Shown here: in pieces, positions 1 to 51,350 of the stretch | Layout: each line of letters opens with the position of its first letter | Position numbering within the stretch: the first letter of the stretch is position 1 | DNA from: an uncultured Bacteroidales bacterium | GTDB lineage: Bacteria > Bacteroidota > Bacteroidia > Bacteroidales > UBA932 | Length of the DNA stretch: 51,350 nucleotides | Direction of reading: 5' to 3' | NCBI GenBank assembly: GCA_944323775.1 | Contig: CALUTT010000035.1 | Location: 1 to 51,350, forward strand | The notes under the pieces: model-generated | The model's input: the letters and a program-made list of their open reading frames with translations, nothing else | The model's database searches: none | What the model was told of the DNA's origin: nothing | Translations under genes and position numbers: made by a program

Positions 1-718
1 TGACATGGATGGTTCCGGTCTCGATACGTCCGGTAACTACGGTTCCACGTCCGGTGATTGAGAAGATGTCCTCGATAGGCATCAGGAAAGGCTTCTCGTT
101 GTCACGGACAGGAATGGGGATATATGAGTCGACAGCGTCCATGAGTTCCATGACCTTCTCGCACCACTTCGGCTCTCCGTTGAGTGCACCGAGGGCTGAG
201 CCACGGATGATAGGAGCATTGTCTCCATCGTAGTCGTATTTGTTGAGGAGCTCACGAACCTCCATCTCGACGAGGTCAAGCATCTCCTCGTCGTCAACGA
301 GGTCTACCTTGTTGAGGAAAACGACAATCTTAGGCACGTTCACCTGCCTTGCGAGAAGTACGTGCTCGTTTGTCTGAGGCATCGGACCGTCAGTTGCTGC
401 AACAACAAGGATTGCACCGTCCATCTGGGCAGCACCGGTAACCATGTTCTTCACGTAGTCGGCGTGGCCCGGGCAATCGACATGCGCATAGTGACGATTG
501 GCGGTCTGGTACTCGACGTGTGATGAGTTGATGGTGATACCGCGCTCCTTCTCCTCGGGAGCGTTGTCGATCTGGTCGAACGACTTGGCTTCGCTGAAGC
601 CCTTGTCTGCCAGCACCTTCGTGATGGCAGCGGTAAGAGTCGTCTTACCGTGGTCAACATGGCCAATTGTACCAATGTTAACGTGGGGTTTATCCCTTTT
701 GAAAACTTCTTTTGCCAT
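1..718 (-). CDS. tuf: Elongation factor Tu (partial, C-terminus outside the window)
   Basis: EF-Tu is the GTPase that delivers aminoacyl-tRNA to the ribosome. The first 239 residues are present and the rest lies beyond the left edge. The G-domain motifs are intact: P-loop GHVDHGKT at 19-26, effector-loop segment ERGITI at 59-64, DCPGH at 82-86, NKVD at 137-140. The end of the visible part (about residue 220 on, [16 protein letters not shown]) is the start of domain 2. The start is the ATG giving [16 protein letters not shown], the usual N-terminus in this phylum. It is the last gene seen of a tRNA-tuf transcription unit whose promoter lies at 1154-1184. Confidence 0.98.
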
Positions 719-750
719 AATATTACGTATAAAAGTTGTTGCAAAAACAA

Positions 751-768
751 GCCGGCTGAAAGACCGGC
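751..768 (-). terminator. Short GC hairpin between tRNA-Thr(GGT) and tuf, possible attenuator or processing site
   Basis: On the minus strand a 5-bp GCCGG/CCGGC stem with an 8-nt loop is followed by TTGTTTTTG. It is a weak intrinsic-terminator shape, placed where the tRNA part of the transcript ends and tuf begins. It could reduce read-through into tuf or mark an RNA processing site. The stem is short and the U-tract is interrupted. Confidence 0.3.
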
Positions 769-772
769 CTCG

Positions 773-844
<72 letters not shown>

Positions 845-850
845 AAATTG

Positions 851-922
851 AGCGGGGTAGGAGAATCGAACTCCCATTTCCAGCTTGGAAGGCTGGCGTA
901 ATAGCCATTATACAAACCCCGC
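851..922 (-). tRNA. tRNA-Gly (anticodon TCC)
   Basis: The minus strand gives acceptor GCGGGGT/ACCCCGC, anticodon stem CCAGC/GCTGG around loop CTTCCAA (anticodon TCC), and a T-loop TTCGATT. CCA is not encoded. Its position between Tyr and Thr(GGT) matches glyT of E. coli. Confidence 0.97.
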
Positions 923-948
923 TAGTGGAAGAGAATCTTCCGGATGTG

Positions 949-1030
949 TGGGCAAGGATGGATTCGAACCACCGAAGGTAAAACCAGCAGATTTACAGTC
1001 TGCCCCATTTGGCCACTCTGGTACTTGCCC
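949..1030 (-). tRNA. tRNA-Tyr (anticodon GTA)
   Basis: An 82-nt tRNA with a long variable arm, as expected for bacterial tRNA-Tyr. Acceptor GGGCAAG/CTTGCCC, anticodon stem GCAGA/TCTGC around CTGTAAA (anticodon GTA), T-loop TTCGAAT. The discriminator base is A and CCA is not encoded. Confidence 0.97.
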
Positions 1031-1044
1031 TTGTTTTGCTGATG

Positions 1045-1118
1045 AGCCGATGGAGGGAGTCGAACCCACGACCTCGAGATTACAAATCACGCGCTCTCGC
1101 CAACTGAGCTACATCGGC
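1045..1118 (-). tRNA. tRNA-Thr (anticodon TGT)
   Basis: First gene of the tRNA-tuf unit. Acceptor GCCGATG/CATCGGC, D-arm GCTC/GAGC, anticodon stem CGTGA/TCACG around TTTGTAA (anticodon TGT), T-loop TTCGACT. CCA is not encoded. It starts about 36 nt downstream of the -7 box at 1154-1161. Confidence 0.97.
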
Positions 1119-1153
1119 AGTAGTTATTTCAAAGCCCCTAACACAAGGGATTG

Positions 1154-1184
1154 CAAAGATAGGCATTTTTTATTATTCTCCAAA
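1154..1184 (-). promoter_or_regulatory. Promoter of the tRNA-tuf unit
   Basis: Minus strand: TTTG (1184-1181), 19 nt, TATCTTTG (1161-1154), a full match to the Bacteroidetes -33/-7 consensus. The -33 half lies inside the last codons of dxs, so dxs and the tRNA unit are packed end to end on the same strand. Confidence 0.8.
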
Positions 1185-3041
1185 TACTTTCTGCAAACTT
1201 TTTTTAATTCCTTGATAATCGATGCCGCATTCCGCAAGTTGGCGTGACTGCCTTGCCTGCATAATGAACCTGTCGGGAATGCCTATGCCGTGTATGTCAA
1301 GCTTGTAGTTTCTTGACATTGCGTACTCGCATACAGCACCGTAGAGACCTCCCATGAGTGATCCGTCTTCAACGGTAATGACAGTCCCGTATCGGGATGC
1401 GATATCGTCAAGCGCCTCAGTGTCAAGCGGCTTTATGAATCTGAAGTTGTATACTCCTACTCTTCCTCCGAACTCGGAGGCTGCCTTGAGGGCGTCCATC
1501 GTTACAGGTCCGCAGCTGATAACTGCGACGTCGCTTCCCTCGAGCAGCCGTTCCGCCTTTCCGGTGGGTATCTCCTCGAAGGAGGCATTTCTCCAGTCGC
1601 TCCCGTGTCCCATGCCGCGTGGATACCTTATAATATAGGGGCCTGATGTGTACCGGTATGCGGAGTACATCAGCCTCTTGAGCTCAGTCTCGTCCTTGGG
1701 ACTGCTGATGACAATTCCCGGAATGCTGCGGTATGCGGCCATGTCGAACGCTCCCTGGTGCGTGGCTCCGTCTTCCCCGACGAGCCCTGCTCTGTCAAAG
1801 CACAGTACGACGGGAAGCCTTTGCAGTGCGACATCGTGTATGATCTGGTCGTAGGCCCTCTGGGAAAACGCCGAGTATATGTTGCAGAACGGCTTGAGCC
1901 CTCCGGCGGCAAGCCCCGCCGCAAATGTAACGGCATGCTCTTCTTCGATGCCGACGTCAAAGAACTGCCCCGGCCTGCGTGCGGCGAGTATGTTCATTCC
2001 GCATCCCTGGGCCATGGCGGGTGTTATGCCTACCACTTTGGGGTCCTTTTCCGCAAGGGTTGCGAGAACTTCTCCGAACACGTCCTGATAGCGGTCGTAT
2101 CTGTGTTCAGTTCCTGTCCTTTCGCCTGTGAGCGGGTTGAACTTGCCGGGAGCATGCCATGTTACTGGGTCTTTTTCCGCGTATTCATATCCTTTGCCCT
2201 TTACGGTCATGCAGTGCAGAATGCGCGGGCCGTCCATGTCCTTGAGTTTCCGCAGGGCACGTACGACTTCGTGAATGTTGTTGCCGTCAATTGGCCCGAA
2301 ATACCTTATTCCAAGCGACTCGAACAGGTCTCCTCCTGTCCTTTTGACGAACCACGACTTGAGACTGCGGACCCATCTCTGGATGAATCCTCTGAACTGT
2401 CCATCACCCAGCATGTCCCATACTCTGGCCTTAAGCCTGTTGTATGATGCGCTGGTCGTGATATTCAGCAGGTAGTCGTGCATCGCGCCAATGTTTTTCT
2501 CGATCGACTGGTTGTTGTCGTTGAGTATGGTCAGCAGGTCGGCATGGCTGGAACCTGTGTTGTTCAGCCCTTCGAAGGCAAGCCCGCCCGTCATAGCTCC
2601 GTCGCCGATGAGTGCGATGACCTTTCTGTGCAGCCCCTGCAGCCTTGCGGCATGCGCGAATCCGAGAGCGGCGGATATTGATGTTGACGAATGGCCTACG
2701 CCGAAGCAGTCATATTCGCTTTCGTCCCGGTTGGGGAATCCGCTGATGCCGCCTTCTGTCCTCAGAGTCCTGAATGCCTCGCGTCTGCCGGTAAGGATTT
2801 TATGTGCGTAGGCCTGATGCCCGACGTCGAATACCAGTTTGTCGTCCGGGGTATCGAAGACATAGTGGATCCCGACTATCAGTTCGACGGCACCGAGGCT
2901 GGATGCGAGGTGCCCTGGAGTGACGGAACAGCATTCGATTATGTATGAACGCAATTCGCCGCACAACTTCTCGAGCTGCGCCATATCCAGTTTCCTGAGA
3001 TCCTTCGGGGAGTCTATCTTGTCGAGCAATTCGTATTTCAT
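1173..3041 (-). CDS. dxs: 1-deoxy-D-xylulose-5-phosphate synthase
   Basis: Thiamine-diphosphate enzyme that condenses pyruvate and glyceraldehyde 3-phosphate in the first step of the MEP isoprenoid pathway; cytosolic. The 622 residues match the family length. Visible motifs: HLASSLG near 44-50, FDVGHQAYAHK at 71-81, the ThDP/Mg-binding GDGAMTGG at 146-153, and in the transketolase-like second domain EEEHAVTFAAGLA and FCFDRAGLVGEDGATHQG-type residues. The ATG overlaps the stop of the upstream MFS gene as ATGA, so translation is probably coupled. It is the last gene of the probable ssb-MFS-MFS-dxs run. Confidence 0.97.
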   Translation of the reverse strand: MKYELLDKIDSPKDLRKLDMAQLEKLCGELRSYIIECCSVTPGHLASSLGAVELIVGIHYVFDTPDDKLVFDVGHQAYAHKILTGRREAFRTLRTEGGISGFPNRDESEYDCFGVGHSSTSISAALGFAHAARLQGLHRKVIALIGDGAMTGGLAFEGLNNTGSSHADLLTILNDNNQSIEKNIGAMHDYLLNITTSASYNRLKARVWDMLGDGQFRGFIQRWVRSLKSWFVKRTGGDLFESLGIRYFGPIDGNNIHEVVRALRKLKDMDGPRILHCMTVKGKGYEYAEKDPVTWHAPGKFNPLTGERTGTEHRYDRYQDVFGEVLATLAEKDPKVVGITPAMAQGCGMNILAARRPGQFFDVGIEEEHAVTFAAGLAAGGLKPFCNIYSAFSQRAYDQIIHDVALQRLPVVLCFDRAGLVGEDGATHQGAFDMAAYRSIPGIVISSPKDETELKRLMYSAYRYTSGPYIIRYPRGMGHGSDWRNASFEEIPTGKAERLLEGSDVAVISCGPVTMDALKAASEFGGRVGVYNFRFIKPLDTEALDDIASRYGTVITVEDGSLMGGLYGAVCEYAMSRNYKLDIHGIGIPDRFIMQARQSRQLAECGIDYQGIKKSLQKVFGE

Positions 3042-4378
3042 TCGCCGCTCCTTACATCCATTTTAAGTTCGGGGTGCCTCTTGGATGACCGCATGAGCAT
3101 AGTGGCCACGATTACTGCGAGGCAGCCCAGTCCTATGAATATGAATTCCGCCTTCACTGCGGCATCGGTCCCGTTCCCGTTCATGAATATCCTCCCGACG
3201 AATACCGGGACCAGAAGCATTCCCATGTTCTGTATCCAGTAAAGCAGCGAGTAGGCAGTGCCAAGGTTCTTCTCCGGAATGATCTTCGGGACAGTAGGCC
3301 ACATGGCCGAGGGTACGAGGGAATATCCGATTCCCAGTATCGCTATTGAGAAATACCCCCAGAACGGTACGCCCTGAGGGGCGAATCCGAGAAGAAGGTG
3401 TGCACACAGTACGAGGACGGACCCTGCAGTCATCCATACCGTAGCCTTGCCGACCCTGTCCACGAGGGCTCCGAAAAGCGGAGTGAAGATGACCGTGAAG
3501 AAAGGTATCATCGAGACTACCCATTTCGCACCGTCCAGGTCCATCCCGAAACGCGGGATTACGATCGAGGTCGCGAATTTCTTGAAAGATATTATGCAGC
3601 AGTAGAAGAATACGCACAGCAGGGCCGTCATGATGAATCTCGGGTTCCCCAGGACCCTGAGAATGTCGGCAAAGCGGAAACGGTCTTCTTCTCTTGACGG
3701 CCGTTCAGGCCCCGAATCCCTGCTGTCGCGGTCGAATCGCGAATCCATCGCGACGAACACCCCCCAGAGAAGAACCCCGGCAAATATCAGCATCAGTCCG
3801 GCGAGAGCCGGTCTTGATGTTTCCGCGAGTGTGTACATCTCGCCAGGAGCCTTCTGGGATACAAGTATCGGTGAGAGTATGAATGCCGTAGCAGTACCCA
3901 GCCTCGCGACGGCGACCTGTGCCCCCATAGCGAATGCCACGTTCCTGCCCTTGAACCATTTGGCGATCGAGCGGGTCACGGCCACTCCGCTGATTTCGCT
4001 GCCAAGCCCGAAAAGCATGCACCCCGCATAGGCTATCGCAAGGGAAGCCCGCGGTTCCAGCCCGCTGCGCAGGGCAAGGTAGACGGTGGCCGCGCCGGCC
4101 GCCATAAGTCCGATGAACACGGATCCTACGACTCTGACTCCGAACATGTCAAGCAGAATGCCGCACACGACAAGGCCCCCGCAGACACACAGGAAACTGT
4201 AGCCTCCGGCATAGAAGCCGTAGTCGGCACTGTCCCATCCCAGCTCAAGATTCTCCGGATGCTGGAATATCTGCGACAGGGTCGAGAACATGTCGTCGAA
4301 GAAGTAGGATGCGAACATCGGCACCATCAGGCACACGAGCGCAATCCAGCAGTTCGCCTTGGCTCTACTTGCTGTCAT
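3038..4378 (-). CDS. MFS transporter, tandem copy 2
   Basis: A 446-residue polytopic inner-membrane protein of the major facilitator superfamily, with about 12 hydrophobic segments. The loop between TM2 and TM3 carries GILLDMFGVRVVG, an MFS motif-A-like sequence, repeated in the second half as GALVDRVGKATVWM. The segment IAKWFKGRNVAFAMGAQVAVARLG aligns directly with the neighbouring transporter (IAKWFKGKEMALAMG...), so the two are ancient tandem duplicates. Its stop overlaps the dxs start by 4 nt and it lies 13 nt after the other transporter. The substrate cannot be read from the sequence; the family looks closest to the MFSD1-like group, which is a weak inference. Confidence 0.88.
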   Translation of the reverse strand: MTASRAKANCWIALVCLMVPMFASYFFDDMFSTLSQIFQHPENLELGWDSADYGFYAGGYSFLCVCGGLVVCGILLDMFGVRVVGSVFIGLMAAGAATVYLALRSGLEPRASLAIAYAGCMLFGLGSEISGVAVTRSIAKWFKGRNVAFAMGAQVAVARLGTATAFILSPILVSQKAPGEMYTLAETSRPALAGLMLIFAGVLLWGVFVAMDSRFDRDSRDSGPERPSREEDRFRFADILRVLGNPRFIMTALLCVFFYCCIISFKKFATSIVIPRFGMDLDGAKWVVSMIPFFTVIFTPLFGALVDRVGKATVWMTAGSVLVLCAHLLLGFAPQGVPFWGYFSIAILGIGYSLVPSAMWPTVPKIIPEKNLGTAYSLLYWIQNMGMLLVPVFVGRIFMNGNGTDAAVKAEFIFIGLGCLAVIVATMLMRSSKRHPELKMDVRSGE

Positions 4379-4391
4379 CGTTCACGAAACG

Positions 4392-5786
4392 TCATTTCTG
4401 TATGTTGGGCAGCTCCAGTCCGTATCCTTTCTTCTTGTCCTCGGCTTTCAGGTAAATGCTGAAAATGAAAGCAAGCACTCCGAAGCATGAGAATACGACC
4501 ATGGGTATCACATAGCCTCCGGTCGATTCGCGCAGGTGTCCGATTATGGACGGAACGAGGCAGAGTCCGATATTCTGGACCCAGAAAATCAGGCAGTATG
4601 CGCTGCCGAGTATCTTCTCGTCAATTATCTTGGGCACGCTGGGCCAAAGAGCCGCAGGGACGAGAGAGAAGCTCACTCCGAGCACTACTACCAGCAGTAC
4701 CGCAAACCACTGCTTGGGGAATGCGGGCAGCACGAATGCAAAGCACAGATGGCAGACTATCATCGTAGCGGCGCCGGCCATCAGCATCGAGGCTCCTTTC
4801 CCCTTGTGGTCCAGGAAGATTCCCAGTACGGGAGTCAGCACCATTGCGAGGAAGGGGAAGAAGCTGAAGATACGGCTTGCCTCTGCCGCGTCAATGTCCA
4901 GCGTAACCTCGAGCATGTTGGGGGCATAGCGCTGGAACGGGAAAATGGCGCTGTAGTACAGCACGCACAGCAGGGCTACAAGCCAGAACATCTTGCTGCG
5001 GAAGATTGCCCCGAGATCGGAGATGTGGAATTCGTCTTCGGGGGATTTTTCGTCGGTCGCGAGTCCGGCCTGAATAAGCTGCTTGTCAAGGCGTGTGTCC
5101 ATCACGCTGAATATCAGGAAGTTCATCAGTCCTATGCAAAGGAGGCACCCGCAGACGAGTATTGCCGGAACTACCGTGTCACCTGCATCGATGATGCCGT
5201 CGGCGTTGCCGAACTTGTCGGCTATCATGGGAGACAGCCACATCACCGCGGTGACACCAAGCCTGGCTATCGCCATCTCGAGTCCCATTGCGAGGGCCAT
5301 TTCCTTGCCCTTGAACCATTTGGCAATAGCCTTTGACACTGTTGTGCCCGCCATCTCGCATCCGCACCCGAATATCATGAATCCGAGGCAGGCGAGCTTG
5401 GCGCTGCCTGGGAGAGCCGTCCACCAGCTTCCGAGCCAGCCGCACAGCGCTGTTCCCTGGAACCACTCGCTTACTGCGATGAATTTCACCGCGGCGCCGA
5501 TAACCATCAGCGAAGCTGACAGTGTTCCGGTGAACCTTACGCCCATCTTGTCAAGTATTATTCCTGCAAGAATAAGGAATCCAAGTACGTTGAGAATGTA
5601 TTCGGATGACGCGTAGGTTCCGAACGCTCCGCCGTCCCATCCTCTCTGGCTGCCTATGAGTGACTGCAGGGGAGAGAGTACGTCAACGAACATGTATGCG
5701 AAGAACATCATCAGGGCGATAAGTATGAGCGCCGCCCATCTTGCTGCCGGATAGTCGTTCAGTAGTTTTCTTGTCTGTGCTACCAT
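4392..5786 (-). CDS. MFS transporter, tandem copy 1
   Basis: A 464-residue inner-membrane major facilitator protein with about 12 hydrophobic segments. It has motif-A-like GIILDKMGVRFTG and, in the second half, GIFLDHKGKGASM, and shares WPSVPKIIDEKILGSAYCLIFWVQNIG with copy 2 (WPTVPKIIPEKNLGTAYSLLYWIQNMG). The ATG start gives MVAQTRKLLNDYPAARWAAL. It lies 28 nt after ssb on the same strand and 13 nt before copy 2, with no terminator on either side. The substrate is unknown. The pairing suggests either two related substrates or a heteromeric pair. Confidence 0.88.
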   Translation of the reverse strand: MVAQTRKLLNDYPAARWAALILIALMMFFAYMFVDVLSPLQSLIGSQRGWDGGAFGTYASSEYILNVLGFLILAGIILDKMGVRFTGTLSASLMVIGAAVKFIAVSEWFQGTALCGWLGSWWTALPGSAKLACLGFMIFGCGCEMAGTTVSKAIAKWFKGKEMALAMGLEMAIARLGVTAVMWLSPMIADKFGNADGIIDAGDTVVPAILVCGCLLCIGLMNFLIFSVMDTRLDKQLIQAGLATDEKSPEDEFHISDLGAIFRSKMFWLVALLCVLYYSAIFPFQRYAPNMLEVTLDIDAAEASRIFSFFPFLAMVLTPVLGIFLDHKGKGASMLMAGAATMIVCHLCFAFVLPAFPKQWFAVLLVVVLGVSFSLVPAALWPSVPKIIDEKILGSAYCLIFWVQNIGLCLVPSIIGHLRESTGGYVIPMVVFSCFGVLAFIFSIYLKAEDKKKGYGLELPNIQK

Positions 5787-5813
5787 TTTCTGTCAGGTGT
5801 GTTATGTTTTGAA

Positions 5814-6317
5814 CTAGAAAGGAAGGTCGTCTTCCGGATCAGTGGCCTGTGAGGCCGGTCCGGCGGGCATTGCTGTCTGGGGCTGGACGGGAGCCTGGTA
5901 TTGCTGCTGGCGTGCAGGAGCCTGGTACTGCTGTCCGGCGGGCTGGTACGGTGCGTCCTGCTGCTGTCCGTCCCTCTTTCCCAGCAGCTGAAGGCTGTCG
6001 GCATTGATTTCGGTGGTGTATCTCTTGGCTCCGCTCTGGTCATTCCAGCTTCTGGTCCTGAGCTTCCCCTCGATGTACAGCTGCGTACCCTTGTGTACGA
6101 AGCGCTCGACTATGTCGGCCGGCTGGCCCCATGCCACGATGTTGTGCCATTCCGTGTTTTCACGCATCTCACCGCTGCGGTCCCTGTATCTTTCGGTTGT
6201 CGCAAGAGTGAATGTCGCGACCTTCCTTGCCTGCGCATTCTGTGCGCCTCCTTCCAGGTAACGGACCTCGGGTTCTTTCCCGACGTTACCTATCAGCATT
6301 ACCTTGTTGAGTGACAT
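5814..6317 (-). CDS. ssb: Single-stranded DNA-binding protein
   Basis: Binds single-stranded DNA in replication, recombination and repair. The OB fold occupies roughly residues 1-110 (MSLNKVMLIGNVGKEPEVRY, then NTEWHNIVAWG). A Gln/Pro-rich flexible linker with repeated QYQAP blocks follows, and the protein ends in the acidic tip DPEDDLPF, the docking signal for SSB partner proteins. The 167 residues are ordinary for the family. It is transcribed away from aroK; the region between them holds a perfect inverted repeat (6342-6364). recJ, another genome-maintenance gene, is nearby but not in the same unit. Confidence 0.97.
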   Translation of the reverse strand: MSLNKVMLIGNVGKEPEVRYLEGGAQNAQARKVATFTLATTERYRDRSGEMRENTEWHNIVAWGQPADIVERFVHKGTQLYIEGKLRTRSWNDQSGAKRYTTEINADSLQLLGKRDGQQQDAPYQPAGQQYQAPARQQQYQAPVQPQTAMPAGPASQATDPEDDLPF

Positions 6318-6341
6318 TTCAGTCTATTTTTAATTTTTCCA

Positions 6342-6364
6342 ATATTGCAAACAAATTGCAATAT
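6342..6364. promoter_or_regulatory. 9-bp perfect inverted repeat in the ssb/aroK divergent region, candidate operator
   Basis: ATATTGCAA (6342-6350), 5-nt spacer, TTGCAATAT (6356-6364). It is the only strong dyad between the divergent ssb and aroK starts. Its right half covers the ATTG at 6355-6358, which sits 20 nt upstream of GAAATTTG (6379-6386), the best -7-like box for aroK. A protein bound here would cover that -33 position. Confidence 0.5.
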
Positions 6365-6386
6365 ACTGATTTTTTTGTGAAATTTG
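6355..6386 (+). promoter_or_regulatory. Possible aroK promoter
   Basis: ATTG (6355-6358), 20 nt, GAAATTTG (6379-6386). The spacing is right and the 3' half of the -7 box (TTTG) is present, but TA is replaced by GA and TTTG by ATTG, so it is a weak match. Confidence 0.35.
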
Positions 6387-6406
6387 TCCATGTTATGGGA
6401 CTAAAA

Positions 6407-6907
6407 ATGAAGACGCTTTGCCTTGCGGGGTTCATGGGCAGCGGCAAGAGCAGTGTGGGGAAGTGTCTTGCGCGCATGCTGGACGCCCGTTTCGATGACC
6501 TCGATGATCTTGTGGTCGAGACGTCGGGGAAGGGGATACGCGAACTTTTCGCTGAAGGCGAGGAGTATTTCCGCCGTGCGGAGCATGAGGCTCTGCGCAC
6601 ATATCTGGAATCCGGCTCCGCATCGCCGCGTGTGCTTGCCCTGGGAGGCGGAACACTTTGCTGGCGCCCTTCCCGCGACATACTGTTCTCATCTGCAGAC
6701 GTCGTTACGGTATACCTGCGCGCCTCCCTGCAGACGATACTCGAAAGGGTGGGGTCGTCTGATCCGTCAAGGCCGCTTTATTCCAGGGCCCGGACCCTGT
6801 ATGCCGAGCGCCAGACTCTTTATGCGATGGCGCCCTTTGCCGTAGAAACAGACGGAAAGGATGTCATGGAAGTTGCGGCGGAAATCAGAGATATGCTTTT
6901 CGCATAG
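6407..6907 (+). CDS. aroK: Shikimate kinase
   Basis: Phosphorylates shikimate at the 3-hydroxyl with ATP, the fifth step of the shikimate pathway; cytosolic. It begins MKTLCLAGFMGSGKSSVGK, in which GFMGSGKS is the P-loop; DLDDLV holds the shikimate-binding Asp; FAEGEEYFRRAEHEAL is the shikimate-binding region; LALGGGT is the Walker-B-like motif; and SRPLY contains the lid Arg. At 166 residues the length is normal. The ATG at 6407 is chosen because the family starts a few residues before the P-loop; ATG 6395 would add MGLK and is possible. The 3' end overlaps the convergent aroE gene by 23 bp. Confidence 0.95.
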   Translation: MKTLCLAGFMGSGKSSVGKCLARMLDARFDDLDDLVVETSGKGIRELFAEGEEYFRRAEHEALRTYLESGSASPRVLALGGGTLCWRPSRDILFSSADVVTVYLRASLQTILERVGSSDPSRPLYSRARTLYAERQTLYAMAPFAVETDGKDVMEVAAEIRDMLFA

Positions 6908-7547
6908 CCTCGACATCCGGCTTTTCACCTGTCATTATCGAGTATCCGAACACTGCCTGGAGCAGATGCCATCTCGTTCCGGGGATATATCCTTTGCGGC
7001 CGCTCAGGCACGGGTCTTTGTAGTTGGCCTCAAGCAGGTGGGTGCATTCAATCCTTTCCATGCCCTCGACTGCCCGGGGCAGGGTATATATGACAGTGTC
7101 GGCCTTTACTTGCCTCTCTGCGAGCTCGGCATGCCTGAACACCGATGTCTCGAGTCCGAGGTCCTCGGCTGCCGCCAGCGCGGCCTTCCCGGCGCCTCCG
7201 AGCCCTATGACAGCAACTCTTCCTCCTCCGCATTCTTCCAGTATGGCCTTTACGGCAAGATAGTCGGAATTGTATGCGGCCACGCCGCGAGGAGTCTTCA
7301 GACACAGGTTCGTGGCTCTGCATCTTTCGCATTCCGGACTTTTCCAGTCTGCGGCTTCGAAGGCGTCCTGCTTGAAAGGTGCCGTGACGTTAATGGCCCT
7401 GTAGCCTTCGACAAAGCGTTTCCAGGCTTCGCCGAAGACGGTCTCTTCTATTAGGTCATAGGGGTAGCGGCTCCCGAACGCGGCACCGAAGAGCCTGGGG
7501 CTCAGAGAATGCCTGATGGGATTCCCTATCAGTCCGAACCTGTCCAT
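6885..7547 (-). CDS. aroE: Shikimate dehydrogenase (short form)
   Basis: NADPH-dependent reduction of 3-dehydroshikimate to shikimate, the step before shikimate kinase. The N-terminal substrate domain has GNPIRHSLSP (substrate-binding Ser pair) and NVTAPFK (catalytic Lys). The Asp of the usual NTD motif is present as YNSD. The Rossmann domain has AVIGLGGAGKAA. At 220 residues it is shorter than the common ~250-280. The Gly-containing segment that usually follows NTD is replaced by YLAV, a family-level deviation. It follows the SpoU methyltransferase by 11 nt, so it is probably expressed with lysS and that gene. It converges on aroK with a 23-bp overlap. Confidence 0.93.
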   Translation of the reverse strand: MDRFGLIGNPIRHSLSPRLFGAAFGSRYPYDLIEETVFGEAWKRFVEGYRAINVTAPFKQDAFEAADWKSPECERCRATNLCLKTPRGVAAYNSDYLAVKAILEECGGGRVAVIGLGGAGKAALAAAEDLGLETSVFRHAELAERQVKADTVIYTLPRAVEGMERIECTHLLEANYKDPCLSGRKGYIPGTRWHLLQAVFGYSIMTGEKPDVEAMRKAYL

Positions 7548-7558
7548 CGTTTATTTCG

Positions 7559-8341
7559 TTAATGGTTATTCTGTCTTTGCCTTACGGCCTCGTATAGAAG
7601 TATCGACGCCGACACCGATACGTTCAGAGAGTCGAGCCTTCCCAGCATCGGAATCCTGATCTTTGCATCGGAAGCTTCCCTCCAGGGTGTGGAGAGCCCT
7701 TTGTCTTCGGTCCCCATCACAATCGCGGTGGGCCCTGTCATGGGGCAGTCGTAATATGGAGTGGAGTCCTGCAGCTGGGCCGTGAGAATCCTGATGCCTC
7801 TCTGCCTTAGGAAGGAAATTGCTTCGGAGCCTGCGCACACGGCGGTCTGCACTGTGAACACTGCTCCGAGCGAGGCTCTTATCAGGTTCGGGTTATAGAG
7901 GTCTGTCCTCGGATCGCACACTATGAGGGCGTCGGCTCCGGCTGCATCGCAGGTCCTGAGCACGGCACCGAGGTTGCCGGGCTTCTCTACACTTTCCAGT
8001 ACAGCAATCAGCGGGTTGCAGCCGAGCTGAAGGTCTTCAAGGCTGTGCCCCGAAGACCGGACTTCCGCAATGATCCCTTCGGTTCCTCCGCGGTACGCGA
8101 TTTTCCCGTACAGGTCTTTTCCGACTATTACGTTCCGGCAGCCCGGGAAACTCTCGGTCCCGGCTATCTCAGGGCACAGGAACACCGTGTCGGCCTTATA
8201 GCCTGAGTTAAGACAGTGCTCGATCTCTCTTCGGCCTTCCACTACGAAAAGCCCGCTCTCTTTCCTTTCCGACGCCTTCGCCTGGAGTAGGAGAAGACGC
8301 CGGATTTTGGGATTGGATGCAGATGTTATGGTTTCAGTCAC
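7559..8341 (-). CDS. SpoU/TrmH-family RNA 2'-O-methyltransferase
   Basis: A 260-residue SAM-dependent RNA ribose methyltransferase. The N-terminal ~95 residues ([12 protein letters not shown]...[13 protein letters not shown]) form the RNA-binding substrate domain typical of 23S rRNA methyltransferases of this group. The C-terminal trefoil-knot domain has motif 1 [17 protein letters not shown], motif 2 [11 protein letters not shown] and motif 3 [22 protein letters not shown]. Which nucleotide is modified cannot be read from the sequence. The ATG overlaps the lysS stop (ATGA), so translation is coupled to lysS. A second, smaller member of the superfamily is at 41254-41796. Confidence 0.93.
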
Positions 8342-9864
8342 TTTTCCTGTCCGCCTTTCAGCGCCTTTTCTGGCTTCATCTGGGGGAAGAACAGAACGTC
8401 CTGTACCGATGTCTGGCCTGTCATGAACATGGTGAGCCTGTCGATTCCCATGCCGAGACCGGAAGTCGGCGGCATGCCGTATTCGAGTGCCCTGACGAAG
8501 TCCATGTCTATGTACATAGCCTCGTCGTCACCCTTGCTCTTGAGCTTGGCCTGTTCCTCAAATCTCTGGAGCTGGTCGATAGGGTCGTTGAGCTCGGAGT
8601 ATGCGTTGGCAAGCTCCTTGCCGCAGACGAACAGCTCGAATCGCTCCGTCAGGGCCGGATTGTCCCTGTGGCGCTTGGTGAGAGGTGACATCTCGACGGG
8701 GTAGTCGGTCACGAAAGTGGGCTGTATAAGCTTGCTTTCGCAGAATTCGCCGAAGATTGCGTCAATCAGCTTGCCTTTGCCCATGGACGGTTCCGTCTCG
8801 ACGCCGAGACGCTTGCAGCAGTCTCTGAGAGCATCCTCGTCCATGCCGCTGATGTCGACCCCCGCATATTCCTTGATGGCCTCGAGCATCGGGAGCCTGC
8901 GGTATTTCCCGTCGAAGTCTATCTCGTTGCCCGCGATGGTGACCTTGGTCGTCCCGTTCACTGCCATGCTGACTTTGCGGAGCATCTTCTCCACGAAGTC
9001 CATCATCCAGTTGTAGTCCTTGTATGCCACATAGATCTCCATGCAGGTGAACTCGGGATTGTGGGTCTTGTCCATGCCCTCGTTGCGGAAGTCCTTGGCG
9101 AATTCATACACTCCGTTGAACCCTCCCACTATGAGTCTTTTCAGGTACAGCTCGTTGGCTATGCGCAGGTAGAGGGGAATGTCCAGCGCATTGTGGTGCG
9201 TCACGAACGGACGGGCGGTGGCTCCTCCCGGGATGCTCTGCAGGATTGGGGTCTCGACTTCCAGGCATCCGGCCTCATCGAAGTACTCCCTCATTGTGGA
9301 TATGATTTTCGCTCTCTTTACGAACACATCCTTGACCTGCGGGTTGACGATCAGGTCGACATATCTCTGGCGGTAGCGCAGTTCGGGATCGGTGAAGGCG
9401 TCAAACACCTTGCCGTCAAGTTCCTTCACTATCGGGAGCACCCTGAGCGACTTGCTCAGTAGCGTAAGTTCCTTTGCGTGGACGCTGAGCTGTCCCGTCT
9501 GTGTGATGAATGCGAATCCCTTGATGCCGACGATGTCTCCTATGTCGAGAAGTTTCTTCCAGACAGTGTTGTACATTGTCTTGTCCTCTCCCGGGCAGAT
9601 TTCGTCACGCTTGATATAAATCTGGATGCGTCCCGTCTCGTCCTGGAGTTCCGCGAATGACGCCGCTCCCATGATTCTGCGGCTCATGAGCCTTCCGGCT
9701 ATGCAGACGTCCTGAAAATTGCCTTTCTCCGGGCTGTACTCTGCAAGTATCTGTGCCGCAGTGGCGTTGACCGGATATTCTGCTGCCGGATAGGGGTCGA
9801 TGCCAAGTTCGCGGAGCTTGGCCAGCGACTCACGTCTTAATGTTTCCTGTTCGCTATATTCCAT
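8338..9864 (-). CDS. lysS: Lysyl-tRNA synthetase, class II
   Basis: Charges tRNA-Lys; cytosolic dimer. The N-terminal OB-fold anticodon-binding domain occupies about residues 55-150 ([23 protein letters not shown]). The catalytic core has class II motif 2 with FRNEG and motif 3 GLGMGIDRL near the C-terminus. The 508 residues are typical. It is the first gene of the lysS-spoU-aroE unit, with a promoter at 9888-9919, and is transcribed divergently from recJ. Confidence 0.97.
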
Positions 9865-9887
9865 ATGCTGTTATTTGCCAATTCGCA

Positions 9888-9919
9888 CGAAGTTAGTACT
9901 TTTCCGCAAGTTTAGCAAA
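9888..9919 (-). promoter_or_regulatory. lysS promoter
   Basis: Minus strand: TTTG (9919-9916), 20 nt, TAACTTCG (9895-9888; one mismatch to TAnnTTTG). It predicts a 5' leader of about 17 nt. The -33 box is inside the left arm of the inverted repeat 9914-9940. Confidence 0.65.
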
Positions 9920-9940
9920 TCGTGATTCCCCCGATTTGCT
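9914..9940. promoter_or_regulatory. Perfect 9-bp inverted repeat containing both divergent -33 boxes (lysS/recJ)
   Basis: AGCAAATCG (9914-9922), 9-nt spacer, CGATTTGCT (9932-9940). The lysS -33 (TTTG on the minus strand, 9919-9916) is in the left arm and the recJ -33 (TTTG, 9935-9938) is in the right arm. The symmetry extends beyond the shared 4-nt box, so it may also be an operator acting on both promoters. Confidence 0.55.
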
Positions 9941-9966
9941 TTCAAGGCTCTTTTTTTCTATATTTG
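9935..9966 (+). promoter_or_regulatory. recJ promoter
   Basis: TTTG (9935-9938), 20 nt, TATATTTG (9959-9966), a perfect consensus match. The recJ ATG is only 7 nt after the -7 box, so the transcript should have almost no 5' leader. Confidence 0.8.
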
Positions 9967-9973
9967 TAAGAAT

Positions 9974-11707
9974 ATGCGAAAAGAATGCAAATGGATTGTC
10001 AAGGAACCTGCCGACCGCGCTCAGGTAGAGCGTCTTGCGGCGGAGATCGGAATTGACAAAGTGCTGGCCGAACTGCTCGTCAAGCGCGGAGTCACGACTT
10101 TCCAGGAGGCGCGTTCTTTTTTCCGTCCCAGTCTGGACAATCTGCATGACCCTTTCCTCATGAAGGATATGGACGTCGCCGTGGAACGGCTGCACAAGGC
10201 GGTGGAAGGCGGCGAAGGCATTCTTGTCTACGGAGACTACGACGTTGACGGCACGACTGCCGTGGCGCTCGTGTATTCTTTCCTCCGCAGGTTTACCGAC
10301 AAGGCTGATTTCTATATCCCTGACCGTTATGACGAGGGGTATGGTGTCTCTTTCAAGGGCATAGACTGGGCTGCAGAACACGGGTTCTCTCTGCTGATAA
10401 CACTGGACTGCGGCATCAAGGCTCTGGACAAGGTGAAGTACGCATCCTCCCGCGGCATAGACGTGATCGTGTGCGACCATCACCTGCCCGAAGAAGAGAT
10501 TCCCGATGCCGTCGCGGTGCTGGATCCGAAGAGGCAGGACTGCAACTATCCTTTTGACGATCTGTCAGGCTGCGGAGTAGGCTTCAAACTGGTCCAGGCA
10601 TATTCTTCCCGGTACGGAGTGCCGTTCGAGAGCCTTGTCCCTCTGCTTGACCTGCTCGTAGTCAGCATTGCCTCCGACCTTGTGTCAATGGTAGGCGAGA
10701 ACAGGGTCCTCGCGTATTTCGGTCTCAAACAGCTGAACGAGAACCCTTGCAAGGGGCTGTTGTCAATGATCAGGTTCTCCAACCTGGAGCCGGGCCATAT
10801 CGGCATAGACGACATAGTGTTCAAGATCGGTCCGAGAATCAATGCGGCAGGACGGATGGAGTCCGGCAGACTGGCCGTTGAACTGCTGACGTCGACGGAT
10901 GCCGCCACCGCCATGGAACTGGGCGAGAAGATAAACGACAACAACAACGAGAGAAAGAATATTGACAGGGAGATTACCCGGGAGGCTCTGGAGATGGTCA
11001 GCGAAGGGCGTTGCCTGAGCAGCCACAATGCCACTATAGTATACAATCCCGAGTGGAACAAGGGAGTGGTGGGCATTGTCGCGTCAAGGCTTGTCGAGGC
11101 CTTCTACAGGCCGACTGTGGTCCTGACCAAGTCCAACGGGTTCGTGACGGGTTCGGCAAGGAGCATTTCCGGCTTTGATCTCTACGAGGCCATCGAGAGC
11201 TGTTCCGACTTGCTCGAGAATTTCGGCGGGCATGTCTATGCTGCCGGACTCACGCTCAGGGAAAGCAATCTCGGGGAATTTGCACGTCGGCTCGACGAGT
11301 TCATCTCTGGAAAGATAACGGAGCAGATGCTCACCCCCGTGATCGAGGCGGACGCGAGACTTGACTTCTCCCAGATAAATCCCAAGTTTTTCCGTATCCT
11401 GAAGCAGTTCCAGCCGTTCGGGCCCGGAAACGGGAATCCCATATTCCTCACGGAGAACGTCTACGACGCGGGGACTGGCCGCAAGGTGGGATCCGGCGGA
11501 GTACATATGAAACTGGACCTCATACAGGAGGCCCAGCCGTATCATCAGATTCCCGCCATCGCATTCAACATGGCGGACTATTTCGACTATATCCACGAGG
11601 GTAATCCGTTTGACGTCTGCTACGTCATCGTGGAGAACTATTATCGAGGGAACACATCCCTGCAGTTGAGGCTGAAAGACCTGAAGAAGCGTGAGGAGCT
11701 GATCTGA
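9974..11707 (+). CDS. recJ: Single-stranded-DNA-specific exonuclease RecJ
   Basis: 5'-3' exonuclease on single-stranded DNA in recombination and mismatch repair. The DHH-domain motifs are present: GDYDVDGTTA at 87-96 (metal-binding Asps), LDCG at 144-147, CDHH at 167-170. DHHA1-domain motifs follow: GPRINAAGRM and, in the C-terminal half, WNKGVVGIVASRL and GSARSI with FGGHVYAAGL. The OB-like C-terminal domain is also present. The 577 residues match the family. It ends 3 nt before the convergent parC stop, leaving no room for a terminator. Confidence 0.97.
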   Translation: MRKECKWIVKEPADRAQVERLAAEIGIDKVLAELLVKRGVTTFQEARSFFRPSLDNLHDPFLMKDMDVAVERLHKAVEGGEGILVYGDYDVDGTTAVALVYSFLRRFTDKADFYIPDRYDEGYGVSFKGIDWAAEHGFSLLITLDCGIKALDKVKYASSRGIDVIVCDHHLPEEEIPDAVAVLDPKRQDCNYPFDDLSGCGVGFKLVQAYSSRYGVPFESLVPLLDLLVVSIASDLVSMVGENRVLAYFGLKQLNENPCKGLLSMIRFSNLEPGHIGIDDIVFKIGPRINAAGRMESGRLAVELLTSTDAATAMELGEKINDNNNERKNIDREITREALEMVSEGRCLSSHNATIVYNPEWNKGVVGIVASRLVEAFYRPTVVLTKSNGFVTGSARSISGFDLYEAIESCSDLLENFGGHVYAAGLTLRESNLGEFARRLDEFISGKITEQMLTPVIEADARLDFSQINPKFFRILKQFQPFGPGNGNPIFLTENVYDAGTGRKVGSGGVHMKLDLIQEAQPYHQIPAIAFNMADYFDYIHEGNPFDVCYVIVENYYRGNTSLQLRLKDLKKREELI

Positions 11708-11710
11708 GTG

Positions 11711-14332
11711 TCAGAACAGCGTAGGTTCCTCTATCCTTTCCTCGTCATCATCCGGGATGTCGGCGGCATCGTCAATGCGTGGAACTTCATCGCCGTCAGC
11801 CGCTGCGGTGTCTTCGCCAGGGTTCTCTCCGGCAAATTCACTTTCTTCTTCGGGACCGGGTTCGACGAACCTTACCGACTTTACGTCACCTTTGGACGTG
11901 CATTTCTTGCCCTTCGCGGTGATGCCTTTCTTAGATATCCATGATTCTGCATCAACGGTTTCGGGAAGCCTGTCCTCGAGTTTCCATGTAATTTCGTAAC
12001 GGGGGTGGAGATCGTCGCACAGATCGACGAGGTATGACTTCGGGTCGGATGAAATGAACGACACTGCAGTGTTGTCGCTTACCGTGAAAGTGAATCTCTT
12101 TACGTAGAAGCTCTTGGACGCTCCGTCGTAGTAGATTGCGGTGAAGATCCTTGACGGGTTGAACTTCTCTATCCTGAGAACGTCCCCCTGATAGCGGTTT
12201 ACGACTTCGAAAGATGTGGTGTAGTATGTTCCGTTGCGGAAAACGGCCAGAACCTTGTCCGAATCCTCGAACTTGCCCAGATACAGGCCATGTCCGTCAT
12301 CATTGAGTTTCTGGATGTCGGAGTCATACCATATATCCTTCCCCTCGATAGTGCTGACTCCCTTGCTGCGTAGGGAGATTCTCTGTATCGCGTACTTGCT
12401 GACAAGGTTTCCTCTTGCAGACCTGCTCTTTATCGCCAGTGACGAGAAATCGTATTCGAAACTGGTCTTTTTCAGCTTGGCCCTCGCCCTGAGCATTATC
12501 TTCACGGTCTCGGCCTCTCCGTTGTGGTTGGCGCTGAACCATTCTATTCTCGAGCCGGGCGTCCCGGTCGTTATGTCGTAGTCCTTGTCCCTGGTCACTG
12601 ATGTGACGGCAAAGCGCTTTGCATAGTAGATTGACGTGGTTCCCTCGCGGTAGATCACGTTGTAGATCGTACGCTCGTCTCCGCGGTTGAACACGTTTAC
12701 ATACAGGAGGTCCTTGCCGAAGAAGGCCTTGTCCTCGACCTTGGTTATGCGGTACTTGCCGTCCTTGCGTATCACGATTATCTCAGAGAGGTCCGAGCAG
12801 TCGCATATGTATTCTCCGCCGTCATCCTTCTTCAGTCCCTTGCCGACGAATCCTTCGGCAAGGTTGGCGTACAGCTTGCAGTTGTTGTTCACCACCTTAG
12901 TGGCGGCAATCGTCTCGAAGTCGGTAAGCTCTGTCTTTCTCGGGAAGAGGTTCCCGTATTTCTTCTCGAGGGCCCTGAACCATGATATCGTGTATCTCGT
13001 GATATGGTCGATGTCGTCCTGCACTTTTGCCATCTCGTTCTCGATGGAGAGAATGCGTTCGTCCATCGCCTTGGTGTCGAACTTCGATATCTTCCTGACG
13101 GGCTTCTCGACGAGTCTGAGGATGTCTTCCATGAGTATCTCCCTGCGGAAGAGGTGCTGGAATTCCTTCATCCTCGTAAAGATGTCGGAGAGCTGCGTGT
13201 TCCAGTCCTTCTGGTCCTGTTCTAGCACCTTGTAGACCCTCTGCTCGAAAAACACCCTTTCGAGCGAGCTGTAGTGCCAGTCATCCTCGAGTTCGCCGAG
13301 CCTGACCTTCAATTCCTGAAGGAGCAGGTCCCTTGTGTGGAAAGTGCTGTACTCGAGTATGTCGTTTACGGAAAGGAACTCAGGCTTGTTGTCCTTGATC
13401 ACGCATGCGTTGGGGGCAATGCTGTATTCGCAGTCTGTGAATGCATACAGGGCGTCTATGGTCTTGTCAGGGGACACATCGTTCGGAAGGTGGATCATGA
13501 TGTTTACCTTGTCGGTCGTCATGTCCTCGATTTTCTTGATCTTTATCTTGCCCTTGTCCTTTGCCTTGAGTATGGACTCGATAAGGTCCCTGGTATATTT
13601 CCCGTAAGGGGTCTCGGTGATTGCAATCGTGTTCCTGTCGATTTTCTCGATTCTGGCACGCACCCTTACCGAACCTCCGCGCCTGCCTCTCATGTATTTG
13701 CTGCAGTCAGCATATCCTCCCGTGGGGAAGTCGGGGTATATTTCATATTTCCGGCCCTCGAGTATGGCTACCGATGCCTCGAGGAGTTCGTTGAAGTTGT
13801 GGGGGAGTATCCTTGATGCAAGTCCCACTCCTATGCCTTCGGTACCCTGTGCGAGCAGCAGAGGGAATCGTACCGGAAGTTCGGTAGGCTCCTGGTTGCG
13901 GCCGTCATAGGAGGTCATCCAGTTGGTCACCTTCGGGTCGAACAGGACCTCTTTTGCGAATTTGCTGAGCCTGGCCTCGATGTACCTGGGCGCGGCATTG
14001 GAGTCTCCGGTCAGGATGTTGCCCCAGTTGCCCTGGCAGTCGACGGTAAAACCCTTCTGCCCGAGCTGTACCAGCGCTCCGAGGATCGACTGGTCTCCGT
14101 GTGGGTGGTACTGCATGGCCTGGCCGACGATGTTGGCGACTTTGGTGTACTTGCCGTCGTCCATCTTGAACATGGTATGGAGAACTCTTCGCTGGACGGG
14201 CTTGAGTCCGTCCACGATATGGGGCACGGCACGGTGCAGGATTACGTATGACGCGTAGTCCAGATACCAGTCCATGAACATCCCGGACAGCTTGAAGCGG
14301 TGCTTTTCGTTCAACGTTTTCTCGTCTTCCAT
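11711..14332 (-). CDS. parC: DNA topoisomerase IV subunit A (gyrase/topo IV A family)
   Basis: Breakage-rejoining subunit of a type IIA topoisomerase. The N-terminal WHD has the active-site Tyr in AAPRYIEARLS (Y117), preceded by HPHGDQSILGALVQL. The tower and coiled-coil part spans roughly 300-480. The C-terminal half is a divergent DNA-binding region without a clear GyrA box, which favours ParC over GyrA. It ends in an acidic tail (DDDEERIEEPTLF). The 873 residues are usual for ParC of this phylum. It follows era by 3 nt and is the last gene of the truA-exbB...era-parC run. Its partner parE is not in the window. Confidence 0.9.
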   Translation of the reverse strand: MEDEKTLNEKHRFKLSGMFMDWYLDYASYVILHRAVPHIVDGLKPVQRRVLHTMFKMDDGKYTKVANIVGQAMQYHPHGDQSILGALVQLGQKGFTVDCQGNWGNILTGDSNAAPRYIEARLSKFAKEVLFDPKVTNWMTSYDGRNQEPTELPVRFPLLLAQGTEGIGVGLASRILPHNFNELLEASVAILEGRKYEIYPDFPTGGYADCSKYMRGRRGGSVRVRARIEKIDRNTIAITETPYGKYTRDLIESILKAKDKGKIKIKKIEDMTTDKVNIMIHLPNDVSPDKTIDALYAFTDCEYSIAPNACVIKDNKPEFLSVNDILEYSTFHTRDLLLQELKVRLGELEDDWHYSSLERVFFEQRVYKVLEQDQKDWNTQLSDIFTRMKEFQHLFRREILMEDILRLVEKPVRKISKFDTKAMDERILSIENEMAKVQDDIDHITRYTISWFRALEKKYGNLFPRKTELTDFETIAATKVVNNNCKLYANLAEGFVGKGLKKDDGGEYICDCSDLSEIIVIRKDGKYRITKVEDKAFFGKDLLYVNVFNRGDERTIYNVIYREGTTSIYYAKRFAVTSVTRDKDYDITTGTPGSRIEWFSANHNGEAETVKIMLRARAKLKKTSFEYDFSSLAIKSRSARGNLVSKYAIQRISLRSKGVSTIEGKDIWYDSDIQKLNDDGHGLYLGKFEDSDKVLAVFRNGTYYTTSFEVVNRYQGDVLRIEKFNPSRIFTAIYYDGASKSFYVKRFTFTVSDNTAVSFISSDPKSYLVDLCDDLHPRYEITWKLEDRLPETVDAESWISKKGITAKGKKCTSKGDVKSVRFVEPGPEEESEFAGENPGEDTAAADGDEVPRIDDAADIPDDDEERIEEPTLF

Positions 14333-14335
14333 ACT

Positions 14336-15217
14336 TTATTCCTCGTAACCGAACTTTCTGAGTTCCTTCCTGTCGTTTCTCCAGTCGGGATCAGTCTTGA
14401 CATATATGCTCAGGAATACCTTCTTCTGGAAGAAGTCTTCCATGTCTATCCTTGCCTGCGTCCCGACCTTCTTGAGCGCGGCTCCCTTCTTGCCTATGAG
14501 GATGCCTTTCTGTGACTCTCTCATCACATAGATGACCGCGCTGATGTCATACCTTTCCGAGCCTTCCTTGAATGACTCTATTCCGACCTCGCAGCTGTAG
14601 GGTATCTCCTCCCTGTAGTTGAGCAGGATCTTCTCACGTATTATCTCGGACGCGAAGAAGCGCAGGCTCTTGTCAGTGAAGCTGTCCTTGTCGAACCATG
14701 GCGGGCATTCCGGAAGAGCTGCCACGACGGCATCGAGGATGCTGTCAAGGTTGAAGTGCTCTTTTGCGGATGCCGATATCACCATGGCTCCCGGAAGCCT
14801 GGACTGCCATTGCGAAATCAGTTCCATGACCTTGTCCTGGCTGCTGAGGTCTATCTTGTTGATTATGACTATGACCGGGCACTCAAGCTCGGAGAGCCTG
14901 CCGACATATTCTGAATTCTTGTCGGCTGTCTCGACCGTGTCCGTGACATAGAGAATGACGTCGGCGTCGCCTATGGCTCCGTCGACGAATTTCATCATGT
15001 TCTCCTGAAGACGGTATCCGGGCCTTATGATGCCGGGGGTGTCGGAGTACACTATCTGCCAGTCCTCTCCGTTGACTATCCCCATTATCCTGTGCCTGGT
15101 GGTCTGGGCCTTTGAGGTCACGATAGAGAGCTTCTCGCCTACAAGGGCGTTCATCAGGGTGGACTTCCCGACGTTGGGGTTGCCTATGATGTTGACGAAT
15201 CCTGAGCGGTGTGCCAT
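14336..15217 (-). CDS. era: GTPase Era
   Basis: GTPase that assists 30S subunit maturation near the 16S 3' end. The G domain has P-loop GNPNVGKS at 12-19, SKAQTTRHRIMGI (switch I), DTPG, and NKID. The C-terminal KH domain has ILIGKKGAALKKVGTQAR. The ATG at 15217 (MAHRSGFVNIIGNPNVGKS) is the right start: it overlaps the upstream rluB-like stop as TAATG, and the longer reading to 15274 lies inside that gene. The product is 293 residues. Confidence 0.96.
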   Translation of the reverse strand: MAHRSGFVNIIGNPNVGKSTLMNALVGEKLSIVTSKAQTTRHRIMGIVNGEDWQIVYSDTPGIIRPGYRLQENMMKFVDGAIGDADVILYVTDTVETADKNSEYVGRLSELECPVIVIINKIDLSSQDKVMELISQWQSRLPGAMVISASAKEHFNLDSILDAVVAALPECPPWFDKDSFTDKSLRFFASEIIREKILLNYREEIPYSCEVGIESFKEGSERYDISAVIYVMRESQKGILIGKKGAALKKVGTQARIDMEDFFQKKVFLSIYVKTDPDWRNDRKELRKFGYEE

Positions 15218-16494
15218 TATACGTAAGCTCCTATCTTCAGGATGTTGACTTCGGCGTCCGTGAGGTATCTCCATTCGCCTTTCTTGAGGCCTTTCTTTGT
15301 GAGTCCTGCGAAGTATACCCTGTCAAGGGCCTTGACCGTGTATCCGAGCGATTCGAAGATGCGGCGTACGATCCTGTTCTTCCCGGAATGTATCTCGATT
15401 CCAAGTTTGCGCTTGTCCGATTCGTCGATATATTCCAGTTCGTCTGCATTTACGGGGCCGTCGCTGAGGTTGATTCCCTGGAGTATCCTGTCATGGTCTT
15501 CCTGGCTGAGCTCCTTGTCGAGGGCTACCTGGTATATCTTCTTCTTGTCGTAACTTGGATGCGTGAGCCTCTCGGCGATCTCTCCGTCATTAGTCAGCAG
15601 AAGGACTCCCGTCGTGTTCTTGTCGAGCCTGCCGACAGGGTACACTCTTGCCTGGCAGCCTTTCAGCAGGTCTATGACCGTCTTCTCCGCATGCGGGTCG
15701 CTGGCCGTGGTCACATAGCCTTTCGGCTTGTTCATTATGATGTATACTTTCTCCTCTCCCTTGAGCCTCTCGCCGTTGAAGCGTATGTCGTCGTTGAAGA
15801 TGTTTACCTTCGTGCCGAGTTCGGTGACAACCTGTCCGTTCACGGTGACCACGCCGGCCTGTATAAGCGTATCCGCTTCGCGGCGTGAACATACTCCGGA
15901 GTTGGCTATGAACTTGTTGAGGCGTACCACATCCTTGGCGACGGCTTCGAATTTCTGGTTGGACTCGCTGCCGTTCACTACAGGGCGGCGCTCAATCATG
16001 CGGTTGATCCCTTCGTTGGACTGCTTGTTGAATTTCGCTCCTGCGGGCTTTGCCTGGAATCTGGTCCCGAAATTCCTTCTTCCTCCTGCGGAGTTTCTCT
16101 GGAATCTCGGTGCCCCTCCCTGCTGGGACTGGTGCCCTGCTCCGTATGTCTTGTGTTCGGAACCCTGACGAGGCGCGCCGTAGCTGCTCCGTCTCTCTCC
16201 TCCCTGGCGGTGAGGGAATCCGCTGCCGTCCCTTTCACCTCTCTGTCTGGACTGGGAATAGCCTCCGCGTCTTTCCTCCCACTGTCTGGGAGCGCCGTAG
16301 CTGTCCTTTCTCCTGTATTCCCCGCCATGGTTGTTCCTGTGCTCTGAGTACGGCCGGTCGTCAGGTCTGCGCTGGTATGAAGCGCTCCTTTCTTCCTGCG
16401 AACGCGGCTGGAATTCGACCTTCTCTGCCGTAACAGGTCTTTGAGTAGTTTTCCTCGGTCTAAGTTTACGTCCTTCTTTTGTGAACTGATCCAT
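15217..16494 (-). CDS. Pseudouridine synthase (RluB/RsuA family) with a long basic N-terminal extension
   Basis: Isomerises uridine in rRNA, probably 23S. The conserved part starts near residue 188 with an S4 RNA-binding domain (VRLNKFIANSGVCSRREAD), followed by the RsuA-like catalytic domain with GRLDKNTTG (nucleophile Asp about 291) and a HSGKNRIVRRIFESLGY motif. The first ~185 residues are low-complexity and rich in R, G, Q, S and Y, with SYGAPRQ occurring twice and RGG-like blocks; they are likely disordered and RNA-binding. ATG 16494 is preferred; a GTG at 16497 overlaps the tonB stop. It is translationally linked to era. Confidence 0.93.
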   Translation of the reverse strand: MDQFTKEGRKLRPRKTTQRPVTAEKVEFQPRSQEERSASYQRRPDDRPYSEHRNNHGGEYRRKDSYGAPRQWEERRGGYSQSRQRGERDGSGFPHRQGGERRSSYGAPRQGSEHKTYGAGHQSQQGGAPRFQRNSAGGRRNFGTRFQAKPAGAKFNKQSNEGINRMIERRPVVNGSESNQKFEAVAKDVVRLNKFIANSGVCSRREADTLIQAGVVTVNGQVVTELGTKVNIFNDDIRFNGERLKGEEKVYIIMNKPKGYVTTASDPHAEKTVIDLLKGCQARVYPVGRLDKNTTGVLLLTNDGEIAERLTHPSYDKKKIYQVALDKELSQEDHDRILQGINLSDGPVNADELEYIDESDKRKLGIEIHSGKNRIVRRIFESLGYTVKALDRVYFAGLTKKGLKKGEWRYLTDAEVNILKIGAYV

Positions 16495-16496
16495 CA

Positions 16497-17276
16497 CTAT
16501 TTGAGATTAAAATAATAAGTAATTGTCCCTTTCTGCATTGCCGGCGCGTCATTGCTCTGGTTGAAGTGTGTCTCGAGAGCCGCCTTGCGCGCAGCAGCCA
16601 GCAGGGCCTTGTCCATTACGGTGGTGCCGTCACCTCCCGGCACGGCTTTGGCTACGTTTCCGTAGTTGTCCACCCAGATGTCTACAACGACTGTGCCGCT
16701 TTCCTGAACGTTGTATTCGGGCAGCGGTATGTTGCCTTCCAGAAGTTTGCGCCCCTCGACATGGGCGTTCGGACGTCCGTCCGCCCGTCCTCTGACCGTG
16801 TTGCCGTCACTCTGGCCTTCCTTGAATCTGTCGGTGGCCTGCTCGGCGGCATGGGCGGCGGTAAGCGTGGTGTCGGTCCTGGCCATTCCGGGGAAGCTGG
16901 CCCGCGGGTCGAGCACCGGTTTCTCTTCTACCGGCTCCGGTGTCGGGACAGGTACGTCTCCGAAATCGTCGGGCTCCGTTTCAGGCGTCAGGTTGGGCGC
17001 TTCGCTTTCGTACGGGGATTCGCTTCTCTGTGTGATTTCTACAGGGCTTTCCTTGTCCACGTTTTCCGCAGTCGGAGTAGTCCCGAAATACTGGTCCTCG
17101 ATCTGGACGTCATCGCTGAAGTCTATCAGGAAAGTCTGTTCGGCCGGAGGAGGGTACATGTATTTCAGCGAAGAAAATGACACCAGCAGGAGAGCGCACA
17201 CGTGCACCCCGACCGTCAATGCTATTCCGGTCAGTCGCGCCCTGCCGCCACCGCGGTTTGTCTTTCTTGCGTCCAT
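16497..17276 (-). CDS. tonB: TonB-family energy transducer
   Basis: Couples the inner-membrane proton channel to outer-membrane TonB-dependent transporters. A short cytoplasmic N-terminus is followed by one TM anchor at about 15-35 (LTGIALTVGVHVCALLLVSF). A Pro/Glu-rich periplasmic spacer (PETEPDDFGDVPVPTPEPVEEKPV) leads to a C-terminal TonB domain (GTVVVDIWVDNYGNVAKAVPG...ITYYFNLK). The 259 residues fit. It lies downstream of exbD and exbB on the same strand. A TolA-like role is an alternative, because exbB/exbD and tolQ/tolR cannot be separated by sequence alone here. Confidence 0.88.
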   Translation of the reverse strand: MDARKTNRGGGRARLTGIALTVGVHVCALLLVSFSSLKYMYPPPAEQTFLIDFSDDVQIEDQYFGTTPTAENVDKESPVEITQRSESPYESEAPNLTPETEPDDFGDVPVPTPEPVEEKPVLDPRASFPGMARTDTTLTAAHAAEQATDRFKEGQSDGNTVRGRADGRPNAHVEGRKLLEGNIPLPEYNVQESGTVVVDIWVDNYGNVAKAVPGGDGTTVMDKALLAAARKAALETHFNQSNDAPAMQKGTITYYFNLK

Positions 17277-17318
17277 GTCGATTCTCTTGTCAGGCTCCGC
17301 AGCACACAGGTACGGAGA

Positions 17319-17729
17319 TTATTCCGGCTGCGTGGCCAGAATGACTTTGTAATGATTCCTCTTGGCTATGTTCATTACCTTGACTATCTCACCGACAGGA
17401 ACACTCTCGTCGGAATAGATGGAGAAGGTCGGGTCTTCCTCGGTAATGAGAAGGTCGACAAGCTCTTCCTCCACCCTGGACAGCGGCAGAGGCATTTCCT
17501 CTCCGTTGATGTGGTAGGTGTACCTGCCGTCTCCCCAGTCCTTTATCGAGACGCTTGCCGTAGCCTTGGCCGCCACTTGCCCGGTGCTTTTGGGAAGCAT
17601 GAGCTTCAGCGCATTGGGATTGACGAGCGTGGATGTGACCAGGAAGAAGATGAGCAGAAGGAACACGATGTCAGTCATTGACGACATCGACATGTTCGGA
17701 TCCGCTTTCGTTGTTCTCTTCAGTGCCAT
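17319..17729 (-). CDS. exbD: Biopolymer transport protein ExbD/TolR
   Basis: Proton-channel subunit of the TonB energising complex. One TM at about 17-38 (MTDIVFLLLIFFLVTSTLV) carries the conserved proton-path Asp in MTDIVF. The periplasmic domain follows (LPLSRVEEELVDLL...VMNIAKRNHYKVILAT). The 136 residues are usual. It follows exbB by 9 nt and precedes tonB by about 42 nt. Many Bacteroidetes have two exbD copies here; only one is present. Confidence 0.94.
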   Translation of the reverse strand: MALKRTTKADPNMSMSSMTDIVFLLLIFFLVTSTLVNPNALKLMLPKSTGQVAAKATASVSIKDWGDGRYTYHINGEEMPLPLSRVEEELVDLLITEEDPTFSIYSDESVPVGEIVKVMNIAKRNHYKVILATQPE

Positions 17730-17738
17730 TGTCGCAGC

Positions 17739-18449
17739 CTATTCTTCAGGTGAATTTGCCTCTTCCTTGCCTTCCGGTTCTCCGAGGGCGTCCATGAGCG
17801 CTATTGTCGCGCTTTCCATGCTGTATACCAGAGATGATACCCTGGCAGTGAGGTAGTTGTACCCAAAGTACGCCAGGATGCCCACGATGAGTCCTCCGAC
17901 GGTGGTTATCATCGCGGTATAGATACCGCTCGAGAGCAGCGTGATATCGATGTTGTTGCCGGCATTGGACATGTTGAAGAAAGCCTGGACCATTCCGAGC
18001 ACGGTGCCGAGGAAACCTATCATGGGGGCTCCTCCCGCAATCGTGGCGAGATAGGGAAGGCCTTTTTCAAGTCTTGCCACTTCAACGTTGCCGACGTTCT
18101 CGACCGCCGTCTGTATGTCGCCGAGAGGCTTGCCTATCCTTGCGAGGCCGGCCTCGACCATCCTTGCCACAGGTGTGTCATATTTGGAGCAGAGGGTCTT
18201 TGCCGACTTTATCTTGCCTTCATGTATGTAGTCGCGGATGTCCATCATGAAATCCTTGTCTATTTTCGCGGCCTGGTGAAAAGCCCACCATTTTGCGCCG
18301 AAGATATAGACGGCGAGAATAGACAGAACGAGCAGTACCCACATCAGCGAGCCGCCCTTTGCCGCCATCTCGAAAAGTGAATAGGACATCTCCTGAGGAA
18401 CAGGAGTCACTTCTGCTGCAATGTCCATCTGAAGAAGAGGGAAAAACAT
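17739..18449 (-). CDS. exbB: ExbB/TolQ/MotA-type proton channel
   Basis: Pentameric inner-membrane proton channel that, with ExbD, drives TonB. Three TMs are visible: near residues 32-50 (SLMWVLLVLSILAVYIFGA), 132-152 (YLATIAGGAPMIGFLGTVLGM), and 171-193 (SGIYTAMITTVGGLIVGILAYFGYNYL). The start is placed at ATG 18449 (MFFPLLQMD) because the promoter at 18501-18532 would start transcription downstream of the earlier in-frame ATG at 18503. The product is 236 residues. It opens the exbB-exbD-tonB-rluB-era-parC run. Confidence 0.93.
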   Translation of the reverse strand: MFFPLLQMDIAAEVTPVPQEMSYSLFEMAAKGGSLMWVLLVLSILAVYIFGAKWWAFHQAAKIDKDFMMDIRDYIHEGKIKSAKTLCSKYDTPVARMVEAGLARIGKPLGDIQTAVENVGNVEVARLEKGLPYLATIAGGAPMIGFLGTVLGMVQAFFNMSNAGNNIDITLLSSGIYTAMITTVGGLIVGILAYFGYNYLTARVSSLVYSMESATIALMDALGEPEGKEEANSPEE

Positions 18450-18500
18450 ATTTCTGGAATTTTGTTTACAATACCAACGTCGGGCAATACGCCCAAGTCG

Positions 18501-18532
18501 CAAATATAGAAAAAAGCATCAAGCAAACCAAA
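18501..18532 (-). promoter_or_regulatory. exbB operon promoter
   Basis: Minus strand: TTTG (18532-18529), 20 nt, TATATTTG (18508-18501), a perfect match. It lies immediately after the truA stop codon, so the exbB unit can be expressed apart from truA. It predicts a 5' leader of about 45 nt to ATG 18449. Confidence 0.85.
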
Positions 18533-18536
18533 TCCG

Positions 18537-19364
18537 TCAGCCTTCCTGATTCAGCTCCCGGCCATATTCGACTCCGGTCAGGAAAAGCGCGTGTCCGGGG
18601 GCGCTTTCTCCGGCAAGACTGCGCATGACACTCTTCCCGCCGATGGCTCCCGGCTCGAGTATCAGAGAGGAGAACTCCGCGAGGTTTCTCTTGCCTCTGC
18701 CCACCTCTATCATGGTTCCTACGAGGGCTCTGACCATGTTGCGCAGGAATCTGTCTCCGCGTATGCGGAAGAACCAGTAGTCGGCGGCGGGGGTGCCGTC
18801 GGGGCCTGTCCTCCTGAACACCGGCAGAAGCGGATCGTAACTCTGCCATCCGGCCGAGCTTATGGTGCATATCGATGTGGCTGTGTCAGTGCCTGACTTT
18901 TCGAAGCATCTGAAGTCGTGCCTGCCCGCCAGCATCTGCGCGGCCTCGTTCATGAGTCCGAAGTCCAGGCACGGGTAGGAACACTGGTATGAATAACTGT
19001 CTGCAAACGGGTCTTTGACCCTGTGAAGAAAATATGTATATTCGCGTTGGACGGCATCGAACCTTGCGTGGAAATCTGCTCCTGTCGGCTCGATCAAGTG
19101 TACGGCTATGGATTGCGGGGTGATGGCATTTAATTTGCATTGCAACTTGTTCGTGTCCAGCCCTTCGGCGGCATCGAAATGAGCGACGTACCTCAAGGCG
19201 TTGACGCCAGTGTCGGTCCGGCCCGCTCCGGTAATTGTGACCGGGGCGCGCAGCAGTGTGGAGAGAGCTTCTGTAAGAGTCTGCTGGACACTTGGCTCGG
19301 AGGGCTGGACCTGCCATCCGTGGAAGTCCCTTCCGGAATATGAAAGTGTGATTTTATACCGCAT
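18537..19364 (-). CDS. truA: tRNA pseudouridine synthase A
   Basis: Makes pseudouridine at positions 38-40 of tRNA anticodon arms. The catalytic Asp is D51 in GAGRTDTGVNALRYVAHFD. Other family motifs are FHARFDAVQREYTYFL, and RFLRNMVRALVGTMIEVGRGK in the C-terminal half. At 275 residues the length is usual. It diverges from moxR with only 24 bp between the two starts. A TATTTTTG box (19379-19372) lies 7 nt upstream of its ATG, so the transcript may be leaderless. Confidence 0.96.
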   Translation of the reverse strand: MRYKITLSYSGRDFHGWQVQPSEPSVQQTLTEALSTLLRAPVTITGAGRTDTGVNALRYVAHFDAAEGLDTNKLQCKLNAITPQSIAVHLIEPTGADFHARFDAVQREYTYFLHRVKDPFADSYSYQCSYPCLDFGLMNEAAQMLAGRHDFRCFEKSGTDTATSICTISSAGWQSYDPLLPVFRRTGPDGTPAADYWFFRIRGDRFLRNMVRALVGTMIEVGRGKRNLAEFSSLILEPGAIGGKSVMRSLAGESAPGHALFLTGVEYGRELNQEG

Positions 19365-19371
19365 TACGACG

Positions 19372-19379
19372 CAAAAATA
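19372..19379 (-). promoter_or_regulatory. Candidate truA -7 box
   Basis: Minus strand TATTTTTG fits TAnnTTTG. No clear TTTG is seen 19-21 nt upstream (that region is the start of moxR), so it is a partial promoter match. It lies 7 nt from the truA ATG. Confidence 0.45.
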
Positions 19380-19388
19380 TCAAATTAT

Positions 19389-20381
19389 ATGGAAAGTGTA
19401 AACATAAAAGAGCTCAACGAGCGCATACAGAAAGAGAGCGCGTTCGTTGATCTCCTTTCCCTCGAGATGGGCAAGGTCATCGTCGGCCAGAAGCATCTTG
19501 TGGAGAATCTTATGATTGCCATGCTTGCCGGCGGCCATATCCTTCTCGAGGGCGTCCCCGGACTGGCCAAGACTCTTGCCATCAGCACTCTGGCCCAGGC
19601 CGTGGATGCAAAGTTCAGCAGAATCCAGTTTACTCCGGACCTCTTGCCTGCGGATGTGACCGGTACTCTGATCTATTCTCAGAAGAAGGAGCAGTTCGAG
19701 GTGCACAAGGGCCCTGTATTTGCCAACTTCGTGCTTGCCGATGAAATCAACCGTGCACCGGCCAAGGTCCAGTCTGCGCTGCTGGAGGCAATGCAGGAAA
19801 AGCAGGTGACTCTCGGTGACGAGACTTTCGCCCTGCCTGACCCCTTTCTCGTGATGGCCACACAGAACCCTATCGAGCAGGAAGGTACCTACCCGCTGCC
19901 CGAGGCGCAGGTGGACCGTTTCATGCTGAAGGTCAAGGTGGGCTATCCGAAAAAGGAGGAGGAGAAACTCATAATAAGGATGAACAACAGCGGGGAGTTC
20001 CCCAAGGCGTCCAAGGTGGTGGGGCCGGAAGACATCAGGCGTGCGCGCAGTGTCGTGCGTGAAGTCTATATGGACGAGAAGATCGAGCGCTACATCGTGG
20101 ACATAGTCTATGCGACGCGTACCCCGGAGGATTACGGGCTGGCCTCGATAAGCAGCTTCATCTCCTACGGAGCCTCTCCGCGTGCAAGCATCAGCCTGTC
20201 CATGGCGGCCAAGGCTTATGCTTTCATCAAGCGCAGGGGCTATGTGATACCTGAGGACGTGCGTGCCGTATGCCCTGAGGTCCTGCGTCACAGGATAGGC
20301 CTCAGCTATGAGGCGGAAGCCGAGAATGTAGTGCCTGAACAGATAATAGAACAGATAATCAATGCCGTCATCGTCCCGTAA
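19389..20381 (+). CDS. moxR: MoxR-family AAA+ ATPase
   Basis: MoxR ATPases act as chaperones that work with vWA-domain partners. Walker A is GVPGLAKT at about 54-61; Walker B is VLADEINRAPAKVQSALLEAMQE; sensor and MoxR signature residues are MATQNPIEQEGTYPLPEAQVDRFM. The C-terminal lid follows (YGASPRASISLSMAAKAYAF, VRAVCPEVLRHRIGLSYEA). The 330 residues are typical. It is the first gene of the Bat (Bacteroides aerotolerance) operon, and the next gene starts 20 nt before its stop. Confidence 0.96.
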   Translation: MESVNIKELNERIQKESAFVDLLSLEMGKVIVGQKHLVENLMIAMLAGGHILLEGVPGLAKTLAISTLAQAVDAKFSRIQFTPDLLPADVTGTLIYSQKKEQFEVHKGPVFANFVLADEINRAPAKVQSALLEAMQEKQVTLGDETFALPDPFLVMATQNPIEQEGTYPLPEAQVDRFMLKVKVGYPKKEEEKLIIRMNNSGEFPKASKVVGPEDIRRARSVVREVYMDEKIERYIVDIVYATRTPEDYGLASISSFISYGASPRASISLSMAAKAYAFIKRRGYVIPEDVRAVCPEVLRHRIGLSYEAEAENVVPEQIIEQIINAVIVP

Positions 20382-21261
20382 CAGTACTTCCGACCTGCTG
20401 TCGAAGGTCCGCAAGATTGAAATCAGGACCAAGGCCCTCTCGCGTCAGATCTTTGCCGGAGAGTACCATTCGGCCTTCAAGGGCCGCGGAATGGCCTTCA
20501 GCGAGGTACGCGAATACCAGTGGGGTGACGACGTGCGCACGATGGACTGGAACGTCACCGCAAGACTGCGCTCTCCTTACATCAAGGTATTCGAGGAGGA
20601 GAGGGAGCTTACGGTCGTCCTGCTTGTGGATGTGAGCAGATCCGGTCAGTTCGGGACCAGGATACAGACCAAGAGGGAAAGGATAGCCGAGATCGCGGCA
20701 GTCCTGAGTTACAGCGCGATATTGAACAACGACAAGGTCGGCGCCCTTTTCTTCTCTGACAGAGTCGAGAAGTTCATCCCTCCGGGAAAGGGGAGGCTCC
20801 ACCTGCTTCATATTATACGAGAGATGCTCGAGCTGACCCCGACATCCGACGGTACTGACATCGGCATGGCCCTGCGTTTCCTCTCGAATGCGGTCAAGAA
20901 GAAGTGCACGGCCTTCCTGCTGAGCGATCTGCTTGACGTGACTTCCGACGGCGTCCCCCGTTATGAGGAAGCTCTGAAGGTCGCCGCGCTAAGACATGAT
21001 CTCAGCGTGATCAAGGTCTTCGATCCCAGAGAACGTGAAATCGTTCCCATGGGGCTTGTCAATGTCAAGGACAGTGAATCCGGAGTATGTTCGTGGGTGA
21101 ATACCGACAGCCGCAGGGTCAGGGACGCCTACCGCAAATGGTTTGCCTTGGTTGAACGCAACGAGGCGGCCATTTTCAACAGATACAGAATCGACAACGT
21201 GGAAATTTCCACTGATGCCGACTACGTGAAGTCGCTTATGGGATTATTCAGCAGAAGATGA
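20362..21261 (+). CDS. DUF58 protein with a vWA-like fold
   Basis: A 299-residue protein usually found next to MoxR. The DUF58 signature GMAFSEVREYQWGDDVRTMDWNVTAR (about 48-70) is present, followed by a vWA-like domain with the metal-site motif LLVDVSRSGQFG (DxSxS intact) and FLLSDLLDV. No signal peptide or TM is apparent, so it is likely cytoplasmic and a MoxR partner. The start overlaps moxR by 20 nt and the stop overlaps the next start as ATGA. Its exact biochemical role is not established. Confidence 0.92.
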   Translation: MPSSSRNSTSDLLSKVRKIEIRTKALSRQIFAGEYHSAFKGRGMAFSEVREYQWGDDVRTMDWNVTARLRSPYIKVFEEERELTVVLLVDVSRSGQFGTRIQTKRERIAEIAAVLSYSAILNNDKVGALFFSDRVEKFIPPGKGRLHLLHIIREMLELTPTSDGTDIGMALRFLSNAVKKKCTAFLLSDLLDVTSDGVPRYEEALKVAALRHDLSVIKVFDPREREIVPMGLVNVKDSESGVCSWVNTDSRRVRDAYRKWFALVERNEAAIFNRYRIDNVEISTDADYVKSLMGLFSRR

Positions 21262-22217
21262 AGCTTGCTTTTCTGATACTTTTTGCCGTCATGGACATAG
21301 TGCCGTCCGGAAAGGCCAGTCTCGAGCCTCTCCAGGAGAGGGATTCCGTGCTGATAGCCGACCAGTTCAGATACGGCTTCAGGCTTGACGGCGTGGCGGA
21401 CGGGACAGTCCTGGAGCTGCAGGACCCTGAACTGTTCTCCAATGGGGACAGTCTTGTGCTTGTCAGGGGCTGGCAGCTGGATACGGTTTCAGTTGACAGG
21501 AGGTCCTCGACCGCGGACATAGAAGGGTCGGTGGTCATAACCTCGTTTGAAGAAGGCGTCCACAGACTGCCTCCTGTTGCCGTCAGGCGTACTCTTCCCG
21601 GCGGCGTCCGGACAGACACCCTGCTCTTCGAGCCGGGGACACTGGACGTGAAGACCATGCCGGTGGATACCGCCACATTCGTGGTCCACGACATCAAGGG
21701 TCAGATGCTCTATCCACTCACTTTCCGTGAGGTCCTGCCGTGGCTGCTCGGAGTCCTGGTCCTTGCCGGGGCGGTGGCCGCCTCAGTGTGGCTTGTCCGC
21801 AGGAGGAAATCCCGTGGCAGCCGTGCGGAAAAGACGCCTGAAGAGGCATATATCGTTGCGTTGAGGGAGCTTGACAAGTTCCGTTCAGACAGATTCTGGG
21901 CGCCCGAACAGCAGAAAAGCTACTATTCTGGCATTACTGATGTGCTCAAGTCGTACATCGAATCCGCTTTCGGAATAGATGCTCCGGAGATGACTACTCT
22001 CGAGCTTTTCTCTGCGCTCAAGGACAAGGAAGGCATACCTGCCGAACTTCTCGCTTCGGTGAGGGAACTTTTCGAAAGTGCAGATTATGTCAAGTTCGCC
22101 AAACATGTAGTCAGCCGTGACGAGGCTTCGTCCGCGCTGCCTGTGGCGGCGAAATTCGTGATGACAACACATCAGGCAAGGCTTGAGGAGGAGCGTAGTG
22201 AGAAAAATGTTCTTTGA
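21258..22217 (+). CDS. Bat-operon membrane protein of unknown function
   Basis: A 319-residue protein in the slot between DUF58 and batA. It has an N-terminal signal peptide (MKLAFLILFAVMDIVPSGKA), a periplasmic beta-rich region of about 130 residues (LQDPELFSNGDSLVLVRG...GVRTDTLLF), one TM near 160-185 (VLPWLLGVLVLAGAVAASVWLV), a basic stop-transfer segment RRRKSRGSR, and a cytoplasmic helical domain (YIVALRELDKFRS...YYSGITDVLKSYIESAFGIDAPEMTTLELF). That domain resembles the cytoplasmic part of BatD at 24947-27535, so both may dock on the same partner. Coupled by ATGA to DUF58; its end overlaps batA. Confidence 0.8.
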   Translation: MKLAFLILFAVMDIVPSGKASLEPLQERDSVLIADQFRYGFRLDGVADGTVLELQDPELFSNGDSLVLVRGWQLDTVSVDRRSSTADIEGSVVITSFEEGVHRLPPVAVRRTLPGGVRTDTLLFEPGTLDVKTMPVDTATFVVHDIKGQMLYPLTFREVLPWLLGVLVLAGAVAASVWLVRRRKSRGSRAEKTPEEAYIVALRELDKFRSDRFWAPEQQKSYYSGITDVLKSYIESAFGIDAPEMTTLELFSALKDKEGIPAELLASVRELFESADYVKFAKHVVSRDEASSALPVAAKFVMTTHQARLEEERSEKNVL

Positions 22218-23190
22218 GTATCCTGATCTGCTCTGGCTGCTGGTTGTCCCGGCTCTGCTTGTCGTACATTACCTTTACATGGAACTGCGGCACAGACGGC
22301 CTCACATGAGGGTGTCTACAGTCGTGCCGTGGAATGCAGGCGGCAGGTCCGTCCTCGGTGTCTTGCGCCACCTGCCTTTTGTCCTCAGGACGGCGGCACT
22401 CTGCCTGATTGTAGTCGCTATCGCCCGGCCCCGTTCGTCGTCGGAGTTCGAGCGTCGGGATACGGAAGGCATTGACATTATCTTTGCCATGGATGTCTCT
22501 ACCACCATGCTTGCAAGGGATTTCACTCCTGACAGGGTCAGTGCCGCCAAGGATATTGCCATCAACTTCATTGCCGACCGGCCGTACGACAGAATGGGTA
22601 TCGTCGTGTTCGCAGGTGAGAGCTATACGCAGTGCCCGCTCACTACCGACAGGGCGACCCTGATCAATCTGATGAAGGAGGTCCAGACAGATCTCATCGA
22701 GGACGGCACTGCAATAGGCAACGGTCTGGCGACTGCCGTGGCACGTCTGTCGGAATCCGACGCCCTGAGCAAGGTCGTCATACTGCTGACCGACGGCGTG
22801 AACAACCGGGGCGAGATAGCCCCTCTCACTGCGGCCGAGATCGCGCGGACTTATGGAGTCCGGGTATATACCATAGGGGTCGGTGCCAACGGAGTTGCGC
22901 CGTATCCTGTAATGACTCCCTGGGGTGTCGAGGTGCAGAATGTCAAGGTGGAGCTTGACGAGGAATTGCTCAAGCAGATTGCCTCGACGACCGGAGGAAA
23001 GTATTTCAGGGCGACAGACAACACGAAACTTGCGGAAATCTATTCGGAGATCAACAAGATGGAGACTTCGAGGACGACAGTGGACAGTTTCCCTGTCTAC
23101 AAGGAGAAATTCATGCCTTTCGCTGTCGCCGCCCTGTTGTGTCTGCTGCTTGAGCTTGTCATGAAACTGTTGATGAGGAGGCTGCCCTGA
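22198..23190 (+). CDS. batA: BatA, membrane-anchored vWA protein
   Basis: A 330-residue inner-membrane protein with two N-terminal TMs (LLWLLVVPALLVVHYLY; LRTAALCLIVVAIA), a vWA domain, and a C-terminal TM (FAVAALLCLLLELVMKLL). The metal site reads DVSTT (D99) where most members have DxSxS, so the last Ser is Thr; the downstream TDG motif (LLTDGVNNRG) is present. Start: GTG 22198 has AGGAGG 6 nt upstream; ATG 22207 is the alternative. It overlaps the previous gene by 20 nt and shares one base with batB (TGATG). Part of the aerotolerance complex known from B. fragilis. Confidence 0.93.
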   Translation: MRKMFFEYPDLLWLLVVPALLVVHYLYMELRHRRPHMRVSTVVPWNAGGRSVLGVLRHLPFVLRTAALCLIVVAIARPRSSSEFERRDTEGIDIIFAMDVSTTMLARDFTPDRVSAAKDIAINFIADRPYDRMGIVVFAGESYTQCPLTTDRATLINLMKEVQTDLIEDGTAIGNGLATAVARLSESDALSKVVILLTDGVNNRGEIAPLTAAEIARTYGVRVYTIGVGANGVAPYPVMTPWGVEVQNVKVELDEELLKQIASTTGGKYFRATDNTKLAEIYSEINKMETSRTTVDSFPVYKEKFMPFAVAALLCLLLELVMKLLMRRLP

Positions 23191-24188
23191 TGATTTACTT
23201 TGGTAATCCGATATTCCTGTATCTCCTGCTGCTGGTCCCGTTGATGCCGGTGGTCTATGCGCTGGTCCGTTCCGGCAGGAAGAGGCGTATGCGCCGTTTC
23301 GGTGACGAGGCCCTTGTCGCGTCGCTGATGCCGTCCTGGTCTTCATCGAAAGGATGGTGGCGTGTCGTGCTTTTTGCCTTGGGCTTCGCGTGCTTCGCAA
23401 TAGGTCTTTCCAGACCTGTCACCGGGGCAAAGCTGGCCAAGCGTGAGACAAGCGGGGCGGAGATAGTGATCTGTCTGGATGTGTCGAACTCGATGCTTGC
23501 AAGGGATTATTCGCCCGACAGGCTTACGCGCGCGAAGCTTGCCATCTCAAGACTGGTTGACAGACTTCAGGATGACAGGATAGGCCTCGTGCTTTTTGCC
23601 GGAAGCTCTTTTGTCCAGCTTCCCATTACCGCGGACTATGTTTCCGCCAAGATGTTCCTTAACTCCATAGACACGAAGTCTGTTCCCGTCCAGGGTACGG
23701 CAATAGGTGACGCCATTCTTACCGCCGCAAAGAGTTTCAGCACCCAGAGCGAGAAGAGCCGCGCGATAATCGTGATCACTGACGGCGAGAATCATGAGGA
23801 CGATGCTGTCCAGGCTGCCCATGACGTTGCCAAGACAGGTATTAGAGTCTATACGGTCGGAGTGGGATCCCAGCGGGGGGAGCCTGTGAGCGTGGACGGA
23901 GAACTGCTCAAGGACAGTCAGGGGGAGATAGTCGTGTCAAGGCTTGACGAGAAGACCCTCAAGGACATAGCTGCAGCCGGCAACGGCATCTATGTCCAGG
24001 CCGGCAACGATGAGTTCGGCCTCAACCCCGTGATCGACCAGATCAGGAGTTTCGAGGACGAGAAGCTCAGTTCCATAGTCTTTGAGGAGTATGACGAACA
24101 GTATATGTACTTTTTCGGTGCGGCTCTGGTTTTCTTTGTAATCGAGATGCTGATAGGTCAGCGAAGAATCAGAAGGAGGCTCTTTTGA
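23190..24188 (+). CDS. batB: BatB, membrane-anchored vWA protein
   Basis: 332 residues, clearly paralogous to BatA. Two N-terminal TMs (FLYLLLLVPLMPVVYAL; VVLFALGFACFAIGL), a vWA domain with intact metal site DVSNS (D97), then TDGENHEDDAVQAAH, and a C-terminal TM (YMYFFGAALVFFVIEMLI). The shared stretch LARDYSPDRL / LARDFTPDRV shows the duplication. BatA and BatB are thought to act together in the periplasm-facing Bat complex. It is followed by batC after 1 nt. Confidence 0.94.
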   Translation: MIYFGNPIFLYLLLLVPLMPVVYALVRSGRKRRMRRFGDEALVASLMPSWSSSKGWWRVVLFALGFACFAIGLSRPVTGAKLAKRETSGAEIVICLDVSNSMLARDYSPDRLTRAKLAISRLVDRLQDDRIGLVLFAGSSFVQLPITADYVSAKMFLNSIDTKSVPVQGTAIGDAILTAAKSFSTQSEKSRAIIVITDGENHEDDAVQAAHDVAKTGIRVYTVGVGSQRGEPVSVDGELLKDSQGEIVVSRLDEKTLKDIAAAGNGIYVQAGNDEFGLNPVIDQIRSFEDEKLSSIVFEEYDEQYMYFFGAALVFFVIEMLIGQRRIRRRLF

Positions 24189-24189
24189 T

Positions 24190-24933
24190 ATGAGAAGACT
24201 TGTTCTTTTAATATTTGTCATGGCAGTTTCGGTGCCGCTGTGTGCACAGGCCGACAGGCACGATGTCCGAAAGGGCAACCGTCATTTCAGGAAAGGAGAT
24301 TTCCGTGAGGCGGAGATTGATTACCGCAAGGCGGTGCTGAAGGATTCGCTCTCGCTTAAGGCGGCATACAATCTTGCCTCTGCCCTGTATCGCGAGGAAG
24401 ACTATGAATCTGCATCGAAGTCGCTTGATGCCGTTTCCGAACAGGGGGCCGGAAGTTCCGATTATCATTTCAATGCCGGAGACGTGTCTCTTGCCGTTGA
24501 GGACTATGCGGCTGCGGTGGAGAGTTTCAAGCAGTCCCTGTTGCTGAACCCTTCTGACCTTGAGGCAAAGGAAAACTACATATATGCCCGCAAGATGCTT
24601 GAGAACAGTATGGACAAGAATCAGGACCAGAACGGAGGGCAGAATTCCGAGGATAATAAGGAGGAGAGGAACAATCAGGACAATCAGAATAATCAGGGCG
24701 GCCAGAATGGCCAGGATGACCAGGATGACCAGAATGACCAGGACGGCCAGGGCAATCAGGACGATAACAAGGACGGCGGTTCCGAAGGTTCTGCCTCCGG
24801 CTCCGGTATTTCGAAGCGCCAGGCTGCTCAGATGCTCCGGGCCATCCAGGCCAAGGAGGCTGAAACTCAGGAAAAGGTCGGACGTGAGAAGGCCCTGCTC
24901 CTGAAGTCCAACCAGAAGGAAAAGAATTGGTAA
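24190..24933 (+). CDS. batC: BatC, TPR protein with an Asn/Gln/Asp-rich tract
   Basis: 247 residues: signal peptide (LVLLIFVMAVSVPLCAQA), TPR region at about 25-135 (RKGNRHFRKGDFREAEIDYRKAV, SLKAAYNLASALYREEDYESA), then a low-complexity tract at about 138-197 dominated by N, Q, D and G built from degenerate NQD/DQDDQ units, and a charged helical C-terminus. The tract is encoded by an imperfect short tandem repeat (about 24610-24775), so its length probably varies between strains. TPRs suggest a scaffold for BatA/BatB. Confidence 0.92.
   Translation: MRRLVLLIFVMAVSVPLCAQADRHDVRKGNRHFRKGDFREAEIDYRKAVLKDSLSLKAAYNLASALYREEDYESASKSLDAVSEQGAGSSDYHFNAGDVSLAVEDYAAAVESFKQSLLLNPSDLEAKENYIYARKMLENSMDKNQDQNGGQNSEDNKEERNNQDNQNNQGGQNGQDDQDDQNDQDGQGNQDDNKDGGSEGSASGSGISKRQAAQMLRAIQAKEAETQEKVGREKALLLKSNQKEKNW
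24620..24775 (+). repeat. Degenerate short repeat encoding the BatC Asn/Gln/Asp tract
   Basis: Units such as CAGGATGAC and CAGGACAAT recur in frame. Repeats of this kind change length by slippage. The antisense reading gives a misleading hydrophobic protein (see rejected items). Confidence 0.7.
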
Positions 24934-24946
24934 AGGAGAGTTGACG

Positions 24947-27535
24947 ATGATCAAGAAACTGATGGTTACATTGCTGGCTGCCGTGACAATGGCTGTCGCG
25001 GCGACTGCCCAGCCTGAAATAAGGATACAGGCAACCAATCTTGTGGGTGTGAACGAGCAGTTCAACATCACATTCATAATATCGGGCGATGACATCCCCT
25101 CGGACTTCGAGTGGGATCCTGGCGATGACTTCCAGCTTGTATGGGGACCTAACAGACAGGTGGCCACGTCAACTACGATTTCTTACGGCAAGAAGACAAA
25201 AACGTCGCAAGTGTCCTACACCTATATTCTGATGCCCAGGAAGACGGGAACTTTCAGCCTGCCGGTGGCCAGGGCTACGATAAAAGGGGAGGTATATACT
25301 TCCGGAGTGCCCAAGATTGAGGTGGTAACGGACGACAGGCCGTCCGGACAGGCCTCGGAGCAGGATGCGGTTACAGGAAACGTCTCATCCTCGGATCTCT
25401 TCCTGAGGCTGACGGTCAGCAAGAGCAGGGTCGTTGTCGGTGAAAAGCTTAGAGCGACACTCAAACTCTACCAGAGGGTCAACATAGCCGGATTCGAGAA
25501 TGCCAAATTCCCTGATTTCCACGGTTTCTGGAGCCAGGAGGCGAAATCGCCATCCAACATAGAATTCATCAGGGAGAGTCTTGACGACAAGATCTACAAT
25601 TCTGCGGTGCTTGCCAGCTGGACGCTGATTCCACAGCAGGAGGGGACTCTTGTCATTGATCCTGCCGAACTGGTGTGCCTTGTGAACGTGAGGGCTCCGA
25701 GCGTGTCCACCGGAAGCATATTCGACAATTTCTTCCAGGATGATTACAGGACAGTCAGGAAAAGGGTAACCACCGAGCCCGTCAGTATCCGGGTAAGCGC
25801 CCTGCCGCAGGGGGCCCCGGTATCGTTCTCCGGTGCTGTCGGAAATTTCCGCCTGTCCGCTTCCCTGACAAGGGACAGCCTTGCCACACATGAGGCGGCG
25901 TCACTGAAGGTGACAGTCACGGGAAGTGGCAATACTGCTCTTCTTGAGGCTCCTGACATCAGCTTCCCTCCTGATTTTGAGGTTTATGACATAAAGGCTA
26001 CGGACCTGCAGTCGGGAAAGGAGTTCGAGTATCCCTTCATCCCCCGCAGCTACGGTGACTTCAAGATCGGGCCTGTGCTGTTCAGTTACTATGACATCCA
26101 GTCCGGAAAGTACGTGACGCTGGATGGCGGGACCCTCGATGTGAAGGTCGGGCGTGGCTCCGAGACAGCATCTTCTTCGTCTGCGCCTACGTCCGGTGCG
26201 CCTTCGGTAGACAGGAGAGGCGTCAGGAATCTCGGCAACGATATCAGGTATATCGCCGTCGGGGTGCCGGACCTGTCTGCGAGGGGTGTCTTCTTCATCG
26301 GGTCCGTATGGTTCTGGATTGTCATCGCACTGGTTGTACTGGCTTCTGCAGCTCTGTATTTTGTCGTGAGTACGGTGCTTGCCCGGCGTGCCGACCTCGT
26401 CGGGACCAAGACCCGCAAGGCCACGAAGATGGCCCGCAGGAGGCTTTCAGAGGCAGGGACGCTGCTCAGGAAGAATCTCTATACGGCTTTCTACGAAGAG
26501 CTGCACAAGGCTCTGCTCGGCTATGTCTCGGACAAGCTTGGCATGGATGCCGCAGAACTCAGCAGGGACAATATCGCCTCCCGCCTTGCCGATGCAGGTG
26601 TTCCTGAAAAGACAGTGTCCGAATACATTTCCCTGCTCGATGCCTGCGAATATGCAAGATACTCCCCTGACCCCGGGAATGAGGCCATGTCATCAGAATA
26701 TGAAAATGCCGTGAACGTTATTTCAGAAATTGACGGAGCCGTAGTCAGAAGACACAAGTCTCCGTCTTCCGCAGCAAAAGCTGCCGTACTGCTGTTGTTC
26801 ATGTTCCCTCTTGCCTCATATGGGGCTGATGTCCCTGCTGTGGATTCGCTTTGGAACGCCGGTGTCGGAAGGTACTCTGACGGCGACTGGTCCGGAGCGG
26901 CAGCCGACTGGGAAAGCATCCTGGACACGGGAGTGGAAAGTGCGGAGCTTTACTACAACCTCGGAAACGCATACTTCAAGGACGGCGACATTTCCGCGGC
27001 GATTCTGAACTATGAGCGTGCCCTCAGGCTGGATCCGTCTTCCAAGGATGCGGAATTCAACCTGGAGTTTGCCAATTCCATGGTTCAGGACGACATTGAA
27101 AGCATTCCGGAATTCTTCCTTTCCGCCTGGCTGGATTCTGCGGCTTCCAGCTTGTCATCCAATGCCTGGGCTGTCCTTGGCCTGGTAGCGCTGGCCCTGG
27201 CACTTGGAATGGTTACTGTCTGTCTCAAGGGGGGCAGTACCGGCATGCGCCGCACAGGCTTCATATCGGCTGTGGTCTGTCTCGTGCTGTGCATCGCTTT
27301 CTTCTCGTTCGCCGCAAGACAGCGTTCCGAATATTTCAGGACTGACGAGGCAATCGTCATGAGTCCCGTGTGCACGGTGAAGAGCGCCCCGGCCTCGGAT
27401 TCGTCCAAAGATCTCTTTGTCCTGCATGAAGGCACGAAGGTAAAGATCCTGGATTCCGTCGGAGAATGGCGGAACATCGAACTGTCCGACGGGCGTCAGG
27501 GCTGGATGCTGTCATCTGACATCGAGGTGATCTGA
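24947..27535 (+). CDS. BatD-BatE fusion protein
   Basis: One uninterrupted 862-residue frame that joins two genes normally separate in Bat operons. Residues 1-19 are a signal peptide; about 20-445 is the BatD periplasmic region (QPEIRIQATNLVGVNEQF...FKIGPVLFSYYD); TM at about 448-475; cytoplasmic helical domain to about 605; then AAKAAVLLLFMFPLASYGA (about 608-627), which looks like a former BatE signal peptide now inside the chain; TPR unit near 667-697 (AELYYNLGNAYFKDGDISAAILNYERAL); two TMs (about 738-757, 772-792); and a C-terminal bacterial SH3 domain (VKILDSVGEWRNIELSDGRQGWM). ATG 24947 has GGAGAG 6 nt upstream. Its 3' end overlaps the convergent macroglobulin gene by 40 bp. Confidence 0.9.
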   Translation: MIKKLMVTLLAAVTMAVAATAQPEIRIQATNLVGVNEQFNITFIISGDDIPSDFEWDPGDDFQLVWGPNRQVATSTTISYGKKTKTSQVSYTYILMPRKTGTFSLPVARATIKGEVYTSGVPKIEVVTDDRPSGQASEQDAVTGNVSSSDLFLRLTVSKSRVVVGEKLRATLKLYQRVNIAGFENAKFPDFHGFWSQEAKSPSNIEFIRESLDDKIYNSAVLASWTLIPQQEGTLVIDPAELVCLVNVRAPSVSTGSIFDNFFQDDYRTVRKRVTTEPVSIRVSALPQGAPVSFSGAVGNFRLSASLTRDSLATHEAASLKVTVTGSGNTALLEAPDISFPPDFEVYDIKATDLQSGKEFEYPFIPRSYGDFKIGPVLFSYYDIQSGKYVTLDGGTLDVKVGRGSETASSSSAPTSGAPSVDRRGVRNLGNDIRYIAVGVPDLSARGVFFIGSVWFWIVIALVVLASAALYFVVSTVLARRADLVGTKTRKATKMARRRLSEAGTLLRKNLYTAFYEELHKALLGYVSDKLGMDAAELSRDNIASRLADAGVPEKTVSEYISLLDACEYARYSPDPGNEAMSSEYENAVNVISEIDGAVVRRHKSPSSAAKAAVLLLFMFPLASYGADVPAVDSLWNAGVGRYSDGDWSGAAADWESILDTGVESAELYYNLGNAYFKDGDISAAILNYERALRLDPSSKDAEFNLEFANSMVQDDIESIPEFFLSAWLDSAASSLSSNAWAVLGLVALALALGMVTVCLKGGSTGMRRTGFISAVVCLVLCIAFFSFAARQRSEYFRTDEAIVMSPVCTVKSAPASDSSKDLFVLHEGTKVKILDSVGEWRNIELSDGRQGWMLSSDIEVI

Positions 27536-30500
27536 GTTACGCTGCCCGTTCCGTTGGCGCGGTACTGAGGTGCATAATGGGACGACACCTCCGGGGCTCC
27601 GCATGCGAATTCTCCTTCCTGGGTGACCATCAGTTCCTCGGTGATGACCGTGGTCTCTTCGGGCAGGGTTTCAAACCAGTATTCGGTACTCCATGACGTT
27701 ACGTTCCTGTAAGCATACCCGTTGAGGAACACTGGCCCTGAAAGTTGTCTTGCAGGCCTGAATGCCGCGTTGCGCGGCAGGGTGACTTTTACGAAACTCC
27801 TGTTTTCCGCACTCCACAGGGTGTACTCGGCGCGTACGATGTCACCGAGATGAAGTGTCTGGCCCTCTTCCAGAGGCTTGCCGCCGATGCTGTACTCAGC
27901 CCGTATGCTCATACCGTTCCCGGATTGAGCGATGCTGCCGAACGGCAGGGGAGTCGTCGCGCTCAATACCAGCACTCTTGCAGAGAGTGTCCTGGCGTCT
28001 GCGGCAAGTACAGTGGAGAATGCGTTCAGGCAGGCAAAGTCGTTTTCCCAATTCTGGCTTTCCTTCTGGACCATGATCCAGAGTCTTATCCCTTCGGCAA
28101 GGTCTTCGTACCCATGCTCTCCGAGAAGATTGCAGAGTATGCAGTGTGCGTAGAGTTCGCTCTCAAGCAGGCCTCTTGCAGGCATTACTGCATTCGGGAA
28201 GTATACGCCTCCTGAAGGATGCGGCTGTGCATACTGGACTATGGATTCCAGGTCGGCGGCGATGGATTCCTCAAGCCGTGAGTCTGCCTTTATGCCGACA
28301 GACACTGCGAAGGCGCTTTTGCTGCCGGCTTTCATCAGTGCTTCTGATGTCCTGAGTCTTCTTGCCTTTGCAAGTATCATGGCATTGAGCCCTCTGCCTT
28401 CTTCGGGGATGAGGTATTCCGAAACTTCGTGCCTGAAGGCTTTCAGCCTGTCTTCTCCAGAGTCATTGCCGGGGTCAATCGCCTGTCCCGGATAGAGGCT
28501 CCTGACATAGAGATATTCCGCGAGGTTAAGTCCTGCGGGCCTGAGAGACAGTGCCGGTCCGGAAAAATAGCTGCGGTCCAGGTAGCTTACTGCATCCGGA
28601 AGCAGGGCTGCCAGAGGCGCCGGACAGTCAGGCCCCATGTCTGCACACCATTCAAGTATCACGGCAGTGATGCGTGCCGAAGAAGGCATGCCGGAGAACC
28701 ATCCGAATCCGCCGTCGGAATTGCGGCATCCGAGAATCTTGCCGGTGAGCGTATCACGCTGTTCCAGGCTGAGGTTCGAGGATGGAGCGGCTCCCTTGAT
28801 CTGAGCGAAAGCCGGCAGCTCTCTCGCGCGCCTGTCAAGGCAGTCGGCATACAGGGCCTGAAGAAGATCAAGGACGTTGTCGCTTTCCGGCGTGAACTTG
28901 CGTGGAAGGTCACGAAGGAGCATTTCCAGTATCGAGAATTCTTTCTCTTTTGCTTCGGATGGATCTGCGTTCGCAAAAGCCAGGCGGAGCGAATCAGTCA
29001 CGGCTTTCCTGGACTTCCCGTCTGTCAGAAGGGAAGAATGGGCTTCGGTAATTGTCTGTACCGGTGTCCGGACCGGAACGGTGACGAACATTGCGTCTGA
29101 ACTGCCTTCATCCGAGGTGAAGCTTACAAGGACTCCGAGTTCGGAGATGTTGTCTGGTATCTGAACCGGAAGGGAGCACCGGGCGCTGCCTTTTGGCTCC
29201 AGCACAACGGTCTGAACGTGCCTTGCCATGACTTTTGTAGGGTCTCCGTAGTCTCTTCCGTCCGTTACGGATATGGAGAAGGTCCCTTTCAGCTCCTTGT
29301 CGCTTATGCTGCTTGCACTTGCAAGGACGGTGTATCTGTCCGACGCGTATAGGAACTGCGGCTGGGCGATGCTGACGCTGACGGGGAGCGTTACCAGAAG
29401 TTCCTTTCTGGCAACGGCGCTGTTCATGTCCCTGTCGTGTGCGAACAGCTGAAGCGCGTATGTCGACAGCTTGTCCGAAGTGTTGAAACTGAAGGATATC
29501 TTGCCGTTGCCGTCACTTCTGAGCGACGGTTCCCATGCCAGAGTCCCTTTGAAGTCCTCCCTTGCATGAGTCACTGTCTCCGGCTCGTACAAGGCGTCGG
29601 AGTCGGCCGCTACCCTTTCCTCGACGGAGGCCACTGCATTGCCGTTCATTCCTGCCGTTCCGTATGCTTTTGTCATAAGAGGTAGGTAGTATGGCCTACG
29701 CGAATCTTGCGAACCTGTCCGCATGCTCAGTCTGAACGAGGGGTGAGCGGGTGAAACCCGGACGAGCCTGTTCCAGGTGTTGGGCATTATGGATTCGGAA
29801 GCGATGTCGAATACGCTTGCGGTGCATTCCGAATCCGGGGCAGAGCCGATTTCCACTGTCACTGTGGATCCCGGAGCCGTCGTGTCCGTGAATCCTGTGA
29901 TGCTCAGCGGCAGGGCGCTGTCTTCGTGTGGCAGCCTGAGATTCCGGGTATAGCTGAAGGCCTCCGCGTGCTTGAAAAACATCACGCTTACCGCAAGGTC
30001 GTCTGGATAGCAGGGCTTGCGGTCGAATTCTATGGTTTCCAGTGAGCCCTCGCATCCTGGCTTGCCTTCAAGAATGACGGTGCGGGAGTCGAGCAGGGTG
30101 TCTCCGTCTCCGAACAGCTGTGCAACAGCCCATACGGCCCCCTGGCCGGACCCGATCTGTACTGAGGGAGTGTCTTTGCCTGTCTCTCTGAAAAAACTGA
30201 GAGCGCCGGCATGAAGCACCGTATCCGTGCCGGACATGACTATCAGACCTGTTTGTGTGCTGTCGCGGTATTCGGTCCCGTCGTCTGCTACCGCAAAGGT
30301 CTTGCATTTAAGAGTATAGTATCCTGATGCCACGGAGTCGAGTCTGATGCTGAAGCGCCCCTCTGCGCTTTCTCCTGACAGGATGCCTGCGCCGCTTCCG
30401 TCGACGAGGGAGTATGCCGCCCTGAAGTCCGGCCGTATTTCCCCGTCCTTCCCGTATGCTCCCTGCCCGAGCTCGACTTCAAGAGTGTCGGCGCTGACTA

Positions 30501-32640
30501 TGCAGCCTCCGGACAGGGAACCGTCCATTGTGAAGCTGCCCTTGTCGGGATTCTGGATGTTCAGACCGGCATACAGGTAATTCATGACCAGGACTCCTTT
30601 TTCGAAGACATGAGTCTCTCCGCTTGAGGCAGTCAGGCTGACGCTGATCCGGAAATACCCTCCCGGTTCACTTCCGCTCGTGCCGAACCGTATGCTGAAT
30701 TTCCCTTCCGGATCTGCGTCCAGCTTCCCTCGGGCGACGGGCGTGCCGTATCTCGAAATTTCGTATTCAGCCCTTGCGATGTCAAGCCCGTGTCCGTTGA
30801 AGGCCCGGATGCTGCCGGTGACGGAGGGAGAGTCGCCGCACAGCAGCGGCCTTGTCTCGTCGTCCCAAGCCACGGTAAAGTCCGGCAGGACAAATTCATC
30901 GACTCTGACTGATCTTGAAGCCAGGATGCGGCCTTCTTCTTCAATTCTAATCGTGTAGAGTCCTCCTGAAAGGCCCTTCTCGAGAAAGAAACTGCCGTCA
31001 ACGGAGCCGAAATCGTCCGTGGTCAGATCAAGCTGTTCCAGGTCCTTGCCGTCAGGAGCTGAAATGCGTGCCGAAATTTTCCTTCCGGCAGTTGCAGAGA
31101 CCATCCTTCCATGTTCCAGGTCATAGACCACGGCCTTGAAGAATACTGTTTCGTCCGGATTGAATGCGCTCCTGTCGGTAAGCACCACACATCCTGAAGT
31201 CCTGCCTGACGGCTCCGTGCCGGAGTCGTTGTCCGGAGCCGGGACGTAGAGCGGGATCTCCGGCGAGAGCCTTGTCTTCCCGTCTTTCCGGTCGGTAGCC
31301 TGGACAGTGAAATTATAGCTTCCCGGTGCAGTCAGCGAAATGAGACCGGACGGGATGTCTCTGAAACCATCGCCGGGAGCAAGTTCCGCCCGAGTGATTT
31401 CCCGGCCAGACTCTCTGAGGATCAGTGATACCGTACCGCAGGGTTCTCCCGTCCAGAAGTCCGTGACATAGGCTGCAAATCCTTCCGAGTGCCCACTGAC
31501 GGCTATCGAGAGGCTCCGTTTCCCGTAGGCAAGCGTTGACGACGATTTCCCTTTGCATGCCTCTATTGCGTAGTCCCCGTCTTCAAGCCAGTCAAGCGGC
31601 AGAAAAAGGCTGTCCGGAAGGAAGAAACTTCTTGTCTTGTTGTGAAGGACTCTTGTCTGCAGCGCTTTCCCGTCCCCTTCACGGCGGATGGAGAGCTTTG
31701 CGGACCCGAGATTGACAAGGCTCACGGCCAGGACATCTTTCTTTACGCTGAGGCTGATCTGGCTGCCGTTCAGGATTTTCCTGAGTGATTCCGGAAAAGT
31801 GACATGGGCCGCGATGCTCCGCTCGGTCATGTCTTTGGATTTAAGGGCTTTCCGTATTCTGCCGAGTATCTCGTCACACTCTATGTCAAGTTCAATATAG
31901 TCTGCCTGGGTGGCCCTGGCGCTGCCCTGCAGAACGGAGAAACGCAATTCGAGAAGACTTGACTCGGCCAGGAGTGATGCGGCTTTCCCGCTGCATGAGT
32001 CAGCGATCATGCGCAAAATGCTTTCCCTTTCCTTTTCTCCTGCCGAGGATGCCTCTTCCAGCTGCATGATTATGTCAAAAGGGTATCTTCCTGTGACGTT
32101 TTCCTTCAGGGCTTCTCTTGCCTCTGACCTGTCAGTGGCGTATGCCGACCAGAGGACGTAGTCATAGTCATTGTCCAGAAGGGAGGAGAGCAGCCCGCCG
32201 CCCGGAAGCGAATTCAGGCGGTAGTCGGCTTTGTAGAATCCTTGATTCCTGGCTTTGCCGAGTCTTTCCCTGTTCAGGGCGGCGAAGTCAGTCATTTCAC
32301 TTGCAGGGCGTTCCCTGTAGGAGTGGAAGAACGTCATTACCGGCCAGTCGATTTCCGCGATTTCCCTGTCCATCGAGTCTGTAAGCGATTCCCGCAACTT
32401 CCAGTTCATGGACGAAGCCGTCTGGACATATTTCTGGCTCGCGTCATAATAGTCCCATGCGCTGTCAAGCTGGACGGCGGCCTGCTTGATTTCCTTGAGT
32501 GCGGACAGCATGTCGGCAGGCCTGTCTGAATTTCTGGCCCGTTCGTATGAGTCCCACAGGCGTGAAAGCTGGCTGTCGCTTCTGTCTCCGGTCGGGGCTA
32601 TTGCGAGCGCGAGGGCAAGTATTGGTGTGAGGAGAGTCAT
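27496..32640 (-). CDS. Alpha-2-macroglobulin-like protein without a thioester motif
   Basis: 1714 residues with an N-terminal signal peptide (MTLLTPILALALAIAPTG) and no lipobox. The middle holds macroglobulin MG domains, including the MG2-type sequence CVVLTDRSAFNPDETVFFKAVVYD and VDEFVLPDFTV. A bait-like/A2M region contains KGTLAWEPSLRSDGNGKISFSFNTSDKLSTYALQLFAHD. The helical thioester-domain region follows, but the CxEQ motif that forms the thioester is absent; the corresponding segment reads RDLPRKFTPESDN. A receptor-binding-like C-terminus ends the chain. Such proteins are thought to trap proteases in the periplasm. It is coupled to folC by ATGA, and no pbpC-like gene is next to it. Confidence 0.85.
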   Translation of the reverse strand: MTLLTPILALALAIAPTGDRSDSQLSRLWDSYERARNSDRPADMLSALKEIKQAAVQLDSAWDYYDASQKYVQTASSMNWKLRESLTDSMDREIAEIDWPVMTFFHSYRERPASEMTDFAALNRERLGKARNQGFYKADYRLNSLPGGGLLSSLLDNDYDYVLWSAYATDRSEAREALKENVTGRYPFDIIMQLEEASSAGEKERESILRMIADSCSGKAASLLAESSLLELRFSVLQGSARATQADYIELDIECDEILGRIRKALKSKDMTERSIAAHVTFPESLRKILNGSQISLSVKKDVLAVSLVNLGSAKLSIRREGDGKALQTRVLHNKTRSFFLPDSLFLPLDWLEDGDYAIEACKGKSSSTLAYGKRSLSIAVSGHSEGFAAYVTDFWTGEPCGTVSLILRESGREITRAELAPGDGFRDIPSGLISLTAPGSYNFTVQATDRKDGKTRLSPEIPLYVPAPDNDSGTEPSGRTSGCVVLTDRSAFNPDETVFFKAVVYDLEHGRMVSATAGRKISARISAPDGKDLEQLDLTTDDFGSVDGSFFLEKGLSGGLYTIRIEEEGRILASRSVRVDEFVLPDFTVAWDDETRPLLCGDSPSVTGSIRAFNGHGLDIARAEYEISRYGTPVARGKLDADPEGKFSIRFGTSGSEPGGYFRISVSLTASSGETHVFEKGVLVMNYLYAGLNIQNPDKGSFTMDGSLSGGCIVSADTLEVELGQGAYGKDGEIRPDFRAAYSLVDGSGAGILSGESAEGRFSIRLDSVASGYYTLKCKTFAVADDGTEYRDSTQTGLIVMSGTDTVLHAGALSFFRETGKDTPSVQIGSGQGAVWAVAQLFGDGDTLLDSRTVILEGKPGCEGSLETIEFDRKPCYPDDLAVSVMFFKHAEAFSYTRNLRLPHEDSALPLSITGFTDTTAPGSTVTVEIGSAPDSECTASVFDIASESIMPNTWNRLVRVSPAHPSFRLSMRTGSQDSRRPYYLPLMTKAYGTAGMNGNAVASVEERVAADSDALYEPETVTHAREDFKGTLAWEPSLRSDGNGKISFSFNTSDKLSTYALQLFAHDRDMNSAVARKELLVTLPVSVSIAQPQFLYASDRYTVLASASSISDKELKGTFSISVTDGRDYGDPTKVMARHVQTVVLEPKGSARCSLPVQIPDNISELGVLVSFTSDEGSSDAMFVTVPVRTPVQTITEAHSSLLTDGKSRKAVTDSLRLAFANADPSEAKEKEFSILEMLLRDLPRKFTPESDNVLDLLQALYADCLDRRARELPAFAQIKGAAPSSNLSLEQRDTLTGKILGCRNSDGGFGWFSGMPSSARITAVILEWCADMGPDCPAPLAALLPDAVSYLDRSYFSGPALSLRPAGLNLAEYLYVRSLYPGQAIDPGNDSGEDRLKAFRHEVSEYLIPEEGRGLNAMILAKARRLRTSEALMKAGSKSAFAVSVGIKADSRLEESIAADLESIVQYAQPHPSGGVYFPNAVMPARGLLESELYAHCILCNLLGEHGYEDLAEGIRLWIMVQKESQNWENDFACLNAFSTVLAADARTLSARVLVLSATTPLPFGSIAQSGNGMSIRAEYSIGGKPLEEGQTLHLGDIVRAEYTLWSAENRSFVKVTLPRNAAFRPARQLSGPVFLNGYAYRNVTSWSTEYWFETLPEETTVITEELMVTQEGEFACGAPEVSSHYAPQYRANGTGSVTQITSMSDDSIQP

Positions 32641-33890
32641 TTTGCATCGGTATTTTGCCTGATGGCGTCCAGATGCAAGATGCATTCCGCAACCAGATAG
32701 TTGCTCCCCCCTACATACACGAGGGCTCCTGGAACTTTGAGTGCGTCCGTTATTGCTTTCTCGACGGCATCTGCGACACTTTCACAGCTTGTGCAGTCAA
32801 GACCGCTCATCTTTTCCGCGAGGGTAGCCGTGTCAAGTGCGCGCGGTATTGCCGGTGCTGCGATGTAGTACCTTGCTTTCTTGGGCATGAGGCCACGTAT
32901 CGTATCTATGTCCTTGTCCGCCATGATCCCGTATACGATGAAGAGAGGCCGGCCGCTCTGCTCGAGTCTTGCGAAGTTGATTCTGAGGGCGTCAGGATTG
33001 TGCCCTATGTCACAGATTGTTTCAGGAGTGCTGAAAATCTTCTCCCAGCGTCCCCTGAACCCGGTGATTTCGGCAGTGTGTGCTATAGCGTCCCGGTCTG
33101 CAGGTACTCCGATGATCTGCAGTGCCGCAAGAGCCGTGCGCAGGTTCACTTCCTGATACGGGCCCTTGAGGTCGGTCTCGAACGTATGGACCTCGAACTC
33201 GTCGGAGAAATGCAGCGGGCATGGCAGTGCGTCAGCCGTCCGGATGAATACCGGAGCTGTCTGAGGGTCTCTGACTGACACCAGCGCGTCGATTCCTTTC
33301 TTGAAGATTCCGGCTTTTTCCCCGGCTATCTGGCTGCGGGTGTTCCCGAGCAGCGCGCAGTGGTCAAGCCCGATGCTCGTTATGACGCTGAGCTCTGGTG
33401 TAATAATGTTCGTGCTGTCCAGCCTGCCTCCGAGGCCTGTCTCGATGACCGTGATGTCTGCATTCTGACTGGCAAACCAACTGAATGCCATTCCAGTCGT
33501 GATTTCGAAGAATGACAGCCCGTCTGTATCGTTGTCTTTCAGGAAGTCACACACGAATTCCCTGTCCGGCATGTAGCTGGACCTTCCGGATATGATTTTC
33601 ATCCTTTCGCGGAAGTCGGCCAGGTGCGGGGAGGTGTAAAGACCAACTTTCATTCCTGTGGATGCCAGTGCAGCGGCAAGCATTGAACTGACTGATCCCT
33701 TGCCGTTGGTCCCCGCGATATGGATACTTCTGTATTTCTTCCACGGATGGCCCAGAGACGCGTCAAACCTGAGCATTCCGTCAAGTCCCGGCTTGTATGC
33801 CCCCGCTCCGAATCCGACCTGCTGAACGCTGGGATGTCTTGCAAAAAGATCCCGGAGCATCAGGTCATAATCCTCCAAACTTATATTCAT
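32637..33890 (-). CDS. folC: Folylpolyglutamate synthase / dihydrofolate synthase
   Basis: ATP-dependent Mur-ligase-family enzyme adding glutamate to folates. 417 residues. P-loop GTNGKGS at 60-66, then YTSPHLADFRERM (family signature), TVIETGLGGRLDSTN, and GLDHCALLGNTRSQIAGEKAGIFKKG. The C-terminal domain has DIGHNPDALR. It is the first gene of a two-gene unit with the macroglobulin gene, whose ATG overlaps its stop. A TATATTTG box lies about 37 nt upstream. Confidence 0.96.
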   Translation of the reverse strand: MNISLEDYDLMLRDLFARHPSVQQVGFGAGAYKPGLDGMLRFDASLGHPWKKYRSIHIAGTNGKGSVSSMLAAALASTGMKVGLYTSPHLADFRERMKIISGRSSYMPDREFVCDFLKDNDTDGLSFFEITTGMAFSWFASQNADITVIETGLGGRLDSTNIITPELSVITSIGLDHCALLGNTRSQIAGEKAGIFKKGIDALVSVRDPQTAPVFIRTADALPCPLHFSDEFEVHTFETDLKGPYQEVNLRTALAALQIIGVPADRDAIAHTAEITGFRGRWEKIFSTPETICDIGHNPDALRINFARLEQSGRPLFIVYGIMADKDIDTIRGLMPKKARYYIAAPAIPRALDTATLAEKMSGLDCTSCESVADAVEKAITDALKVPGALVYVGGSNYLVAECILHLDAIRQNTDAK

Positions 33891-33913
33891 TGTTTCAGAT
33901 TCTTATACCTATA

Positions 33914-33921
33914 TAACTTTG
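33914..33921 (+). promoter_or_regulatory. Candidate -7 box for the PurL-like/phoH unit, distal
   Basis: TAACTTTG fits TAnnTTTG; ATTG lies 21 nt upstream (33889-33892) over the folC start codon. Its position opposite and next to the folC -7 box (33928-33935) means the two would compete for RNA polymerase. Confidence 0.35.
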
Positions 33922-33927
33922 TTTATA

Positions 33928-33935
33928 CAAATATA
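33928..33935 (-). promoter_or_regulatory. folC -7 box
   Basis: Minus strand TATATTTG, a perfect -7 box, 37 nt upstream of the folC ATG. No TTTG at 19-21 nt upstream is seen. Confidence 0.55.
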
Positions 33936-33944
33936 GCCATCAAA

Positions 33945-33976
33945 TTTGCAACTCATCTTTAAAATGTCTAATTTTA
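33945..33976 (+). promoter_or_regulatory. Candidate promoter of the PurL-like/phoH unit, proximal
   Basis: TTTG (33945-33948), 20 nt, TAATTTTA (33969-33976). The -33 and spacing are ideal, but the last base of the -7 box differs. It predicts a leader of about 12 nt to ATG 33995. Confidence 0.45.
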
Positions 33977-33994
33977 CAAGCCAACTTCTGTGAT

Positions 33995-35125
33995 ATGCAC
34001 CGAATGGATTCAGCGCTGAGTTCGTCGTATGTGATAGACGGAGTCCTGCAGGAAATGACTCCGGCCCGGATTCTTGCGGCCGTTACGGAGAACGCGCCTG
34101 AGTGCGTCGAGGACAGCTCCGCACAGCCATTGGTGGATGAAAGCGTTGACGCTCCCGTCAGGAGTGTAGACTGCAACTCGTTCGATATCCAGTACTGCCT
34201 GGACGCAGTCCGCAAATGCGCGCAGCCGTTTCCGTATGCGTCGGCGGTATCAGCGACGCGCTTCCTCATAGGTTCCGCGCTTGTCGGCTTCCTGTGGCAG
34301 AAAGGGCATTTCCGTCTCGGAAACCTTCGGCTTGCCGCAGAATGGAAATGGGATGAGGATCCGGTCGGTGCGATGGCAGCCTTCTACCGCAGCGTGGAGT
34401 CCGCGTCGGACTACATTGATGCCCTGGGAATAATGTTTTCCTCTTACAGCTATGAAAGGTCGTCGGCGTGCATGTCGTCGCTTTCTTTCTTTCCTTCTCT
34501 GTCCTCCATAGTTCCAGGGGACGATCCTTCTGCCATTCATGAGCCGTTTTCCGCTGAAAACGCTTCTCTTGCTGAAGGCCGTACATGTGCAGACACCTTC
34601 GTGCCAGACGAGTCGAGCTGGATAATATACATCCCGTTCGATCCGTCGGATTTCAGGCTTGGCGGATCCCTGCTGTCTTCAGCCCTGTGCCTTTCAGGCT
34701 CTGACCCGAGGATAGAGGATGCAGACTATTTCATCGACTGCTTTGAGGTCGTCCGGGAGTTTTCCGAAGATTCAGTGCTGCTTTCCGCCGCCACGGTAGG
34801 CAGGGGAGGGCTCGCATCTACGCTGGAGTCAATGTGCTCTTCCGGAGTAGGAGTCTCCGCCGACTTGTCGGCCCTGATGCGGGCGTATGGAGAGAAAAGC
34901 GCTGTCAGGGTGCTGTTCTCCGAGATTCCGGGAGCGGTGATCCAGATCAGGGACTCTGATTTTGACTATGTCGATGCGGAGCTCCTGCTGCAGGACGTGG
35001 CATATTTCCCGCTTGGCCACCCGGACAGTACCGACGCGTCACTGCGGTTCAGCCTTGCGGAGAAGTCTGCGATACAGACTATATTGGAATCCCTTTTGCA
35101 GAATGCGGGGGGAGAATCAGAATAA
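33995..35125 (+). CDS. Degenerate PurL-like (AIR synthase-related) protein
   Basis: 376 residues with no signal peptide. The C-terminal ~150 residues follow the pattern of the second half of a PurL/AIR-synthase domain: GGSLLSSALCLSG, then LLSAATVGRGGLASTLESMC, GVGVSADLSALM, and VLFSEIPGAVIQI (compare LFSE.PGR..V in PurL). The acidic DxSDGG segment of active members is replaced by TVGRGG, so ATP/Mg catalysis is unlikely. The middle has RLAAEWKWDEDPVGAMAAFYRSVESASDYIDALG, also reminiscent of the family. The glutaminase domain is missing. It lies 9 nt upstream of phoH in the same unit. Function unknown; a regulatory or structural paralogue is the best guess. Confidence 0.65.
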   Translation: MHRMDSALSSSYVIDGVLQEMTPARILAAVTENAPECVEDSSAQPLVDESVDAPVRSVDCNSFDIQYCLDAVRKCAQPFPYASAVSATRFLIGSALVGFLWQKGHFRLGNLRLAAEWKWDEDPVGAMAAFYRSVESASDYIDALGIMFSSYSYERSSACMSSLSFFPSLSSIVPGDDPSAIHEPFSAENASLAEGRTCADTFVPDESSWIIYIPFDPSDFRLGGSLLSSALCLSGSDPRIEDADYFIDCFEVVREFSEDSVLLSAATVGRGGLASTLESMCSSGVGVSADLSALMRAYGEKSAVRVLFSEIPGAVIQIRDSDFDYVDAELLLQDVAYFPLGHPDSTDASLRFSLAEKSAIQTILESLLQNAGGESE

Positions 35126-35134
35126 CCACATAAT

Positions 35135-36475
35135 ATGGGCAAACAGAAAATATTCGTGCTCGATACCAATGTGATACTGCACGACCACAAAGCCATCAGG
35201 CATTTTCAAGACAATAACCTTGTCATCCCGATTGCCGTGGCGGAAGAACTTGACAAGTTCAAGAAGGGCAATGACGCCCTTTCATACAATGCGAGGGCCT
35301 TCATGAGGGATATCGACCGCATCACCGAAGGAAAGAGCTTCGGCCGGGACGGTCTTCCCATCGGCCCCGGACTCGGGCGCATCAAGGTTGAACCGAACCA
35401 TCCCTTTACCGGAGAGTATGCCGACATGTTCAGGGATGACATTCCTGACCACAGGATACTGTCTACCGCAATGTGGGTGCGTGACAACAATCCTGGAACT
35501 TTCGTCGCGCTTGTGACCAAGGACCTGAATCTCAGGCTCAAGGCCAAGGCCGCAGGTATGCAGGTCCAGGACTACCTTACCGACAAGATTGACGAGGCCA
35601 AGATCGAGAACTCGCAGAAAGAGGTGCAGACCTACACCCTGCCGTCCGACAAGATGCAGGCCCTATGCTACGGACCTTCGGTCCAGCTGGACTGGCAGGA
35701 TGTCGTGGAGTCCCGTCCGCAGCCCAACCAGATGTACAAGCTGAAGTGGGAGTCCGGAGACGGTGGCTGCGTATGCGCCCGTTATGACGCTGACAAGGAC
35801 AAGATCGTGCTGGTGAAGGCCAGGCAGGCATACGGGATACGTCCACGCAATGACGAGCAGACGATGGCTCTGGACGCGCTGCTGAATCCGAAGATAGACC
35901 TTGTAGCCCTCACAGGAGGCGCCGGTACCGGCAAAACTCTGCTCGCACTTGCCGCTGCTCTCGAACAGGAGAAGGAATACGAGCAGATTGTCCTTTCCCG
36001 TCCTGCCGTGATACTCGGAAACCAGGATCTCGGTTTCCTCCCCGGTGACCAGAAGGCCAAGATGGGCCCGTTCCTCCAGCCTCTGATGGACAACCTCAAT
36101 GTAATAAAGAGCCAGTTCCGGCCCAATTCCAGGGAGGCGCTCAAAATCGACAGCATGCTGACGCAGGAGAAACTGCTGATCGAGCCTCTGGCATACATAA
36201 GGGGAAGGAGCCTTGGAAAATGCTATTTCATTATCGACGAGGCCCAGAACCTTACGCCTCACGAGATCAAGACCATAATCACCCGCGCCGGAGAGGGCAC
36301 CAAGATGGTTTTCACCGGAGATATCTTCCAGATAGACCAGCCGTATCTGGACCAGTGGTCGAACGGTCTGACGCACCTCGAGGAAAAACTTTCCGGACAG
36401 AAAATCTTCCAGCATGTTTTCCTGCGGAAGGGAGAGCGCAGCCGACTGTCCGACCTCGCGGCAAAGTTGCTATAG
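35135..36475 (+). CDS. phoH: PIN-PhoH family ATPase
   Basis: 446 residues. The N-terminal PIN nuclease-like domain (about 5-140) has FVLDTNVILHD with the metal-binding Asp, EELDKFKKG, and DHRILSTA. The C-terminal PhoH P-loop ATPase has Walker A GGAGTGKT near 262-269, RPAVILGNQDLGFLPGDQKAKMGPF, Walker B YFIIDEAQNLTPHEIKTIITR, and VFTGDIFQID. PIN-PhoH proteins are RNA-directed helicase-ribonucleases in studied bacteria. It is probably co-transcribed with the PurL-like gene. The ppdK promoter starts inside its last codons. Confidence 0.95.
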   Translation: MGKQKIFVLDTNVILHDHKAIRHFQDNNLVIPIAVAEELDKFKKGNDALSYNARAFMRDIDRITEGKSFGRDGLPIGPGLGRIKVEPNHPFTGEYADMFRDDIPDHRILSTAMWVRDNNPGTFVALVTKDLNLRLKAKAAGMQVQDYLTDKIDEAKIENSQKEVQTYTLPSDKMQALCYGPSVQLDWQDVVESRPQPNQMYKLKWESGDGGCVCARYDADKDKIVLVKARQAYGIRPRNDEQTMALDALLNPKIDLVALTGGAGTGKTLLALAAALEQEKEYEQIVLSRPAVILGNQDLGFLPGDQKAKMGPFLQPLMDNLNVIKSQFRPNSREALKIDSMLTQEKLLIEPLAYIRGRSLGKCYFIIDEAQNLTPHEIKTIITRAGEGTKMVFTGDIFQIDQPYLDQWSNGLTHLEEKLSGQKIFQHVFLRKGERSRLSDLAAKLL

Positions 36476-36497
36476 TCATAAATTTGACATAAATTTG
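36467..36497 (+). promoter_or_regulatory. ppdK promoter with a duplicated -7 box
   Basis: TTG (36467-36469), 20 nt, TAAATTTG (36490-36497). The 10-mer CATAAATTTG occurs twice, at 36477-36486 and 36488-36497, giving two consensus -7 boxes 11 bp apart. The -33 suits the second. It predicts a leader of about 60 nt. Confidence 0.65.
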
Positions 36498-36561
36498 CGT
36501 CCCCTGAAATTGACGACATAATCAATATTGACAATAAATAATTTAATTGACGTTTTTACCT

Positions 36562-39285
36562 ATGTTTGAAGTGAAGAAACGTGTGTATTGCTTCGGTGGG
36601 AAGACCGCCGAAGGTGACGGCTCCATGCGCGAACTCCTCGGTGGTAAAGGTGCCAATCTCGCCGAGATGAGCAGGCTTGGAATGCCTGTCCCGGCAGGAT
36701 TCACCATAACTACCGAATGCTGCGCAGAGTACTACGAGCTGGGCGGGGGGTATACCGAGGACCTGAAACTTGAGGTCAGCGGTGCGATGAATGCCATGGA
36801 AAGAGTCATGGGCAAGAAATTCGGCGACCCCAAGGATCCTCTTCTGGTAAGCTGCCGTTCCGGCGCGAGGAGTTCTATGCCCGGCATGATGGATACTATC
36901 CTGAATATCGGCCTGTGCTCCGAAACTATTCCCGGTATGATAGAGAAGACGGGCAATCCCCGTTTCGTGTACGATGCGTACCGTCGTCTAATAATGATGT
37001 ATTCCGATGTCGTCATGGAGAAGGCAGAGGGAATAGAGCCGGCGGACGGGCAGGGCATACGCCAGCAGCTCGACCGCATGATGAACGAGGTGAAGGAAGC
37101 CAAGGGCTATGCTTCGGACACCGACCTGACAGTCGACGATCTTAAGGATCTCTGCGAGAGGTTCAAGGTGAAGATCAAGGAAGTGCTCGGAGTAGAGTTC
37201 CCGGACAATGCGAAAGAGCAGTTGTGGGGGTCTATCGGTGGCGTGTTCAAGTCATGGAACGGAAAGAGGGCCATAGCATACAGACGTATCGAGAAGATTC
37301 CTGATGACTGGGGTACCGCGGTGAACGTGCAGGCCATGGTTTTCGGCAACATGGGCAACACGTCCGCAACAGGTGTGGCGTTCTCACGCAACCCTGCGAG
37401 CGGCGACAACAAATTCTACGGAGAGTGGCTTATCAATGCACAGGGAGAGGATGTCGTTGCCGGAATCCGTACTCCTAACCCTCTCAACGAGGCTACCAAG
37501 ACCGAGCACAACAAGAATCTCCAGTCACTTGAAAAAGCGATGCCGGAAGTCTACAGGGAACTGGACGATATCCGCAAGAGGCTTGAAGCCCATTTCCATG
37601 ATATGCAGGACATCGAGTTTACCATTCAGGAGGGCAAGCTGTGGATGCTTCAGTGCCGTATCGGCAAGCGTACTGGCCTGGCTGCCCTGAAAATGGCGAT
37701 GGACATGCTTTCCGAGGGTATGATCGACGAGAAGACTGCCGTGATGAGAGTCTCTCCTGCACAGCTCGACGAGATACTCCATCCCGTACTCGACTCCAGG
37801 TCTGAAAAGACGGCTAAAGTCGTAGGCCGCGGACTTCCCGCGTCTCCGGGCGGAGCCGTCGGCACTCTTGTGTTCGATTCCCAGTCTGCCATGGATGCCG
37901 CTCAGGAAGGACGCAAGGTTATCCTTGTCCGCGAGGAGACGTCTCCGGAGGATATCCAGGGAATGCGTGCATCAGCCGGAATACTTACCCAGAGGGGTGG
38001 AATGACCTCTCATGCCGCGCTCGTCGCCAGAGGCTGGGGCAAGTGCTGCATTGTCGGCTGTGAATCAATGAAGATCAACCTCGAGCAGAAGACTGTCACT
38101 TTCGGAAAGGGATCCAAGGTCTACAAGGAAGGCGACTGGTTCTCTCTCAACGGCAGCAAGGGTCTCGTGTACGACTCGAAGATTGAGACGATGGACGCAA
38201 GTGAGAATCCTGTCTTCATTAAGTTCATGAGCATAGTGGACAAGTACCGCAGGCTCGGTATACGTACCAACGCCGATACTCCAGAAGACGCCCAGAGGGC
38301 CCTTCAGTTCGGTGCCGAGGGCATAGGTCTGTTCAGAATCGAGCACATGTTCTATGGAAAGAACTCCGATGTCCCTCTTGCCAAACTGCGCAAGATGATC
38401 CTGTGCACTACCGACGAGGAGCGCAGGGCGGCTCTTGCCGAACTCGAGCCGTTCATCAAGGCTTCAGTGAAGAGCACTCTCAAGATCATGGACGGCAAGC
38501 CTGTCGTTTTCCGTCTGCTTGACCCTCCTCTCCACGAGTTCGTGCCCAAGACCATAGACAAGGAGACCGAGGTCGCCAATGAACTTGGAATCGGTGTCGA
38601 CGAGGTAATCAAGCGCGGCGAGAAACTCCACGAGGTCAATCCTATGATGGGACTGCGCGGTGTGCGTCTGCATGTGACATATCCTCTGATTGCCGAGACC
38701 CAGTACAGGGCGATTTTCACGGCAGTCGCCGAACTGCAGAAAGACGGTCTTCATCCTCAGGCCGAGATAATGATCCCTGTTACCGTATCTGCCAGGGAGC
38801 TCAGCTTCCAGAAAGCGATCTGCGACCGCGTCAAGTGTGAGGTTGAGGCCAGGACCGAGCAGAGTATCGAATATCACTTCGGTACCATGATCGAGATCCC
38901 CCGTGCGGCACTTACCGGCGAGAGGATGGCGCGTGCCGCCGAGTTCTTCTCTTTCGGAACGAACGACCTTACCCAGATGACCTTCGGATTCTCACGCGAC
39001 GACGTCGGAACGTTCATGGGAGACTATCTCGGACACAAGATACTTGACGCCGACCCGTTCCAGACCATAGACACCAAGGGTGTCGGCAAACTTGTCGAAT
39101 ATGGTATCCAGGCCGGACGCGGCAGGCGTGCCGATCTGAAGTGCGGCGTCTGCGGTGAGCATGGCGGCGATCCTGACTCGATCAAGTTCTTCAACCGTAT
39201 AGGAATCGACTATGTCAGCTGCTCTCCTTTCCGTGTGCCGATTGCAAGGCTTGCAGCGGCGCAGGCTGCGATAGAGCAGGCATAG
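36562..39285 (+). CDS. ppdK: Pyruvate, phosphate dikinase
   Basis: Interconverts pyruvate + ATP + Pi and phosphoenolpyruvate + AMP + PPi, using a swinging phospho-His. 907 residues from ATG 36562 (MFEVKKRVYCFGG); a TTG 15 nt earlier is rejected as less likely. N-terminal nucleotide-binding domain: GGKGANLAEMSRLGMPVPAGFTI and SCRSGARSSMPGMMDT. Central domain: GGMTSHAALVARGWGK, with the catalytic His 484. C-terminal TIM barrel: GTNDLTQMTFGFSRDD and CGEHGGDP. It is a single-gene unit with its own promoter and a strong terminator, consistent with a central anaerobic glycolytic/gluconeogenic enzyme. Confidence 0.97.
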   Translation: MFEVKKRVYCFGGKTAEGDGSMRELLGGKGANLAEMSRLGMPVPAGFTITTECCAEYYELGGGYTEDLKLEVSGAMNAMERVMGKKFGDPKDPLLVSCRSGARSSMPGMMDTILNIGLCSETIPGMIEKTGNPRFVYDAYRRLIMMYSDVVMEKAEGIEPADGQGIRQQLDRMMNEVKEAKGYASDTDLTVDDLKDLCERFKVKIKEVLGVEFPDNAKEQLWGSIGGVFKSWNGKRAIAYRRIEKIPDDWGTAVNVQAMVFGNMGNTSATGVAFSRNPASGDNKFYGEWLINAQGEDVVAGIRTPNPLNEATKTEHNKNLQSLEKAMPEVYRELDDIRKRLEAHFHDMQDIEFTIQEGKLWMLQCRIGKRTGLAALKMAMDMLSEGMIDEKTAVMRVSPAQLDEILHPVLDSRSEKTAKVVGRGLPASPGGAVGTLVFDSQSAMDAAQEGRKVILVREETSPEDIQGMRASAGILTQRGGMTSHAALVARGWGKCCIVGCESMKINLEQKTVTFGKGSKVYKEGDWFSLNGSKGLVYDSKIETMDASENPVFIKFMSIVDKYRRLGIRTNADTPEDAQRALQFGAEGIGLFRIEHMFYGKNSDVPLAKLRKMILCTTDEERRAALAELEPFIKASVKSTLKIMDGKPVVFRLLDPPLHEFVPKTIDKETEVANELGIGVDEVIKRGEKLHEVNPMMGLRGVRLHVTYPLIAETQYRAIFTAVAELQKDGLHPQAEIMIPVTVSARELSFQKAICDRVKCEVEARTEQSIEYHFGTMIEIPRAALTGERMARAAEFFSFGTNDLTQMTFGFSRDDVGTFMGDYLGHKILDADPFQTIDTKGVGKLVEYGIQAGRGRRADLKCGVCGEHGGDPDSIKFFNRIGIDYVSCSPFRVPIARLAAAQAAIEQA

Positions 39286-39305
39286 CACCTGTCTGGACAG
39301 AAATG

Positions 39306-39340
39306 AAAAAGGGACCCGCTTCAATGCGGGTCCCTTTTTT
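39306..39340. terminator. Strong bidirectional terminator between ppdK and the convergent membrane-protein gene
   Basis: A perfect 9-bp stem GGGACCCGC/GCGGGTCCC (39311-39319, 39326-39334) with loop TTCAAT, preceded by AAAAA and followed by TTTTTT. The A/T flanks make it work in both directions. Confidence 0.93.
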
Positions 39341-39366
39341 CGTGCCGTTGGCAGACAAGCCGGATG

Positions 39367-39732
39367 TCAGGCCTTGAAAGGATAGAACCTGTACTGTCTC
39401 AAGGTTCCGTTCTCGTCGACCATGAAATTATAGCTGATGTCTGTCGAAGCCCTTCTGGCTATTTCGCGTATGGAGGAATCATAGTCCGAGGCCTTGATGT
39501 ATTTGCTGCCAGAGTTGTCTTCGTATATCGGGACGCCGGCCTGACCGTTGACGGAGAATCTCCCGGCACGGGTCAGCATCTCTCCCTGCCAGAATCCTGC
39601 CGGCCCTCTCTGCTGTACTGCCCCTTTTCCGAAAGGACGCAGCAGACCTGCAATTATCCTGAAAAGCAGGAGGAACAGCCCGAATACGATTATTATCGCC
39701 AGCCAGAACAGAGATCCGATTATCGTAAACAT
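39367..39732 (-). CDS. Small single-TM protein of unknown function
   Basis: 121 residues. The N-terminus is one long hydrophobic helix (IIGSLFWLAIIIVFGLFLLLFRIIAGLL, about 4-31), followed by a basic segment and a soluble domain with YEDNSGSKYIKASDYDSSIREIARRASTDISYNF. No known motif recognised. It starts 15 nt after the glyA stop on the same strand, so it is probably the second gene of the glyA unit. It ends just beyond the bidirectional terminator. Confidence 0.7.
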   Translation of the reverse strand: MFTIIGSLFWLAIIIVFGLFLLLFRIIAGLLRPFGKGAVQQRGPAGFWQGEMLTRAGRFSVNGQAGVPIYEDNSGSKYIKASDYDSSIREIARRASTDISYNFMVDENGTLRQYRFYPFKA

Positions 39733-39747
39733 CTTCTTCTGTACGGA

Positions 39748-41100
39748 CTAGTATTTGTTAAGCGGTACGCCTGCCGTCATCTGGTTGACTTTCTTCTTTA
39801 CTGATTCGAGAACGGCGTCGTGTTTCTCAAGACTGCGAAGCTGTGCCTCTGTCGGAGTGTCGGTCTTTTTAAGGCTGAGGGCCTCTATGTTCTCGTCGCA
39901 TGAGCAGAGGACTTCGTCAATGAGACTCACAATTTCGGTCATGTCTTTCTCAACGAATCCCCTTGAAGTGACGGCAGGGGTCCCGACCCTGATGCCTGAA
40001 GTCTGGAAGGCGCTGCGGGTATCGAAAGGTACCATGTTCTTGTTTACGGTGATTCCGGCCTTCTCGAGCTGGGTTTCGGCTACACGTCCGTTGAGTTTCT
40101 CGAACTTGCCCCTCAGGTCGACAAGCATGAGGTGGTTGTCAGTCCCTCCGCTGACGATCTTGTACCCGCGTTTCAGGAATTCGGCGCACATGGCCTTCGC
40201 GTTGGCGAGAACCTGTTTCTGGTATGTGACGAATTCCGGCTGCTGGGCCTCGAAGAATGCAACGGCTTTCGCTGCAATGACATGCTCGAGCGGCCCGCCC
40301 TGGGTGCCCGGAAATACCGATGAGTCAAGCACCTGGCTCATCTTCTTTACGACTCCCTTGGTTGTCGTCCTGCCCTGGGGATCATCGAAGTCCTTGCCGA
40401 TGAGGATGACTCCGCCACGCGGTCCTCTCAACGTCTTGTGTGTGGTCGAAGTGACGATATGGGCATATTTGACAGGGTTTTTCAGCAGACCTGCAGCAAT
40501 CAGGCCGGCTGTATGCGCCATGTCTATCCACAGAACGGCTCCTACCTTGTCGGCTATTGACCGCATCCTTTCATAGTCCCATTCGCGGGAATATGCGGAT
40601 GCTCCGCCGATGATCAGCTTGGGCCTGCATTCCATGGCCTTGGCTTCCATCGCATCGTAGTCTATCATCCCGGTCTCGGGATTGAGACCATAGGCAACGG
40701 CATGGTATAGGATGCCGGATGCATTCACTGGCGATCCGTGGGTGAGATGCCCTCCCTGGCTGAGGTCGAGTCCCATGAAGGTGTCTCCGGGCTTGAGGAT
40801 GGCCATGATGACGGCCATGTTTGCCTGGGCACCGGAATGAGGCTGGACATTCGCCCACTCTGCGTCGTAGAGAGCCTTCAGCCTGTCGATTGCGAGCTGC
40901 TCGATCTGGTCGATTATCTCGCATCCTCCGTAATATCGCCTGCCGGGGTATCCTTCAGCATACTTGTTGGTGCAGATGGATCCCATTGCCTTCAGAACGC
41001 CGTCCGTAACATAGTTTTCGGAGGCTATGAGTTCGAGGCCGGATTCCTGCCGCTCCCTCTCCCTCTTTATCAAATCGATGATCTGGATGTCCTGTTTCAT
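39748..41100 (-). CDS. glyA: Serine hydroxymethyltransferase
   Basis: PLP enzyme converting serine + tetrahydrofolate to glycine + 5,10-methylene-tetrahydrofolate. 450 residues from ATG 41100 ([30 protein letters not shown]). Motifs: [40 protein letters not shown], and the PLP-binding Lys in [13 protein letters not shown] (K222). The C-terminal ~25 residues ([19 protein letters not shown]...) are a modest extension. A longer in-frame reading to 41817 is only the antisense of trmH and is rejected. It has a perfect promoter at 41128-41159. Confidence 0.97.
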
Positions 41101-41127
41101 AAGGTTTCTGTAGTTGTTCAATAGGCA

Positions 41128-41159
41128 CAAATATAGTAATAAGAAGAGTGCCGAACAAA
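41128..41159 (-). promoter_or_regulatory. glyA promoter
   Basis: Minus strand: TTTG (41159-41156), 20 nt, TATATTTG (41135-41128), a perfect match, giving a leader of about 20 nt to ATG 41100. Confidence 0.85.
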
Positions 41160-41181
41160 TGTTTTTCCTCCTGGACGGGTG

Positions 41182-41212
41182 ACGTTTCCGCATGCAGCCC
41201 TGGAAACGTTTC
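41182..41212. promoter_or_regulatory. Inverted repeats in the glyA/trmH divergent region, candidate operator
   Basis: ACGTTTCC (41182-41189), 12-nt spacer, GGAAACGT (41202-41209): a perfect 8-bp dyad with arms 20 bp apart. The right arm is part of a second perfect palindrome, GAAACGTTTC (41203-41212), with the AAACGTTT core seen in LacI/PurR-type operators. It lies 4 nt upstream of the trmH -33 box and 43 nt upstream of the glyA -33. Confidence 0.5.
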
Positions 41213-41216
41213 AGCT

Positions 41217-41248
41217 TTTGGGCCGTTGTAAAAAGATGACTACCTTTG
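41217..41248 (+). promoter_or_regulatory. trmH-like gene promoter
   Basis: TTTG (41217-41220), 20 nt, TACCTTTG (41241-41248), a perfect match, identical in its -7 box to the rRNA promoters. The ATG at 41236 lies inside it, so translation must begin further on, at GTG 41254, 5 nt after the box. Confidence 0.8.
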
Positions 41249-41253
41249 CGCCC

Positions 41254-41796
41254 GTGGAAAACAGAAAACTGACCAATGCGCAGCTGGGCAGGATCAGCCC
41301 GGAAGAATATGCGCGTCTGCCGCACTCTGGTGTGGTTCTGCTTCTGGACAATGTCAGGAGCGCTTATAACGTGGGCAGCGCGTTCCGTACGTGCGATGCT
41401 TTCAAGGTAGACAGGCTTTTCCTGTGTGGAATAAGCGCATGCCCTCCGTCTGCCGAAATTCACAAGACAGCCCTCGGGGCGGAGCTGAGTGTTCCGTGGA
41501 CGCATGTAGGCGATACGATTGAAGCGGTTTCCGGCCTGCGTTCGGAGGGATACCGTATAATATGTGTGGAACAGGTCGAACGGCCCACTCTGCTGCAGGA
41601 TTTCGTGCCCGACCCTGGAGAGAAGTATGCGCTTGTGTTCGGAAACGAGGTTGACGGGGTGCGCCAGGATGTCATAGATTCTGCGGACAGTGTCGTGGAA
41701 ATACCACAGTTCGGGACTAAACATTCTTTGAACGTATCGGTTTCCGTCGGCGTCGTCCTGTGGCACATGACATTTTGTCATTGGCACGGACATTGA
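41254..41796 (+). CDS. TrmH-like RNA 2'-O-methyltransferase
   Basis: 180-residue SAM-dependent ribose methyltransferase of the SpoU superfamily, made of the knot domain only. Motif 1 [22 protein letters not shown], motif 2 [11 protein letters not shown], motif 3 [24 protein letters not shown] target unknown. Start: GTG 41254 gives [15 protein letters not shown], and relatives in the phylum begin just before the RKL.T..LGRIS segment as far as I recall. The upstream ATG 41236 would lie within the promoter. The transcript is therefore predicted to be leaderless. groES follows 62 nt later. Confidence 0.88.
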
Positions 41797-41807
41797 TGTC
41801 AAGGGGG

Positions 41808-41826
41808 CTGTCGGCAATGCCGGCAG
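41808..41826 (+). terminator. GC-rich hairpin between trmH-like gene and groES
   Basis: CTGTCGGC/GCCGGCAG, 8 bp with one G-T pair and a 3-nt loop. There is no T-run after it, so it may not terminate. It could be a 3'-end stabiliser or part of groES control. I see no consensus promoter and no CIRCE element before groES. Confidence 0.3.
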
Positions 41827-41858
41827 TACAAGATTGACAAAACAAAATTTATAGCATT

Positions 41859-42125
41859 ATGATTAGACCATTGGCAGATAGAGTCCTTGTGGAGCCCAAG
41901 GAGGCGGAGACAAAGACGGCAGCAGGTATTTACATCCCCGATACGGCAAAGGAAAAGCCGCAGCAAGGAAAAGTGATAGCCGTAGGCCCAGGCAAAAAGG
42001 ATGAGCCTATGGAGCTGAAGGTCGGTGATGAAGTGCTGTACGGCAAGTACGCCGGCACCGAGGTTACCCTCGAGGACAAGAAATATCTTATCGTCAAGCA
42101 GTCAGACGTCCTGGCTGTCCTGTAG
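41859..42125 (+). CDS. groES: Co-chaperonin GroES
   Basis: Heptameric lid of the GroEL chamber. 88 residues, slightly shorter than E. coli Gro[19 protein letters not shown] at the N-terminus, mobile-loop region [28 protein letters not shown], and C-terminal [14 protein letters not shown]. It precedes groEL by 33 nt in a standard groESL pair. No HrcA-type CIRCE inverted repeat is upstream, and the usual TAnnTTTG box is not evident, so the heat-shock control route is not visible. Confidence 0.97.
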
Positions 42126-42140
42126 TATTGGTTTAGTTAG

Positions 42141-43781
<1,641 letters not shown>

Positions 43782-43804
43782 TCCGGACGGGACTTTAGAA
43801 TTAT

Positions 43805-43841
43805 GCTCCGGAGGCCTTTGAGGCTTCCGGAGCTTTTTTTT
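43805..43841 (+). terminator. groEL terminator
   Basis: GCTCCGGA-G-GCCT / AGGC-T-TCCGGAGC: a 12-bp stem with one mismatch and a 3-nt loop, then eight Ts. The T-run also supplies the upstream part of the next gene's promoter region. Confidence 0.93.
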
Positions 43842-43857
43842 GTGCGGCCGCATTTAT

Positions 43858-43865
43858 TATATTTG
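43858..43865 (+). promoter_or_regulatory. -7 box of the sensor kinase gene
   Basis: TATATTTG, a perfect -7 box ending 5 nt before the ATG at 43871, so the transcript should start at or within a few nt of the start codon. The -33 is not canonical: a TTTG occurs 15 nt upstream at the end of the groEL terminator T-run (43839-43842), and T-rich sequence covers the normal position. Confidence 0.5.
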
Positions 43866-43870
43866 CATTC

Positions 43871-46800
43871 ATGCATTTGCTTGCCGCAGCCATACTGGCG
43901 ATTACAGCTGCCGCATACGCTTTGCCGTCCCGCGGCATGGATGACTGTCTGGCTTATTCCCGTGCCGACGGTCTGGTTTCAGACACCGTTCTTGACATCT
44001 GTGAGGACGGGGACGGAGTGCTTTGGTTCGCTACTGAGGGAGGACTGAGCCGTTTTGACGGGAGTCGTTTCCATACATATCTGTCAGGGGAAAGCGTGAC
44101 ATCATTATGCGTGGATGCTGACGGAACCATCTGGGTTGGGACAGACCACGGCCTCTATCGTATGGACAGGGAATCAGGCAGCTTCTCACTTTTCGTCATG
44201 CGCAGAGGTTCACCGGAAATCAGGGCTGTGCACAGCAGCCGGGCAGGAGAAGTATGGGCTTATACCTCCGACGGTGTTGTCTGCCGTATAACACCAGACT
44301 GCGGTGACGGGAAACAGCCGCCGGTTTCGGAGGAAGAATCACCGTATTCAGTCGGGTTCGCGGATTTCAGAGGCGCCTATTTCGAGGGCGACTACCGTTA
44401 CTTCCATATATTCGAAGATACCGGAGGTAATATATGGATAGGAGGGAGGGCCACTTCGGCAGCTGTTCTTCCGGGAGGAGATTTGTCTGCCATACGATAT
44501 CCGGTGCGCAATCCGGATATCGAGCATTTTGAAGGCTCGGCTTTCGCTTCCGATGCTTGCGGACAGGTGTATGCCACGGACGACAAGGGATATTTCTCGC
44601 TCTATGACAGCAGGTCGGGTATTTTCAGAACCGTAATGATGATACCGGTGGCTGCGGCTTGCGCTACCACGGATTCGATGGGAAGGATATGGATAGGTGG
44701 AAGGAACGGCCTCGTCAGAATCAGTGATACCGCATGCGGTTTCGAAAGAATCGGCTCCTGGAATGTCATGTGTATGTATACTGACTCGTTCGGGAATGTC
44801 TGGGCGGGTACGGGCAGGGGGCTGCTGATGTTCCCGGAACGTCATGATGCCATAGAGTCTTACTGTGACCTGAATGGCTTGAGTTCTTCATATGTCACTG
44901 CGGTCATGCAGGACAGTGACGCCTTGCTCTGGATCGGTACGCAGAAAGATGGGGTCGACACCCTGAATCTTGCCTCCGGCAAGACGGGTAATTTGAAATA
45001 TACTCTGTTGTCCGGCAGTCTGAGCCCCGGGACAGCAGCGAGAGAGGCCGGAGTGCTCGGACAATATGCCATCCACGGACTGACCCGGGACGGAGGTATC
45101 AACGAGAACAGGGTAAGTGCACTTTATCAGGACAGAGAAGGAACAGTGTACATAGGTCTGTGGTCGCACGTAGGTTTCAATACCTATGACAAGCGCAGCA
45201 GGACGTTCAAGCGTCACTGCATATGGAGTGTGCCTGCCGGTTACATTTTCCCTTTGCTGTTCGAGGGTAACCCTTTCGGCGCGAACTGGTACACGGGTTT
45301 TCTTGAGGATAGCCGGGGCAATCTGTGGTGCTCTACCTGGGAGGGCCTTGGCCTGAACCTTTTCGACAGGTCGAGCGGAGAGTTCTCAGGACGGCATTTC
45401 ATTCCGGGAGATGTACCGAGGATGCCTCGAGGGACAATATGCTCGTATGTGGAAGATGCTCAAGACGGAAGAATATATATTGCCGGAGGCAAGTGGTACG
45501 GGTACTTTGATCTTGCCGGAAGGAATTTCCACAGGTTTGCCGAATCATTCCCTGAGGATTATCCCAATGCAGGCATAATAGGAGCATATTATGCCCATAG
45601 TCCTGCCGAACTAATACCCATGCCAGTCGGTACCATCGACCTCAGAGTCCTTGACAAATATGGGGATGTCGTGGCGGTCGCTGCTGCCAATGCTCTTTTT
45701 TGTCATAATGTCGTGACTTCCGAAGTGGAGGTGCTGTTTCGTCCCGATGACTATTATATAGGATATTCCGTCGTTGGGGGATATGACGGCATCTTCGTGC
45801 GCTGGGGAGATGATGCCGTACTGTTGAGGAGGCGTGATGGCGAAGGGTTCCAGGCCGAACGCGTTTCTGCTGATGATGTCCCGGAAAAGGAAGCATGGCC
45901 GGCCAATGTGCTCGCTGCGGCCGATGGAGCTGCCGTACATGATGTCTATGATGATTGCGGGAGCATTTTTTCCGCGACCAGTGACGGTCTGTTTGAGATA
46001 GAGAACTCTTCGGGACGGATTCTGAGACATTTCAGACATGATCCGTCTGTGCGCGGTTCATTGCCGGACAATACCGTAACCTGCGTGTTCGGGATAGGAG
46101 GGGACTCCCTTTTCGTCAGCACCGGAGCGGGAGTGGCAGTGCTCCTGAAAGGCAGCGGGAGCTTTGTCAATATTTCTGAAGAGGCGCCGAACACTCTTCC
46201 CTCGCGGCTCGCTTCGTGCATAACCGAGGACTCTGGCGGCCTTCTATGGTACGGAACCACTGACAGCGGTCTGTGCTCAATAGATGTGGAAAGCGGGGAA
46301 ATCACGACTTACCGATACCACCCGTGGGAGATGGACGGGCTCCCGGACAATGATGTCAGGGACATTTTCGAGGCTTCTGACGGCTCGCTGTGGGTCGGGA
46401 CAGGAAGAGGCCTCTGCCGCCATGAGGGGGGAATGTTCGTCCGGGAACAAGCTGCGGGAGAAATTTCAGTCCGGAGAATAATCGAAGATCCGGGCGGCAG
46501 GCTCTGGGTTTCTTCTGATGACGGACTGTTTTGCCTTGACGGGCCATCAGGTTCAGTCCTTTCTTTCGGACCGGATGACGGGCTGCTGAATGATGTGTGG
46601 ACAGGAGCGGCTGCGATGCTCGACGACGGAAGGCTTGCGTTCGGGGGGCCGTCGGGACTTGACATCATTGATGCAGATGCCTTGCTTGAACATATCGAGC
46701 CGAAAATAGTGTTCAGTTTCTTCTGCCTGTCCGGAAAGACAGTGTATCACTCTGTGCCCCGCCAAATCCGGTTGAAGTATTCTGACAACAGCTTCTCCGT

Positions 46801-47866
46801 CGATTATGCGATTCCCGGACACAATCATTCGGGGAGGGCGAGCCGCTATCGCCTGCGCGGTTTCGAGAATGAGTGGAGTTATGTAGACGAGGACTGCGGG
46901 ACGGTCAGGTATACGAATCTCCCTTCCGGGAGGTATGCCCTTGAGGTGGAGACTGCTCTCGGTCCGGACAACTGGAGCGGCTCATCGCTTTTTATTGAAG
47001 TATCCCGGGCTCCGTGGCGTACATGGTGGTTCACATGCCTTGCAGTATTGATGGCCTGTGGCGCCGTATTGGCGATAATCCGTCTCCGGGAAGCTTTGCT
47101 CCGGCAGGAGAATGCCAAACTTTCAGAACTTGTCGACCGGCGTACCGAAGAGCTGAAGCTGCAGGTCGACAGCAAGAACAAGTTTTTCTCCATTGTTTCC
47201 CATGACCTGAAAAATCCATTGGGGGCGCTTTCGCTGCTTTCCGAGGAATTGAGCCGGAATTACGGGGAACTGAGTGAGCCTGAACGTATCAGGACAGTGG
47301 AACTTATCCGTGATTCCTCGAAAGGCGCTTCGAAACTTCTGGATGAAATCCTGCTTTGGGCGCTTACCCATTCAGGTGTTATGGTTCCACGTATGCGCGG
47401 ACTGGTATTGCGAGATGTTGTGGAAGCGGTCTTTTTCCTCCATGGTGCATATTCGGTGAAGCGCGGCATAACTCTGGTTAATGCGATCGACCCGGATGTC
47501 ACCGTGCTTGCTGATGCCGACATGTTGTCTGTAGTACTCAGGAACCTTGTCGGGAATGCAATAAAATATTCAAATGCCGGCGGCAGAGTTACGGTAAGTT
47601 GTGAGAGGCTTGCCGGCAAGGCGGTTGTCAGCGTCGTGGACGAGGGTGTCGGGATGACGGAAGAGCAGATGGGAAAATTGTTCCGTCTTGATTCCAAACT
47701 CTGTACTCCCGGGACGGACGGGAACAAGGGAAACGGTTTCGGCCTAGTCTGCGTGCACGAATTTCTTGAAAAGATGAATGAGAGAATCGAAGTGACAAGT
47801 TCTCCAGGTTCGGGAAGCAGGTTTTCATTCACTCTCTCCCTTGCCGGAAGAATGGACCGATCCTGA
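43871..47866 (+). CDS. Sensor histidine kinase with periplasmic propeller and Y_Y_Y domain (HTCS-like, lacking receiver and AraC parts)
   Basis: 1331 residues. Signal peptide MHLLAAAILAITAAAYA; about a dozen Reg_prop/propeller blades with W.GT..GL patterns (WFATEGGLSRFDG, WVGTDHGLYRMD, WAGTGRGLLMFP, WVGTGRGLCRHEGG); Y_Y_Y domain at about 965-1045 (YRLRGFENEWSYVDED...LPSGRYALEV); TM at about 1052-1073; coiled coil; HisKA with SIVSHDLKNPLG (His 1111); HATPase with N-box NLVGNAIKYSN (N1229), DEGVGM and GNGFGLVCVHEFLEKM. Classical Bacteroides hybrid systems continue into a receiver and AraC domain; this one stops, and a separate response regulator follows 95 nt later. The ligand is unknown; hybrid relatives sense carbohydrates. 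Confidence 0.93.
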   Translation: MHLLAAAILAITAAAYALPSRGMDDCLAYSRADGLVSDTVLDICEDGDGVLWFATEGGLSRFDGSRFHTYLSGESVTSLCVDADGTIWVGTDHGLYRMDRESGSFSLFVMRRGSPEIRAVHSSRAGEVWAYTSDGVVCRITPDCGDGKQPPVSEEESPYSVGFADFRGAYFEGDYRYFHIFEDTGGNIWIGGRATSAAVLPGGDLSAIRYPVRNPDIEHFEGSAFASDACGQVYATDDKGYFSLYDSRSGIFRTVMMIPVAAACATTDSMGRIWIGGRNGLVRISDTACGFERIGSWNVMCMYTDSFGNVWAGTGRGLLMFPERHDAIESYCDLNGLSSSYVTAVMQDSDALLWIGTQKDGVDTLNLASGKTGNLKYTLLSGSLSPGTAAREAGVLGQYAIHGLTRDGGINENRVSALYQDREGTVYIGLWSHVGFNTYDKRSRTFKRHCIWSVPAGYIFPLLFEGNPFGANWYTGFLEDSRGNLWCSTWEGLGLNLFDRSSGEFSGRHFIPGDVPRMPRGTICSYVEDAQDGRIYIAGGKWYGYFDLAGRNFHRFAESFPEDYPNAGIIGAYYAHSPAELIPMPVGTIDLRVLDKYGDVVAVAAANALFCHNVVTSEVEVLFRPDDYYIGYSVVGGYDGIFVRWGDDAVLLRRRDGEGFQAERVSADDVPEKEAWPANVLAAADGAAVHDVYDDCGSIFSATSDGLFEIENSSGRILRHFRHDPSVRGSLPDNTVTCVFGIGGDSLFVSTGAGVAVLLKGSGSFVNISEEAPNTLPSRLASCITEDSGGLLWYGTTDSGLCSIDVESGEITTYRYHPWEMDGLPDNDVRDIFEASDGSLWVGTGRGLCRHEGGMFVREQAAGEISVRRIIEDPGGRLWVSSDDGLFCLDGPSGSVLSFGPDDGLLNDVWTGAAAMLDDGRLAFGGPSGLDIIDADALLEHIEPKIVFSFFCLSGKTVYHSVPRQIRLKYSDNSFSVDYAIPGHNHSGRASRYRLRGFENEWSYVDEDCGTVRYTNLPSGRYALEVETALGPDNWSGSSLFIEVSRAPWRTWWFTCLAVLMACGAVLAIIRLREALLRQENAKLSELVDRRTEELKLQVDSKNKFFSIVSHDLKNPLGALSLLSEELSRNYGELSEPERIRTVELIRDSSKGASKLLDEILLWALTHSGVMVPRMRGLVLRDVVEAVFFLHGAYSVKRGITLVNAIDPDVTVLADADMLSVVLRNLVGNAIKYSNAGGRVTVSCERLAGKAVVSVVDEGVGMTEEQMGKLFRLDSKLCTPGTDGNKGNGFGLVCVHEFLEKMNERIEVTSSPGSGSRFSFTLSLAGRMDRS

Positions 47867-47868
47867 AC

Positions 47869-47939
47869 TGTGGTGAAATTCACTGACAATGTTTTCCTGA
47901 ATTATAGTGCAGATGTGACGGAATGATAGTCTAACTTTG
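47869..47939 (+). promoter_or_regulatory. Promoter and upstream element of the response regulator gene (copy 1 of a shared 71-nt motif)
   Basis: The -7 box TAACTTTG (47932-47939) has no TTTG 19-21 nt upstream. Upstream are TGTGGTGAAATTCACTGACA (47869-47888), which contains the dyad GTGAA-A-TTCAC, and TTCCTGAAT (47894-47902). The same elements at the same distances occur at 48681-48751. The lack of a -33 box suggests that an activator is needed. Confidence 0.65.
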
Positions 47940-47961
47940 CGCACAATACAAAAACCGAGCG

Positions 47962-48642
47962 ATGAAAGGAGAAATATCGACAAGCCAGGATGCTTCAGTA
48001 CATATTCTCATAGCAGACGATTCCGAGATATTCAGGGCCGGTATCAAGGCTATTCTTGGGTCGGAGAGGTCGGTTTGCGTCGATTCGGAAGCGGCATCCT
48101 GCAACCAGATCAGGGAGATACTCGAGGATGGCCGTGTGCCTGATGTGATTCTGCTCGACATTTCCATGGATAAGGAGGATGACGGGCTTGAGATGCTGTC
48201 GTGGCTGAACGGGAATTATCCTGGAATCAAGATTGTCATCTTGTCGCACTATAAGGAACTGAGATTCATAGTTGAGGCTGTAAGAAAAGGGGCCAGGGCC
48301 TACCTGGCAAAGGATACGTCTCCTTCTGAGCTCATCGGGGCGCTGACGGCGGTCCGCCAGGGGAACGGTGTGTATTTCGGCGAGAGTATACCTTCCGAGC
48401 TCCTGGCAAGGAGCTTCGGCAGCGATGACAATATGCACAAGGGACGTCCGTACAGACTCAGTGACAGGGAGATGGAGATACTCAAGATGCTCTCCAGGGG
48501 CCATTCGGTGAAGGAGATATCCAATGTGCTTGCCATCAACGTGTCCACTGTGGAGTCCTACAAGGAACGCATTAAGAACAAACTGGGTGCAGATACGACG
48601 ATGGAGGCAGTGGTATTCGCCGTTAAGCAAGGCTTGTTCTGA
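47962..48642 (+). CDS. NarL/LuxR-type response regulator
   Basis: 226 residues. Receiver domain at about 13-130: acidic pair in ILIADDSEIFRAG (D19-D20), phospho-acceptor D66 in DVILLDISM, and Lys 117 in AYLAKDTSPSE. C-terminal LuxR HTH at about 160-222: LSDREMEILKMLSRGHSVKEISNVLAINVSTVESYKERIKNKLGA. It is the likely partner of the kinase just upstream. NarL-type regulators more often pair with HisKA_3 kinases, so the combination with a HisKA kinase of HTCS type is unusual. It probably controls its own promoter and that of the secreted pair downstream. Confidence 0.94.
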   Translation: MKGEISTSQDASVHILIADDSEIFRAGIKAILGSERSVCVDSEAASCNQIREILEDGRVPDVILLDISMDKEDDGLEMLSWLNGNYPGIKIVILSHYKELRFIVEAVRKGARAYLAKDTSPSELIGALTAVRQGNGVYFGESIPSELLARSFGSDDNMHKGRPYRLSDREMEILKMLSRGHSVKEISNVLAINVSTVESYKERIKNKLGADTTMEAVVFAVKQGLF

Positions 48643-48680
48643 CTTTGACTATTATGGAAAACACGTATATATCTCTGATT

Positions 48681-48751
48681 TGTGGTGGAATATCCTGACA
48701 CGGAATTCCTGAATCTCATTACATGCGTGTCGGGAGGTCGGGCTAAATTTG
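48681..48751 (+). promoter_or_regulatory. Promoter and upstream element of the secreted gene pair (copy 2 of the shared 71-nt motif)
   Basis: TGTGGTGGAATATCCTGACA (48681-48700), TTCCTGAAT (48706-48714), and -7 box TAAATTTG (48744-48751). It aligns with 47869-47939 over 71 nt without gaps, with 47 identities by my count, clustered in three blocks. No -33 box. It predicts a leader of about 20 nt to ATG 48776. Confidence 0.65.
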
Positions 48752-48775
48752 TTTCCAGCTTATTATTCGCCCGAT

Positions 48776-50035
48776 ATGAAACTACGAATCATGGCTCTCG
48801 CATCGAGCCTTCTGTGTGCGGCTGTCTGTCTGTCCGCCCAGGATGATCCTTCAGGAACCGTCATCCTCAAACTCTCCAACCGCTATGCCGGTGAAAACTC
48901 CTTCATCCCTGCCGACTTTACCGACGAGGCCATAGTCATGACCAGGGAGAACAACCTCAGTTCGGAGAACGGCGGCTGGGAGTTTGCGCTCTTCGGCCCG
49001 GTGAACGGGCTGTCATACATCCAGCGGATACCTGAAAATGGCTGGACGTCCATGATAGCCCTGAAGCCGGAGACCGGCTATGTCGCCAGAATCCAGAAAG
49101 GCTTTACCAATTGGGACAATATGGTTGAGCCAAACTATGTGTATGTGGGCATATACTGCGTCGGTTGGAGAACGGCGGCTGGCGATGACGGAGGAATAAT
49201 CGGCGCCAACCTGAAATATGTCTGCCCGTTCAGGCCGGAGGTGGCTCCCGTCAGCGACAGAATTTTCAGCAACGGGTCCGTGTCGCACTCCGGGCTGGCA
49301 CTCTGGTATATCGAAGAGGCGGATGCCGACCGCAACGGCGTGATCGAGAACTCTGAAATGCAGGAGGTGAAGACACTCGGGCGCAACTTTCCCGGAAGGG
49401 TCGATCTTCCGGATTATCTCGAGGGACTGTGGAGGTTCGAGAACCTTGAGGAACTGTATATATCTGACGGGAATTTTACCCTTGGGAAAGAACTCCGTGT
49501 CACGCACGACAAGCTGAAGAAGATCACGCTTGACTACCATGGGGATCTTGAATACATAGACCTCAGCGGCTGTCCCAATCTTGAGACAGTCTATGTCATG
49601 CACTGTGCCCTGAAAAGCGTGGAACTGCCCTCTTCTGTGGTCGACCTCGACCTTGCAGGCAACAATATCGTGAGACTGGACCTTTGCGGCCTTCCTCATT
49701 TGAAAAGGCTGGTCATCCGGGATAATGAACTTGAAACCCTGGATGTAGGCTGCCTGCCTGAACTTGAAATACTCGCCTGTCAGAACAACAGGCTTCAGAC
49801 TCTTGACCTGAGTGCGAATCCAGGATTGACGCAACTGTATTGTGAGAATAATCTGATTGAGGAGCTTGACATCTCGGGCAATGCGTCGATAGTGGTCCTT
49901 TCCGTGGCGAGAAACGGCCAGCAGAATAGCCTGCACCGTCTGTATATCCCGCCCGGGAAGACAAAGCGGGAGTACAGGAGCTCTGAATCCGGACCGCTGT
50001 CGTGGTTCTCGGGAGTGGAAGTCATAAATAAATGA
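48776..50035 (+). CDS. Secreted protein with an EF-hand loop and leucine-rich repeats
   Basis: 419 residues. Signal peptide at about 1-19 (MKLRIMALASSLLCAAVCLSAQ). An unrecognised N-terminal domain of about 160 residues is rich in aromatic residues (GGWEFALFGPVNGLSYIQRIPENGWTSM). Residues 183-194, DADRNGVIENSE, form a textbook EF-hand/dockerin-type calcium loop (D1, D3, N5, G6, I8, E12). About 250-395 is a run of ~21-residue LRRs of the type LEILACQNNRLQTLDLSANPGL. No C-terminal type IX sorting signal seen. The start is ATG 48776, not 48749, because the signal peptide begins there and 48749 lies in the -7 box. The stop overlaps the next start (ATGA). Confidence 0.85.
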   Translation: MKLRIMALASSLLCAAVCLSAQDDPSGTVILKLSNRYAGENSFIPADFTDEAIVMTRENNLSSENGGWEFALFGPVNGLSYIQRIPENGWTSMIALKPETGYVARIQKGFTNWDNMVEPNYVYVGIYCVGWRTAAGDDGGIIGANLKYVCPFRPEVAPVSDRIFSNGSVSHSGLALWYIEEADADRNGVIENSEMQEVKTLGRNFPGRVDLPDYLEGLWRFENLEELYISDGNFTLGKELRVTHDKLKKITLDYHGDLEYIDLSGCPNLETVYVMHCALKSVELPSSVVDLDLAGNNIVRLDLCGLPHLKRLVIRDNELETLDVGCLPELEILACQNNRLQTLDLSANPGLTQLYCENNLIEELDISGNASIVVLSVARNGQQNSLHRLYIPPGKTKREYRSSESGPLSWFSGVEVINK

Positions 50036-50838
50036 AACGTAATATGAGGAAGATCGTTTTTGCGCTTTGCGCCATGGCCATGTTCTGGCCTGTAGCAGTC
50101 TGCCAGGAAAAAACCTACAAGGTAGGGGATGTTTTCTACGAAGAAGGAAAGGCCGTCGGGGTAGTGTTCGCCGTCGAGGATGGCGGAAGACACGGGAAGG
50201 TTGTCAGGCTGTGGGACTTTACTTCTGTCGGTCGTTGCTGGGGCGATTCCTGGGGAACCGGTGATGTGGGGTACGGCCGGGAATTCTACAGGCTTTACCG
50301 TTCCCAGGACAATAAATTGCTTCACGCAACCGTTACCGAAGATGCGGTACATAATGCCAACTCCGGAGCTACGGACATGAACGACGGGGCTCTCAACAGC
50401 AGGCGTATTGTCTGGAACTGGTATTATAAGCGTTCTGGTGACGGTTCTCTGTCCACGGAACTCTACTGTCCTCTGCTGCGCAGCATTATGGGAATTTGCA
50501 ATCCTGAGCTTTTCGATTCTGTTACTTCCCGGGATGAATCCGATGCATTTAACTATTACGATCCGGTACGTGAAGGTCATTGGTATCTCCCGGCAGTGGG
50601 CGAGCTCGAGGAACTGTACGGCCTCTGTGCCCAGGAAGGTCTGAACGAAGCCATAGTGGCTGCCGGAGGAAAGGCTTTGTACGGGTTCTACTGGTCCTCT
50701 ACCGAACTCGAGTGGGATGACGGTGATGTCACTGATGCCTACACCTATAATATCATCGGAGGCTACTCCCATTATATGCGAAAGTGTGACGGGATCAGCG
50801 ATCCTCCTGTTTATGTGAGGGCAGTCCGACGTTTCTGA
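50032..50838 (+). CDS. Secreted DUF1566/Lcl C-terminal-like protein
   Basis: 268 residues. Signal peptide MRKIVFALCAMAMFWPVAVC (signal peptidase I or II uncertain). The mature part starts with EKTYKVGDVFYEEGKAVGVVF and ends with the pattern GHWYLPAVGELEELY ... FYWSSTELEWDD ... YNIIGGYSHYMRKCD ... VYVRAVRRF, which follows the DUF1566/FGE-sulfatase-like layout (W.LP...EL, WSST, VRAVR). Function unknown; such domains are common on Bacteroidetes surface proteins. ATG 50032 overlaps the LRR gene stop, so the two products are probably made in fixed ratio. Confidence 0.82.
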   Translation: MKRNMRKIVFALCAMAMFWPVAVCQEKTYKVGDVFYEEGKAVGVVFAVEDGGRHGKVVRLWDFTSVGRCWGDSWGTGDVGYGREFYRLYRSQDNKLLHATVTEDAVHNANSGATDMNDGALNSRRIVWNWYYKRSGDGSLSTELYCPLLRSIMGICNPELFDSVTSRDESDAFNYYDPVREGHWYLPAVGELEELYGLCAQEGLNEAIVAAGGKALYGFYWSSTELEWDDGDVTDAYTYNIIGGYSHYMRKCDGISDPPVYVRAVRRF

Positions 50839-50895
50839 CGTAAGTCACGATATGGATGGGCCGGAACAAGTTTTCCAAAATTTTTGCAAGAATAA

Positions 50896-50926
50896 TTTGG
50901 AAGTTCAGGAAAAGTTACTACCTTTG
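50896..50926 (+). promoter_or_regulatory. rRNA promoter P1
   Basis: TTTG (50896-50899), 19 nt, TACCTTTG (50919-50926), a perfect match, with A/T-rich sequence upstream. Its transcript reads through P2 and P3 before 16S. Confidence 0.88.
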
Positions 50927-51113
50927 CTGCCCCTTTCGGAAACGAGGGGACACAAAAAGTTCTTTTAAAAAAATCTTTCAAATTTTTTAAATAAAAATTT
51001 GCAGATTCGAGAAAAGTTACTACCTTTGCTGCCCCTTTCGGAAACGAGGGGACACAAAAAAAGTTCTTTCAAAAAATCTTTCAAATTTTTTAAATAAAAA
51101 TTTGCAGATTCAA
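50909..51113 (+). repeat. Tandem ~102-bp duplication carrying rRNA promoter elements
   Basis: Copy 1 at 50909-51010 and copy 2 at 51011-51113 are nearly identical, each running from GAAAAGTTACTACCTTTGC through CCCCTTTCGG..CGAGGGG and an A/T-rich tract to TTTGCAGATTC. Differences are a few bases and one base of length. Each junction places a -33 box 19 nt from the next -7 box, so duplication of the unit creates a further promoter. The second copy ends by providing the -33 of P3. Confidence 0.9.
50998..51028 (+). promoter_or_regulatory. rRNA promoter P2
   Basis: TTTG (50998-51001), 19 nt, TACCTTTG (51021-51028). Upstream is an A/T-rich tract that could act as an UP element. Confidence 0.88.
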
Positions 51114-51131
51114 AAAAAGCAACTACCTTTG
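51101..51131 (+). promoter_or_regulatory. rRNA promoter P3
   Basis: TTTG (51101-51104), 19 nt, TACCTTTG (51124-51131). The downstream sequence (GTAGTCCCAATC) differs from that after P1 and P2, so its initially transcribed region is different. Confidence 0.88.
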
Positions 51132-51159
51132 TAGTCCCAATCAAAACGAGGGAATGGCC

Positions 51160-51185
51160 ATCAGCCGACAGCGGCTGGTTTTTTT
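51160..51185 (+). terminator. Terminator-like hairpin in the rRNA leader
   Basis: CAGCCG-ACAG-CGGCTG (51162-51177), extended by a U-G and an A-U pair, followed directly by seven Ts (51179-51185). It has the form of an intrinsic terminator but lies between the promoters and 16S, so it must be overridden or act as an attenuator. The remaining leader to 51317 has a TTTCTTTGAA boxA-like stretch (51267-51276) and a GTAC/GTAC mini-hairpin; nothing else recognised. Confidence 0.7.
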
Positions 51186-51317
51186 AGCGCCAGAATTGAA
51201 AGATCATTGAAAAGACTGAAGGAAAGTACAAGCAAGTACCGAGAACAGAAAGAACGAGAGCGTTGATTTCTTTGAAGAAGAAAGTCAGGGGGTCGAGCTA
51301 AGAAGTATAGAGAATAT

Positions 51318-51350
51318 ACCAAGAAGAGTTTGATCCTGGCTCAGGATGAA
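51318..51350 (+). rRNA. rrs: 16S ribosomal RNA (first ~33 nt)
   Basis: GAAGAGTTTGATCCTGGCTC is the universal 16S 5' sequence (27F primer region). The 5' end at about 51318 is set by alignment with the E. coli numbering of AGAGTTTGAT. The gene continues beyond the window. Confidence 0.97.

Follow-up and report, generated by a model that had tools for sequence, protein, structure and literature searches.

Candidate operators of a LuxR-type response regulator at two similar promoter regions in an uncultured Bacteroidales bacterium, and a related palindrome with fixed promoter spacing in homologous loci

Class II activation is exemplified by LuxR, which acts at a lux box overlapping the −35 element of its target promoter. 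The locus analyzed here resembles this system in that a palindrome of ~20 bp, with a probable center near −41/−42, would replace the upstream core element; it differs in having a Bacteroidota promoter of the TAnnTTTG type and a regulator that bears a receiver domain, whereas LuxR itself is ligand-binding. A second point of comparison is the NarL/FixJ (LuxR-type) class of response regulators. The regulator of this locus is like them in combining a receiver with a GerE helix-turn-helix (HTH), in adjoining a kinase gene, and in the inverted-repeat site found in its relatives, and unlike them in the Tyr of the recognition-helix stretch T[VI]xxYKERIK, which is His in four distant homologues, and in its putative operator, TGTGGYGRAWTYCRCCACA. 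In the HTCS of Bacteroides, the kinase, the receiver, and an AraC-type HTH lie in one protein and direct-repeat motifs have been predicted, according to the accessible part of PMC3878776. The present locus shares with HTCS a large periplasmic sensor joined to a histidine kinase and its occurrence in Bacteroidota, but here a separate ORF encodes a LuxR-type regulator with GerE, and the candidate site is a palindrome. FimS/FimR of Porphyromonas gingivalis is likewise a two-component system controlling surface proteins in a Bacteroidales species (PMC1974823, as far as accessible); in the main text of that paper, as far as available, there is no mention of a binding site, an inverted repeat, a palindrome, a footprint, or LuxR. 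A search of the open-access literature, with subscription journals mostly outside its range, returned no description of the operator TGTGGYGRAWTYCRCCACA or its regulon.

The window, i.e., the whole stretch of 51,350 nucleotides that was analyzed, belongs to a genome of 1,707,637 bases (~1.7 Mb; hereafter G000). The genes and candidate promoter elements of the locus are as follows (consensus counts refer to the 19-bp palindrome described below).

43871..47866, + strand: sensor histidine kinase, 1331 aa (Pfam: Reg_prop propeller repeats, Y_Y_Y, HisKA, HATPase_c)
47869..47887 (dyad to 47888), + strand: candidate distal operator O2 of the regulator promoter, TGTGGTGAAATTCACTGAC, 15/19 consensus
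47893..47911, + strand: candidate proximal operator O1 of the regulator promoter, TTTCCTGAATTATAGTGCA, degenerate, at the 28-nt register, 11/19 consensus
47932..47939, + strand: −7 box of the regulator promoter, TAACTTTG, no −33 TTTG
47962..48642, + strand: response regulator of the LuxR/NarL type, 226 aa (Pfam Response_reg and GerE; homologue alignment and tree)
48681..48699 (dyad to 48700), + strand: candidate distal operator O2 of the secreted-pair promoter, TGTGGTGGAATATCCTGAC, 12/19 consensus
48705..48723, + strand: candidate proximal operator O1 of the secreted-pair promoter, ATTCCTGAATCTCATTACA, at the 28-nt register, 12/19 consensus
48744..48751, + strand: −7 box of the secreted-pair promoter, TAAATTTG, no −33 TTTG
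48776..50035, + strand: predicted secreted leucine-rich-repeat (LRR) protein, 419 aa from ATG (Pfam LRR_4; signal-peptide-like N-terminus by a heuristic)
50032..50838, + strand: second predicted secreted protein, 268 aa (similarity to Lcl_C under the curated Pfam cut-off; N-terminus by the same kind of heuristic)

The Pfam matches of the kinase include no receiver and no DNA-binding domain, the last match being HATPase_c at residues 1215–1324 of 1331; the single-protein combination of kinase, receiver, and AraC-type HTH is absent, and we therefore rejected the classification of this kinase as an HTCS. The regulator is a NarL/FixJ response regulator by domain content, with a receiver domain and a GerE HTH (1.6e-20 and 1.3e-14, respectively). 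Its VILLDIS and YLAKD stretches align with those of the homologues and presumably hold the phosphoacceptor Asp and the conserved Lys of the receiver, the phosphorylation itself being predicted; its recognition-helix stretch is STVESYKERIKNKLG. The first promoter copy begins 2 nt from the kinase stop codon. A mechanically generated ORF list placed the start of the first secreted gene at a TTG inside the −7 box, but the ATG at 48776 is the likelier start, so that the distance from the −7 box to the likely start codon is 22 nt for the regulator gene and 24 nt for the LRR gene. The start of the second secreted gene overlaps the stop codon of the LRR gene, which makes it likely that the two belong to the same operon.

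The initial annotation drew attention to the two 71-nt regions 47869–47939 and 48681–48751. They align without a gap and with 47 identities, in agreement with the first count by eye, and their similarity drops at either end beyond the 71 nt. When either 71-mer was compared across the window, the background identity was 17.5–17.8 (SD 3.7–3.8); the next-best forward match had 34 identities for the regulator copy (a) and 37 for the secreted-pair copy (b), and the best reverse-strand matches also had 34 and 37. Among 1,386 71-mers sampled from the window, 11 had a match with at least 47 identities, six of them from tandem repeats at 50.9–51.1 kb and five from paralogous coding stretches at 3.2–5.3 kb. 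Such ungapped, end-to-end similarity would also result from a recent promoter duplication, in which case the common blocks would be leftovers of descent rather than binding sites. We consider this explanation very improbable, because the identities are distributed as the annotation had described, i.e., they are dense in O2 (16/20), O1 (13/19), and the −7 box (7/8), and sparse between O2 and O1 (1/4) and in the linker to the −7 box (10/20). Furthermore, the half-site recurs at essentially the same distance in an orthologous locus whose regulator is 60% identical, and the palindrome is found in distant homologues. The copies may have arisen by duplication, with the sites then maintained by selection, which would be compatible with control by the regulator.

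Within G000, the spaced motif TGTGGTG-N7-CTGACA-N5-TTCCTGAAT occurs, at ≤ 3 mismatches, only in the two window copies, and a reversed control of this three-block motif gave no match in the 1,707,637 bases. The shorter pattern TGTGGTG-N53..58-TAnnTTTG was also found in G000 at the same two places alone, with one additional match in another genome, G240 (contig C5). The imperfect dyad symmetry claimed for the upstream block is present in both copies (TGTGGTGAAATTCACTGACA and TGTGGTGGAATATCCTGACA). Additionally, both copies lack a TTTG 19–20 nt before the −7 box, as had been stated; the accompanying statement that most other promoters in the window have one does not hold for −7 matches taken together, since 8 of the 21 TAnnTTTG sequences in the window have such a TTTG. 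The three-block spacing as a conserved unit was discarded: the window copies are its only two occurrences in G000, and blocks 2 and 3 are missing from the orthologous locus (L030).

The element that appears to be conserved is a palindrome, rather than the three-block spacing. In homologous kinase/regulator loci, the 19-bp palindrome TGTGGYGRAWTYCRCCACA stands ahead of the kinase gene, and a secreted or outer-membrane-type protein is often encoded divergently on its other side. Homologues at 34–40% identity mostly have the regulator gene directly against the kinase gene or overlapping it, and an overlap is present in all 18 loci of L046–L063. Of the 16 loci of L046–L063 that could be examined, 15 have an operator with ≤ 3 mismatches to TGTGGTGNNNNNCACCACA ahead of the kinase gene (L050 and L062 are cut; L055 is the examinable locus with no site before its kinase gene), as do 9/9 of L031–L039, of which L031–L037 are closely related to one another (L040 is cut). 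A scan of 101 genomes for TGTGGTGNNNNNCACCACA with 1 mismatch matched 44 genomes, and its reversed control matched 6; with the sharper TGTGGYGRAWTYCRCCACA, also at 1 mismatch, 70 of 400 genomes matched, with one genome (G057) among the control matches listed. The combination of operator and −7 box gave no match in 198 genomes of the order, a set with three entries from the window's family that serves mainly as a specificity control. In other genera, a locus fetched afterwards for its regulator (L171) carries a perfect palindrome, and its −7 boxes lie at offsets of 28 and 45. L168, likewise from another genus and with the next-best regulator score (44% identity), has no site recognizable by script or eye; L170, from another genus, has neither a match to the window's kinase nor a site, and L169, also from another genus, is cut inside the kinase gene. 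The loci read cover 20 of the 22 regulator matches outside G000, of 65 positive genomes, and because the sampled genomes are related, these counts are not of independent events.

We then considered the position of the palindrome relative to the promoter. For 168 arms of 84 distinct sites, we recorded the distance from the palindrome to the end of a TAnnTTTG −7 box: it is exactly 28 nt in 67 arms and 44–47 nt in 39. No arm has a box at 27 or 29 nt, and seven further offsets have one or two boxes each, whereas the box density of the window would predict 0.034 per offset. Seven of the 84 sites lack a −7 box at both spacings. The 39 arms at 44–47 nt are followed by a kinase-like ORF in 35 cases, by another ORF in three, and by none in one. 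An ORF follows all 67 arms at 28 nt, and the single kinase ORF among these, in L038, has another −7 box at 68. Clustering of 65 targets on 28-nt arms gave 14 sequence groups, with a signal-like N-terminus in every one of the 65; the same crude hydrophobicity rule called 11 of 32 window genes, two of the 32 being the proposed targets themselves. The target in L154, automatically labeled kinase-like, resembles a recurrent type of target with the sequence RGRVGAGYL and was left out of the 65. In these 67 of 168 arms of the relatives, a putative activator site covers the position of the upstream core element at an exact distance; the window has only degenerate candidate sites at this register.

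The targets are diverse. Pfam searches of ten of them gave no family for five; others had WG repeats, an outer-membrane beta-barrel, or NlpC/P60 with SH3 (on a 44-nt arm), and two had matches below the curated cut-off, to a DnaJ-type zinc domain and to DUF4136. The commonest group (20 of 65) is lipoprotein-like, often with the sequence VTFRKANI.GA.MLALAQG (L060:7469–9001, L038:651–2168, and 18 more), and its member in L060 had no Pfam match. The recurrent type RGRVGAGY[LM].GGTTR, of ~210 aa, follows 28-nt arms in L134, L110, L138, L153, L154, and L157, and the member in L134 also had no Pfam match. At L153:2555–2573, an operator with 28-nt −7 boxes on both sides lies between divergent genes with signal-like starts. 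At L073:501 and L158:2478, the operator lies between an NlpC/P60-SH3 gene on the 44-nt arm and a DUF4136-like gene on the 28-nt arm, which indicates that the long spacing is not limited to kinase genes.

In the sample of 400 genomes, the operator was detected in 54 of 65 regulator-positive genomes (E ≤ 1e-30) vs. 16 of 335 regulator-negative genomes (Fisher 4e-41), an association that is partly circular, as loci of this kind supplied the operator pattern; the later addition from another genus, L171, is free of this bias. The 11 regulator-positive genomes with no operator, of which five were read, include G000, G240, and G014 (contig cut), as well as G045 and G092, whose sites have more mismatches. 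The 16 operator-only genomes could indicate that another regulator or an ECF sigma factor reads the palindrome and that its gene merely travels with the kinase/regulator pair, binding by the regulator itself being predicted. However, ten of the 16 were read (all except G126, G148, G197, G210, G370, and G372), and in five the context points to assembly gaps, because the kinase gene itself follows the site (G121, G180, G271, and G383) or a 28-nt promoter is present (G040). The other five (G056, G069, G106, G123, and G320) lack a −7 box at both spacings and resemble chance matches. Moreover, the palindrome adjoins the operon of the regulator and tracks the Tyr/His state of its recognition helix: Tyr in T[VI]xxYKERIK is present in 32 of 36 aligned regulators, including those of the window and L030, and the available sequence around the four His-bearing regulators (L064, L065, L168, and L170) contains no operator. 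The tree of these 36 sequences was built without L026, L028, L041, and L042, and several of its placements depend on long branches and call for caution. An ECF factor in particular is difficult to reconcile with the TAnnTTTG −7 box, which is the consensus of the primary sigma factor and not of ECF factors, according to the accessible part of PMC7366714. We therefore give another reader of the palindrome very little credence and take the response regulator as its probable ligand.

The window itself has no canonical operator: the 19-bp palindrome is absent from it at ≤ 3 mismatches, hence also from the region before the kinase gene, and the best match is O2 of the regulator promoter (15/19). The full pattern of operator, N20, and TAnnTTTG at ≤ 3 mismatches was found in neither G000 nor G240. 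The window operators are weak variants of the palindrome, not canonical cases, and for this reason the case for the window rests on the half-site, the register, and the orthologue. A matrix derived from the 67 arms in other genomes was applied at the 28-nt register upstream of the 21 TAnnTTTG sequences of the window. The secreted-pair promoter ranked first and the regulator promoter second, two ranks that are not independent given the possible shared ancestry of the promoters. The scores of these O1 sequences are reached by 0.7% (secreted pair) and 1.3% (regulator) of window 19-mers. The O2 copies, both of which end 52 nt before the end of the −7 box, score −2.1 in the regulator promoter and −19.4 in the secreted-pair promoter, values reached by 8e-5 (0.008%) and 0.14% of window 19-mers, respectively. 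The blocks of the initial annotation can accordingly be redrawn, with TGTGGTGRAAT and CTGAC forming the putative O2, TTCCTGAAT and the next bases the putative O1, followed by the −7 box, and each window promoter seems to hold two degenerate candidate operators 24 bp apart.

The nearest orthologue has a similar layout. Among the 400 genomes of the genus, regulator matches at 1e-48 or better were limited to the window's own genome and G240, whose regulator is 60% identical to that of the window; the relevant stretch of G240 falls inside L030 (record CAMCIE010000001.1). Between the kinase and regulator genes, L030 has TGTGGTGGATTTT...AAAATTCACCACA, followed by 28 nt to the end of TATATTTG. The expected conservation of the blocks held in part: the half-site TGTGGTGGATTTT lies 70 nt from the end of the −7 box (71 in the window), whereas CTGACA and TTCCTGAAT are absent. 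The combination of the half-site TGTGGTGRA with an operator-like match at the 28-nt register is therefore common to both window promoters and L030, where the best operator scores are at offsets 28 and 51, each with 13/19 consensus, strong outer arms, and weak inner arms. As in the window, this two-operator layout stands ahead of the regulator gene. A gene for a BspA-type LRR protein begins 12 nt past the regulator in L030, so that an LRR protein is again encoded downstream, here with no second promoter of this kind.

Based on these comparisons, we consider it quite probable that both 71-nt regions are promoters under the response regulator encoded between them, which would activate its own gene and the secreted pair. 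This had been proposed in the initial annotation, and it gains good in silico support from the conserved operator and the same half-site in homologous loci, and is favored by the co-occurrence of operator and regulator and by the fixed 28-nt distance. The sensor kinase would phosphorylate the regulator, dimers of which may bind O1 and O2. The 28-nt rule puts the last bases of the operator over the position of the −33 TTTG, 19–20 nt upstream of the −7 box. If the last G of the −7 box sits near −4, a position that we assume, the center of O1 would be near −41. TAnnTTTG at −7 and TTTG near −33 form the consensus of the primary sigma factor, and a −33 motif went undetected in Flavobacterium johnsoniae, both as given in the accessible part of PMC7366714. 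Because the operator covers the −33 position and the −33 TTTG is missing, the regulator may supply the upstream contact: bound at O1, it would replace this element and recruit RNA polymerase with the primary sigma factor in a class II-like manner. In this way, the regulator would positively control its own gene and, together with it, the genes of the LRR protein and its partner.

We favor activation over repression on the basis of operator position. The same position over the −33 region would also suit a repressor that blocks polymerase, with negative autoregulation and repression of the secreted genes, and 27 of the 84 operators serve two divergent promoters at both spacings, which could be read in the same way. 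We regard repression as unlikely, although less so than the two alternatives discussed above, because neither window promoter has a −33 TTTG, so that both look weak unaided, and because spacing that is exact to the base fits contact with polymerase better than blocking.

Beyond activation at the two window promoters, we lean, with somewhat less assurance, towards a broader reading, in which the homologous loci represent an undescribed two-component regulon of a large group of Bacteroidales and the window shows an operator in the course of being rewired. Through one palindrome, a kinase with a propeller sensor and its LuxR-type partner would switch on a varied set of secreted, lipoprotein-like, and outer-membrane-type proteins. 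The palindrome would stand in for the −33 element of promoters read by the primary sigma factor, with base-exact spacing, and its other face would serve the kinase gene at the second spacing. In the window lineage, the single palindrome would have been split into a degenerate pair 23–24 bp apart with strong outer arms, most clearly in L030, and such pairs would have been placed at the regulator and target promoters. Already under the narrower reading, the control point in this lineage would have moved from the kinase promoter, as in the relatives, to the regulator promoter. The tandem form could plausibly serve to let two dimers, spaced 24 bp apart, bind cooperatively. The operator family provides a testable positional rule for activation in Bacteroidota, with the operator ending 28 nt before the end of TAnnTTTG and over −33; it points to secreted and surface genes as targets, and it allows the canonical single palindrome to be compared with a split tandem form in one lineage. 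Our impression is that activator sites are seldom positioned with this precision in the phylum.

Two other features of the window were recorded. A cluster of four tRNA genes lies on the minus strand at 773–1118. At 50876–51160, three tandem promoter-like modules (TTTG, 19 nt, TAnnTTTG), ~102 nt apart, run toward the end of the window, where, as judged by eye, a 16S rRNA gene seems to begin.
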